The translations under genes and the position numbers were made by a program. DNA of 64,000 bases, from positions 11,336,635 to 11,400,634 of the forward strand of contig NC_087079.1 of the NCBI RefSeq assembly GCF_026151205.1. The letters run 5' to 3'. The notes beneath the pieces are model-generated. The model had not been told where the DNA came from. It was given only the letters and a program-made list of their open reading frames with translations, and did no database searches. Positions 1 through 64,000 of this stretch are shown piece after piece. The DNA is from Bolinopsis microptera. Lineage: Eukaryota; Ctenophora; Tentaculata; Lobata; Bolinopsidae. Position 1 is the first letter of the stretch; each line of letters begins with the position of its first letter.

Positions 1-1129
1 TTCGCCAACGGAATGTAAAACTGCGCCTTTTTCTCTCTACAAATGCTTAAATACCTCAATTCTGGTCAATTCTTCCATGAAACCAATAGAAAACTGACTA
101 GGTTACTGCTTTCTTCAATTTATGGACTGTCTTGATGATTGTTCAAGCATGAAATATGGTACTGAAAAGACCTTATGGGTCTTAGATTTTAATTCTTGTA
201 GTCTCTTATTTTCTTAACTTAATTCCTAAAAAATAATCATGAATTACACATGTATTATTTCACTTTCTTTTATACTTTTATGATCCAGAGATTTTTGAAA
301 AACATGGGTTCAATTCAGTCCAAACAGTATTTCAAGAAACAATTTTTGTCTCATGATGCATTAGCATGGTGGTATGGAATCTTTAATATTATATAACCAA
401 AACAAACATCACTCAATTATTTAAATGCTTATTTCATTATTTCTTTTGATCGATTAATCGCCACACAAGGAAATAATAGTAAATTTTGTTGGTCCAACGG
501 CAAATGAATTTTCAAACGTTAATATACCTCGCAATGTTTAAAAACGAATCTTGCTGGGATTAATTCTAATTCGATTTGTTGACCAAATAAAGGGCAAACA
601 TCGCGTTTCTTATTGGCACATTCATTACTAGAGTGGAGTTTGAGCTATTTCAGAAAGTTTTAAAACTGTTTATGGCTATAGTATAGAATCTATAAATTCT
701 CTGTGATTGAATCGATAAAAAAGGAGAATTTAAACCGTGGATCTTAATAATTTCTTCGTATTGATCAACTAAACTTCGATTGTTTTTGCGATGCAAATTT
801 ATTCCCCGCATGTGTCATGCACGTCAGTTGAAACCACTGGTCGGAGTGTTTGTCCATATATTGATCCAAAGTGATGTCTGATTATAAATGAAAGGGGATT
901 TTTGTATAGAAAACTCCGGATTCATTTGAATCACTAGTGGGCAAAACAAAACCGTGGAAAAAAGTTTGACGCTTAATTTGAGACCGAAATTTCGACCGGT
1001 GCATTTCGACCAATGTGCAGATTGTACACTTGTGCAAAAGTAATTAATTAGCATGACTAAAGCATACTTTAATAAGCAATAATACAGGTCTCTGTTATTT
1101 ATATCATATATTAAAATTTGGTAAAGTCT
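1..1129. other. AT-rich stretch without recognised gene
   Basis: I see no coding exon, RNA gene or repeat signature here. The only open frames are short (76 codons or fewer), low in complexity and unlike any family I know. Confidence 0.5.
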
Positions 1130-1545
1130 GTCACTTTTTTACTGAACATTACTTACAATCCGTACAAGAAGCCTGCCAAAGGATTATTTAATTGAACAAT
1201 AAATGACGAAGGTACAAACCGAACAAGGTCGAGAGAAGCAAAATTGACATTTTTGCCTACTATTAAAGTTGTACATTTTACCAATCATCCAGGTCATAAG
1301 ATATCGATGCAAAAATTCTTGTGAGTGTAGATTGTAGCTGGTGATCATATTCAACTTTTTGGAACAGGATTTCTTTCAAGTTTGAGTTTTAAGGTATGAA
1401 ATCTGGCCTCAAAAGTCTTAGTAAAATACATGTAAAAAAGGGCCAAAAATGGCAGATTTAGGGCTTAAAATGCCTATAACTCAAAAAGTGTCAGGTTTTT
1501 GAATTACTTTTACAGAACCGTAATCAGTTTGATGAAACGAAACTT
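1130..1545 (-). repeat. Dispersed repeat family A, inverted copy
   Basis: Read on the minus strand this segment matches the plus-strand copies near 2630-3130 and 4015-4375. The shared core contains GAGTTATAGGCATTTTAAGC and ends with a CTTCTTGTACGGATTGT block. It has no ORF. It lies directly outside the truncated inverted Kv copy, so it belongs to the inverted repeat architecture of the first 5 kb. Confidence 0.7.
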
Positions 1546-1565
1546 TAAGTTCCAAATTTATAATA

Positions 1566-2310
1566 CCACCTCCCTCGGGATGAACACGTTGAAAGGTGGT
1601 GCTTCCTTCCCAGTTTGATAGTAGTTAAGTATGGAATCGAAGCACGGTCTGTGTCTGTTCAAGAAGTAGGCACCCAGTTTCTCGGAGTAGTACTGTTTGC
1701 GGCGCTCCTCGTTACCGAGAAGTGTGTTTGGGTTCATGTTGATACAATTTTAAGTGGTGATAAACATTGTGCTTGATACGTTGATGTGTATCTGAAGTTA
1801 ATCATCATTATTGATGTTATAGCAATGTTTATTGTTATGAGCAAAAACAATTGTATTAATTGTTCGAAATTAGAATCCTATGCACCATCACAAAAAGGTT
1901 TTTAAAAAAGCGTTGTTTTGAATTTCTGTTTATTCCCAGCACAGTTTGAATATGTGTGTAAAATTTTATGTATTTTAACAAAGTATGTCTACAAGACTTA
2001 TGTCCTACAACTAACATGGCTCGAAAGTTTGATTAACTAACGAATTCTATTTGCATTCAAATCCCCCTCCCAATGTTGTTTACTTTATCGATGTATCCGA
2101 TGTTAATCCCACGCTAAACTGGTAGTGGTAGATACACAGGAAATCACACAGATATAACCCGCAGGAAAACTTAGTTTAACACAAGTCGCAAAATGATAAC
2201 TAACCAATGAAAACAATTTCAAACTATTCAAACTAACCAGATCATCATCAGGAACGCACTGCTCTTTCGCGTCATGGTTCTTTTCCTGATCGCACTCCTT
2301 ATCTGAGTTT
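1566..2310 (-). pseudogene. Truncated, inverted Shaker-type Kv channel copy (T1 domain only)
   Basis: On the minus strand this reproduces the first two known exons of the Kv genes further right: a 73-bp exon (2310-2238, acceptor CAG, donor GTTAGT) and the start of the T1 exon (from 1791). The T1 tetramerisation domain is recognisable by PNTLLGNEERR and the following YYSEKLGAYF. It is a pseudogene. The T1 frame contains a TAA where the other copies read a Tyr codon (ITTSY region), part of T1 is deleted between PPF and VFIPE with short homology at the junction, and similarity stops at about 1566, before S1. All transmembrane segments are absent. Its intron is shared with copies 1 and 2. The copy faces away from copy 1, making a head-to-head inverted pair. 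Confidence 0.85.
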
Positions 2311-2313
2311 CTG

Positions 2314-2480
2314 AAATAACAAATATTTTAGGATTCTTAGTTATGTGTTGAGTTTGATGTTAAGGGGGTATACACTAAAACCTTTTTTGCGGGGATCATT
2401 CGGGATTTGATTTCATATTATGAAAATATAGATAAAAATAATAAAATTTGATACATTGGACAATTTTTTAGTATCATTTA
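2314..2480. repeat. Left flank of the Kv inverted duplication
   Basis: The intron sequence beyond the inverted Kv exon (TTAGTTATGTGTTGAGTTTG, then AAGGGGGTATACAC) is the reverse complement of 4960-5087, just upstream of Kv copy 1. The inverted duplication therefore runs beyond the exons, with arms of roughly 0.9 kb (about 1566-2470 and 4960-5830) around a spacer of about 2.5 kb. Confidence 0.75.
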
Positions 2481-2629
2481 ACAAAGTATCATTTTTTAAA
2501 AAAATTATACAGAATGGTAATCAGCTTGTTAAGCCAATAAGAAAATTATGTAAGACAATTATTCTTCTAAAATCATCTATTTGGTACTAAAAGATTCGTC
2601 TTATCAAGCTGATTTCGATTCTGTGAAAA

Positions 2630-3130
2630 TTATTTTTTTAATCCTGACACTTTTTGAGTTATAGGCATTTTAAGCCTTGAATCTGCCACTTTTGGCCCTT
2701 TTAAACGATGAATTTTACTAAGTCCTTTGAGTCCAGATGTTATACCTTTAAACTCAAAATTGAGAGAAATCCTGTTCCAAAAAGTTGGATATATGATCAT
2801 CAGCTACACTCTAAAGAATTTGTGCATCGATATCTTATGACATGGGTGATTGGTAAAATGTATAACTCCAAAAAGTTGGATATGATCACCAGCTACACTC
2901 ACAAGAAATTTTGAAGCGATATCTTATGACCTGGGTGTTTGGCGAAATATACAACTTTGATAGTAGGCAAAAATATCTTTTATGCTTCTCTCGACCTTGT
3001 TTGGTCTGTAACTTCGTCATCTATTGTGTGAGAATTATATCATATTATAAAATTCTTTGACGTGCTTCTTGTACGGATTGTCAATAATGTTCAGTAAAAC
3101 AATCAGCCAAAAAACGTTTAAAATGACTGA
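2630..3130 (+). repeat. Dispersed repeat family A, plus copy with internal duplication
   Basis: Same family as 1130-1545 and 4015-4375. This copy carries an internal tandem duplication of about 100 bp: the AAAAAGTTGGATATGATCA block and its downstream sequence occur twice between about 2776 and 2945. The 68-codon ORF inside is a by-product of the repeat. Confidence 0.65.
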
Positions 3131-3289
3131 AATATCGGTATTACAGTGACAGACTTCTCAAAATTTTTAAAACTTTCCAAAAAGAAAATACTTTTTTTTT
3201 CAATGCATCACACCTTATTGTTTTTATCTATACTTTCATAATATGAAGTCAAATCCCGAATTTCGGCAAACAAGGTTTTGGTGTATGTC

Positions 3290-3460
3290 CCCTTAATTAA
3301 GGGGGAATACACCAAAACTCTCCGAAAACTGTCCAACCCAAATGACCTCATGGGAAGTTTAGTAACCATCTAGCGCACCGTTTCCACACTAAAAAATTGT
3401 TTTTGAGGATTCCCATTTATTTAATCGAGCATTTCCTGGTCAAAGTTCATTGTTCGGGAA
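3290..3460 (-). repeat. Short dispersed repeat family B
   Basis: The reverse complement of this segment (GGAAATGCTCGATTA, CCTCAAAAACAATTTTTT, GGTGCGCTAGAT) recurs at 12910-13060, just upstream of Kv copy 2. Its edge has the AAGGGGGTATACACC-type motif also found beside Kv copies 1 and 3. It therefore marks duplication breakpoints at the Kv loci. Confidence 0.65.
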
Positions 3461-4014
3461 AGCACAATTTGTTTCATGGAGAGGCTATAAAATCATCATT
3501 TCTTGTGGTATCGAGCTGAAACTTTGCAAGAAGTTTATTCATATCTAGTTCAAGATGTGTGTAAAATTTTGATATCGTGTCTGAAAAGGCTGCGTTAAAA
3601 AAAGAAAAACAATCGACAATTTTACATTTCAGGCTTGTTTTGACCAAAAATTCCGTCAAGGACCATCGGATTGTTTTGATGCTTGACATAAAATTGTTCT
3701 CTGAATTCTGACGCAGTGTTTGATGCCCTCAAAAATTTGTTTATTCAACTGAAAAGTTAATCTTTTGCACTTCAAAGCCAAACAACAAATTTAGGCATAT
3801 CTTTCGTTTATAACATTTATAGATTTTTCTAAAATTTCGATAGAAATGTGCTAAAAACCTTTAGAAGAGTGCAAAGTAACTGCAACTAGCATATTTATAT
3901 AATATGAGTTACGAATGACACAACACCCTAAAATGCTTCTTTTTAAATTTATGGGAGAAATTGTAATTTTTTGGCTTTGCAGATAATAGGGTGTGATAAT
4001 AGCTGATTATGATT
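3461..4014. other. AT-rich spacer, nothing recognised
   Basis: This is the spacer between the Kv inverted arms. It contains only short spurious ORFs and no recognisable repeat core. Confidence 0.4.
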
Positions 4015-4375
4015 CGGTAATCGGTAAAAATGATTTCAAAAACTGAGACTTTTTGAGTTATAGGCATTTTAAGCCCTAAATCTGCCATTTTTGGCCCTTT
4101 TTTACATGAATTTTGCTAAGACCTTAGAGGCCCGATTTCATACCTTAAAACTCAAAATTGACAGAAATCCTGTACCAAAAAGTTGGATATGATCACCAGC
4201 TACACTCAAAAGAATTTTTGCATCGATATCTTATGACCTGGGTGATTGGAAAAATATACAACTTTGATAGTAGGCAAAAATATCAATTTTGCTTCTCTCG
4301 ACCTTGTTCGGTTTGTTACTTCGTCATTTATTGTTCAATTATATAATCCTTTGGAGGGCTTCTTGTACGGATTGT
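4015..4375 (+). repeat. Dispersed repeat family A, second plus copy
   Basis: Nearly collinear with 2630-3110, without the internal duplication. It carries the GAGTTATAGGCATTTTAAGC core and ends with the CTTCTTGTACGGATTG block. Non-coding. Confidence 0.7.
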
Positions 4376-5087
4376 AGGGACTACGGGTGGAAGATGAATA
4401 ATCAAATTCCAACAGCATCGTGTTCCCTTCATTTTACTGATTCCGGGAAGCATTGTCTTTACGCCCCATCATACTGTAGAATGAGATATCGTTCATTTAA
4501 AATTGGGTAATTATAGGCCTGTCAAGGATTGCAGCCCAATTAAAAGCTGATAAATTGCAGCTACTTGTGCCATATAAGGGATAACTGAGGTCACCTGACA
4601 TTCGGTCCTATCATATCACCGCTAATCCTATCACGTGACCTTGGTTCGTAAATCCTCGAGCACGCGATCACATTCGTAACATGGCGTATGCCAACTAGGA
4701 TATTTTGTGACGTCACCAGAGCTCTAATAATCACCAGAGCACTAATTGAACAGGCCTTACATGAGATGATATAGTGTATCGCGTGTAATTGGATCCAATT
4801 ACACATTACTTACAATCCGTAACAGATTGTAAGTAATTTTCAGTAACAAAATCAGCCAAAAAACATTCAATATGACTAAATTATCGGTATTTCAGTGACA
4901 GACTAGACCAAATTTAAAAAAGTTTCCAAAAAGAATTTTTTTTTCGAAATTGCGTAAATTGAAAATTGTTCAATGTATCAAATTTTATTATTTTTCATCT
5001 TATCCCGGCAAAAAAGGTTTTGGTGTACACCCCCTTAACATCAAACTCAACACATAACTAAGAATCCTAAAATATTTGTTATTTCAG
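4376..5087. other. Spacer and upstream flank of Kv copy 1
   Basis: The stretch 4376-4805 is unique in the window and holds no gene I can support. From about 4806 the sequence resembles the 3' edge of repeat family A (3070-3200). From about 4960 it is the right arm of the Kv inverted duplication, leading into the intron before the first visible Kv exon. Confidence 0.5.
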
Positions 5088-6703
5088 AAACTCGGATAAG
5101 GAGTGCGATCCGGAAAAGAACCATGAAGTGAAAGAGCAGTGCGTTCCTGATGATGATCTGGTTAGTTTGAATAGTTTGAAATTGTTTTCATTGGTTAGTT
5201 TTCATTTTACGACTTGTGTTAAACTAAGTTCTCCTGCGGGTTATTTCTGTGTGATTTCCTGTGTATCTACCACTACCAGTTTAGCATGGGATTAACATCG
5301 GATACATCGATAAAGTAAACAACATTGGGAGGGGGATTTGAATGCAAATAAAATTTGTTAGTTAATCAAACTTTCGAGCCATGTTAGTTGTAGAACATAA
5401 GTCTTGTAGACATACTTTGTTAAAATACATAAAGTGTTACACACATATTCAAACTGTGTTGGGAACAAACAGAAAGTCAAAACAGCGTTTTTTTAAAGAC
5501 ATATTTGTGATGGTGCTGAGGATTTTAAATTCGTACAAATACAATTGTTTTTGCTCATAACAATTAACATTGCTATTACATCAATAATGATGATTAACTT
5601 CAGGTGAACATCAACGTATCAGGCACGATGTATATCACCAGTTACACTTGTCTCAATATGTTCCCAAACACACTTCTCGGTAACGAGGAGCGCCGCAAAC
5701 AGTACTACTCCGAGAAACTGGATGCCTACTTCTTCAACAGACACAGACCGTGCTTCGATTCCATACTTAACTACTATCAAACTGGAAAGGAAGCGCCACC
5801 GTTAAACGTTGATCCGGACGTGTATGCAAAAGAGAAGGAGTTTTTTGGCATAAAGAAAGAACGTGAAGTGGCAGTGTTCATCCCCGAAGGAGGTGGGTCA
5901 GATGGGATAGATTGTGTTAATTCTTGCAGGATGAAGGTTCACAATTTCTTACAAGACCCAAGATCGTCCTCCTTAGCTGCTGTTTGGCATGGTTTTGATA
6001 TAATTTTCATCTGTATATCTATAGCATTATGGTTCTTGAAAGTGAAAAGGCCTATGAAGATCATTTCACGAACAAGAAAAAAACGTCTTCCTACTACAAA
6101 CCTCTGTTTATCGTTAACTGCATAATCATGGGATTCTTCACCACTGACTTTATGGTCCGGCTTGTAACCTGGCCGAGCCTCCTGGACTTCTGGAAAAATC
6201 TGTTCAACGTGTTGGACATTCTATCTATTCTGCCTTTTTATGTCAATTTAATGGTGGATGACAATACCGATAGCGACATAGCGGGTGAGGATAATAAGCA
6301 GCACTACGTCGTTCTGAGGGTCTGCCGAATCTTCAGGATCGTGCGAATATTCAAGTTTGTAAGACACTCCCGAGATCTTTTAATCATCATGAAGGCTGTG
6401 AGCAACGCCAAACGGGAGCTTATCCTTCTTATATGCTTGCTCTTTATTTTTGTCATCACATTCGGAAGTATTATGTACTACATCGAGGCTGACGCCAACG
6501 AAGATTTTAATTCCATTATGAAGAGTTGTTGGTGGGTGATTGTTACCATTACGACCGTGGGATATGGTGACATGTATCCAGTGAGTGTAGGTGGTAAGCT
6601 CTTCGGTGGATTCGTCCTCACCCTCGGAATCGTCTTCCTGGCCCTGCCGATGACCATCATTGTATCCAAATTTAGTTTTGTTTACGAGAGGGAAAAGATG
6701 TAA
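5088..6703 (+). pseudogene. Shaker-type voltage-gated K+ channel, copy 1, one-base frameshift in S1
   Basis: Two exons are visible: 5088-5160 (ends PDDDL, donor GTTAGT) and 5604-6703. The protein has T1 (FPNTLLG, YFFNRH), S1-S3, an S4 with Arg/Lys at every third position (RVCRIFRIVRIFKFVRHSR), S5, the selectivity filter TTVGYGD and S6, then stops at YEREKM. T1 lacks the HxxxxxC...CC zinc motif of Shab/Shal/Shaw channels, so this is Shaker (Kv1) class. At about 6026-6028 copy 2 has three T and this copy has two (GCATTATGG versus GCATTTATGG). The frame breaks within S1, leaving a 173-codon T1 frame and an overlapping 224-codon S2-S6 frame. It is either a young pseudogene or a homopolymer sequencing error. 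The start codon lies in an upstream exon I could not find. A possible poly(A) signal AATAAA is at 7203-7208. Confidence 0.9.
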
Positions 6704-8154
6704 ACGGTTAAAATGTGTTTAACTGCACGAACAGCATATCTTTAACACGCAATGGAGGAATAGCCATGTCACACGACAGATTAGGAAGAAAAGTCAGATG
6801 TAAAAGAGCCTTGAAACGAGAAGGAAAAACTTGTCTCCAAGGACAGATCCGTCAACAGAGGTGACAATAATCCAAGTTAATTAATTATAAGAATCGAAGT
6901 GTTACAGTTTCAGCGAAGCTCATATATATCAACTGTGATATACAAATAAATAATTTTCTATATAGAATTTTGCAATTTTTTATTCGTGCATTGATGTCCG
7001 CAATTCTGAAAGCAAGCGTGAAATTTGTACGATGTGATTTAGGGAATATTTGCGGAAGAAATGCTTTGCTGCGTTTAGACAATTGGACTAAGTGTTACGT
7101 GCTAAGTTCTTATTTATAATTAGTTCGAAGGAAAGACAGAGCGACCACGTATTTTGACGCTCAAATATAGTAATGTCTTGTAGTTTTGCAGGAAATTATT
7201 GCAATAAAAATGCATCTTTACTACATTCACTCGCCACAGGGATTAAGTGATGAATTCTTTAGATTTTCTTACACTCCTTCGGAATATGTTTTTATGTTTT
7301 ACTCAGTCTGTTAAACGTGGTATAAACCTAATTAGAGTACAATGAAAAGGCACGCGCATGTGCGTGTGATCCTTTTGCTGCTAGGTGAGTGGCGAGTGCA
7401 CGTGCATTGTAATGTTTATAAATATAATTGTATTGTAATTATGTTTATACTACTATAAGGTAGTTGGCACTACTTCAGGCTAAATGGAATAATATGTCAC
7501 ATGTATTGTTGATATTGGGTGCAATGACAGGTCACACGTTGTGAGAACGTCACTGTCATTAGTTGACTATAGTTTTTACACGTTTTTTCCAATTGTTTCC
7601 AAATAATTACTATTTCTTGGATTGGCACTCCGCACTTATGTATTCCGATGCGAATCTTATTTAATTGATTCGGGAATTCAACAGTATTATCGTGCATCTG
7701 AAAATTACGAGGGTTAAGTTTAAGTCTTGAACGTAAATTATTTCTGTTTCAAGCTTAAGTATTAAGAATCTATTAATTCGTATTTTTAAAAAGTTGAAAA
7801 AATGTGGTATTCATAAATACCAAATTTAGAGTATCTTTTACATTTTATGAATAGCAACTACAAATGATTGAAATGACGTGAAACGTGAAAAAAGCGATTT
7901 GTAGAAACTTTGAAATTTGGTATTCATGAGTGCCAAATTTGTTAAACTTTTTATAAATACAGCTTATTATGTATTAGATTTTTAAACACCTACATAATAA
8001 ATGATATACGCTTGCTTTTCTTTATAGGTTCTTACAGTTACATTATATCACAATGCTGTTTAAGGATTCACATTTTATTACTTGTAATTATAATTTGTAA
8101 TTTGTAAAGTTCGTAGATTCCTCTACAGGGTCATCGAATAGTTCGACCGCCCTT
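6704..8154. other. 3' flank of Kv copy 1, shared with copy 2
   Basis: This corresponds to 14782-16560 downstream of Kv copy 2, so it is part of the segmental duplication. It holds a putative poly(A) signal (7203-7208) and no independent gene. Short inverted blocks such as GGTATTCATAAATACCAAATT (about 7805-7826) recur in the copy-2 flank. Confidence 0.6.
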
Positions 8155-8400
8155 GTTTTACAGTACACTACATTGTAGATGTTCTGAAGGAGTATCCTAA
8201 GATTCTTGATCTTTTGGCACAGGCACCCCTCCTCATTTAACCCTCAATCAAGTTTCCTATCATTCGGCTGAGTCGACCGAGGAGATCGCATAGATCCAAT
8301 GAATCCTTAGCTACTCCCTAGACTGAGTGAAACTGGGATTCGAACCCTGAACCTTCTGTACAGAAGGCGGAAGCTCTAACCACTAGGCCACCCAGCCAGT
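8155..8400 (-). mobile_element. tRNA-derived SINE (family 1)
   Basis: On the minus strand the element starts with a tRNA-like head: box A-like TGGCCTAGTGGTTAGA and box B GGGTTCGAATCCC, followed by a non-tRNA body. The anticodon arm has decayed, so this is a SINE, not a functional tRNA gene. The body shares the block ACTCAGCCGAAT...GGGTTAAATGAGGAG with the SINE at 18420-18740, which has a different head. It is absent from the paralogous position near 16550, so it inserted after the segmental duplication (or was lost there). Confidence 0.8.
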
Positions 8401-9600
8401 TCAAACATTATAAGATTGAATTAATGATATAAAGATCATTCAAAATGTTTATTAAAAATGTACAAAAGCCAAAAAATAAAAACTTCACAATTTAAAATGG
8501 CAAGTAAAAGCAAAATATGGTTATTAATAATAATACAATTACAAAAAAGCTGATATATTTTATTCGAATAGCATATGAAATTGAGGTATCAACTTCTTTA
8601 TTGTCAGTAGTAAAAGTAGAATAATAATTTTCAATTTTGCGAGTAACAGTTTCACATACTTCGTTATTACTTCATCACTTGCATCGTTGCCTGCAAAAAG
8701 TTATAATTGAATATTGAGCAATCTCATTTATTCATGATTTCATGTTACTGGTGAACGCCATATTCTAGAATCTATTCCACAGAGTCTACGCCGCCATTCA
8801 TTTCATTTAGGAGTCTATCTTTGAATTTAATTATTTCACCGCTTAGCTTTTGCGACGAACGAACAACTTACACTGCCCGACTCCGTCACAGAAAGATTTG
8901 TTTTGGATGCAGTAAAAGTTGTCTAGACACCGGGAATATCCAAGAGAGCATCGGAGTTTGTATTTTGTACCTGGGTTCCTCACCTGAAAAGAAAATTACT
9001 CTTTGTTTGAGAAGTTAACTCTATGAACTTCAAATAACTTGGTATAATTCATATATTTTACTTGTACAACATATGACATATAATTATAAGGGAGGACGCA
9101 CAATTAAATATAGTGTTGCACTGCAACTGTCACCAACATATTCAACCAATGTTGGCAGAAGTACAAGTTGGTGGCAGTAACAAACTGCCACCTGCATAGC
9201 CTGCGCTGCACTGCATGAATACCAAAATAGGAAACATCAAGATAGGAAATATAATGGTTGTTATCTTATTCTTAAATGTTTTCAAAAAAGATGATCAATT
9301 GTCTATGCAAGTGTTATTTGTTGAATAAAAATAAAATTATTAGTTTTTAAGCTGGTGAAATGTTAACAAGACCTGGTTGAAGGTAAGCCTAAGGTTGATA
9401 TTATTGTCTCTGCTTTCCTTTCCAGTCATCATGATAATGACAGCCAGATCATGTTTATTTTTAAACCCAACGACGGTTTCAACTTCAAGGGAGATATTAC
9501 CAGTCCACTGAGCCAGCATATGGTTGGGCTCTTACTAATTCGTTCGCCCAAAAATTATCACATGACTTTGGGTTTTATAGTTTTGCAGCCGAACAAAACG

Positions 9601-9712
9601 GTTTTACATAAACCTTAATCCCAATTCCCAACCCTAACCCTAACCATAACCCCGAAGCTATCCAAAACCCTAACCACAACCCTAACCCTAACGGTAACCC
9701 GAGCCCTAAACA
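9601..9712 (+). repeat. Telomere-like CCCTAA interstitial patch 1
   Basis: Degenerate CCCTAA/AACCCTAACC repeats lie within a dispersed element whose left part (CTTACTAATTCGTTCGCCCA to TTTACATAAACC) recurs at 61977-62060. The 84-codon minus-strand ORF here with Gly-Leu repeats is just translated repeat. Confidence 0.8.
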
Positions 9713-9727
9713 ATCGAATTCGTGTTT

Positions 9728-10103
9728 ATCTATACTATAATTTAAACTTGACGAAATTTCCCCGGCAACGGGGACATAGAAGAAAAAACACCGAAAATCG
9801 ACCTCAAAATGACCCTCTGGTGAAATCAAACCCAGCTCGCAAATGGAGTTGAAACCTCGCCATTTTTAGCAGGGTTGTAGAAAAAGGATAGGAATAGGCT
9901 ATAGCATTCTTAGAATTTTGATTTAGGCTTTAGATTTTTTATAATTAACGTCGGAAGTGAGGTAAAATAACCGTTAGAATAATGTCGTTATTTTAGCAAA
10001 GGTTTACTGCGCTGTTGCGTAGCAACGTTAAAATGCACGTGCGCGAGCAAAAACATCTTAACTACGCGCGTTGTTATGCTGTATGCTACGTCATAATTTC
10101 AAA
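9728..10103 (+). repeat. 376-bp inverted-repeat arm, left copy
   Basis: The outer end begins ATCTATACTATAATTTAAAC. The arm is the reverse complement of 11892-12267 over its whole length, and I found a single mismatch by eye (GCATTC versus GCATTT). The arms have equal length and sharp ends. There is no ORF of note. Confidence 0.9.
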
Positions 10104-11891
10104 ACTAGCTCACATTTACGCTCACGCTATGACTTATATTCATAACTTTGGTTGTGATTGGTATTTTTTGATGCGGTAAAAAGTATCGTTTTGGGAATCC
10201 GAATACTAACAACGCTGTCGCCATTGTTAGATAAATTCCATTATGTCTACAGTATAACAGAGCTATATGATGAAGAGAAATTAAAACATAACTGATTTTT
10301 AAAATTTCCTCGAACAAAGCTTTGTCAAGAACACACGATCCTAAGGATATCTTGGTGCTGTCAAGTCGGGGCAATATTGCAAAGAATCCCGTGTTCAAGG
10401 ATTGTCTTCATAACTAGCTATTACTTATTTTCATAGCAATCAATTTTCATATAATAATTTCATATAATGATAATAATTTTGAATTAACATTTTGTCAACC
10501 TACGTAAATATCCATTTATTAACCTATTTGATTTAGGATCTAAAGTCATTTGATAGATTATGTCATTTTACCAATTTCATTCAGCACAAATTTCCTTTTT
10601 TATTTATCACAATTCTTTCATACGTAAAAACTTCAATTTGAACAGATCTATCAAATGAGACGATGAGGGACCTGACATTTACCGAAATGATTCAAATGTG
10701 TAATTCATATATTTTCAGTGAAGCAGGGTTCGGGAACTAAAGCATATTTGTTGGATTGTTTGACCATTGACTAGCGATGACCGATAAATACCTATATATA
10801 TTTATAACTTTGGTTGTGATTGAAATTTTTTGATGCGGTAAAAAGTATTGTTTTGGGGCTATATGATGAAAAGAAATTAAAACATAACTGATGCTTAAAA
10901 TTTCCTCGAACAAAGCTTTCGACTAGCGGCGGGTTTCTAGTGGCTTATAACTTAGCCTGTCACGTGACAAAAACAGTTTTTTGCCCATAGCTCTCCAGGG
11001 AAGCATTTTTACCCTACGTCGTGGGGGGGGGGGGCTGATTCGGAATCAGCGTCCAAAAATACACCGATCAAGATCGCTGTTACATCCTCAGGGCCTTAAC
11101 ACAAGAATTTTCTTAAAATTAAAATTTGGGCGAGTGATTTAGTGGGACTGGGAGCGATTTGGTTGTAGTCATGAGTCAGGTGGAGTGCCATCATAAATCG
11201 TAATGAACGAGCGTGCTTATAGTTATAAATATAAATCACTCTACAGTCGATCTTCGAGATTGTTCTAAAGGGACCCCCAATAGTTGTAATCAACTTCAAT
11301 CGATGTATTTTCGGACGTTGATTCCGAATCACCCCCCATGACATAGGGTCAAAATGCTCCCCTGACGAGATATTGGCGAAAAACTGTCTCGATCACGTGA
11401 TATGACCGTATAAGGAAGTTAGTCTAATTTCTCGTTAGGGTTAGGGTTTCAGCATATGCTTTTGCTAAGGATTGGGTAAGGGTTAGGGTCGGGATCAGAT
11501 TAGAGGGTTAGGGTTTCGAATAGTCGTACAGGACCAGCTAGAGAACGGGTTGAAAAAGTCACGTGACAGTCGAGTGTAGAGTGATTAATCATTATCCCGT
11601 AATGAAGCTGTTCGCATTCAAATATGAATATTTTATACCTGAAAGCGGTGGTTCGGAAGTCAGAACCTAGCGGATTTAGGAAAGAGCAACAAATACATTT
11701 TTTTAGTTTTACCTGGCAATCCCAGGCTCGGTGTTTATAAACAAACGTTAAAAATATGGCAGATTGACAGGCTGAGCGCTACCCAGTTATAAACGCGCCT
11801 GATCAGCTGTTGTATCACGTGGTGACCCCCACGGTCGCTTCACTATAGTGTCTATAGTGTCTTCGACGATACAGGGGGAGCCGCGCACGAA
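10104..11891. other. Sequence between the 376-bp inverted arms
   Basis: This stretch is mixed. A block of about 120-190 bp (TATAACTTTGGTTGTGATTG...AAATTTCCTCGAACAAAGCT) occurs at 10138-10325 and again at 10800-10918. At 10950-11160 there is a dispersed repeat with CCTGTCACGTGAC and CTCTCCAGGGAAGCATTTT. Fragments of the protease CUB exon lie at about 11160-11205 and 11599-11634, with CUB intron sequence to about 11800. A G-run sits at 11024-11033. There is no independent gene. Confidence 0.6.
11430..11520 (-). repeat. Telomere-like TTAGGG patch 2
   Basis: GTTAGGGTTAGGG-type degenerate repeats, next to a CACGTGA-containing dispersed repeat as in the other patches (9601, 58380, 62055). Confidence 0.7.
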
Positions 11892-12267
11892 TTTGAAATT
11901 ATGACGTAGCATACAGCATAACAACGCGCGTAGTTAAGATGTTTTTGCTCGCGCACGTGCATTTTAACGTTGCTACGCAACAGCGCAGTAAACCTTTGCT
12001 AAAATAACGACATTATTCTAACGGTTATTTTACCTCACTTCCGACGTTAATTATAAAAAATCTAAAGCCTAAATCAAAATTCTAAAAATGCTATAGCCTA
12101 TTCCTATCCTTTTTCTACAACCCTGCTAAAAATGGCGAGGTTTCAACTCCATTTGCGAGCTGGGTTTGATTTCACCAGAGGGTCATTTTGAGGTCGATTT
12201 TCGGTGTTTTTTCTTCTATGTCCCCGTTGCCGGGGAAATTTCGTCAAGTTTAAATTATAGTATAGAT
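11892..12267 (-). repeat. 376-bp inverted-repeat arm, right copy
   Basis: Reverse complement of 9728-10103. Immediately to the right (TTTACACACGCAATCTAGC) the protease intron resumes exactly as at 17716, so this end coincides with an insertion boundary in host DNA. Confidence 0.9.
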
Positions 12268-13122
12268 TTACACACGCAATCTAGCTGGTGGATCAGGTTC
12301 AATTGACAATATGATATTGATCAGTTGGATCCAATGTGGTCTTACTATAATCTGTGATAATGGTACCAACTTTTTGAACTTGTGCAAGTTAAGATGATTG
12401 TGCAACTCACGAATTCTGGTATATTTTGAATAACGATCTATTGGATAAAAAGTTATTCACTTGAACGTGTAGTTTAGTAAGTTGGTTAGCAGAAGGTTTT
12501 TTGATTCGTCCTCTGAAATGTACTTTTGTCCTTGTTTGGTGTTTACTCTGAAATGATAAAACTGCTGCAAGATTATGAAAGTGTTGAATAATCTTTTATG
12601 AGTACGGTACTATAATATATTCTATACTTCAATCCAAGTATAAGAAACAAAATTCTGAATACATTGTTAGCAATAACCAATTCAACCAGTAAATGTGAAC
12701 GTATACTCAACTACCACTACCAGTGTAATTATATAATAGCTTATAACTTGTTCAGAACCGACTGTATCCAGGATTTGAAGTAAGAAACGTCAGTGTTCAC
12801 ATCAAAGGAATTCTCGTCAGGATCCTCTGCTTACTATTCCTAACTGAACCCATTTGTCTTAACTTTGATCGTGATGAGAGGTCCACCTGTACGAGGGAAA
12901 CCATAATTTCGAAAAATGCACTTTGACCCGGAAATGCTCGATTACAAAAATTTGAATCCTCAAAAACAATTTTTTGTGTGTGGAAATGGTGCGCTAGATA
13001 GTTACTAAACTTTCTATGAGGTCAGTTGGGTTGAACAGTTTCGAACAGTTTTACTGTTTTACTTTTAGTATAACATCAAAATCAACAAATAACTAAGAAT
13101 CCTTAAATATTTGTTATTTCAG

Positions 13123-14781
13123 AAACTCGGATAAAGAGTACGATCCGGAAAAGAACGATGAAGTGAAAGAGCAGTGCGTTCCTGATGATGATCTGGTTAG
13201 TTTGCAAAGTTTGAAATTGTTTTCATTGGTTAGTTTTCATTTTGCGACTTGTGTTAAACTAAGTTCTCCTGCGGGTTATTTCTGTGTGATTTCCTGTGTA
13301 TCTACCACTACCACTGGTAGTGGTAGATACACAGGAAATCACACTGGTAGTACCAGTTTAGCGTGGGATTAACATCGGATACATCGATAAAGTAAACAAC
13401 ATTGGGAGGGGGATTTGAATGCAAATAAAATTTGTTAGTTAATCAAAATTTCGAGCCATGTTAGTTGTAGGACATAAGTCTTGTAGACATACTTTGTTAA
13501 AATACATTAAATTTCACACACATATTCAAACTGTGTTGGGAACAAACAGAAAGTCAAAACAGCGTTTTTTTTAAGACATTTTTGTGATGGTGCTGAGGAG
13601 TTTAAATTCGTGCAAATACAATTGTTTTTGCTCATAACAATTAACATTGCTATTACATCAATAATTATGATTAACTTCAGGTGAACATCAACGTATCAGG
13701 CACGATGTATATCACCAGTTACACTTGTCTCAATATGTTCCCAAACACACTTCTCGGTAACGAGGAGCGCCGCAAACAGTACTACTCCGAGAAACTGGGT
13801 GCCTACTTCTTCAACAGACACAAACCGTGCTTCGATTCCATACTTCACTACTATCAAACTGGAAAGGAAGCGCCACCGTTAAACGTTGATCCGGACGTGT
13901 ATGCAAAAGAGAAGGAGTTTTTTGGTATAAAGAAAAAACGTGAAGTGGCAGTGTTCATCCCCGAGGGAGGTGGGTCAGATGGGATAGATTGTGTTAATTC
14001 TTGCAGGATGAAGGTTCACAATTTCTTACAAGACCCAAGATCGTCCTCCTTAGCTGCTGTTTGGCATGGTTTTGATATACTTTTCATCTGTATATCTATA
14101 GCATTTATGGTTCTTGAAAGTGAAAAGACGTATGAAGATCATTTCACGAACAAGAAAAAAACGTCTTCCTACTACAAACCTCTGTTTGTCGTTAACTGCA
14201 TAATCATGGGATTCTTCACCACTGACTTTATGGTCCGGCTTGTAACCTGGCCGAGCCTCCTGGACTTCTGGAAAAATCTGTTCAACGTGTTGGACATTCT
14301 ATCTATTCTGCCTTTTTATGTCAATTTAATGGTGGATGACAATACCGATAGCGACATAGCGGGTGAGGATAATAAGCAGCACTACGTCGTTCTGAGGGTC
14401 TGCCGAATCTTCAGGATCGTGCGAATATTCAAGTTTGTAAGACACTCCCGAGATCTTTTAATCATCATGAAGGCTGTGAGCAACGCCAAACGGGAGCTTA
14501 TTCTTCTTATGTGCTTGCTCTTTATTTTTGTCATCACATTCGGAAGTATTATGTACTACATCGAGGCTACCGCCAACCCAGATTTTGATTCCATTATGAA
14601 GAGTTGTTGGTGGGTGATTGTTACCATTACGACCGTGGGATATGGTGACATGTATCCATTGAGTGTAGGTGGTAAGCTCTTCGGTGGATTCGTCCTCACC
14701 CTCGGAATCGTCTTCCTGGCCCTGCCGATGACCATCATTGTATCCAAATTTAGTTTTGTTTACGAGAGGGAAAAGATGTAA
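13123..14781 (+). CDS. Shaker-type voltage-gated K+ channel, copy 2 (open reading frame)
   Basis: Exon 13123-13195 (phase-2 acceptor, ends PDDDL, donor GTTAGT) splices in frame to exon 13681-14781 (acceptor TTCAG). The product is a plasma-membrane voltage-gated K+ channel subunit. T1 (about residues 1-95 of the main exon; FPNTLLG, YFFNRH, PCFDSILHYYQTG) drives tetramerisation. S1 is WHGFDILFICISIAFMV. S4 reads RVCRIFRIVRIFKFVRHSR with regularly spaced Arg/Lys. The pore is CWWVIVTITTVGYGDMYP and S6 is FVLTLGIVFLALPMTIIV. S6 has PMT where Shaker channels have the Pro-x-Pro hinge. The C-terminus ends only 13 residues after this, at YEREKM, much shorter than usual. The initiator exon is not visible. 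A possible poly(A) signal is at 15300-15305. The gene is about 97% identical to copy 1, with only 12 amino-acid differences that I can count. Confidence 0.92.
13284..13344. repeat. 61-bp near-perfect palindrome in Kv copy 2 intron
   Basis: Two 30-base arms around a single central C. The left arm ends CTACCACTACCA and the right arm begins TGGTAGTGGTAG. Copies 1 and 3 have only one arm here, so the second arm was added in copy 2. Confidence 0.95.
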
Positions 14782-16651
14782 ACGGTTAAAATGTGTTTAA
14801 CTGCACGAACAGCATATCTATTACACGCAATGGAGGAATAGCCATGTCACACGACAGATTAGGAAGACAAGTCAGATGTAAAAGAGCCTTGAAACGAGAA
14901 GGAAACACTTGTCTCCAAGGACAGATCCGTATTGTGACTTAACAGAGGTGACAATAATCCAGGTTAATTAATTATATGGATCGAAGTGTTACAGTTTCAG
15001 CAAAGCTCATATATATCAACTGTGATATACAAAAAAATATTTTTCTAAATAGAATTTTGCAATTTTTTATTCGTGCATTGATGTCCGCAATTCTGAAAAC
15101 AAACGTGAAATTTTGACGCTCTAATTTAGGGAATATTTGCGGAAGAAATTTTTTGCTGCGTTTAGACAATTGGACTAAATGTTACGTGCTAAGTTCTTAT
15201 TTATAATTAGTTCGAAGGAAAGGCAGAGCAACCACGTATTTTGACGCTCAAATAGTAATGTCTTGTACTTGTAGTTGTGCAGGTTATTAATATTATTGCA
15301 ATAAAAATGCATCTTTGACTTTACTACATTCACTCGCCACAGGGATTAAGTGATGAATTCTTTAGATTTTCTTACACTCCCTCGGAATATGTTTTTATGT
15401 TTTACTCAGTCTGTTAAACGTGGTATAAACCTAATTATAGTACAATGAAAAAACACGCGCATGTGCGAGTGATCCTTTTGCTGCTAGGTGAGTGGCGATC
15501 AGTGCACGTGCATTATAATGTTTATAAATATAATTGTATTGTAATTATGTTTATAAATATAATTGTATTGTAATTATGTTTATAAATATAATTGTATTGT
15601 AATTATGTTTATACTACTATAAGGTAGTTGGCACTACTTCAGGCTAAATGGAATAATATGTCACATGTATTGTTGATATTGGGTGCAATGACAGGTCACA
15701 CGTAGTGAGAACGTCACTGTCATTAGTTGACTATAGTTTTTACACGTTTTTTCCAATTTGTTTCCAAGTGATAACTATTTCTTGGATTGGCACTTATGTA
15801 TTCCGATGCGAATCTTTTTTAATTGATTCGGGATTTCAACAGTATTATCGTGCTTCTGAAAATTACGATGGTTGACTTTGAGTCTTGAATGTAAATTATT
15901 TCTGTTTGAATCTAAGTATTAAAGTATTAAGAATCTATTAAGTCGTATTTTTTTTAAAAGTTAAAAATATTTGGTATTCATAAATACCAAATTTAGAGTT
16001 TTCTTTTACATTTTATGAATAGCAACTACCTTTTGCTAATAGTAATGGCTAATTCTAAGTTATTGCTAGGTAGTTGCTAATTTTGATATATCTCCGGTTG
16101 TAATGATCCCAAAAGGTTCCGGTTTATCTTTTGGCGAGGAAAAACTTTCTCTTCAACAACATTTTTATAAAATTATTGTTTAATTGGATAATTAGCTAAT
16201 TGGTGGATAAAAAATCAAAAAATAATTGATGCCAAAAATTATTGAAGTGACGTGAAACGTGAAAAAAAGGTGATTTATAGAAACACATGAAAAAATGTTT
16301 GCTAGGCAATGCTTAGAAAAAAATTATTCCTCGCCGGAAGATATTAATTGCTAAGGGAAAGTAGTTGGTATTCATAAAAAGAATTGGAATTTGGTATTGA
16401 TGTCAATTGCCAAATTTAACTTTTTATGAATACGGCTTATTATGTATTAGATTTTTAATCTACATAGCAAATGATATACGCTTGCTTTGCGCTTTTCTTT
16501 ATAGGTTCTTACAGTTACAATATATCACAATGCTGTTCAAGGATTCACATTTTATTACTTTTACAACATTATAAGATTGAATTAATGATATAAAGATCAT
16601 TCAAAATGTTTATTAAAAATGTACAAAAGCAAAAAATAAAAACTTCACAAT
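14782..16651. other. 3' flank of Kv copy 2 and Kv/protease intergenic DNA
   Basis: Collinear with 6704-8491, with a putative poly(A) signal AATAAA at 15300-15305. Compared with copy 1 it has a 29-bp tandem repeat (15520-15606) and about 300 bp of extra AT-rich sequence at 16030-16380, and it lacks the SINE. No further gene is visible. The Kv and protease genes are convergent. Confidence 0.6.
15520..15606 (+). repeat. 29-bp tandem repeat, three units
   Basis: The unit begins GTTTATAAATATAATTGTAT and is repeated three times exactly with a partial fourth. Only one unit is present at the paralogous place in copy 1 (about 7413-7445). Confidence 0.9.
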
Positions 16652-19600
16652 TTAAAATGGCAAGTAAAAGCAAAATATGGTTATTAATACAATCACAAAA
16701 AAGCTAATATATTTAATTCGAATAGCAGATGAAATTGAGGTGTCAACTTCTTTATTGTCAGTAGTAAAAGTAGAATAATTAGTTTCATTTTTGCGAGTAA
16801 CAGTTTCACATACTTCGTTTACCTCATCACTTGCATCGTTGCCTGCAAAAAGTTATAATTGAATATTGAGCAATCTCATTTATTCATGATTTCATGTTAC
16901 TGGTGAACACCATATTCTAGAATCTATTCCACAGAGTCTACGCCGCCAGTCATTTCATTTAAGAGTCTATCTTTGAATTTTAATTATTTCACCGCTTAGT
17001 TCTTGCGAGAAACGAACAACTTACACTGCCCGACTCCGTCACAGAAAGATTTGTTTTGGATGCAGTAAAAGTTGTCTAGACACCGGGAATATCCAAGAGA
17101 GCACCGGAGTTTGTATCTTGTACCTGGGTTCCTCACCTGAAAAGAAAATTACTCTTTGTTATTTGTTTATTGTTATTCGTTAAATAAAGATAAAATTGTT
17201 AGTTTTTAAGCTGGTGAAATGTTCACAAGACCTGGTTGAAGGTAAGGTTGATATGATTGTCTCTGCTTTCCTTTCCAGTCATGATAATGACTGTCAGTTC
17301 TTGATTTTCAAACCCGACGACGGTTTCAAGGGAGATATTACCAGTCCACTGAGCCAGCATTTGGTTGTAGTCAAGTGGAGAGCCATCATAGATCGTAATG
17401 AAGCTGTTCGCATTCAAATAGGAATCTTTTATACCTGAAAGCGGTGGTTCAGAAGTCAGAACCTAGCGGATTTACGATAGAGCAACAAGTACATTTTCTT
17501 AGTTTTATACCTGGCGATCCCAGGCTCAGTGTTTATAAATAAACATTAAAGATATGGCGGATTGACAGGCTGAGCACTGCCCAGTTATAAACACACTTGC
17601 GCGATTTGAAAATTACAATAATTAGGACATTATTATTGGGGATATTATAACTGTGGTAAATACTAAATCTCCCAAACCACGTACTGGAGCGCGTGCATTC
17701 TTAACTTTTAAAAGAATTTACACACGCAATCTAGCTGGTGATCAGTTGGATCCAATGTGGTCTTACTATAATCTGTGATACTTATAATGGTACCAACATT
17801 TTGAACTTGTGCAAGTTTAGATGATCGTGCAACTCACGAATTCTAGTATATTTTGAATAACGATCTTTTGGATAAAAAGTTATTCGCTTGAACGTGTAGT
17901 TTGGTAAGTTGGTTAGCAGAAGGTTTTTTGATTCGTCCTCCGAAATGTACTTTTGTCCTTGTTTGGTGTTTACTCTGAAATGATAAAACTGCAAGATTAT
18001 GAAAGTGTTGAATTATCTTTTATGGGTACGGTACTACTTCAATTCAAGCAAAGGAAACAAAATTATGAATACATTGTTAGCAATAACCGATTCAACCAGT
18101 AGATGTGAACGTCTACTCAACTACCAGTGTAATTATATAGTAGCTAACTTGTTCAGAACCGACTGTATCCAGGATTTGAAGTAAGAAACGTCAGTGTTCA
18201 CATCAAAGGAACTCTCGTCAGGATCCTCTGCTCCCCAACTTACTATTCCTAACTGAACCCATTTGTCTTTAACTTTTGTGATTAGAGGTCCACCTGTACG
18301 AGGGAAACCATAATTTTACTTCATCAATTGGTTTTATCAAGACACTTATTTTACTTCGGTGTATTCCAACAGCCACATTGTTACACAAGTGCAACCAGCC
18401 AATTACAGGAAGCCGAAGGATTTTTTTGGCCAGTGACGGTTAAGGTAGTGTGTACCATACTTTCTTCGCCCAAAACTTTGCTGCAATGTGCAGCTCCTCA
18501 TTTAACCCTCACACCCTATTTCTCGGGTATTCGGCTGAGTAGACCGGGGGGCTGCATAGACCACTCAGGATCGACGACGCTCACCCCACGACCAGGCTTG
18601 ACACACTCTGCAACCCCTTTTGATTGCCGGCCGTGCACGAGAGGTATACAACGTGTAGCAAGACCAGGCAGACAGTGGGATTCGAACTCGCAACCTAACG
18701 ATTGTAAGGCTGGCGTTCTAACCAACTGCGCTACCTGGCCGTAAAATGTTTGAACAAACAATCTAACTCAACACAGATTAATTTGTATCACTTACAATAA
18801 TAAAATTAAATCTCAAGATTACAAGAATCCCGACAAGCGATACCAACACTCCACTAACCAGAATCTCCAATAGCACTGTGTTTCTCCATAGGTTTGATCC
18901 CTGTACACATCATACCAGGCACAAACTGGTCTCCGTAACTTCCCGTACACTGCTCACGTGACCTCACTTCGTAGTTCAGCTTCTGTGAAGTCAATAAATC
19001 AGCTTCTGAGAAGTTTTGGAACAACCATTTCATTGTTATATTCTTTTTAAACACTTATAATTTCACAGTTTCATTTCTTCTGAAAGCCTATTTTATACAA
19101 CAAACAACAAAAAAGGGTGCGGCCAGCTGGAACCATGCATCACTCCCACGACTTTTTACCGTGACGGTATAAACACAAAAGCTATTGTATTCTTGAACAA
19201 TGAACATAGTCTATAATAAACGGTGTGTTAAATCACAGGCCGTTTCATTTGTTTGACAGGTAAGAATCAATAACACTCTCTACATTTTTCTACTGGTAAA
19301 ATGAAATGTACCAGTGGAGTTACACTGCGACACTGTTTAAACTCGGAAAATAGAAATGAAAGCGTCAATAAAATAATTTTAGTGTCGCTTAGTCCATTGT
19401 CATGACAAGTACAACATCTCCACTAGTTTACCCATGACCGGGATACAAAACCAATCGGAAATTTGTTAGAAGTAAGTTGATAGTGATACCTAACGTAATT
19501 TAATCACTCTATCGGCTCTAAGTTCTCCAGCTCCGAGTTATCTGTTTCGACTTTCGATCTTGAAAGCAAGTAGTGACAAAGCCTGAGAACATTGGGACAC

Positions 19601-21183
19601 CCAAAAAGTTTGAAGCCATGAATTTAGAGTTCAGACCAAAACTTGAAACGAATTTAACCAAGAATCTTACTGTGCGCCCAAATTAGCCTGGAAAGTTATG
19701 TGTAATACAGCGGCCTACAGGTCTTATTATTGATATACATTATATATATACATGTGTATTATACATGTGTATACCCTACCTGAAGCACGTGCGAAGTATG
19801 TTCCTCCTCCGTAAGACCCCACCCTACCACAGTAACTAGGCTACCCTCCGTGTAAAGCATGTCTTCCTCCTTAGGAAGAGACACAGCTGCTGTATACTTG
19901 TCAAATAGGAGGTCATTTTCAAGAACGATCACTGCTATGTCGTTCACTACTCTGGGGATTTAATGTTGGTTTAAAATTTTGCCTGTATATGTTCATAATT
20001 ATTATTAAAACAGTCGCCTTGTCTTGTTTTATTCAGAACATAATTGATAAGTTAATTAGAAAGATGCTTCTTTCAATCACAAAATTAATGCGGAAGAGCA
20101 TACCCAAAAAATGTTACATAACTTCCTACCTGTAAGAATCATAATCCTCATGAACAATGATGGCTTTGACGGAGCCAAATTGTTGGTTATCAGTGTCAAA
20201 ATTATCAAGATCTCCCGTCCACACACCTAACTGTGTGAGACAACTTTACAGTCTGTGTAAGAAAACAAAATAAGAAGAACCCCTATTGTACATAAGATAA
20301 GATTTACAGAACTTTGTTTATTTACAAAACTCTAAATGCTTAATGAATACACTTGCAGGTACCACCCGTATTCACACCCAGAATTGAGTTTAGTCATTTT
20401 CCAATAGGAGATTGGGGACGGGTTCTATAAACAAACAAACAAACAAACAAGATAACAAGATAGGAAGAACCCCTATTCTTATCACTCAATTTGTCTCCTA
20501 ACAATATATTTCCTATTTTTTCCTATGGTAGATCAATATGATCCCGAGAAGGGTTCTGAATATTACCTGTATAATTATACGGCTATGTATAATACCTGTA
20601 CAGGATGGTAAATCTGGTCCTGCGACTCCTCCCATCCCAGTCCTGACACGTCTCTTACTACACAGTGAGCAGCAGTCAGTATTATGTTGGTTGCTAGGAT
20701 ACTTCCTCCGCACAGATTCTGTGTCATTACTCCTTCCTCATTAAATGCTATGTCTGCTAGCACTTGAGCCTTTAAACAGGTAGGTATAATATGTTACTGG
20801 AGGTGACAGTAACAATGATAAGTATAATTAGTGCAATAAGTATAATTACTTAGTATAAAATTAATTAGTACAATAAGTAACCGCTATTTATTATTATATC
20901 AAGTATCAACACAGTTATACTGTAATGTTATTGCAGTAATGCTTACACTAACACGTCTTGTACGCGGACTAACCATGAATGGAAACTCCCCAATAACGGC
21001 ATCATCTCCATTGTAAATACGAGGCTGTATCCCTCTCGGAGAGTAACCTCTCGGAGAGTAACCTCTTTCACTTCCTGATACAACTCCGCCCAGAAAAGTC
21101 CACAGTACGAGCTGGAATGTTAGAGTTTGGAGAAAATATTCCTCATCTATTTGGGTATTCAACGTGTGCAACTTTATAATCAT
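16652..21183 (-). CDS. Membrane-anchored trypsin-CUB-LDLa serine protease
   Basis: Ten minus-strand exons join in phase: 21183?-20974, 20769-20596, 20230-20130, 19951-19780, 18982-18859, 18293-18149, 17974-17838, 17434-17232, 17136-17025 and 16842-16652. Order: hydrophobic leader, propeptide, activation site QPR/IYNGD, then a trypsin domain with catalytic His in LTAAHC, Asp in VVNDIAVI and Ser in GDSG|GPL, and the VSWGAE strand. Next come a CUB domain (ITIYDGSPLD, INLTF), one LDLa (FCDGVGQCNDASDE) and a last exon with a hydrophobic helix (FFVIVLITIFCFYLPF). The product is predicted to be secreted or anchored by its C-terminus at the cell surface. Vertebrate type II transmembrane serine proteases have the opposite order, with TM first. 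Start uncertain: an ATG at 21183 precedes the leader by about 15 residues and abuts a repeat, and an AG inside the leader could be an acceptor from an unseen first exon. Confidence 0.85.
18420..18740 (-). mobile_element. tRNA-Val-derived SINE (family 2) in protease intron
   Basis: The minus strand begins with a head very close to a tRNA: box A TAGCGCAGTTGG, anticodon loop CTTACAA (UAC, Val) and box B GAGTTCGAATCCC. The body contains the ACTCAGCCGAAT and GGGTTAAATGAGGAG blocks also found in the SINE at 8155-8400, and ends in a short A-run (T-run on the plus strand near 18422). It lies between the trypsin Ser exon and the next exon. The 138- and 81-codon ORFs here are translated SINE. Confidence 0.85.
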
Positions 21184-21275
21184 ATCTATACTAATAATCC
21201 CAAAAAATCCGTGTGTATGAGTGTATGTGTGTATGTGTGTGTGCATTTCCGAACGGTTTAATCAAGAAAACGGTA
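21184..21275 (+). mobile_element. Possible Helitron 5' end
   Basis: The sequence begins TCTATACTAATAATCCCA and runs into a GTGTGTATG-rich tract and CCGAACGGTTTAATC, a layout common at Helitron 5' termini. I could not find the CTRR 3' end with a hairpin. A Harbinger-type MITE sits inside it. Confidence 0.4.
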
Positions 21276-21276
21276 A

Positions 21277-21443
21277 GGGGTCGTTCACATATTACGTAAT
21301 CATTTTTTTGAAAATTTTGACCCCCCCCCCCCCCACTCCGTAATCAGTTTTACACGTAGCTATTGTGTCAAAATTACACTTGCGTAATCATTCGGAAACC
21401 CCCCCCCCTCCCTCAGCTGATTACGTAATATGTGAACGACCCC
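21277..21443. mobile_element. PIF/Harbinger-type MITE with TAA target duplication
   Basis: Terminal inverted repeats GGGGTCGTTCACATATTACG and its complement bound a 167-bp non-coding element with two C-runs. Flanking TAA on both sides (21274-21276 and 21444-21446) fits the 3-bp TWA duplication of PIF/Harbinger elements. A partial second copy ends near 26537. Confidence 0.8.
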
Positions 21444-21446
21444 TAA

Positions 21447-22972
21447 GAGTTATGGGACTGGTTTTTTCGGTATAGTTTCGACAAAACTATGATGAAATGT
21501 TTTTTAAATCGGCCGTTGGTAACTGGTTTAATTGATGGTTAAAATCCTCCACATAACCATTTCTTATTCCTGTCATCTTTGACATTGAATTAGAATGTTT
21601 TGAACTTAAAACTTTAAAATATGCCTGCTGCTGAACTACTTTCGATGAGTCTTAATGCCTGGAAAAACATTAAAGGGGGTATAATAGCAACAGTATAGGG
21701 GGTAAATAGTATAGTGAGTCGGCTGTCGTGCCTGCCAGCACTGTGATAACTGATAAGCATGTCGTTCATGTTATATAAATTGAAGAAAAGTTAGAAACAA
21801 TTAATAAATAAAATTCTTACCCAGTACATTCCTCAAAATAATTATGACAGGTTTCTTTTATTAAACAGCTTTGGCGTCGAAACTAAAAGCCACACTTCAC
21901 AGACAATTGTCAAAAAGGTGGATTTAAGGCACTTAAAGTTAAGCTGTTTATCTCGAGGTATACCGTTTAAATAGCGATCTTTGATCTTGGTCTGCAAACA
22001 ACAAAGCGAAAATAACGTAATTTTGAAAACGAACGTCGCTTTAACCGGTCATGTCAAAGACGATGAGTGTAAGTAATAGTTAATGGATCTGGCATTGCGT
22101 CACTGTTAATTAGGTCGCTAGGATCAACAAATACTGTTGTTAATGTTATAGTTATCTTTATTCATATTGCAACTGTCAATACCGACTAGAAAATACATGC
22201 AACTATCAATATAACGAAGTAAACATAATACACTATGTCACTATCGGTATCAATATTAATGTAATGAACTAATGAAGTGAAGGCACTAGGCAGTTAGTGT
22301 GTCTTCAATTTCAGAACACACAAGAAATTATAAGGGAAAGTTTAGATCTGCAGTCATAAAATCTCAAACCAAAGGACTTCCTAATTTCTAATTTCAGCAC
22401 GCAATCTAATTCCTAGAATTGTGTTATGGACCGGAAATAGTTTTATGCATGTGTATTCATGTGAAAAAAGTCATATTATATATTATTATGGATTTTTCAC
22501 AATATAACTGAATAGCACATAATAATTAATAGTAGTATAAAACGCTTTCCTTTGTTATACTTATGGCGGTAGCGGATACCTTATCGGACCTTACCCAGGA
22601 AACCTTACTGGCTGGGGCCTAACTTCGAAAGTAAAAGAGATATATAGCGAATTCTGGTTTTTGCAAAATGTTCGTCTTGTAAAAGTAACGTTTCCTCCTC
22701 AGGAGGAAAATTAGGGACATTGTAAATTTTGAGTTATCTCAAAATCTCCAGAAAAGTCTCATTTTGGGCTGATCAAAAGTTTGCAACTTTAACTTTGCGG
22801 ATTTCTGTACTATGATTGGCTGAATTGTGTCACGTGCTAGCTGCTTGAACATTGGAATGTTTCACGCGTGCAATAAACCTTAGCGCGAGGATGAACTCGC
22901 TGTGAAGACGCAATCACCTCTATTATAGTAACACGGCCAGCCAGTGCAGTAAGGTTTGCTGGGTTGAGACTA
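21447..22972. other. Intergenic, nothing recognised
   Basis: No open exon with family resemblance, no RNA gene. It is moderately AT-rich unique-looking sequence. Confidence 0.45.
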
Positions 22973-23570
22973 GCTCTGGAAAAGCCATTTTAGGGCCAAT
23001 GTAAATATTTTTAACGGGAATCTATCCAACAGAATATTTTACAGCCCCTGAATATCCTCAATTATCTGAAATTTCAAAAACAGCCAGCTGGAGGTCAACC
23101 ATACAATTAACAATTAAGTTTAATTGCAGCCTTCTCAGAAAAGTGTCGGAATGTATTCAGCAAACGAGTTGTGTCTAATTTAAGGTTAAGACTGGATCTG
23201 GAAGAGCCATTGTCTTTGTAAATGTAAATGTACTTGTAGGGCCAATTTAAGTATTTCCTACGCGACGGGATTCTGCCGAACAAAAGATCTACGCAGTTGC
23301 TGGATATCCTCAGGCTAAGACTGGATCTGGACGAGTCATTTTAGGGCCTATGAAATAATTTCCACCATTATTTTGACAAGCTGAACTTCCTACACTGTTT
23401 TGATATCCTTGATTTGCTTGAATCTCAAAAATGGCGAGCTGGAGGCCAGATTGCAGATTCACAGATTTTAATCCGACAATTCAGAGCTATAATTTCAGCT
23501 AGTGAATTATGTCCAATTGAAGCTTAAGACTGGACATGGATCTGGACGAGTCATTTTAGTTGCTCTAACC
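22973..23570 (+). repeat. Degenerate tandem repeats (AAGACTGGATCTGGA)
   Basis: At least four diverged units start near 22973, 23188, 23312 and 23527. Each begins AGACTGGATCTGGA(C/A)GAG and most continue into CATTTTAGGGCC. Spacing is irregular (about 120-215 bp). Non-coding. Confidence 0.7.
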
Positions 23571-25980
23571 AGAGCCCTCTCGCAATTACAGTTGCAGTAG
23601 TGCGCGACGCGACCGCAGTACGCGTATAAACATGGCTATGTGAAGGCTCTGGATAGAGCAATCACGTGACCAAAACAGTTGTTTGCCCGTTTATACTCCT
23701 CAGGGAAGCATTTATACCCTAAGTCATGTGAGGGGGAGGGGTGGTGGTGTTCAAAATACATCGAATTATATGTTGGTTAGAAAAAATCTGAAAGTGTAGA
23801 CTTATTTAGCACGCTCGTATTATACGAACACGTGCCTATTCATGCAGCTGACTGACGCCGAGTAGGGTACTTTGGCCGTTCAAACTTAAGACTTTTAAGA
23901 ATGAAAGCAGCCGTATTGATCCTCTAAACCTACAACTTTCAAGAGCTTGAATTAGCTGTATTTTTGTTAAAATACAACTTATACTGTTTTACTTCATGAT
24001 TGGGCCGTAATTCAAAAGCCAATTTGACAAAAAGTGGAGCTCATCGGCTCGTTTTGATTTAACATTACTTATCACTCGGTCATAGGTTGTGCGACCATGT
24101 CTTGCGACTAGACAGTAATGCAGGCATATGATTTACTGGGCCGCGCTCAGCCTGTCATTCCGCCAAATCTTTATTATGTTAATGAACATAATAGCCTGGG
24201 GTCCTCAGGTAAGCATATGATCCGAATACGAAATATCCTTGTGTTTGGCATGTAGTACTAGTAGCCCTAATTGGGTACTTCGTCATCATAATAACTATGA
24301 TATATTTATAACATATAACTATAAGCTGTTGATGAACGCTTTGTTTGTGAAATGTTCATGAAATAGATTATTTCCAAAAAGCAGACCCTCTATAATAATT
24401 TTGAGGTTCTGCCCAGAATTATAGATTATTTCTGGAAACTTATACTTTTGTTCATGTCAGACCATCAATTACTGGGCCGCGCTCAGCCTGTCATTCCGCC
24501 TAATCACTATTTTTATATGTTTATGAACATGATATAATAGCCTGAGGTCCCCAGGTAAACCATTAAGTTTAACAATGGTCAAATACCCTTATATTAGGGG
24601 GTGCACGATAAAAATAAACTTGCTCGGATTTTCAAAATTTTTGTACCATTGTTTTTTAGAGACTGTGAGAATTTTCACAGTACCAAATTTGTCAAATTTT
24701 TTTGGGATGATCAGTGAGTTTTGCCTACGTGCCATATTTGATGGTGCGCGGCTTTTGGAGCAAAATTAGGTGTAAAACTCGCGTAATTCGACCAAATTCG
24801 TTAATTTTTGTCGTATTATTTTATCATATCTTCGGTTCCTGAACATAAATCATGCTGAAAATTTGTCAGAACCTTCCAATCATACTTAACTACTGAACCT
24901 AATTTAGTTGTGAGAGATTGGCCTTGATTAAAAGGTCTAGAAATGAAAAAATAGGTATAAATTCGTTGATAACTCAAATTCTGACCATCGAAATTGCTCT
25001 TAAACTAATTTAGGTTCAGTAGAACATAAGTGTTTACGTACGCTGACCAAATTTCAACAAAATTGTTGCATGGGAAGTATTATAACTTTTTGAATGTTTC
25101 CGAAATAATGTGCTGGCCGAAATAAGAGCTAAAAACCATTCAATGGTCAGCGCGCGCGTCTTACGGTTGATGGCGCACTGCCTACTTGTATCACGTTGTG
25201 ACCCTCATTGTCTTTTTATTAAAAACTAAGCGTTTCTACGATACAGGGGGAGCCGCGCACTCCACACTCGTGCTTAACGGTTGCATGTAGTGTGTAGCGC
25301 GATGTTCACCTAACCATGTGCTTTCGCGCCACTTCGGGCCCGTGAGGCGGGCGCGCGCTACTGCAAGCGCAAGGGCTCTGGATAGAGCAAGCGCGATGCA
25401 CTACTGGGTCGCGCCGCGCTGCATCAAATAATTCTTTTCGCAGATCGGCGAGATGCACCACTGTGCCTCACCGAGCTGCGAAGGCTTGACATCGTGAATC
25501 AAGCTTAACGGGTGATACTCGTAAAATATCTGTTCCATGTATTGGACCGTCGACGAGTCCAACTCGGCGCGCGCGTCTTGGTAGGTTGTAAACCTACAAA
25601 CTCGTGCGCGGGTCATAGTCAAACAACGTATAGTATGATCATCATCATGTCGACAAACATACTTTTATATTAAAATATACCCTTATATTAGTCGATACAC
25701 GATTTTGGACTCGAGTGCCACCCTTACCGGCCGCGCTCAGCCTGTCATTCCGCCTAATCTTTATTGTTTATGAACATGATAGCCTGAGGTCCCCAGGTAA
25801 GTGCCACCCTTGTAATGCGATCTCGGAAGGCAAACCTCCCCTTCGTAATATGAGCTCAAAAGCGGGAGCTCTGCCTTCAGAGGTACGTAATCGTTTTGAG
25901 AATGACTTGGAGCGACCATTTTTTAAGTCAAAATTTTTCTGGAAACTTCTTTTGTTCATATTTCATGGACCTTGGGATTA
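23571..25980. repeat. Cluster of GC-rich dispersed repeats
   Basis: The block ACTGGGCCGCGCTCAGCCTG occurs near 24148 and 24475, with close relatives near 25730 and, inverted, at 11765, 17560, 57480 and 60020. A second block (CACGTGACCAAAACAG...GGGAAGCATTT) at 23660-23720 recurs at 10960 and 62170. The segment 24560-24850 is an inverted relative of 62515-62770. Sequences rich in GCGCGCGCTAC recur at 56700 and 61350. The short ORFs are repeat translations. Confidence 0.65.
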
Positions 25981-26215
25981 GGTCTCATGCAGGCGTGTGA
26001 CATATATAAATACACTTAAAAGCCGCGCCTGCTTGAGACCTAATTCCTGCGTGAGACCTAATTTTTCCGTTCGACCTAGTAGTAGTAATACATCTTGGTG
26101 ACACTGACAGTTATGAGTAGAGAATATTTTTTTCGGTTTTCTGAATAGAAGTCCGTACCTACATTCGGAACTCACGGAAGGCTGGAAATGTGATTGGTTT
26201 CATAGAAATTAAAAC

Positions 26216-26470
26216 GTGACATTTGGCCCGCAGATTTTAAGGAAAAAACGCAAATTTGGTCCTCAGATTTATAAAGGAAAATGCGCGAATTTGGTCCTAA
26301 GATTTGAAGGAAAATGTGCAATTTGCCGCGGGGAACTGACAAAATGCGATTTGTCGCGAGGATATGAGAAAATCGTGACTTGTCGCGGCAAACCTGGAAT
26401 ATCGCGATTTGTCGCGGCGAATTGGAAAAATCGCGATTCCGTACATGCCGCGATATCCTTTTGTCCCTGG
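26216..26470 (+). repeat. Degenerate tandem repeat of about 30 bp (GCGATTTGTCGCGG)
   Basis: Successive units drift from AAATTTGGTCCTCAGATTT to ATCGCGATTTGTCGCGGC, giving roughly eight related copies. The 87-codon ORF across it is a translated repeat. Confidence 0.65.
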
Positions 26471-26479
26471 TCTTGGTAG

Positions 26480-27652
26480 GTTATAAACCTACAACCCCCG
26501 GCTGATTACGTAATACTAATATGTGGACGACCCCTAATATGGTAATTTGAGCAACAACGAAGACAAGAGTTTTTTCAAACACTTAAATTCTCATTAATAT
26601 TTGGATAAATATTACGGCATTCATTTCACAAAAGCCAAACTCTTTAGTACAGTTGAGTTATTCCTCTTGGTCTGGACAATGTTTTTTCACAATGTTGAAC
26701 TTAGGTTCGGTTCATTTATTCGTCTTCTAGTTATACTTATATGTTTAACATCGGCGAAAGTCATGTTTGTCTCCGATTTTGATAAATTTGGTCCAAAAAA
26801 GTAATAAATACATGTACATTGTACCAGTGCTATTGAAGTTAATTATTTTAAGTGGAAAATGGAAGGTATAAATGTTAGCCTCCATCCTGGGGAAGAGTGG
26901 CGCACTTGACCATTCATTTTAGAATTTAGGCGAGCAGAATCAAACCTAGAACCAAACTGAATATACCAAAGTTCAGCAGCGTTATAAAAATCGGCTGTCA
27001 CAATATCAACACTATTAATGGTTTAAGTTGTATTAAATTAAACTGAATTTACGGTTGCACCAGTTCATGTCGACGGCAGATGAACTGCACATCTACAGCT
27101 GCAATTTCCCTAAGAGTAAAACCTAGAAATGAGATTGAATGAAGAATTCTCAGATTCTATGATACCGGTACTGCCGCCGACATGAACTAGTTCGACAGAA
27201 TTTTCGCATTCAACTAACAAAAATTAATCATCAAAATTTAAATCACAAAATCAACATTAAAATATTACGAATATGAACCCCGCAACTATTCAACAATCGC
27301 TCAGGGCACTTCATACAATGTTAAAGATTTTATCCCGAGACTTTAAAATTACGACGATGGAGAAAAAAGTCACCATGTTATGACATCCATATTTAAAGTC
27401 TTGGCCCCAAAAGTTTAAATAAAATATTATCATTCCCTCAGTCAGACGAATAAAAGAATAAATGATCCTGCATTACGTGGGATGCATGCTTCTTGTGTGA
27501 TGATGAAATACAAAACCGAAAGAAAATATTAAGACAAAGTATTCCATAAACTTGACTTCCCAAAAGGTAAATAAAAACCAACGTTAAACGTAAGAAGAGG
27601 AAGAACAAATTTCCATTTGTTTTAAACTAGCTTCCAGAAGTTAGAGGAATGT
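26480..27652. other. Intergenic; partial Harbinger MITE end, otherwise nothing recognised
   Basis: The stretch 26500-26537 contains the GATTACGTAA...ACGACCCCT end of the MITE family seen complete at 21277-21443. The remainder up to the TBC1D22 stop codon shows no gene. Confidence 0.5.
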
Positions 27653-28391
27653 TTACGTAGTCCCGGCTACAGCGGTCACAGCTTTGGGGAACAAACATTT
27701 CAGTTGGAACGCTTCTGATACCAGCTCCGCTATGTCATCATCTGTCCAGCGGGATGTGGGTAAACTTTGTAGAAACAACATTATCGCCTGGAAAAAAGTT
27801 TCACTTTCACTTTAAGATTATCAACACAAGTTCACTGTATCATTGATTAGAAATATAGATGTTTGAACAATTATATTATTATTATGGCTTAAAACCACTG
27901 AGTAGGGCATTTTGTTTTAATACGTCAAATTTAATGCATTCTGTTGATTTTTAATGGTAAAACTGTAAACCCGGCCAACCCTTCACAAACCTGGAAATCA
28001 GGGAGAGACTTGATAACTTTAGCCCACTTCGTAAGGAACTTAGCACACACGTACAGATGAAAATGAGAGAAACCGTTCGGCTCCGACTAAAAATGATAAA
28101 AATTAGGATTTTGGTATGAACCAAAATATCATGGTGAGAAACAAATCATAAGTTGCAAGACTCTGGAACCCTAATATAATCTAAGCTCTGTTTAACGAGA
28201 ACAAACCAAGTAAGTATCCCAGAGACGTATTGTACGGCGTAGTGGCATCTCCCTCATCAGAAGATTATTCATCCATCTGAATGAGAACTGAAGGTACTCC
28301 ACAACATTGCGCTCCAAATGTTCATCCAATACTCCTGAAGGTGGGGTTTCACTTTCACTTTCACTTTCATAACTCCTTCGGGGGGGGGGGG

Positions 28392-28423
<32 letters not shown>

Positions 28424-31400
28424 ATGACTACCAATGGAGACTTTTGGGGACTAATGGGGACTAAAAATCATGGGGACTAGAGGTCAACTCGTTGACGTAA
28501 TTCACCATTTGTCCCCATAAGTCCCCAGAATTTTTGACAGCTATTTATGGTTTTCAAGTTAGTTTAATAACGATACGATCGAGATGTTCTGTCCAAGATA
28601 AGAGTAGGATAAATCTAAATGGGGACTAATGGAGACTTTTGGGGACTAAAAATCATCTAAATGGGGACTAATGGAGACTTTTGGGGACTAAAAATCATCT
28701 AAATGGGGACTAATGGAGACTTTTGGGGACTAATGGGGACTGAAAATCATGGGGACTCGGGGTAAAATCGTTGACGTAATTCCCCAAGTCCCCAAAAGTA
28801 GTCATTGCCCCCCCCCCCCCCCACTCCTTCACTTAAACTATGAATTAAATGCATTTCTCATCCAAATTTCTTCAGCAAGTATTTTTCAAATCAGGTATTT
28901 GAAGCGAGTTTGTATCCCATATCCAAAAAATTTTTAATTTCCTACATTCTCAATTTTTTCGTTTTCTGTGGCCCGCTCGCTTCGCTCGCATAAAAAGTCT
29001 TTGTATTCGCGCGGCAGGGACGTAGCCAGGATTTTTCTTTGAGGGGGGCTGTCGGCGAGCGAAGCGATCCGACGCGTCCAATCCAGCTGCGCAGCGAGCA
29101 AGCTGTGGCAGGGGTCTGGGGGTGCAGCCCCCAGCGGGGTCCAGGGGCGGAGCCCCTTGGCGGGGGCTAGGGGGGCGCAGCCCCCTGGAAATTTTTTGCG
29201 AAACAGGGTGTTTTAGACGACATTTGGCATTAAAGAAATTTGTAGGACAGCAATAAACTGGAATTGAAAAGAATCAAGTACTCACGTAAATTTGGTAACT
29301 TCACAACAGCAATCTGTATTCTCCAATCAGAATTTACGACTTACTCAGGCCTCATCGTCTTAAGATTTTTACATTTCCTACGGTCTAGGGGACACTATTG
29401 ACTATTTATAGAAGTCTTCTAGAATGTTTGCTTGGATTTTATGACAGATATTTACTAATCCACAGTTCAGATCTTTGACTGACTGCAGTCATAAACACAG
29501 CCAAGTTACCAGGCGACCATGGGGACTAGGGGGCTTATATTTTTTCTGGGGTTCGATTTTTTCCGGGGGGGCTGCCGCCCCCCTAGCCCCCCCCTGTCTA
29601 CGTGCCTGTGTGATACACACATTGAAGACGTGATGTGTATATGCTACTGCTTGCCAATACAGATATCGGGTGACACTGTAGACATATCCGGTTTCATAGA
29701 CTAGATAAGTAGATAGTAAAATGTTAATAAAGTAATAATGACAACTATTTATGTCGTGTACGCGAAAATGCCCCAATAATTAGCATCTGGTTAGTGGTTA
29801 CTTGATGCACAGATTTTGTAGCTAATAGCAACAAACTTTGGTCTGTGAAACGAAATTTGATAGACTGGATCAGTGGATCCCTGACTGAAGACATTTAAAT
29901 AACGGTCCAGCAACTTTTAGTCTGCTCTTTCACTTAAATTCCTACTGAAATATTATCGAAAATTCTCAGAGTTGGCTCTCGAATTTCCTAATTTTTATCA
30001 AAAATTTCCTACTTTTAAAAATTTCCTACATTCTTAGAATGCGAGAATGCGGGTTTTTGGATATGGGGTTTGTATATTGAAACGCAGAATTATTTCAAAA
30101 TTCAGAATAACGCACGGCCGCGGCACTTTTACTTCCACCTTAATTTTAACTTAATTATGTCCAAACACAAATCATATCATGTTGATTTACTAATTATACT
30201 AATTATATTAATTACCATCCATACGGTTGACGAGTCTCCTCAGATCATGAACTTTCATCTGTATTCCTGGTTGAGCGAATGTGTAGTTGTCATGTAGGTT
30301 GTCCAGTAGTTTACTAAGACACCAGTAAGTGTCAGCCTCCGTGTTGGCAAGAGTCTCGTCTGTTAGATGGGAGATATCTGCTGTCTCTACCTCTCCTTCT
30401 GAAGATACAGGGGTTCACTTTTACTTTGCGAGTGTAGCAAATAGTCATCTTATAACCTTTCCTAATCTTCAAAAGTTTACATGCTCAACGTTTTAGACAC
30501 TTGAAAAGAATTCATATTATATCACATTGATCAATACTCACCAACATATTGTCCTAGAAATACGACATAGAAGGGCGTTACCAGATCGTTGATACCCTGA
30601 GAGAAGTTAATTATAGAGTGAAAGTGAAAGTGAAAGGCAACATTCTATAAACTATACCGTACCCAGTGAAGTGTTAATTAAATTAAATTATAAATTTTCT
30701 CATACACAAACTCTTGCTGTTACTACAATTTGATAGAATATCTGATCACATAGTTTTCCATACAGAAGTGGTCTAAAAATTCAAAAACCAAAGGGGGAAA
30801 AAAGTTACCTGAACGTATCCTGACCCTGGGTTCCTATATGCCCAAATGTAGAGTATCCTCTCAAAGGCCTCTTGAACCTTCATATGTTGAAAGAGGGCGA
30901 TAGCAGGGTTGGTCCGCGGAATATCTATGTGAATCTGAGAAAAGTTATTTTCTATATTTTAAAATTATCACTATCGTTTTTTTGGAATCAATATATTAAA
31001 ACCGGCCCATTTAATTGTCTGACAGCTTGTACTCTGATCCATCGACCAAAGAACTTGGTGAGGTTTCAATCACCCAAGGTCAATTTGACCAATTCATCGT
31101 ACAATTCCTTCTCGCCTTCATCAGACCATTCTTTAACTTCCCCTTTCTCATTAATTAGTGGTGCAGACTTGCCCAATCAACAAATCTTTTTGCTAGAGAT
31201 ACAAAATTTCCGGAAATATCTCCAGCACGGAGCCCCGTTAAATTCTGAACACCATTTTCTCCGGTCTTACTTTGAAATGGCTAGGTTTAAACTTTTAACA
31301 TCTGGCATATCTCATTGTGATAGATAGCTAAAAATTCTCTGCGTATCCCTTATAACTACTGAACTGTGAAGCTCGTTGTCACTACTAATACAATAAGATA

Positions 31401-33728
31401 GAGTAGAAGCGTTTCAGGAACGAGTAGAGAAAACGTATGAACGTTACGGCACGTTCTTTGTCATTCTATTCAACCGTTCGACACTTTATTATTCAGAGCT
31501 CAGAAAATACATTTAACACCTTGTTGAGAACGATATGTGGTAAAGATGAAGCCCATTAATTGTTGTACGAGTATAAAAGATCCTAGTTGGTATTCGAACT
31601 TCATTCTAGAAAGTCTCCACTTCAAAGACCCACAAAGAAAGAAGAAGCATGATTGGAGTGGTCCTGTTCGCACTAATAGCAGGGATGTCTCAATGCGACA
31701 TCAGGTTCACAATGAACTATGAACTTATCTGGAGCGATGTCGGATCTAGCGCTGAACTGAACGGTGCGGTGTGGCGCCCCATTTTTAGCTCTGAGTTCTG
31801 TATTCTTGGAGATGTTGCCACTAGAACTTATAAGAAACCCACCGGTCGAACATTTATTCTACACAAGTATAATACAGAAAGTGTCATCAACCCGACCAGC
31901 TTCACCGCCGTGTGGAGAAATCTAGGTATGGGATCAGAAGGTAATGTTACGATCTACAAGATGAACGCTCCTGCTGGATACACCTGTCTTGGAGCAGTTG
32001 CAATGAACAGCTATTCTGCGAAGCCGGATCCTGAGAAGTTCTGCTGTATAAAGAACAAGTCGGTGGTCCAGGTAGACCCAGAGCTTGTATGGAACGACCA
32101 GGGATCTGCTGCTGATTCAGACGTAAGTTTATGGTCTGTCAAAGGTTACAGGACTGAAGGAACTTTCATTGCAGTCCCGGGATATTCCAAACCAGAATCC
32201 TCTCCTAGCCTCGTAGGAGGTTAAGTCATCGGAGAAATGAAGAATTAGAGACTAAAGATATGGAACGACACAAGATCAACTAACAACTTATCGTTTTAAT
32301 TAAGATAGTTTTAGGACTACAAGTCAAACAATCCCATGTTGAATGTTGATTTAAGAACGGTTTTATCATTTCTCTAAAACGTCGCATTACTATTGGGACT
32401 ATTAATATTAGAATTACATTAATTGTTGGTCTTTAGAACTCAAGGTGTATATATATGAGTGAAATACCTTTGACAACAATTTGTAAAGTACTAAAAGGAA
32501 GACAATTCATAAAAAATCATTAATCGACTAGTTAAAACAGCTTAAAGCTACATTAAATAAACTACCTGGTGATAGAGACTGCTGAAGTCAGGGTCGTGTC
32601 TAGTTTTGAAGTACTGTGCAACAAAGCGCCAATACTCGCCTCGCTTCCTGTTTAGAGTATCATTGCGCCGCGCTACGTTAGGGGGCAAGTAGCCGCTCAG
32701 CATCTGCCAGACTATTGGTCGCTGATAAGAGGGGCACCCGAACCAGGTCCTCTTTTTTAGATTCTCTGAAGAGGGGGGGGTCAAAATACATACCACGTGA
32801 CACAACAGATGTTCTCAGAGTACAATTACTATTTAACTATAACCAGTAAAACTAATAACAGTAAATGCAAATGACCAAAACGGCACCTTCATAGTTCGTA
32901 AGAATATGCGGCTGAGCATCACCTACCCAGATCAGGACAATCTGACTGAAGAATCTCTTCAAATTTAGCCCTGTGTTTGTCCTCCTTGTTCATCGCGGTA
33001 CTGTGTCGTGACTCCGCCACTCCTTCGCCTGATGACAGATAGAGTTAAAATAAACTCCTGATCTGAGGGTCATGGTTTGAAAACAGAGCTAGCCCACCAT
33101 CTATAACGTAGGGACGATTACTGAGTACTAACAAATAACTAACTGGTCCAATCTGAAGGAGTAGAAATGCCAGCTGAAGATGAAGCAGTTCTGGGTGGAA
33201 TATAAATATCACTTGTGGGATATTGGGGCGAACTTAGTTGCCGTGGCAACAGATGGGGGCGGTTCCCCCTTTTCTGGTAGTTTTTAGACACCTTCAGATC
33301 GCGGGGTAGGGAAGGGTGGATGTTCATCTTGCTCAAACCCATCCCTGCTGTTTCCACCGGGTTGATGGAGAATTCCAGATCTGTTTGACTGTCATCCAGC
33401 CAGGCGTCTTCTGTTTTGTTGTTGAACTCTACAAACTTGTCCTGAAAATATGAGCACAATTTCACGATAGCGATAAGTGGCAAAAACCATAATACATATT
33501 TCAGTGTAACCGAGCATTATCCAAGTCTAGAAGCTTTTTCTACTTGTGATCCTAACTAAACGCAATATCTAGTGGTTTTATTTATTTATTTGTTATCTTG
33601 GTTAAATGAAAATTTAAAAGTTATTTAAAATGCTCACTTCGTCATCATCCCCCGATTGTCTTGGTTTGCGAGTGTTTTTCTTGAGCATATGATCCGTTTG
33701 ATTCTCTTGAGAGCTTACACGCTTTATG
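27653..33728 (-). CDS. TBC1D22: TBC1D22 family Rab GTPase-activating protein (5' exon missing)
   Basis: Ten minus-strand exons join in phase: 33728-33638, 33441-33144, 33028-32927, 32765-32566, 30934-30809, 30596-30542, 30398-30216, 28334-28207, 28086-27991 and 27787-27653 (stop). The order matches TBC1D22A/B: a low-complexity N-terminus (IKRVSSQENQTDH, TEDAW), then the TBC domain with SGYLPPNVARR, HIDIPR, RNPGSGYVQGINDLVTPF, DTYWCLSKLLD, DNYTFAQPGIQMK and LQFSFRWMNNLLMRE, and the C-terminal SEPNGFSHFHLYVC and LFLQSLPTSRW. TBC proteins accelerate GTP hydrolysis by Rab GTPases. The usual IxxDxxR arginine motif reads IHIDIPR, and the glutamine finger lies in GYVQGIND, so the domain should be active. 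The first exon with the start Met was not found upstream of 33728. The intron 32565-30935 contains a gene on the opposite strand, and the intron 30215-28335 contains several mobile elements. Confidence 0.93.
28380..28822. mobile_element. hAT-like MITE bounded by poly-G/poly-C tracts, 8-bp target duplication
   Basis: The left end is a 42-base G tract with one T, followed by CAATGACTACC. The right end is GTAGTCATTG followed by 15 C, so the termini are inverted repeats. The identical 8-mer ACTCCTTC flanks both sides (28372-28379, 28823-28830), as expected for a hAT-type insertion. The element is non-coding and sits about 45 bp from the acceptor of the TBC1D22 exon 28334-28207. Confidence 0.85.
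28615..28740 (+). repeat. 42-bp tandem repeat inside the poly-G MITE
   Basis: Three units beginning CTAAATGGGGACTAATGGAG. The first two are identical and the third diverges at its end. Related GGGGACTAATGG motifs also flank the array within the MITE. Confidence 0.9.
29014..29612. mobile_element. Non-autonomous element with CAGGGACGTAGCC-type inverted termini
   Basis: The left end GGCAGGGACGTAGCCAGG pairs imperfectly with the right end CCCTGTCTACGTGCCTGTG. The interior next to both termini is rich in GGGGGC...GCCCCC palindromes (GGGGCGGAGCCCC). No transposase is present. It lies in a TBC1D22 intron. The 61- and 95-codon ORFs are translated element. Confidence 0.65.
31649..32224 (+). CDS. Intronless secreted Vps62/DUF946-like protein nested in TBC1D22 intron
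   Basis: This is a 191-codon single-exon frame on the strand opposite TBC1D22. Residues 1-16 look like a signal peptide (MIGVVLFALIAGMSQC). Three internal repeats start near residues 27, 88 and 147, each built as W-x-(D/N)-x-G followed by an acidic/Asn stretch and W/Y (IWSDVGSS, VWRNLGMG, VWNDQGSA). Between them are the phrases PAGYTCLGAVA and FCILGDVA, characteristic of the Vps62/DUF946 family (P-x-GY-x-x-LGDV). That family is best known from fungi, plants and protists, and its molecular function is unclear. The ATG at 31649 is chosen because the signal peptide begins there. A 61-codon overlapping frame upstream is spurious. The lack of introns and the family distribution raise retroposition or transfer as possibilities. 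I do not assign a function. Confidence 0.75.
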   Translation: MIGVVLFALIAGMSQCDIRFTMNYELIWSDVGSSAELNGAVWRPIFSSEFCILGDVATRTYKKPTGRTFILHKYNTESVINPTSFTAVWRNLGMGSEGNVTIYKMNAPAGYTCLGAVAMNSYSAKPDPEKFCCIKNKSVVQVDPELVWNDQGSAADSDVSLWSVKGYRTEGTFIAVPGYSKPESSPSLVGG

Positions 33729-35720
33729 CTGAAAATACCTTATGGGTAAAAAATGTAATGTGGAAAGAAATTGAGAAGATCCAAAAATGGCGTCGAAGTT
33801 TTTGATCACGATCTCAACAATTTGCAGTATTGAAGCTCGTCAAGGAAACTTGAATTTAAAACAACACTGATCAGTAATAATTGTGCGATTAGTTCAACAG
33901 CGACAAGTATTTCACTAACTTAGACATCATTTAGAACGCCTCCGAAAGTTCCAGTAAATGGTCTTAGGTAATAGCACAGCTTATTGAAAAGATATGACAT
34001 AAAAGCTACTAGCTAGTTAAAAGTAACTAAGATGCTTCACAAAGTTAGATTATATGCTTGCCGAAAGAGATTAGTCAGGGCAAAGAAAGTTCCTGAAACT
34101 TTGCTCCAATTTCACAAATCCTAGAGTGAAAGGAATTGAAACTCTCATTTGATTCATGTTGGCATATTTGTCAATTTGCAACGATATTTCAGAGATGCAA
34201 CTTCCCACTTAATCACGTCGAAAATTCTACAAAACTCGAGAAAACTTCATGTGGCCTGGCGTTCGTTATGACGGCACAACGCGCGGCTAGCTATGCGCGC
34301 GGGAAACGCAACAAATCTCTTAGAAATTATCCATAGGAGAAGCGTCCCGCCCTACGCATAATACATACTCAATCTCGTGACCATTCAGAAATTGCCACTT
34401 GAAGTAAAATCAACAGGACTAATATTACTAAATGGCGAGTGCTTACTGCTTGGGTAATAAAACGTTTAGACTTTAGTGCTTCCTGGAAGCCATGAGTACG
34501 GGGCATTATAAACGAAGATAATTAGAAAGTGGGTTAAGGACGTTCAATCTCTCTGATTAAGAAGTCTATTCGCTGAACATGACAAAATTATATCGTCACA
34601 AACTATTGGGTTTGTACAGAATCAAAAAGATGATTTTAAAGATGATTGAAAGTATTGCGCCCCAAATTTAAAGACCCATAATATCTGCGTTCAAAGGAGC
34701 TAAGCGCAGAAGGAGTATAGCCACAGAAGGGGTAAAAGTTGGTTACATCTGTAAACACACAGTGGTAAAGGTGATGCAACAGCTGCAAATTTGATGTATG
34801 TTACATCACAAGGGTTGCATGCACCGTACTATTCAATATAAAATCAATTTGTGCACACGTTCCTCCAGAATGAATCGAGCAGTGGGGCCTGAATTTTTGA
34901 ATCAATCGTACAAATCTGTGTCATATGTCTATCCTATTAATCAAACTTACTGCAGTAAGAATTATTAATTAATTAATTAATTTACTAGATTTAAATCAAT
35001 TACCTTCCTGGTTGTTTGACGTCTGAGTGTTTCCAAAACGTCGGTTTATTCGACATCCGGGGTCCTGTGAATATCAGATACACTGTTTAAAATCTATATT
35101 TAACAATTATATAGAAATATTAATTCGCTTGAATGCTGTTTTATATTCATATCACAGTTTTATATAAATATCAGGTCACCTTTACCAGTAAAAATATAAT
35201 TAAGTTTGAATTTATCAACTCCGGAAGGTTTATGTTTGATATAGCTGCATTACCTTTATAACAATGAGGTGATGCTGTTGAGCCTTGTGTACAATTCACT
35301 ACATGGCTGAAAAAGGGTTGCAAATTTAACCTCATCTTCAAATTAAAACATATGTTCACAAGCATTAAGTATTGTGAATACATCAACATTTCGAGAAAGG
35401 AATTTTATCAATTTTGTCAAATTTTAACGAACAAAATGAAACGAAACGAAAAACAATATTTACTACCGCGCTACTATGTGACAAAGATATTGTATAAAAT
35501 ATAACTAAACAACTAAAAATAACAAAAAATATTAAACAAGAAATTGGAGTGATTGTCTTAAAATATAATTTGTTTAAAAAATCATTATCACTAAAACGAA
35601 TCAAAGGTTAATCAATTTATAGCCTAAAAATAAAAAAAAAACCACATGCAACCCGAAATACTCGCGTAAAACTATACCAATAATCATGCACGCCGCTCGG
35701 TTCATTCAGAAAATATCATC
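33729..35720. other. Intergenic / possible TBC1D22 5' region, nothing recognised
   Basis: The missing first exon of TBC1D22 should lie here, but no Met-initiated frame resembling the family N-terminus is convincing. There is a short (TTAA)n run at about 34965-34983. Otherwise it is AT-rich. Confidence 0.4.
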
Positions 35721-36884
35721 TTAACTTAGTACTTTAATAACAAACCCAGTAAGAGCAACAAGTGGTATAAAACAACTGTACTGCCCATCAAAATACGCCG
35801 TGTCAAAATAACTAACTCCCTTACTATTCTCCTTCTGGTGTTTATCATGTGTTGTTTCCACAGATTGGATAGAACGGCCTGTTTTCCTGGTCCCAAATAA
35901 GCAGTCCCATAGTCCCCCAATGGAAGTGAAAGTGTAGTTACATCCTTTGTGTCCTTCATGATGCCAGTCGTGGTGATGTGGCATCTGAGCGAATGGCAAC
36001 CAGCGCTGCACTGAATGTGCTAAGTTGAAATAACCACTTACTCCTGAATGTTTCTCTAAACTCTCGCACACTCTGAAAACTCTGGAAACCCAGAACATCT
36101 GACCATCTACCGGCACTAGAATCTGAGCGAAGATGTGACCAACTATTGCATTCCCGAAATTATCCAGCCAATGATCCTGATAAGTGGTACGGGAAAGAGG
36201 ATGTTTTGCCCAGTGGTGAAGAGAGTGGATGTTTTTCCACAGCCATACATTCTTGTGGAGTGCCCTGTGAGACCAATACATTCCGAATGACATTACATAA
36301 TGATTCAACACAAGCTGAACCATTCTTCTGGGCAGGGAAGAAGAGCAACACGGGGACACCTCCGCGGGGTAAAATCCTGGAATCATAAAATAAACAAACA
36401 AATCCAGACAAAACTGACTGGCAAATGTTAAGCGATCCTGAACAGCAATAGCAGCTAGTTGATCCTTATCTCGCCCTACCAAGTCCTTGACATACTTCAA
36501 CTTGTGCTCTTTCACAGACTGAGTCCGATTCTGAGGGAATGCACAAAACACTGCTTCCAAATAATTGTTATAAACTCTTCTCAGTAAACTGAAACCCCAC
36601 ATAGCAGCTGCTACTTCCAACAAAGACTTACTTCCTTCAACTCTTATCTCGTATATCCAGGCTATCAGAGTAAGGAGAGTCAGTGAGGAGAGCTCTAGTG
36701 TAGTAGCTAGAGGGTCGAAACTTAGCATCAGAGAGCTGAAATGCTCTGAGAGTGGCAGGTTTTCAGGAACGTGGGTCACATAAGGATATGGTGGAATTAG
36801 AGCTTCTCGCTCCTTCTCTTCTCGCTCCTTCTCTTCTTGCTCCTTCTCTTCTCGCTCCTTCTCTTCTCGCTCCTTCCCTTCCAT
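35721..36884 (-). CDS. Fatty acid hydroxylase / sterol desaturase superfamily protein
   Basis: A 387-codon single-exon frame. The membrane di-iron histidine boxes are all present: HRALH (about residue 209), HSLHH (about 222) and HHHDWHH (about 302), plus a further His in DHWLDN between them. The spacing fits the fatty acid hydroxylase superfamily (C-4 methyl sterol oxidase, C-5 sterol desaturase, alkylglycerol monooxygenase relatives), which are ER membrane enzymes using O2 to hydroxylate or desaturate lipids. Hydrophobic stretches lie near residues 55-75, 150-170, 180-205, 245-260 and 365-385. The N-terminus (residues 2-28) is a run of KEREE-type repeats encoded by a CTTCTC microsatellite. 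If the true start is downstream of it, there is no good Met before the membrane region. The substrate cannot be told from sequence. Confidence 0.88.
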   Translation of the reverse strand: MEGKEREEKEREEKEQEEKEREEKEREALIPPYPYVTHVPENLPLSEHFSSLMLSFDPLATTLELSSLTLLTLIAWIYEIRVEGSKSLLEVAAAMWGFSLLRRVYNNYLEAVFCAFPQNRTQSVKEHKLKYVKDLVGRDKDQLAAIAVQDRLTFASQFCLDLFVYFMIPGFYPAEVSPCCSSSLPRRMVQLVLNHYVMSFGMYWSHRALHKNVWLWKNIHSLHHWAKHPLSRTTYQDHWLDNFGNAIVGHIFAQILVPVDGQMFWVSRVFRVCESLEKHSGVSGYFNLAHSVQRWLPFAQMPHHHDWHHEGHKGCNYTFTSIGGLWDCLFGTRKTGRSIQSVETTHDKHQKENSKGVSYFDTAYFDGQYSCFIPLVALTGFVIKVLS

Positions 36885-37773
36885 TCCACCTTCTGTGTAA
36901 GCAAGTATAATATGGGTAAGAGTGCACGATATCGATCGAGGTAATAAATCTGTAACTGATTATAATTGTAAGTATATGAATACAGTATTTTTATGGAATA
37001 CGCGACATATCCATTTCGATTACATTTTTAATATCAATGCAACATTAGTAACAAATAAGTAAAGTCAGATCAATTAAATTTAAGAAATTAAACGAACAAA
37101 CTGCAAAATGCAAATGCAATTATAGGCATAGTTGATTCACAATCCTTCAGATATATGGAGACAGAAAATAATACAATTTGGATATCTACAATGCTTTTGA
37201 GTAAAGGAATGTATTAGTCAAATGATACGTTTAAACTTTTAAATAAAGGATTATAATAAAATGTTTTAAAGTTGATAACACCCATTAGATATAGTGGCTC
37301 GGCTGGTTACTTCATTGTTAACTAATTGATCATAACTATCATTATCAATTATTAACGTGATCCATAACATGATCTAAGACTGATATATTATATCACTTGT
37401 AGTTTTTGGGGTACCAGTAAAAGAAATTTATTTATGAACCTTGCAAATGCCGAATTCTAGAGATTATTTTCAGATTAAAAGATCATGAACAAAAAATAGC
37501 AGCTCTAGAATATGATAAATAGCCATAAAAAAGCAACAGCATAAATAATTACTTTGTCTTAAATAATAAACGACCCATTCAACGAAAATACTGCAAAGTG
37601 GAGTCATTTACAAGTTATGAAATTTAAACGATAGTTTAAAATATGATAATGAGTAATTAATGCAGTAAATGTTATTAATAATAGTAATAATATTTATAAT
37701 ATTATATAACATATATTTGAAATCCCTAATCAATATAAAGGATCCATCAAATTGATCAGACTTGCTTTGGCAG
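36885..37773. other. Intergenic, upstream of the hydroxylase, nothing recognised
   Basis: AT-rich DNA between the hydroxylase start and the 3' end of TMEM161. No exon or repeat is seen. Confidence 0.45.
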
Positions 37774-37861
37774 CACGTGTCACATATTACACGTGCCACA
37801 TTTGTCACGTGCCACATTTGTCACGTGTTAAACCTGTTCTGACACGTGATGATAACACGTG
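37774..37861. promoter_or_regulatory. Cluster of six CACGTG E-box palindromes
   Basis: CACGTG occurs at 37774, 37790, 37806, 37822, 37843 and 37856. The first four are exactly 16 bp apart, so they form a short tandem array. The last two lie within the end of the TMEM161 coding region. CACGTG is bound by bHLH-ZIP factors (Myc/Max, USF, MITF classes). Whether this array regulates the hydroxylase 0.9 kb downstream is unknown. Confidence 0.5.
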
Positions 37862-39291
37862 CTAAAGAGCGACACTGCAGCGTTAACACTGACAACCCAC
37901 CACATAACATAACTGCCCACACTCGTTAGGAACTGTTTTGTTAGCACAGAGCGCATCCCTTGAAACACGCTAACATCAGCTTTAGAGACAACATCAGGGA
38001 TGATATCCGTAACTCCGTCTAGAATGGAGCTGGTAGCAGTGAGAGGAGGCATGGTATCAGGCATGTTTTGTAGAGATAACAGGATGAGACACAGTTGTAG
38101 GACGATAAGGGCGGGAGTGATGATCTGGAGAACTACAACACTGCTGTATTGGAAGGTGTATGCTATCTTCTGCTGGATTACTTTGTGATCTATCCTCCCT
38201 GCTTCCCGCTTTAGGGTGTAGAGGTATCTCTTTGCAGAGTCCAGGTGAGTTTGAGTGTAGAGTTTGATTGAAAACAAACGAACCAGCATCATCAGTGCAA
38301 TGAAGCAAATTCGGAGGATGTTGAACGATTTCTCAGAGATTTGTACCTGTTTTTCAATGTGTTCCTGGACCAGAGGCTTACACCAACACAAAGTCACAAG
38401 AAGAGGTGCTATCAGGTTGAAATGTACCAAAACTTGGGACATTTTGTCCTTGAAACTATCAGCATAACTTGGCTTCTCCTCATCTTCCTCCTTTACTTCG
38501 TTAGCTTTTCGCAGCAGTTGGCTGTTAAGTGCTCCAAATCTAAAACTAGGGAAGGTGAGAAGAGCCCCAATAAACCCTGATAAGACAATCAGAAAACCTT
38601 TGAATGCTTTAACTGACGGCATCGACATATCCTGGCCTTTCACTTTGGTGGCATTGCCGAACTTGGAAAACTCCTCAACAAATTCATTGTAGCCTTCATC
38701 GATCCCAAAATCAATGGACTTCTTGCTAGCCATAGAGACCATCAAAGCGAATACAATAAAGAGAAAGGTAGAAATAGCACAAAGTGATCTTTCTCCTCCT
38801 CCCAGCTGAACGTACACTTTGAACATGTAACAGAGGAACTTAGTACAGAACAGGAGCACGATAAGTGACCAGATATAAGAGAGATGAAGATCAGTTACTG
38901 GTGTGTACTCCAGGTAAATGGCCGCTTCTGTGACTGCGTAGATCAGGATACTTGACAGAGACATTAGCACTATCATATCTATCTCTTCGCCGTGTGGTAG
39001 CAGCTTGATTTGAGTGTATGATATGATTCGATTGTATCTGGCTTTAAAGTCGCTGTCCTTTGGAATTGTAAAGTCCTCAAGCTGGGTCTTCTTGTCCCCA
39101 TTCCGTGGTTTTTTCTTCATGTGGTCCTTGTAGGCTTGGGAAAACTCTCCAAGATGTCCCGTACTTGGGGGCACGCAAAACCACACATTGTAGAAGATCA
39201 GGAGACCGTAGCTGTAACTGCTGAATATCTTCGTCATAAACAAGCCGATAATAAGAGTGGAGAGGAGTTGGACGCCGAATATCATTGCCAT
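37828..39291 (-). CDS. TMEM161: TMEM161 family multi-pass membrane protein
   Basis: A single-exon frame of 487 codons, close to the ~480 residues of vertebrate TMEM161A/B. Diagnostic segments: the N-terminus MAMIFGVQLLSTLI, the dibasic cytosolic loop, FTIPKDSDF, GGGERSLC, the central GALLTFPSFRFG, APLLVTLCWCKPL, SEKSFNILR and LKREAGRI. About eight or more hydrophobic segments are visible. TMEM161B in vertebrates is linked to excitability and cardiac rhythm. The biochemical role is unsettled, and nothing here adds to it. The start ATG at 39291 aligns with the family start. Its 3' end overlaps two E-boxes. It lies head-to-tail with MRPL46, about 300 bp downstream of the MRPL46 stop. Confidence 0.93.
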   Translation of the reverse strand: MAMIFGVQLLSTLIIGLFMTKIFSSYSYGLLIFYNVWFCVPPSTGHLGEFSQAYKDHMKKKPRNGDKKTQLEDFTIPKDSDFKARYNRIISYTQIKLLPHGEEIDMIVLMSLSSILIYAVTEAAIYLEYTPVTDLHLSYIWSLIVLLFCTKFLCYMFKVYVQLGGGERSLCAISTFLFIVFALMVSMASKKSIDFGIDEGYNEFVEEFSKFGNATKVKGQDMSMPSVKAFKGFLIVLSGFIGALLTFPSFRFGALNSQLLRKANEVKEEDEEKPSYADSFKDKMSQVLVHFNLIAPLLVTLCWCKPLVQEHIEKQVQISEKSFNILRICFIALMMLVRLFSIKLYTQTHLDSAKRYLYTLKREAGRIDHKVIQQKIAYTFQYSSVVVLQIITPALIVLQLCLILLSLQNMPDTMPPLTATSSILDGVTDIIPDVVSKADVSVFQGMRSVLTKQFLTSVGSYVMWWVVSVNAAVSLFSTCYHHVSEQV

Positions 39292-39598
39292 CTTGGGACT
39301 TGGGAGTAAGGCTGAAAAGATTGTCTCGAGTTTATAAATCGTGCCCTATTATATTGTTTTCATATTATTATAAGATCATCGTACTTCTCAAATTTGATAT
39401 TATAGCTAATAGATATATTATAGCAAATGTAAATTCTGGACATATTTTAAAACTATAATTAATAATTTATATTTTATGACGTTTTTAATTTGATAATTCC
39501 ATTGATCTGTAATTTGATACATGAAACAATAATTTCAATTCAAGAAAGCGACAACATCATTCCATCTTATAACATAAATATAAACATTTCAACAAATT

Positions 39599-42500
39599 TC
39601 ACTTCAAACAAGGCTCCACACATTTTAGCACATCCTTCGGAACAAAATCTTTGAGTTCACTTTTAGTACACCATCTAAATGATTCACCTGTAAAGTTCCC
39701 ACCGTTATATTTACTTTTCATGAAAAAGGTTTTGACCCCCGTACGGTTGGTACGATCCTGATATTTATTACTGTATTTATTCACATGCACACTTATGGGT
39801 AATCCACTTGAGACTTGGAGTTTGAGGTTTTGATTAGATGGATGAGATTCCACTGCTGCTACAGCAGCTTCCTCTAATGACTTCTCTGTCTCCACCATTT
39901 TGTGAGGAAATGTCCAGCCGTCATCTGATTTTACGATTAAGAAAACTGATGAATATGGTTTAATGAGATGGACCGATTGTTTGTCTTCATTTGACGTTCC
40001 TTGGGGTTTTAGTGGAAGGTAATCGTCATTCTGAACAGGGTCCATCAGAGCCTTTTCGTCTGCAGAGGAAAAGTATTGGGGTAAATCATACTTGTTCTTA
40101 GGTGGAAACTTCTGTTTCCTTTCTTTGATAATTTCATCCTTTTTACTTTCAGCTGCAAGTTCGAAATCATTGTAGACACTCCGTTCATTTTTGATAGTTG
40201 CCTTCATTTGTTGGTATTTAGCTACTAAAGGCTCTACTGCTGGTTGGTACTGTGGAGGCCTCTCTACTATCACCGAGCTTTGGACCTGAGATTTATTTAG
40301 AAGTTTGATAATAAATAGATAAATACAGTACTGTCAATGTTAGTAGGTAAAAAAAACAAGAATCGAGCATATTCTTGTACTGAAAATACAGAGCTGTTTG
40401 AAATTTTTAAACTATTTTCACAACTACAATTAAATACATTTATTGAGGTATGACCAAAGTAATACGAATGTAATACGAATGTAATGTTAATGGAATGGAA
40501 CAAATCTCACATGTGAACTCTTCAATTTGCTTCAATTCAAATCAACAACTTAATTCAAATCATCAACTCAATATCATGGACGATTCAATGGAAACATTTT
40601 TTGGAAAACTATTGTCGGAATGTGATCAAAAATGCAAAAACTGTACTGCACTCAAATCTCATGTAAAGTTTCTCGAGCGGAAAGTGATCATCCTAGAAGA
40701 CATTGTTTAAACTTCTCAGACTATAGCAGAGATTAATGGTACGTTGTTACATCAAAGTACCAATCAGTCAATAGATTATCGGGCTGTCCTGGATAGGTGT
40801 TCAGATGTTGCAGTTCAGACAGAATTTGAAAACGATCAGATTGAATATGACAGTGAATGTGAGGTGCCTGAATCTTTCATGCTAATCAATAGTGATGGCA
40901 TCATTGAAGCACCAGATTCTATCATTTCCAACAACACAGAAAATCAAATCAGTGGGAGTACAGGATCTGTCAATCCATGGAGTGGCAAGTATTATGCTGA
41001 AATAGATGTAACACCCATATCTAGTGTGGCCTTAAGTGTAAATGACGAAAGCCCTGACATTGTCATACCACCTGTTGAACTCATTGATCAGGCACCGTTT
41101 CAAAAATTCTCCTTAGACATCTTCCTGAGAGAATTGGATTTTAGCCACCAGTTTCAAAATAGGAAAACAGCTTACTTTGGGGACTTCCCATATGTGTATA
41201 ATGGGGGAAGTCACGAGGCGAAGGAGATACCACATCAGTCCTATCTGGCTGCTATCTGTTCATATCTTGATGTGTTACTCCCGGATTATGTTTACAACAG
41301 TGCTCTCGTAAACTACTACAGTACTGGGACAGAATGCATGCCTATTCATAGTGATAATGAAGAATGCATCGATGAAAACTCTTATATTGTTACAGTTTCT
41401 CTGGGTGCCTCTAGGACGATGCAGTTCACAGAAATTCAAACAGGAAAAGTGGTGTCTGCCCTAGATCTAAAGCATGGGGATGTTTGTATCATGTCTAAAA
41501 TCCCAGCTTCACTACAGACATGAAATCTGTACTCAACCATCTTGTACAAACAAAAGGATCAGTATCACATTCAGACTGATCAAACCTGTAGCTGTTGTCC
41601 AAAGATTAACAAGTACACCAACCAACATGTGCAATGACAATTACCATGACCCATATGAAAACATCTCCAACTCCAGCGGCTATGTACCTTATCAAGAAGA
41701 CGAGTTTATAGTTCATCCATCAAGGAAAACGAATGGTGCTTATCAGCACCGACCTCTAACCTCACCCTATACATCTCCACCACCCCATCTGCATCAATCA
41801 GGGCGGCATGTTAACAGACAACAATTGTTCGAAAAGGAGACACCCAACGATGTGAGCACAGTTTATATCAGCAGCAGCATCTTCAGGCATCTGAATGAAA
41901 AACTGTTGAGCTCTTCATCTCAGAAGGCCAAAGTATTTTTCTACCCAGGGGCCAACTCAATCCAAATGTCCCAAAGACTCTTTAGCGACAGTCAGTTCAA
42001 AGTTCTCAACAAAGAAAAGGTTAAAAAGGTTGTTTTACTAACTGGTACTAACTGTGTTGATCCAATTGACCTCAACACAATGAACTTCAACAGTGCCACC
42101 AATGACATGGAAGAATTTGTTCAAAAATTGTGGGCAGAATTTAATAGTGCAAAAATATATATCTTAAATATTCTGCCTAGAGCTGTCACTAGTAAGAACA
42201 TTATAGTGCAGGGACTTAATCGATACTTAGAGAATATGTGTTATAAGCATGGGCTCATATACATTAACACAGAACATGAAAATAATCTCTTTACTTTAAA
42301 TTATAATAGAAAGGACAAGTATTTTGGCAGGGGCCATGACAATGTGCACCTTAATAAGTTAGGAATTGCCAGGCTTGGTAAGCATCTCAAATATGTAACT
42401 CACTTGTGTTAAACTTCATTAAAATTCTATAATCCAAGGGTATCAACATGAATAATAACAGGAGTACTGTTTTATCTGGTTTAAAATGTTAGATCAGAAC

Positions 42501-45500
42501 AAATTTCTAATAACTTAACGTTTTTATATCTCTCAAGCTATATTTATCACAAACAGAAGTGAGTTACTATTTTATGCTGTTAAATTTTATGATTTAAACT
42601 GCAGTATGATTGCTGATCCGAAATCCAATTTAAATCATATGTATGACATGATTTGAAACTTAGTCTACTTGAGGAGACTGCATGTGGATTTGTTCCCCAT
42701 TAGCTTTGGTTTAACGTTATTCGTACCTCAATAAACGATAATCTCTCTCTTGGTCTATGTAATATACAGGGTGGCCTGACTAATCTGGCAAAAACTCTCG
42801 AACTACAGGAGCTAATATTTCGCGAAAAGCTTGACATAATTGGAATTAATGAGACAAACCTTAAATCTGATATAGACACTAGTACACTTAACTTCCCCTT
42901 AAACTTTGATTTTATAAGGTGTGATAGACCTAACGATAGAGGAAGAGGAGGGTGTGGTATATTGATCAACCAAAATGTTAACCACAAATTACTCAATTTA
43001 GATATAACCTACTCTGATATTTCTAAAATCGAAGCTATATGGATACAACTCAAGGACGCCAATCTTTACATTTGCTGCTTCTACAGATCACAAAACTTTT
43101 GTCATCTAGATACTTTCCTTGATTATATGACTGAATGTATGATGAAACTTCAAGGTAAGAAAGTAATATGGATTGGCGATGTTAATGTTAACCAAAACTC
43201 TTTATCTGATCTAGATTATAAAAAGTTAGATATAACAATGAAGCTCTTTGGAATGATACAGACTGTTACAGGAATTACTAGAGTTGCAAACTTAGATGGT
43301 AGAATAACGCAGAGCACAATAGATGTTGTAATGACTAACTGTTACTCTAATTTCATAGAGTGTAAAGTACTTGATGATAGAATAGGAGATCACCAAGCTC
43401 TCAAATGTGTTCTCGACTTTAAAGTAAATAAAGCTAGTAAATTCCAGAAGGTCCTTATCAGAGACCACTCCTTAAACAATCTAAAAGCCTTAAGCTATTT
43501 TCTGGGATCCTGCAGTAACTACAGTAATATTCTAAGCTGTACTAATGTAGACCATGCGCTAGATGGACTTAATCATCACATCCAGGAATCGTATGATAAT
43601 TACTGTCCACCTAAACAGATTAAATGTAATAGTAACTTTCTTTGTAATCCCTCTAAAGTACTGTTGGCAGAAATACGGAAGAAGAAGATGCTTTTCAGAA
43701 AGTATAAAAAGTGTTTAGGACAATTAAACAAATTCAAGTGTAAGTGTATTAATGGAATATGTAACTGCAGAAAAAGTGAGCTACATAAGAAATGCTCTAC
43801 TTCGTGGGATAACTATCGTCCCCAAAGAAACTATGTGACAAAATTATCCAAAGAAAACAGACGCACAAATATTGTTCAGGACCTTACTGTGAAAAGTGCA
43901 AAAAACGATTTGAAAGGTATTTGGAAAACTATCAAACATGCTTCAAACTTACCTGGAAAAATAAGTAGCTCTTCCCCAAGCAACTTAAATGTTAACGGAG
44001 TTAACCTGCATTTTGCCACAGTTGGTACAATATTACAAGAATCAATTAAGGAAAAGGATTCAGACGACTTTCTAGAATATATGCCGCCTCCACCAGAGTG
44101 TAAACTCTCTGTATTCGAAGAGGTGACTGTTGAACAAGTAAAAGAATATATACTCAGTATACCATCAGATAAATCTATTAACGATATCATGCCTATTAAA
44201 GTATATAAGTATATTATTCCCCAAATTATCGATCCAGTAGCTCATATTATAAACCTTAGTATGAAAAGTGGAACAATGCCGTTGGCATGTAAAATTGCAT
44301 CAGTCACTCCAATTCTTAAAACTGGTGACCCTAATGATCCAAATAACTACCGGCCAATATCCATACTCCCCCTACTTGGAAAATGCATAGAATATTTTGT
44401 TAACCAACAGCTCACAGAGTATGTTGAAACAAATAAACTGCTTACCAACAATCAGTATGGATTTAGAAAAGATCATTCCACCACTTTTCTAATGCTTAAT
44501 CTATTTGATAAAATATTTACGTCTAAGGAATCACAGAAGAAACCTGCAATTGTATTCTTAGATATTAAAAAGGCCTTTGACACAGTAAGCCATAATATTT
44601 TATTGAAAAAACTTAAGTATTATGGAGTTGATGGCTTTGTCATAAAGTGGTTCAAAAGCTACCTTGGGGACAGAAAGCAGCACACCAAAATGCGTGGTAA
44701 TGTAAGCACATCACTCCCTGTTAAAACAGGTGTGCCACAGGGTAGCATATTAGGACCAATTCTATTTAGTTTATTCATAAATGATCTCAGTAGAAATTGC
44801 ACACAATCTACTGTTTACTTATTTGCAGATGACAGTGCACTATATTTTGATAACATTTCCCGAAGCATATATGAAAATGTAATTAAGGATATGAAAATTG
44901 TGTATGAATGGCTTAGAATCAACAAGCTGAGACTAAATGCTGCAAAATCTTCATTCATTGTATTTGATAGATATCCTAATCTGGACACGTTGTCAATCCC
45001 TCTGGATTTGGAAAAAGAATGCCTTTTTATAGAAGAAACTAAATCTCAAAAATATTTAGGTCTCATGATAGACAATTTATTGAACTTTCAAGACCATATT
45101 GATTATGTGAAATCAAAAATTGCTAAAAGAATAGGGGCATTATATAGGTCGAAAAATCTTCTTCCACTGAAATATAGAAAAATGTTTGTAAATGCTCTTA
45201 TGCTCCCCCAATTTGACTACCTGGATATAATATGGTCTAGGGCTGCCAAAACCAGACTTAATTCTCTTGATATAGGGTGGCCCATAAGTGACTACCCACA
45301 CGCAACCTCTTAATAACTCACGTAATTCGTCTCCAAATTGCACCCAAATTTCAGAGATTATAGATATGGGTCAAACTTAGATTTCCTGAAAGTTTCGTAA
45401 GCCACGCCCAATTACAGTGGGCGTGGCGTGACACTCCCTCTTTTTCACTATTGTCTTCATAAAATGAGAACGCTTTAAGCTAAGAACTCAAAATTTTTTG

Positions 45501-47966
45501 CACACATTTGGCTTGATAATTGAAAACTTTTCCAAAAGTTTCAAGTTCATTGGTTAAAATATGGCTGAGTTATGACCATTTTAAAATCCATCGGATATGT
45601 GATCCGAGCACTCAGTCAGTGATATTTGCACTCAATTAGTGATCTCGTCACCCAATCTGATCAAGAGTAAGGCGTTAGCGTGTATTAATGAGGTTCATTA
45701 GGCTTCGATTGGATACCGATGATGACTTTGCTAGAAAGGGAAACACAAATTTTTAGGATAAAAACCAGATCGTGACCTTTTCAGGAAAAGCCGTTCTCTC
45801 CACCACTTCATCCGGTCTAGTAGAGCCCCAGTGAATTGCATTCTGGGAGTTGACATATCCGTTTATATGGCCTTGTCGCTGTACCAGATTTCGTCCTCAA
45901 AGTAGGGATCCACATTCTGCTTGGACAGGAATGTGTTGGCGAAATCTATCCTCGATTGGAAATCACGGTCCAAAAGTTTGTGTTTCTTTGTGATTCGGTA
46001 GGCCCGGTTAGAAAGGTCTTGCTTTAGGATTCGCTGAATGGTTCTGCTGATGTCTAAGGCAGGAGCTCGTTTCCGGGTGCCAATCTTAGGTGTGTCCATC
46101 ACGTCACCAACAACCATCGTGATGTTTTCTACAGTCCTCGCAGTTCGTCTTCTGCCGACTCTTCGCCGATCGTGTGCAGAAAACGTAAACTTGATCTTGT
46201 GATGAATGTCAAAGCAGCTTTTCCGGCAAGGGGGTGGTCGGTTGAATTTCATCTGAAATTGTCGTTTAATCTGAGGGTAGAACTCCCCATTTTCTTTCTT
46301 TAGGTAGACGAACAATCGTTGTTTTGCAGTAAAGGGAGGATAGTGAACCATTTTCGATGATTCAATGGATGGTTCATTCCTTTTTATTGATTGTAAGGAA
46401 CCTGTGACTAGCAGGGCTAACAAGCCCTGAAATGGTGACACCACCATAAATTCGTGTGATAGCGTTTTAGGTGCAGTCAGCTGTATAGGCCGGCCCATAA
46501 GCAGGCTGCAACCAATCAAGCGGTGCATGTGAGCCAAACAGGTCATTAACCAAGTGACGAGATCACTGACTGAGTGCTCGGATCACGTATCCGATGAGTT
46601 TTGAAATGATCATAACTCAGCCATATTTTAACCAATGAACTTGAAACTTTGGGAAAGGTTTTCAATTATCAAGCCAAATGTGTGCAAAAAATTTTGAGTT
46701 CTTAGCTTAAAGCGTTCTCATTTTATGAAGACAATAGTGAAAAAGAGGGAGTGTCACGCCACGCCCACTGTAATTGGGCGTGGCTTACGAAACTTTCAGG
46801 AAATCTAAGTTTGACCCATATCTATAATCTCTGAAATTTGGGTGCAATTTGGAGACGAATTACGTGAGTTATTAAGAGGTTGCGTGTGGGTAGTCACTTA
46901 TGGGCCACCCTGTATTATACAAGAAAGTAGCAAAAATTGCACTGGATGTTCATTGGCAGGAACCATCAGTAAATGTATATCGAAATATGAAGTGGTTACC
47001 CTTACACTTAAGACGACAACTCCATCTATCAACGTATATGTATAAAATTCTTAATGAGGCTGCACCATCATCATTCACCGGTAAATTTTCTTATGTATCC
47101 GGAGGATCACGTGATGCTGAGAGGTGCAACCTTTATATTCACAAATCCAGAACACACAAAACCTTTACATATTTAGGTGCAAAATGTTGGAATACAATTC
47201 CAGAGAACATAAGGACTATAGAATGTAGTGTAAATTTCTCACAATGTATGAAATCTAAATTTATGTCAGATGTAATTCAAGGAGTCTCATCCTATGAAAT
47301 AAACAATAGTTTCGACTATTTCAACACTCTAGCTAAGTGACAACTGAAACAATTTTTAAGGTGCTGGAGTTTTTGTCGGGTGAAAAGGCCCCCTGCGTTA
47401 TATGACCTATTTTCAGAAGTATAGAACTTTAAACATCTCCTTTATTCGTTCCCATTTGTTATCATTGCCATTCTAATGTTGTTCTATACTTCTCTGTGTA
47501 TAACTGTAAATAATATTACTTACGAAATTCCAAAGTGGGCATCTATGTAATTTTCAACATTAATTGTTACCTTCGTGCCCACAGTTCACTGTTAAATCAT
47601 ATCTTATTTTACCACTCATTAATTTATTACTTATTTTGTTTTACAATTTACATGCTATATCCTTATGTCCCTAGAAGGGTGTTCTGCTAACAGTTTTTGA
47701 CTGACTTGAATGTCCTGCACAGCAGATTGAAGCTTCTTAAATTATTTTTTATTCTTATTGTATTGCTGTGTAAATTTGATTCTAATTCTAATTCTAATTC
47801 TAATGAAGTCACACTGAAATATTTACGATAAGACAAGCAAAATTAAAATTAAAATTCTGTCTGATATCTATAGATATCATATGAAAGTGATACCGACCAG
47901 CCATGAGAGTTGTCTTGCACCAAGTATTCGAATAACATCGGTTGCCAAATTGCAACTTCGTCTCAT
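39599..47966 (-). CDS. MRPL46: Mitochondrial ribosomal protein L46 (mL46)
   Basis: The main exon 40285-39599 encodes 228 residues with MRPL46 landmarks: ERPPQY, ERSVYNDFELA, a Nudix-like core (VFLIVKSDDGWTFPHKMVE then SLEEAAVAAV), GVKTFFMKSKY and the C-terminal KDVLKCVEPCL. It has no Met at its start; the frame runs back to an acceptor CAG at 40286-40288. A plausible first exon is 47966-47898: it starts MRRSCNLATDVIR, looks like a mitochondrial targeting peptide, and joins in phase 0, though its donor (GTCGGT) is weak. The total would be 251 residues versus 279 in human. The protein belongs to the large mitoribosomal subunit and has a degenerate, non-catalytic Nudix fold. The 7.6-kb intron is almost entirely a LINE in the opposite orientation. 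Confidence 0.88.
40495..42412 (+). pseudogene. LINE ORF1: coiled coil + AlkB-like dioxygenase + SGNH hydrolase-like
   Basis: One frame runs from ATG 40495 to 41523 with a single TAA at 40708-40710, then continues in the next frame to 42412. The frames meet between about 41470 and 41525. N-terminus: CDQKCKNC followed by a heptad-like coil. AlkB-like 2OG-Fe(II) domain at about 41095-41580: RKTAYFGDFPY, NSALVNYYSTG, metal ligands HSD (41347-41355), TVSLGASRTMQF, the distal His in RHEI, and RISITFR, whose R-x5-R is the 2OG-binding signature. A proline-rich linker follows. The SGNH-like domain occupies about 41855-42412: VYISSSIFRHL (block I, GDS replaced by SSS), VVLLTGTN (block III region), ILPR, and the terminal DNVHLN with the Asp/His pair. 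Esterase domains are known in CR1-like ORF1 proteins. An AlkB domain alongside is not something I can match to a named family. Confidence 0.85.
45275..46912. mobile_element. Mariner-like transposon with long inverted termini inserted in LINE ORF2
   Basis: Termini GGGTGGCCCATAAGTGACTA and its complement continue as nearly perfect inverted repeats for about 350 bp or more on each side (to about 45660 and 46545). Flanking TA dinucleotides (45273-45274 and 46913-46914) match the Tc1/mariner target duplication. With this assignment the LINE frame reads through on both sides. The left end seems to lack two terminal bases present on the right. Confidence 0.88.
45863..46351 (-). pseudogene. Truncated mariner-like transposase, DNA-binding half
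   Basis: The frame from Met at 46351 reads FTAKQRLFVYL, a helix-turn-helix unit (PPCRKSCFDIHHK), an RRVGRRRTART linker, a second helix-turn-helix (DISRTIQRILKQDL) and reaches IWYSDKAI, the place of the first catalytic Asp (usually FSDEAHF). There it stops, so two thirds of the DDE/D domain is missing. The type resembles insect DUF4817-containing mariner relatives. The element must have moved with transposase supplied by another copy. The longer frame up to 46546 is terminal-repeat sequence. Confidence 0.8.
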
Positions 47967-48586
47967 GTCCTAGTTAAAATCATATGTTTATTACTTTTAG
48001 TTATTGGTATAAAGATAATAGATTCAATTTTATTGTAATAGTCCGTGTCTGTAGGCAATAAAGGCATTTATATCGAGTTTTTGGAGATACCTAAACTCTA
48101 GTTTCTCATACAACTCATATTTTTTAACAAAAGATTGAAATTTCATTATAATATGGTCAAGCCATATGGATGATAATATGTGTATTTCGGAATCGCCAGA
48201 AACCTTATTAATCATAATATGATATAAATATAATATCATCATGCATCGATTTTATCAGGTTTAAAAACTGTAGCATGCCATAAGGAAACAGAGAGACAAT
48301 TTTAACTGCTGACGTAGAAAAACATAATTAATTAATTCTGTACATTCCACGAAACTTGACACAATTTCTTTGCCTTCACCTAAATCCAACATTATATAAT
48401 TAATGCATCAAGAATAGGAAACTATATTTTGTGAAAATTTGTTTTAAAAGTACATTCCCAGTGTGAGATCAAAACACAATTAGGGTCACAACAGATCTCG
48501 AATCATAATAATATAGAGGGCCACTATAATTTGGTCACTGGAACAATTTCAGCAACTTTCTTCTTTAAATCTTGTAAATAAAAGCT
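47967..48586. other. CHCHD2 3' flank and MRPL46 upstream DNA
   Basis: About 620 bp of AT-rich DNA between two minus-strand genes. It contains whatever promoter drives MRPL46. No specific element is recognisable. Confidence 0.45.
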
Positions 48587-49967
48587 TCAAGAACCAGGAT
48601 TAGCTAGCTTGCAATCCTTGAGAGCTTGGTTAAATCCACTGCAGAGGGAAATGTCGTAGTTGTTCTGTGCACACTGTATAAAATCTTGTAGTTGAACTCC
48701 ACAGGGTCCACCTTGTCCACCTGTACAAGTAGAGTTATATTTACACAGTATCATATACAAAACAGTACATATACAAATATGGTCAAATTTCCCAACAACC
48801 TTAAATAATTGATTAAAATAACGACTTTATTTTCATGATATGCGGTTCATGTTGAAGTATCAAACCTTGTTGTTGAGGTTGAGATTGGTATGGCTGCTGG
48901 TAGGGTTGCTGGTACGGTTGCTGGTATGGTTGCTGAGGCTCTGAAAAGTTTCAGGTCAGTTCTGGAGCTGAATAAATATAATAGAGACTCACTAGTCACT
49001 ATGCTACTACTGAACTATGCTACCAAATTACCAAATTATAGATGCAACTTATGATTTAAGCCTAAGCAAATTCCTGGAATTATTACCAGAGCAATCATAC
49101 TATACTGTTTATGCAATGAAATGTTAGTGGAACCTTGAGCCTGAGGAGCAGGGGCAGGTTCCTCGTCCTTTCCGCCAGATACCATGCCCATAATGGCATT
49201 AGCAGCAAGATGTCCCCCAGCCACTCCAGCAGCAGTTGTTGCAATTTGTCTCATCATTCTGGGAGAGATTAGGTGTTACGTATTCAACAATTGCTCAGTC
49301 TTCAGATGCCAGAACAGAGCATTATTTTTTCATTCAAGGATCAATGAAATCTCATAAAATAAAGGAAGCAATCCTAAAAGCTGCTGTATAAACATAATTA
49401 CTATTTATTGTAGAATGTAATTTCCCTGCCTTACTATGCATTTGAATTGTACAGTGGTTACTGTACACGGAGGAGAACTAATAAATTAAGTTCACTTACC
49501 CGCCTCCACCTCCACCTGCTGCAGGGGCTGCAGCAGGGGCTGCAACGGCAGAAGGTGCTGGAGCAGGAGCAGGAGCAGCTCGTTGCGGAGGGGGAGCTGC
49601 TCGCACAGGGGCCTGATGTAAAGAATATTATGAAAAGACATTTTGTAATTTAAGCTAATTAGCCAATCATGTTTATGTTGAATGATCAGACAGGTATTCT
49701 GTATTCATGTAAACATAATATCAAAAAAGAACAGCTAGCAAGCAAGCAAAGCCAACAAAACATGATTGAGTTTTAGACGGGGGCTTGTGTAGAAAGTGGC
49801 AAACTAATAAATTGTCTCTATTTAGATAAAGATGGATAATATCCTAAACTTTTCGCATAATATGCATTATCGGACACAATCAACGAACTCACAGGTGCTG
49901 CTCGAGGAGGTGATCTGGAAACAGGTGACGCAGATCGTCGAGAACCAAATCCACTTCTTCGAGGCAT
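48587..49967 (-). CDS. CHCHD2: CHCHD2/CHCHD10 family twin-CX9C mitochondrial protein
   Basis: Five minus-strand exons join in phase to 173 residues: 49967-49893, 49612-49500, 49258-49134, 48940-48866 and 48720-48587. The start MPRRSGFGSRRSASPVSR matches the family's basic, Ser/Arg-rich mitochondrial N-terminus. A long Ala/Pro stretch follows, then the conserved hydrophobic segment MMRQIATTAAGVAGGHLAA, an acidic PAPAPQAQ linker, a QQPY repeat (exon 4), and the CHCH fold with CX9C pairs at CGVQLQDFIQC and CSGFNQALKDC. The family acts in the intermembrane space on cristae/MICOS and respiratory complex IV, and in stress-dependent transcription. The QQPY insert of four repeats is not typical of the vertebrate proteins. 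CHCHD2 and CHCHD10 cannot be told apart here. Confidence 0.93.
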
Positions 49968-50045
49968 GGTAGATAAATCTATGTATAGAGGTTTGTAGTT
50001 AGGCTTGATGTAACTTTTATCTACTAAGAGACTTGTATAATTGTA
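49968..50045. other. Upstream of CHCHD2 start
   Basis: A short unique stretch containing the 5' UTR. A mariner-like MITE begins only 79 bp upstream of the start codon, so much of the promoter region is or adjoins the element. Confidence 0.5.
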
Positions 50046-50737
50046 CAGGGTGGCCCACAAGTCAGTGTGCAAACGTTTGGGCATATATTTCTCAGTCATG
50101 GAGTGTCAAATTGAGATAATTATTTCTGTTATGACTTGATATCATCACTGGTTTGATAAATCCGTCAAATAGAAAATAATAGACAAGTTCATTTATTTTG
50201 AATGAAGTTCAATTTCCGCATTCCAAAATATTTTGAAATATTTGTTTTTTGTTTAAAAATGTTGTTTAATTATTAGATCAAGCCATTTTGTAATACATGA
50301 TGGTCCACCATTAAAATTACTAGATGACCGAGATATCAAGCATGACGAGTTTATTCATTACATGGGATCCCAGATCAGGTGATTGGGTTGACGCAAGGTC
50401 CACACTTCCACACACTCACACAATCAAATGATCACCCAATAAAATCCTTGATAATTTTGCCATTTAAGCTTATTTTCACCTATTTTTTCAGATCATGTTC
50501 CATTGCAATATGTAAAATTGGAGTTTCTAGGATATGCCCCAGGACTGGTATTCAGAGCAAATTAATGTTGATAGGGTGCTCATGCTGCCTCCAACAATAG
50601 AATTTTATAACTTTGGCGAATCAATCCTTGAATGAGTAGTAACAGTAAGCCATTTGCAAAGTTACAAGTCTTAAGCATGAAAAATGGCTAAATATCATAA
50701 GCCCAAACGTTTAAACACTGACTTATAGGCCACCCTG
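50046..50737. mobile_element. Mariner-like MITE with TA target duplication upstream of CHCHD2
   Basis: Termini CAGGGTGGCCCACAAGTCAG and CTGACTTATAGGCCACCCTG are inverted repeats with the pairing continuing inward over about 37 bp or more. TA flanks both ends (50044-50045, 50738-50739). No transposase. The first ten bases CAGGGTGGCC are shared with the mariner in the LINE, suggesting related families. Confidence 0.85.
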
Positions 50738-51835
50738 TATCTCAAATAAGATAAATAAATAAATAAAGTCAAATTGTATACAGCACTTTATCTGCAGATG
50801 TTGGAGTCAGCTACATAATATAAAGAACTATATCTGACACTGCAAAGGATGCAGCAAATCAGATCATGAGGCTGCGCTGTCATGTTAGTAGCACATCCTA
50901 CTAGGGAGATACAGATATAGATATTAAATAAAAACAACCAACATTTGAAAATGAAACAAAACTATAAAAGAAAAAACTGTATTTAAATAATTTAAGAACA
51001 AATTTAAGAACAATTTTAAACCTTTGAAACAGTTAAAATAAATACTTGGATTTCAAATGGAACAAAATGTAGCCGTCACAATTGCTTCATGCTTGTGAGC
51101 CCAGATGTAATTAAGCTTTCTATTAGTTGAGATATGTTTGTTAGTCAATTATTCTCTGACGACTGCAGCACTCGAATGATTTCATCTTAATGAAACAACT
51201 TAGATCATTACAATTACCGTGCTGCAAGTTTCGCAAGTCATGTAAACTGCATGGGTCGAGAGTGCTCGACTTGAAAGTGGTGAAAAGAATACTAAACTAA
51301 ACTTTGACGTCCAGACTCCATGTCCAAAAGTTAGCTTCGGTTGTAGCTTTCTGTCTCAAAACTAAATCAACACATCATCAGTCATCACCATTTACAATTT
51401 AACCGCATATAATAATGTATTTTTTATTTTTGTGTACAAGCTTCCTGTCATGTTCAGTCATAATCATAATAATAATTTGCAGTTTTTAAAACTTCAAAAC
51501 GTCATTTTCTAATTGCGCGGCGCTTTTCAATTTTGTACGAGAAAATCTAGCATGAAGCAATAATTAAACAAATTAGGTAGCAAGATGTTTACAACATTAT
51601 TCATATCAACCAAGCACAGCGAAACGTTAACCATTGTTAATGGTCTGGTCCGGCGCGCGCTATTTCGTAACACTAATTGCCATTTCGAGAAGAAAGCGGC
51701 TCGCGCTACTTTGAAAAATTTAGACGAGTAACATCCGTCAAACAAAAACGCGGCTTACTGCTTAGCGTAATTTTAAATTTGCTTTGCTGTAATTAATATT
51801 ACAAAAAATGTCATATGTGCAAAAAACGCGGCGCT
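50738..51835. other. Intergenic, nothing recognised
   Basis: AT-rich. At 51640-51730 there is a GGTCCGGCGCGCGCTATTTCG block related to the GC-rich dispersed repeat at 56690 and 61340. No gene. Confidence 0.45.
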
Positions 51836-52258
51836 ATAGATGTGGATACTGGTGGGGAGGTGAAACACATTTGTTTACTTTAATAGTGAGCACTTGTTCG
51901 GCGGGTTGAGGAGGTGAAACACATTTGTTTACATTTTTAGGGTAAGCACATGTTCGGCGGATTGAAGAGGTGATACACATTTTGTATTATAGAAGGCTTG
52001 TAACACTTGTAACGCTTTCTTGTTACCCCCCTTTGAAGGCCCCGAATTATTTTCTGAACGAAAGCTCAAAAATAACCGAGAAATCGACCTTCTTATTAAC
52101 TCATTTTGATGACTGTTTCTGACCTAAAATTGCACGAAAAATCGATTTAGCTAGGTTTCAGAACCTATAAACACTTCCTTATCCCTAAAAATCGATGTTT
52201 TATAGCTAATACGAGCAACAAGCAACATATGTTTTGATCCTTCGGTTCTACTCATGAA

Positions 52259-53197
52259 TCCCATATAGAAACACTATTTGTAAAACAAAAAATGGGTCTT
52301 AGAGCAATACTACCAGGTTTTGTTAATTACTGGTACAAAGATGGTACACCTCCAGCAAGTACCAAGTCTGGTTTCTATGTACACAAAATATTGACAGTTC
52401 ATAGTATCATCGTAAAGAACGCATTAGTTTTTATACATAAGCTGAAAAACTTCCCAAGTTTAGTGCCTCCCTCTATAAAGAAAACAATACCTAACAGTGC
52501 ACCAATATTTAACGTCGCCAATCCGGATTCAAGTCTTACAACTACATGGTCAGATGAATATGGTAAATACCCTTACAATAATTCAGTATTCTACAAAGGT
52601 CCACTACTAGCAATAAACAGATATAGTGTCGCAGCAACTTCCTTACCAAGTCTATTCAACCTTAACATCTACAAAAGGTGCATAAAAAACATGCTCATTG
52701 ATCAACAAAACGAGGGCATTGCAGACGAATGGCCCAACTTTATGTTATACAATATAGCGGGACTAAGGAAATCAGAGCGCAACATCAACCGCAATGCTAA
52801 TAATATCTCTGTCTCATAAGCACGCCATCACAGAATCAATTTCACTGCATACCATCTCAGTTACACTGCCATCAATTCGCCAGCAAAAAAGGCATGACGC
52901 TATGCGACTGATAACAGTTGTTAAATTTAAAAAATTTTGGAATAGCTAGCTAGCCGTAGCTATGCGCCTGTTTCCACTCTACAACTATAAAAGGGCATTA
53001 ATATGATAATTTTAACTAAAGGCAACTTTATATGTGCTCAGCTATGCTTTGTTCGACAAGCTCCATGATATACATATTAATCGTTTTAATGAGATCTAAT
53101 CTTTAGTGAGTTTTGAGTTTGAATTGATAACACTTATTATATATATTATTTTTTGAGTAAACATTGGCTGGTACTTCGGGCCGGTCCCCAACCAACC
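52259..53197 (+). mobile_element. 5'-truncated LINE remnant inside the left arm
   Basis: Present in the left arm and absent at the matching place in the right arm (about 56095). A 5-base CATGA occurs at both ends (52254-52258, 53195-53199), consistent with a target duplication. It contains a 175-codon frame (52292-52819) that resembles the C-terminal tail of LINE RT polyproteins only in pattern (YNNSVFYKGPLLAIN, SLFNLNIYKRCIKNML). No RT core is present. Confidence 0.5.
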
Positions 53198-53984
53198 ATG
53201 ACCTAGGCAGTAAAGCTGAACCCGACAGATCGAGGCAATCCTCCTCATCAAACTAGTACTAACACACTTCTCAGATATAAATGTTCTTTGCGATACGTTT
53301 ATTGCAGCTTTGCAACTTGAGTGAAGACCAGAGTACGAAAACACACAGCAGGTTAGCAACTCACTTTTGGTGACTGTTCCTCACGAACATTCTGATCCTG
53401 CAACATATATGAACAAGGATATCGTCTCCTTAACAAATCGAACAGGTACTATCAAAATTTCTAGAGCACAGCATGATAACAAAGTCAAAAGAAACACAAT
53501 GAAGGTAGGTTACCAACACCACAATATAACAATCATACTAAAAACTGAATTAAGTTTATTCTGACGACGGGCAGCCCTGATGTGCTCCGTGATCCTCAAC
53601 GAGCGACCACTTGTAATAGAGGTGGTATGTCACGTGACACCAATCCGTCCAATCACAAACAGGAAGAGTGAGCAGATCGATATCGTGTGTTTACTTTCCT
53701 TATCTTTATTTGACCCTCTGTTCAAATTGTTATCTCTATCACATCTCGGCTCGGTAAGGTCCGCGTGCAATATCTGCACTGCGGTAAACACGCCATGATA
53801 ACGTCATGAACTTGAAATAGTGTGATTGTTGTACTTATATAACCGTACCCATTGCCCACGTACAATACAAACTGTTGGGGGGGGGGGGGGGGGTTGAAGA
53901 TAAACAACCGATCTTGATAGTGTGTCGGTCGGTCGCTCCTCCTATTCAGCAAGCTCAACAAGTTTAGGTAGACCTGGTCATTTA

Positions 53985-54246
53985 AAAAAAATCACTGTCC
54001 ACCTCCCTTAAAAAAACAGGGTTGACAAGTTGGGCACACACGAATGGGCACACACGAATGCGATGTCGCTCAGATAAGGCAATATCTTCGCCACAACTTT
54101 GTTTCCCAAAATCTTGTACCGCTTCAGATAGCCAATGGAGCGTTCCACGTGAATGCGGGCGATGCTTACTTTTCTGCTGGCAGCTACTTCTTCCGGCGTG
54201 AACTGAGTCTTGCTCCACATCACCTCTAGGATGTTAAGTGTAACTC
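53985..54246 (-). pseudogene. PIF/Harbinger-type (DDE_Tnp_4) transposase, last exon fragment
   Basis: After an acceptor CAG the minus strand reads GVTLNILEV, then TQFTPEEVAASRKVSIARIH and VERSIGYLKRYKIL, a signature of the C-terminal end of DDE_Tnp_4 transposases (usual form: QFT-x-EEV...RIHVERAI). The frame is disturbed by a tandem 14-bp duplication (GGGCACACACGAAT at 54032-54045 and 54046-54059), giving two alternative endings. The catalytic Asp residues upstream are not present, so this is a relic. Confidence 0.75.
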
Positions 54247-54410
54247 CTGAAATTTAATTCGCTTTTTATTCCGCTTATTCTTAACTAACCGGACGATGAA
54301 TAATCACTCTACACTCAACTATTACGTGACGTTACAACACGTTCTCTAGCTGGCTCTGAGTAACTGCTTACTGCATGCAGGATTTTAAATAGAAATTTGA
54401 ATAGTGTACA

Positions 54411-54835
54411 GCAAAGCTCTAACCCATGATCCGAAATAAAATGCAGCTGGTAAACAATCTAAAGAGGGGTCCACTGAACGAACCGGACGCGGATTACGCA
54501 CGTTAGATTCTAAGACTAAGAGGAAATTAAATTCACGTCGCTACATGCACAGTTAATTTTTAAGCACGAACACAGTAATCATGTGGTAGCATGGATTTAA
54601 ACAGACAAACAGTGTTATTTGCAGTAGCATCAGTTAACGATGGAGTACGTTTTCAGTTTGCGGGCCTAAATGTAAAGGACCGTCAATGTGGCCAAAAATA
54701 CGATACGAATATGTATGTACGGTACCAGCTAAAATATCTGTCAGTACAAGTATATACAGCAAAGCTCTTACCCATGATCCGAAATAAAATGCAGCTGGTA
54801 AACGAACTAAAGAGGGGTCCACAGGTCCACTGAAC
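54411..54835 (+). repeat. Direct repeat pair of about 70 bp
   Basis: The block GCAAAGCTCT(A/T)ACCCATGATCC...AAAGAGGGGTCCACTGAACG occurs at about 54411-54480 and again at about 54760-54838, 350 bp apart, within the centre of the inverted-repeat structure. Confidence 0.8.
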
Positions 54836-55132
54836 CATTTCAACAGCGCACCCATTACCCGTTATCGATTTTATCAATACTTCCGTATCTCATCTAAAAT
54901 AAACACCCCGCACACAAAATGAATTCCATTGACTTTGAGGGCAAGTGCAACATTTAAAGTTACACAAACTCTTATTACAATTGTGAGAATGATTCCAAGT
55001 TTACATATTTAAAACGGCAATGACTGATTACACAGCACAAATTGAAATTTTGAGTGTCTAACCTGGTAAAAATGAACTGCTCCATGTTGAACTAGTACTT
55101 CAAATCTGTCATGTATAACCATGCTTGTTGAC

Positions 55133-55133
55133 T

Positions 55134-55172
<39 letters not shown>

Positions 55173-55174
55173 TT
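55133..55174 (+). repeat. (TTTA)n microsatellite
   Basis: About ten uninterrupted TTTA units. Confidence 0.95.
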
Positions 55175-56503
55175 TTTGTCCTCCTGTACACTGCAAGTGC
55201 CTCCTCCTGGAACATACAGTTCTTGTCAGTGAAGTCGTGTCCTATATTCCGTTTTCAAACACTTACTGTCTAAGTTAAGCAAAGGAGCACTCATGGATAT
55301 ATGTTAATGTTCCGTTCATGATTGAACAGTTAGCATCACAGTCAGTTGGAGGAGCGACCAACACACTATCAAGATCGGTTGTTTATCTTCAACCCCCCCC
55401 CCCCCCCCCCCCCCCCAACAGTTTGTATTGTAGGTGGGCAATGGTGAGCAATGGGCACGGTTATATAAGAAGAACAATCATGGCGTGTTTACCGCGGTGC
55501 AGATATTGCACGCGGACCTTGCCGAGCCGAGATGTGATAGAGATAACAATTTGAACAGAGGGTCAAATAAAGATAAGGAAAGTAAACACACGATATCGAT
55601 CTGGTCACTCTTCCTGTTTGTGATTGGACGGATCGGTGTCACGTGACATACCACCTCTATTACAAGTGGTCGCTCGTTGAGGATCACGGAGCACATCAGG
55701 GCTGCCCGTCGTCAGAATAAACTTAATTCAGTTGTTAGTATGATTGTTATATTGTGGTGTTGGTAACCTACCTTCATTGTGTTTCTTTTGAATTTGTTAT
55801 CATGCTGTGCTCTGGAAATTGTGATAGTACCTGTTCGATTTGTTAAGGAGACGATATCCTTGTTCATATGTTGCAGGATCAGAATGTTCGTGATGAACAG
55901 TCACAAAAAGTGAGTTGCTTACCTGCTGTGTGTTTTCGTACTCTGGTCTTCACTCAAGTTGCAAAGCTGCAATAAACGTATATCGCAAAGAACATTTATA
56001 TCTGAAAAGTGTGTTAGTACCAGTTTTATCAGTTAAGGTGAGGATTGCCTCGATCTGTCGGTTTCAGCTTAACTGCCTAGATCATGAGTAGAACCGAAGG
56101 ATCATAACATATGTTGCTTGTTGCTCGTATTAGCTATAAAACATCAATTTTAAGGGATAAGGAAGTGTTTATAGGTTCTGAAACCTAGCTAAATCGATTT
56201 TTCGTGCAATTTTAGGTCAGAAATAGTCATCAAAATGAGTTAATAAGAAGGTCGATTTCTCGGTTATTTTTGAGCTTTCGTTCAGAAAATAATTCGGGGC
56301 CTTCAAAGGGGGGTAACAAGAAAGCGTTACAAGTGTTACAAGCCTTCTATAATACAAAATGTGTATCACCTCTTCAACCCGCCGAACATGTGCTTACCCT
56401 AAAAATGTAAACAAATGTGTTTCACCTCCTCAACCCGCCGAACATGTGCTCACTATTAAAGTAAACAAATGTGTTTCACCTCCCCACCAGTATCCACATC
56501 TAT

Positions 56504-58377
56504 TAATTGATAAATTAATTGTTAACCATTAACGTAATGAGTAATACTGATATAATTATTTGTAAAATAGTTTTTTCGTCGCGTCGACAAATAAGTATAT
56601 AATACTAGTCCAACTCAGCGCACATTTTGGCAAAATTGGTTAAGTTAGGCATATGCTTAAAACTTTTCGTAACGAGCTTGTCCATTGTTAATGATCTGGC
56701 CCGGCGCGCGCTACTTCGTAGCACTTGCCATCGGGCCATTTCGTTAATTGACGATGTCAATTCATTGCATAGCAGCTCGGCGCGGCACAGTAGCGCATCT
56801 CGCCGATCTAGCCAGTGAGAAGCCTCATTGAGTGCGCGGCGCGGCACAGTAACGCATCGCGCTACAAGCCATTTCGTAACATTTCGAGAAGAACGCGGCG
56901 CGCGCTACTTCGAAGAAATTTTGAAATTTAGACGAGTAACATCCGTCAAGTAACGCGCGTAAACTAACCGACCATAGGCCGGCCTTTGCGTACGTGATAC
57001 GTGACGCGCGCGTATGTTTCACCGCCTAATCACTAATCACTAATTGGTGGCCGCGCACATCGCTATTACAAACACGAAAGGGGTACGGCCACGGTCTGTT
57101 TGCTCCTTGTGTCCACATTAAGTGAGCCTAGGTAGTGCGCCATCGACAGTGAGCCGCGTGTGCCGCGACTGTAGGATGGTTTTTTAGCGCTAATTTCGGC
57201 CAACACAAACACAAAATTATAGAAACAAATAAGTATTAAGTAACCTTCTCTTGATCCAATTTTTAAAAAATTGGTTAGAGCTTACTCTTACCTAGCTGGG
57301 GACCTCAGGCTATTATGTTCATAAACCGAATAGAGATTAGGCGAAATGTTCACATAGCCATGTGTCTAGTGTCTACGCGTACTGCGTGACGCGCTTGTTT
57401 CACAAGTAGATCTTTTGCCGCATTCGGCGGACGCGCGCTACTGCAAGCGAGAGGGCTCTGGTTAGAGCAAGGCGAAATGACAGGCTGAGCGCGGCCCAGT
57501 AAGCTTACTCACAAACTTACAAAGCCAAAGAGGCAAAGAAATTCCATGTCCGAAAAATTTAAAGAATATATCCAACCATTAAACAATTTAACATTATGTT
57601 ACAGCTAAAAGCAGCGTATTTTGCCCTATTATTCATTACTACATACTACATCAACTCCGATATCCACAAAAATTTTTGAACAGTTGTGATCTCACTGCTG
57701 CGCGCAGTGTTGTGACCCCTCTTCGTCGTATTTTACACATATTTGGACATTGGCAATTTATTCAATTGATAATTTTAAAGTTTTAACATTTTTATATTAA
57801 ATTCTTTTTGAATATAGTTCTAAAACGATTAAACTTGCTTTCTGTGAAAATTTAATGTACTTTCGTAAAATAATTTTGATGTGGCAGCGATTTGAAAAAT
57901 AAATTAGTTAAAAATGATACAAAAAAATTGGACATTTTTTGATATTAAAACATGCATAACTTGGGCTGTGTTGACAGTAGAAAAATAATTTAACCCTTGT
58001 CCGAAAGGTTTACAAAAGTTTTACGCGCCGCGCATAATTGCCGCGCAATTTCGCGTGTCAAATCCGTCTAAGAGTGAACATAATTGATGAAGGAGCACTT
58101 TGACCTTTACACCTCGTGCGTTCACTGTTCGCGCCTCAATTGCGCCCAGTTCACTGTTGCCTCGCGTTATTCCATCATCCATATTTCTGCTCTTAGTTGC
58201 TTTATAATGTGTCAGCAGTAATCAGCCCTGCTGTATTATATATTGTGCTTGATTGTTGATACCTAATTAATTAACTGTTAACAATGGCAGTTATGTTGGA
58301 TGATGATTAATCACTCTACAATCGCCTGTCACGTGACTTCTTCAACCCGTTCTGTAGATGGCCCTAAACAACTATTC
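56504..58377. repeat. GC-rich dispersed repeat block and flanking AT-rich DNA
   Basis: The stretch 56690-57100 contains GGCCCGGCGCGCGCTACTTC and CGTAGCAC blocks also at 25320 and 61340. The stretch 57280-57500 carries the inverted GACAGGCTGAGCGCGGCCCA end of the family listed at 23571-25980. The stretch 57590-57660 (ACAGCTAAAAGCAGCGTATT) recurs at 62383. The rest is AT-rich and featureless. Confidence 0.6.
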
Positions 58378-58600
58378 GAAACCCGGAAACCATAACCCTC
58401 TAATCAGATCCCAACCCTAACGGCCTAACCCTAACCAAATCCTTTACAAAAGCATATACTGAAACACTATAGAGAAATTAGGCTAACTTCCTTATTGTCA
58501 TATCACGTGATCGAGACAGTTTTTCGCCAATATCTCGTTAGGGGAGAATTTTAACCTTATGTCATGGGGGTAATAGGTAAGTGCTTAGGAACCTCTTTGC
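58378..58600. repeat. Telomere-like CCCTAA patch 3 with CACGTGA repeat
   Basis: AACCCTCTAATC, CCAACCCTAACGGCCTAACC and similar runs at 58380-58445, followed by the TATCACGTGATCGAGACAG...GGGGAGAATTTTAACC block that also adjoins patch 2. Confidence 0.7.
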
Positions 58601-59210
58601 TTTTATTCGAGCCTTTTATTAAATCGAAGTTACAGTTCACGAGGTTGATCCTTTGGGAGATATTATAAATCCTGTTTTACTATTATTTATAAATTCTAAC
58701 GTTTAACTTTAATAATAATAAGTAAGTTTGGACGCAGACTAGAAACGAGTTTAATCGACTAAGTTTTTGATTTTGTGTACCTTTTTATCATACAACTTTT
58801 TAATTTCAGCAAATTTTAGTTAAAGAGTAAATCAAAGTTAGCAATCATTGAACTCAATAGTTAAAAAGGTGACTGTAAAAATAGAACTAAGATTTCGATA
58901 CTTTTAAATGAACTTCTAGTTCTAATGATATAATTTTAAATCATTAGATGTTTAAATTTTCTGATAGCTGGATCATAGTCATGTAGAAATTAGGTTAAAC
59001 ATTGTCATGCAGAAATTAGGTTGAAATAATTTTGTCCATAGAAAACACAGTCACGCCTTACATTATTACAAGCTTTAAAGGGCTCGTGAGTCGTGTTAGT
59101 GTTACTATTACTTTTGAGCTTGAAAGCAGACAAAACTTTGCTTATTTGTTTGTTTATTATTTTGTTTGTTATTAGAGAAAGAAGACAATAGTACCTCTCG
59201 ATTATTTCAG
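58601..59210. other. AT-rich stretch upstream of the 59.2-kb exon
   Basis: An upstream exon of the following gene may be here or outside the window. None stands out. Confidence 0.35.
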
Positions 59211-60590
59211 GAGAAGCTAAAAGCGCTGAAAGCCAAGAAGCATCTCCCGCAGGAGCTGTTGAATCAGCACGCTGAAGAAGTACAGAGACTGGTGAACAAG
59301 CTGATAAACTCAGACAGCAGCAAAAACTTCAAGTGAGCTTCGTGACGTCATTGACATTACCGTCGTTGTGACGTCATTTTCGATGTTGATCGAATGAATT
59401 TATTTGTATTCTAGAGATTCTATTTTAGCATTTGACAAGTAACAACTTTGGCTCTGTTAATTACTGTGCTGTAATGCACTGAACGACCGGGATTCCCGGC
59501 GCCAGGGGAGGTGTTTATTCCCGGCCCCGGCCAATTTTGAGTTTTTGGCCGGGAATTATAGATTAAAAAGTCACATAAGAACATAAAAACTACTGTCTTA
59601 TTTGACCCACAATTCATACTTACATTTACAACTTATCTTATATTGGTAAGGGATCAATTAGCCGAAGTTAAAATGGAAAGTGCCAGTTTTACTTTAAAGT
59701 CTGAAGCACTGCAGAGCGTGAAAAGTGATATTAAAATGGACTCTAAAAGTGCCTGTGTCTTCATACTATGGTGTTCCGCCTCACTTCTATACTCACTTGC
59801 TGGAAGCTATGTGAGTTATTTTACCTCCTTATTTCAAATGACCTCCAAACCAATTACATTGAACTTTGAAGAGGTGAAGAAACCATTAATATTTACTGAA
59901 TTAAATGCGACTATAAAACCGAAATAGTAATACACTGCTGACTACAAAGAAACATCTTACATGGGGCCAGGCTCATATAAGTGTTCATATGTTAGTGTTC
60001 ATAGCCGTTGAAAATATGGCGGAATGACAGGCTGAATGTGGCCCATAGTAGAAGAAAAAACATTATAATTCATTCCGACCATAATAGAAATACAATTAAA
60101 CTAGAATGAAACAAAGAGTATTAAATTTTTAAATTAGTCGAGTCAACCAAATTTCACAGAGAAGCTGGAAATTTATACGACAATTTAAACGCAATGTGTA
60201 TGCGCCGTGATCAATGGTCACGGCGCATAACCATTGCGCCGTGACCGTTGATCACAGCGCATAACCCGTAAGATGCTGCGCACATTTTTTATTTTAAAAT
60301 GGCGGGAACACATTTCAACTGCCATTGTTATACGATACATTGAAGTGCATAGTGGAGTGTGTGGTCTGATAGTAGACAGAGGACTTATTTGAAACATTCC
60401 CGGTGCCTTCAACTGTTCTTTGCACTGACTATTTGATTGCTTAAACGAATAGGCGAGCCTTCAAAAACATTAGTTTCAATGTTTTCATAGTTTTATGATG
60501 CAAATATGATTTTTCCATTTACTTAACTGATAATACCCCCAATATCTTTTCAGGTGTGGAGGTCGGACCGAAACTGTAATCAGACACTAA
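59211..60590 (+). CDS. Two 3' exons of an unrecognised gene
   Basis: An acceptor ATTATTTCAG is followed by 122 bp (59211-59332) open in only one frame: EKLKALKAKKHLPQELLNQH, a charged helix likely to form a coiled coil, then LVNKLINSDSSKNF. A GTGAGC donor at 59333 can join in phase to an acceptor CTTTTCAG at 60553, giving a 37-bp last exon ending CGGRTETVIRH and a stop (60554-60590). Without splicing the frame ends at TGA (59334). The helical, splice-bounded structure is gene-like, but I do not recognise the family and no 5' part is visible. The intron contains the 94-codon frame at 59643-59927, which I do not support. Confidence 0.4.
60195..60262. repeat. Two adjacent TGCGCCGTGA palindromes
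   Basis: TGCGCCGTGA...TCACGGCGCA is followed directly by TGCGCCGTGA...TCACAGCGCA, so the two hairpins are themselves in tandem. Possibly the end of a small inverted-repeat element. Confidence 0.75.
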
Positions 60591-60599
60591 ACATTAACG

Positions 60600-61310
60600 A
60601 GGACCAATTATTTTACTCCTTTAATGATGAATAAAGATCGCTGATTGCTTTTACTAATATATAGTGTTAAAATGAAAGAGAAACTGTTGAGACGAAAGAG
60701 AAAAACGCACTCATTTATTTATAGTTTTATGTCTTAACAATGTTATTCGAAAGCTAATTTTAAAAGCTGGCTCTGAATCCTTGCTAAATGATTTGGGAAG
60801 GTGTAAGGGCTAAATATGCCTGTAGACATCATTTTCAGTGGGTTTTATGAAGTTTATGATTAGGGTATATTTTGGGACTGAAATAAGCGCAAGACCTTCG
60901 ACGTTTCTATTCCTACTGTTTTTTTAATTTAGCAAATATACAAAAAAAAATTATACTGTCGTAAAGATAAAATGTTTAGTTATCGGATAGATACTTTAAA
61001 ATTAAGTATTAAAATAACCGAGCTAAGATATTCAATGTTAAACTCAAAAATGTTCACGCGTTTATGAAGAAATATCTAATTCTGCGCGTAGTTTTTTGGT
61101 CACAACTATGGCAAATTTTTACCAATTTTGTTCATAATTTCAAAATGTTATTTAGTAGACAAATTACTTTCGGACTAAATCCTTATTGTTTATTCAAATC
61201 TAAAAGAAACAACATTTATTTGACTTCAAAATTGTTCAATCTGAATACGAGCTAATTACGACGAAGGGAGGTCACAACACTGCGCGCAGGAGTGGATCTG
61301 AAAGCCTTAT
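60600..61310. other. AT-rich stretch without recognised gene
   Basis: Short ORFs only, in AT-rich sequence. Confidence 0.4.
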
Positions 61311-61556
61311 TGGAATTTGACCATTGTTATTGTTAATGATTTGGCCCGGCGCGCGCTACTTCGTAGCACTTGCATGCAGTGGCGTTGATTCACGATGTCA
61401 ATTCTTCGCATCTCGCCGATTTGTGGTTGCGAGAAGCATTATTGGATGCGCGCGCGCGACCCAGCAGTGCATCGCGCTACAAGCAGTGGCGCGAAAGCAC
61501 ATAATTAGGTGAATTTTAGCGCTATGCACTAAGCTAAGTACTTAATTAACTGGGTC

Positions 61557-61715
61557 CACAGGAGGGGCAAAGTGCAAAGAAACTGCTGCTCACTGCTGCT
61601 CACTGCTACTCACTGCTACTAACTGCTGCTCACTGCTGCTCACAGTGAGCAGCAGTTAGTAGCAGTGAGCAGCAGTGAGCAGCAGTTTCTTTGCACTTTG
61701 CCCCTCCTGTGGGTC
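61557..61715. repeat. Long hairpin with CTGCTGCTCA tandem repeats in each arm
   Basis: The left arm (CCACAGGAGGGGCAAAGTGC then AAAGAAACTGCTGCTCACTG and further units) pairs with the right arm ending GCACTTTGCCCCTCCTGTGG. Arms are about 65-85 bp, perfect at their bases, and differ mainly in the number of CACTGCTGCT/CACTGCTACT units. The centre is TCACAGTGA. Confidence 0.95.
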
Positions 61716-61976
61716 GCGCATTATCCAATAATACCTTTCGCAACATTCGTTAGATCGGTGCGCGTGAGATGCACCAGTACAGCTAGGATTGACATCGTCA
61801 ATTAATGTCAAATGTAGGTAGTACGCCATCGACAGTGAGCCGCGCGTGCCGATTGTAGGATGGTTTTATGCTTCCCGACCTCCGATTGCAACAAAAATTG
61901 GTAAGCTTACTCATGGACTTACAAGCTGAAAGTGTTCGAAAAAGTTAAAGCATATCCGATCCAATTATCAGGGCTT

Positions 61977-62160
61977 TTACTAATTCGCTCGCCCAAAAAT
62001 TTCACGTGACTTTGGTGTTTGGTTTTTATGGTTTTGCAGCCGTACAAAACGATTTTACATAAACCCTAACCCTAACCATAACCCCGAAGCTAACCATAAC
62101 CTTTACCTCAACCCTAACCCTAACCCGAGCCCTAAACAATCAAATTAGTATTTTACTAGC
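61977..62160 (+). repeat. Telomere-like CCCTAA patch 4
   Basis: The same composite as 9530-9712: CTTTTACTAATTCGCTCGCC, TCACGTGACTTTGG, ACATAAACCCTAACCC and further degenerate CCCTAA units. Confidence 0.8.
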
Positions 62161-62780
62161 CTAGCCTGTCACGTGACCAAAACGGTTTTTTGCCCATAAC
62201 TCTCCAGGGAAGCATTTTAACCCTACCACCTACGTCATGGGGGGTGATTCGGAATCAGCGTCCAAAAATACACCGATTTAGATCACTTTCATGCCCAAAG
62301 GGCCTTTTCACAAGATTTTTCTTAAAATTTGGGCGAGCGATTTAGTAAGACTAAGAGCGAATTATCAGACATCATATTTATGTTACAGCTAAAAGCAGCG
62401 TATTTTGCCCCATTTTGATCACTATATCAACTCCGATATCCACCAAATTTTTCGGACAGTTGTGAAAGCCCTATTGGAAGGTCGTCGTCAATTTTCAGAA
62501 TGATCTCATTCAAGGAACCGAAGATATATTCGAACAATACGACAAAAATCAACGAATTTGGTCAAATTACGCGACTTTTACAGCTATTTTTGCTCCAAAA
62601 GCCGCGCAGCATCAAATATGGCACCTAGGCGAAACTCACTGATCTTTCCAAAAAGGTATGACATGGACAAATTTGGTATTGTGAAAATTCTCAGTCTCTG
62701 ATCTAGAAAACATGGTGGTACAAAAATTTTTTAAATCCGAGCAAGTTTATTTTTATCGTGCACCCCCTAATTAATGATTA
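62160..62780. repeat. CACGTGA-type repeat and inverted relative of 24560-24850
   Basis: The stretch 62165-62290 matches 10965-11060 (CCTGTCACGTGACCAAAACG, GGAATCAGCGTCCAAAAATA). The stretch 62515-62770 is the diverged reverse complement of 24560-24850 (GCTCCAAAAGCCGCGC, CGAGCAAGTTTATTTTTATC, GTGCACCCCCTAA). Confidence 0.75.
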
Positions 62781-63079
62781 ATGTACGTTTATAATCTATC
62801 AAGACGGCTCACGGCAAAATGCGCGCTGAGTTAGACTCGTTGACGGTCTTTGAACAAATATTTTACGAGTATCACCGGATCACCCGTTGTCCCGTTAATC
62901 GCCAAGCGTATTAAATGAAATTATGACGATGAGGATCACGATCTACTAAGTGAGACAAGGCTCTTATATATAGAGTGATAAAGTAAATTATAAACCTACA
63001 GCTATGACTATGAGCTAATTCACACGTCAGCGCAGTCTAATAATATTAGTACTGTATAGTAATTGGTATTATCACACTT

Positions 63080-63800
63080 TCGAGCCAAATTTGGCAGGAA
63101 AGCAGAATTGATATTCCATGCCCCGATGGGGAGCACTGGCTCTCACCCGGGGGCATGAAATATCAATTAGTTGCTCAGAGAGTGCTCCATAGAAACGAGG
63201 AGCCCGCTCTCAGAACTGATCTACTACTGTAAGGTACTGATTTAAATAATGATTTAAATCAATAACCTGAGTAGTCTACGACCTTAAATGCAATGGTCAG
63301 AGAGAATTTACAATTTGATGCAAAATGTATACTTATACAAAAACTTAAAACATTTCCTTGCGTTTCAGATGCGTCAAGCGAAATAAAAACTTTCCTTGTA
63401 AAACTTCCTCCCAATGTTGACTTTCTATTGTACTTCTTAGCCTAATAAGGCAGGAAAGCAGAATTGATATTACATGCCCCGATGGGAAGCACTGGCTCTC
63501 ACCCGGGGGCATGAAATATCAATCAGTTGCTCAGAGAGAGCCCGATATTCCCATAGGAACAAGGAGCCCACTCCCAACAACTGTTCTACTACTGCGAGGT
63601 ACTGATTTAAATAAAGATTTAAATCAACAACCTGAAGTAGTCTATGACCGTTAATGCAATGATCAGATAAACTTTCCAGGATAAGGAAAAATTTATATTT
63701 ATATATGGTTTTGAAAATATTTCCTTGTGTTTGAGATGCGTCAAGCAAAATAAAATTTTTTGTTGTAAAACTTTTTCAAGCTGTTCCCTTTTTATTGCAC
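63080..63800. repeat. Tandem duplication of about 365 bp with internal palindrome
   Basis: The units at about 63090-63420 and 63452-63790 share GGAAAGCAGAATTGATATT, ATGCCCCGATGGG, GCACTGGCTCTCACCCGGG and a downstream GTACTGATTTAAATAA block. In each, TTGATATT.CATGCCCC and GGGGGCATGAAATATCAA form inverted arms. The 92-codon minus-strand frame spans one unit and is unlike known proteins. An exon duplication cannot be excluded. Confidence 0.8.
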
Positions 63801-64000
63801 TTTATAGTTCAAAGCCTAATTAGGCTTCGGATGATGAAACGAAGTAAAAACTCCCTGGCTTGTACGAGCTTTAAGTGACTTAGGGTTATTGAAAACGAGA
63901 TCAAAGTTTACAAGCAGACTTGAAAGTTTCACAAAGTTTTGGTACTTGTCAGCGATACAATCAATCAGGATAATTAATTTCCTTAATCGCTTACTTGAAA

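Follow-up and report, generated by a model that had tools for sequence, protein, structure and literature searches.

AlkB domains occur in plant RNA viruses, where they lie inside the replicase polyprotein. A retrotransposon-borne AlkB 2OG dioxygenase has been described from the orchid Phalaenopsis, in which a Ty3/gypsy (LTR) element carries it as a separate extra ORF; this domain is ALKBH5-like, acts as an m6A demethylase in vitro, and is reported to be a recent acquisition in one lineage (PMC9289625). Among non-LTR elements, the ORF1 protein of the zebrafish L2 element ZfL2-1 combines a coiled coil with an SGNH esterase, and the esterase-type ORF1 proteins in RepBase are described as having no structural RNA-binding domain; the main text of that paper makes no mention of AlkB (PMC3905857). 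Transposon transcripts of Hydra carry SL trans-spliced leaders, as seen in Iso-Seq reads (PMC12220107).

The window analysed here is a 64,000-nucleotide stretch of the Bolinopsis microptera genome (assembly GCF_026151205.1, contig NC_087079.1, positions 11,336,635 to 11,400,634). From ~40405 to 47804 its + strand is occupied by one copy of a non-LTR retrotransposon, whose ORF1 carries an AlkB segment followed by an SGNH-like part. The plant RNA viruses are likewise genetic parasites with an RNA stage that bear AlkB, the difference being that theirs belongs to a viral replicase polyprotein. The orchid element (PMC9289625) is likewise a retrotransposon bearing an AlkB 2OG dioxygenase, whereas the Bolinopsis elements are non-LTR, hold the AlkB inside ORF1, are ALKBH2/3-like in this domain, and are represented here by twelve sequences of many families. 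ZfL2-1 shares with them a non-LTR ORF1 with an SGNH-type domain, and the SGNH profile of the Bolinopsis group-1 elements spans most of the ZfL2-1 ORF1 protein 4c1b, at E=0.2 only. As in Hydra (PMC12220107), trans-splicing concerns the transcripts of transposable elements, but in Bolinopsis the leaders are instead fixed in genomic copies. No LINE with an AlkB was found among the matches listed in the open-access literature. The case is filed as one in which transposon-borne AlkB is known, and in which the element class, the location inside ORF1, the AlkB subtype and the far deeper spread are new.

The features of the window copy are as follows.

40405–40447, + strand: 5′-end of the element, formed by a copy of host spliced leader 3; other copies have like leaders at this junction
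40448–40494, + strand: 5′ UTR of the element, downstream of the trans-splice junction
40495–42412, + strand: ORF1, broken in this copy (stop at 40708–40710, frameshift within 41471–41523)
41092–41585, + strand: AlkB (ALKBH2/3-like 2OG-Fe(II) oxygenase), with limits that are approximate and follow the intact copy L031
41347–41355 and 41555–41575, + strand: AlkB motifs HSD and R-x5-R (RISITFR), respectively
41858–42409, + strand: SGNH/GDSL-like domain, with Ser block (41858–41878), GTN (42044–42052) and DxxH (42338–42355)
42704–45271, + strand: 5′ part of ORF2, with AP-type endonuclease and reverse transcriptase
45270–46915, strand not assigned: nested DNA element with 376-nt inverted repeats, foreign to the LINE
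46911–47340, + strand: C-terminal part of ORF2, beyond the nested insertion
47341–47804, + strand: 3′ UTR with a repeated ATTCTA-type tail at its end

The element is a damaged member of a young, widespread set of non-LTR retrotransposons, and over aligned pieces it is 97.9–99.7% identical to 8 of the 10 fetched copies of its own family (family A). Its ORF1 opens with an ATG at 40495 and runs into a premature stop at 40708 in the same frame. A second frame (41471–42409), which holds the second His and the R-x5-R, overlaps the first at 41471–41523, where the frameshift lies. The initial annotation had read HSD, a downstream His and R-x5-R in AlkB order, which the window sequence bears out, and had counted a single break in ORF1; its frameshift stands, within the overlap of the two frames, and the premature stop had been overlooked. 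It had also placed an SGNH-like part and an endonuclease–reverse transcriptase ORF after the AlkB, and both were recovered with Pfam, the former below the cut-off and the latter as endonuclease (PF03372, E=5.2e-6) and reverse transcriptase (PF00078, E=9.6e-40). The window ORF2 is interrupted by the nested element, whose inverted repeats are 95% complementary; this element looks mariner-like, and its minus-strand frame at 45863–46582 had no Pfam match. Outside the LINE, two minus-strand frames match MRPL46 (39599–40333; PF11788, slightly below cut-off) and TMEM161 (37828–39345; PF10268, 4e-77).

Further copies were sought in the B. microptera genome, which comprises 264,652,675 bases (264.65 Mb) in 232 contigs, 13 of them of 15–26 Mb and the largest (C1) of 26,206,493 bases. 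With 160 aa of the window AlkB segment as the query and a threshold of E≤1e-5, all 150 of the scored matches, out of 716 candidates, passed, and 114 of these 150 lay in open frames of at least 500 codons. By identity to the window copy, the matches fall into its own family A (mostly 98–99%), family B (66–68%), family C (54%) and several others at 35–42%. Twenty stretches of families A–D and eight ORF1 stretches from further families were examined, and in each of twelve representatives the AlkB is followed by the SGNH-like part in a single open frame. Measured from the first ATG, ORF1 of family A encodes 637–639 aa in 8 of 10 fetched copies (600 and 453 aa in the remaining two), while the lengths are 578 aa in B, 624 aa in C and 575–582 aa in D. 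The continuous ORF1 that had been predicted for undamaged copies is thus present, and the AlkB, whose absence from other copies had been named as a refutation of the reading, is found in all the scored matches.

The same association was found when ORF2 was taken as the starting point. Two ORF2 types (groups 1 and 2) each lie downstream of an AlkB-SGNH ORF1. Among the best 150 of 732 group-1 matches, 136 kept the 5′-end, and 101 of these had a listed AlkB match at most 8 kb upstream; for the other 35, there was no AlkB upstream among the matches listed. For group 2, AlkB was found upstream of 29 of the 150 scored matches (of 1166 candidates), three of the 29 being more than 5 kb away, and some group-2 identity classes had none upstream among the matches listed. 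The idea of group-2 families without AlkB was dropped for two classes with no or almost no listed AlkB, of which the one copy examined each (L058 and L059) carries the domain. AlkB is the rule among the copies examined, though families that lack it may exist. No relatives emerged from IMG/VR, scanned with the AlkB alignment, with ORF2 and with the first frame of ORF1, or from GTDB, scanned with the ORF1 frame.

The AlkB segment of the window ORF1 is, as judged by profile comparison, a genuine member of the 2OG-Fe(II) oxygenase family with ALKBH3 and ALKBH2 as its closest solved relatives. A profile search that found no such family had been the other named refutation; the window frame (40711–41520) matches PF13532 (2OG-FeII_Oxy_2) at E=2.9e-16, scoring 60.7 bits where the cut-off is 31.2. 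The intact ORF1s of families A–D reach 5.4e-23 to 7.8e-17 (62.6–82.7 bits), and L058 and L059 reach 5.9e-16 and 5.3e-19 (59.7 and 69.6 bits). Within the set of ten representatives, PF13532 was matched at E≤0.01 by nine and was absent in one, the bit score being known for one member, and a phage alkylated-DNA-repair family was matched by all ten. NCBIfam models of bacterial AlkB DNA demethylases were matched by five and three of the ten members, far under their cut-offs (45 bits vs 231–267). In the PDB, the window AlkB as a single sequence retrieved ALKBH3 (4.1e-6), bacterial AlkB (1.4e-4) and ALKBH5 (only 0.29), and the second window frame gave one weak unrelated match. A profile of ten LINE AlkBs retrieved human ALKBH3 at 3.9e-24 and ALKBH2 at 1.1e-20; all matches at E≤0.01 (16 distinct sequences) were chains of these two, with no ALKBH5, FTO or any other molecule. 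A single-sequence AlphaFold model of the 160-aa window fragment was of low confidence (pLDDT 33.9).

The twelve representative AlkBs share 28–67% pairwise identity (83% for the pair of families E and F), with a mean column identity of 49% in their alignment. Five residues, H86, D88, H144, R156 and R162 (numbered on the first row of the alignment), are invariant in all twelve, as are E90 (of HSDxE) and an N-terminal R-x3-Y-x-G-x3-Y-x-Y motif, both of which presumably serve base recognition in ALKBH2/3. The series HSD..H..R-x5-R lies within one frame at 41 of 44 distinct loci, the exceptions being L014, whose match contains a stop, L030, whose match spans 97/160 residues, and the window copy. 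In a tree of the twelve LINE AlkBs with ALKBH3 and ALKBH2, the LINE sequences fall on one side (100/99), although a single origin would need more than two outside sequences to be demonstrated; 7 of the 11 inner branches are unstarred, and groups 1 and 2 are not separated.

By the Nei-Gojobori method, dN/dS of the AlkB part was 0.114 for A–B, 0.082 for E–F and 0.149 for B–C, at a dS of already 1.3–2.5; these are the 3 of 10 pairs in which the ratio was measurable, synonymous sites being saturated in the other seven. For E–F, the remaining parts gave 0.366 (linker), 0.207 (N-terminal) and 0.110 (SGNH). In all five group-1 pairs, dN was lower for AlkB than for any of the other three parts of ORF1, while in group 2 the SGNH part had a lower dN than AlkB, and was thus the more constrained, in 3 of 4 pairs. 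Purifying selection on the AlkB part is regarded as established from these ratios.

The SGNH-like part is more weakly recognisable. The window copy matched Lipase_GDSL_2 at E=2e-6 and 28.9 bits, which is under the cut-off of 32.9 and is the best score among the sequences examined, none of which passed it. The same model was matched at E≤0.01 by eight of the ten members and by L059 (0.0029), with no match in L058. The Ser block (S-S-S or S-D-S) and the G-x-N are invariant in 10/10, and the DxxH block is kept in all nine of the ten that have a readable end, L051 being cut by the fetched stretch; DxxH is altered in L058 and L059, that is, in 2 of 11 readable representatives. A group-1 SGNH profile retrieved SGNH proteins from the PDB, among them 2hsj, a putative platelet-activating factor entry, at 6.2e-6. 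Between groups 1 and 2, the SGNH parts showed only a weak profile likeness (probability 5.6%, E=0.0069). By eye, the N-terminal region of the group-1 ORF1 appears to contain CxxC and a coiled-coil-like stretch.

The ORF2 proteins of families A and C are 55% identical, while that of D shares only 28–32% with them. ORF2 of D (L049, group 2) has a C1-type zinc-finger match ahead of the endonuclease, at residues 12–48 (27.4 bits, cut-off 26.5). In families A and B (window 42704; L040, L042), the ORF2 frame has no ATG ahead of the endonuclease start. A spliced leader of its own for ORF2 was considered and rejected, there being no TTGAG at most 30 nt upstream of the chosen ORF2 oligos (A/B and C; 0 exact matches each). 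Families A and B are near-identical in ORF2 (98.4% protein identity, L040 vs L042) and diverged in ORF1 (59%, L031 vs L041), and their DNA identity jumps from 72% to 98% within the inter-ORF region (L041–L044 vs L031–L040). Because the switch falls between the two ORFs, ORF1 seems to have been exchanged as a module. The AP-type endonuclease and reverse transcriptase of ORF2 identify the elements as LINEs of the AP-endonuclease type. RNase H had no Pfam match in the window or in families A–D, which, together with the SGNH-like ORF1, only suggests membership of the CR1/L2 clade.

Element copies of families A–C are 5.5–5.9 kb long, occur on many chromosomes and have common ends, with 3′ tails of the ATTCTA type in A and B and of the ATTT type in C. 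Pairs of family C copies are 99.4–99.8% identical over 5.9 kb, which marks the activity as recent. Of the 18 copies examined, none showed a clean target-site duplication. A long one at L040 was rejected as being the tandem repeat that surrounds this copy, which lies within a tandem repeat array. Three different leaders, ~42–45 nt in length, occur at the 5′-ends, one per copy. By hand count, a leader is present at 31 of 36 distinct group-1 loci (25 of L001–L030, 4/4 of C, and E and F), with leader 1 at 14, leader 2 at 13 and leader 3 at 4, including the window. Whichever leader is used, the junction is the same within a family, with the sole exception of L012 (family A), in which leader 2 is joined 12 nt further downstream, after AG; this join is consistent with an alternative trans-splice acceptor. 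None of the eight group-2 loci examined had a leader, six of these stretches possibly stopping short of the 5′-end.

The leaders have apparent source genes in the host. Leader 2 forms a tandem array at C1:14.49–14.55 Mb in 434-bp units, in which a GTAAG donor and a 3′ hairpin follow the leader. Leader 3 forms one at C5:1,039,673–1,050,572 in ~428-bp units and has 92 copies in the genome. Leader 1 has 1,191 genome copies, 72 of which are followed by GTAAG, mostly in arrays (including one at C3:13.51 Mb), and it is similar to the spliced leader of Hormiphora given in PMC8527503. The fold of the leader-2 SL unit is unexceptional overall (z −1.5), with the 3′ hairpin in both predicted structures, and Rfam gave two matches only, both under gathering scores. 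Since three host leaders stand at one and the same junction, the element RNA that was copied had been SL trans-spliced before reverse transcription, as read from genomic sequence alone.

Leaders are also found elsewhere. The remaining 1,119 of the 1,191 leader-1 copies have no GTAAG after them, and leaders stand ahead of unrelated sequence at L035 and L041 also; these are perhaps retroposed trans-spliced mRNAs. Leaders outside SL genes may be relevant to the 718 leader sequences given for the Hormiphora genome (PMC8527503). Head-to-head inverted leader pairs ~45–70 bp apart are recurrent (C1:3731160/3731210, C1:7307505/7307565, C3:9105132/9105191, C8:5250547/5250608 and others), which raises the question of whether they are twin insertions or inversions.

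The retention of the active-site residues across diverged families suggests that the AlkB enzyme may help the element in its copying or in its escape from the host. The LINE ORF1 is a fusion of an N-terminal region, an ALKBH2/3-type AlkB and an SGNH-like part, and on balance it seems probable that the AlkB clears methyl groups that block reverse transcriptase from the element RNA or cDNA. The ORF1 protein would multimerise on, or coat, its own element RNA, and the AlkB domain would bind single-stranded RNA or cDNA and oxidatively strip Watson-Crick-face methyls (m1A, m3C), marks or lesions at which reverse transcriptase halts, whether they arise as damage or are imposed by the host. The element RNA would thereby remain a readable template in target-primed reverse transcription, while the SGNH part would tether the particle to membranes or lipids, as has been proposed for the ZfL2-1 ORF1 protein (PMC3905857). 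A more tentative extension, possible although we would not bet on it, is that an old clan of animal retrotransposons keeps an ORF1 demethylase through deep divergence and uses it to erase RT-blocking methylation imposed by the host on SL trans-spliced RNA in the particle, in an epitranscriptomic arms race. ALKBH3 acts on single-stranded nucleic acid, and ALKBH2 is an enzyme of double-stranded DNA repair; we take an ALKBH3/2-like profile to favour substrates of the m1A/m3C type over m6A.

Other readings of the domain differ in what they make of the same residues. The main rival holds that the AlkB is chiefly a nucleic-acid-binding module of the ORF1 protein, with catalysis secondary or absent. 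Such a role would suit esterase-type ORF1 proteins, whose missing structural RNA-binding domain (PMC3905857) the AlkB fold could replace, and the conservation of the N-terminal motif common to ALKBH2/3 agrees with it; a pure binder, however, would not require the five Fe/2OG residues that are invariant in 12/12 representatives, and we consider this reading unlikely. The orchid precedent, with its in vitro m6A demethylation, raises the prospect of an m6A eraser that counters host surveillance of the element mRNA, as proposed for the Ty3/gypsy AlkB (PMC9289625). That domain is ALKBH5-like, though, and the LINE profile retrieves neither ALKBH5 nor FTO at E≤0.01, which makes an m6A eraser rather improbable here.

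An action on DNA, whether the enzyme repairs alkylated cDNA or target DNA or removes 6mA at the integration site, would fit with ALKBH2 as the second-best solved relative and with the bacterial AlkB DNA demethylase models in NCBIfam, for all that those matches fall far under their cut-offs. ALKBH3 nevertheless outscores ALKBH2, and while DNA and RNA are not told apart by the present data, a DNA substrate is given a distinctly low probability. The view that the AlkB segment came into the window copy by a chance insertion from the host, or is a false profile match, is refuted by the in-frame presence of the domain in many copies and in the twelve representatives, and retains a vanishingly small likelihood. 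The demethylation of element RNA or cDNA remains the preferred reading.

The leaders fixed in the genome form a record of RNAs that were trans-spliced and then copied. Should the AlkB prove active, these LINEs would count as animal transposons that bring an RNA/DNA demethylase of their own, one retained in many diverged families and not a single recent capture. Its activity could also explain how esterase-type ORF1 proteins handle nucleic acids, and would make it testable whether base methylation of transposon RNA acts as a barrier to reverse transcription in animals.
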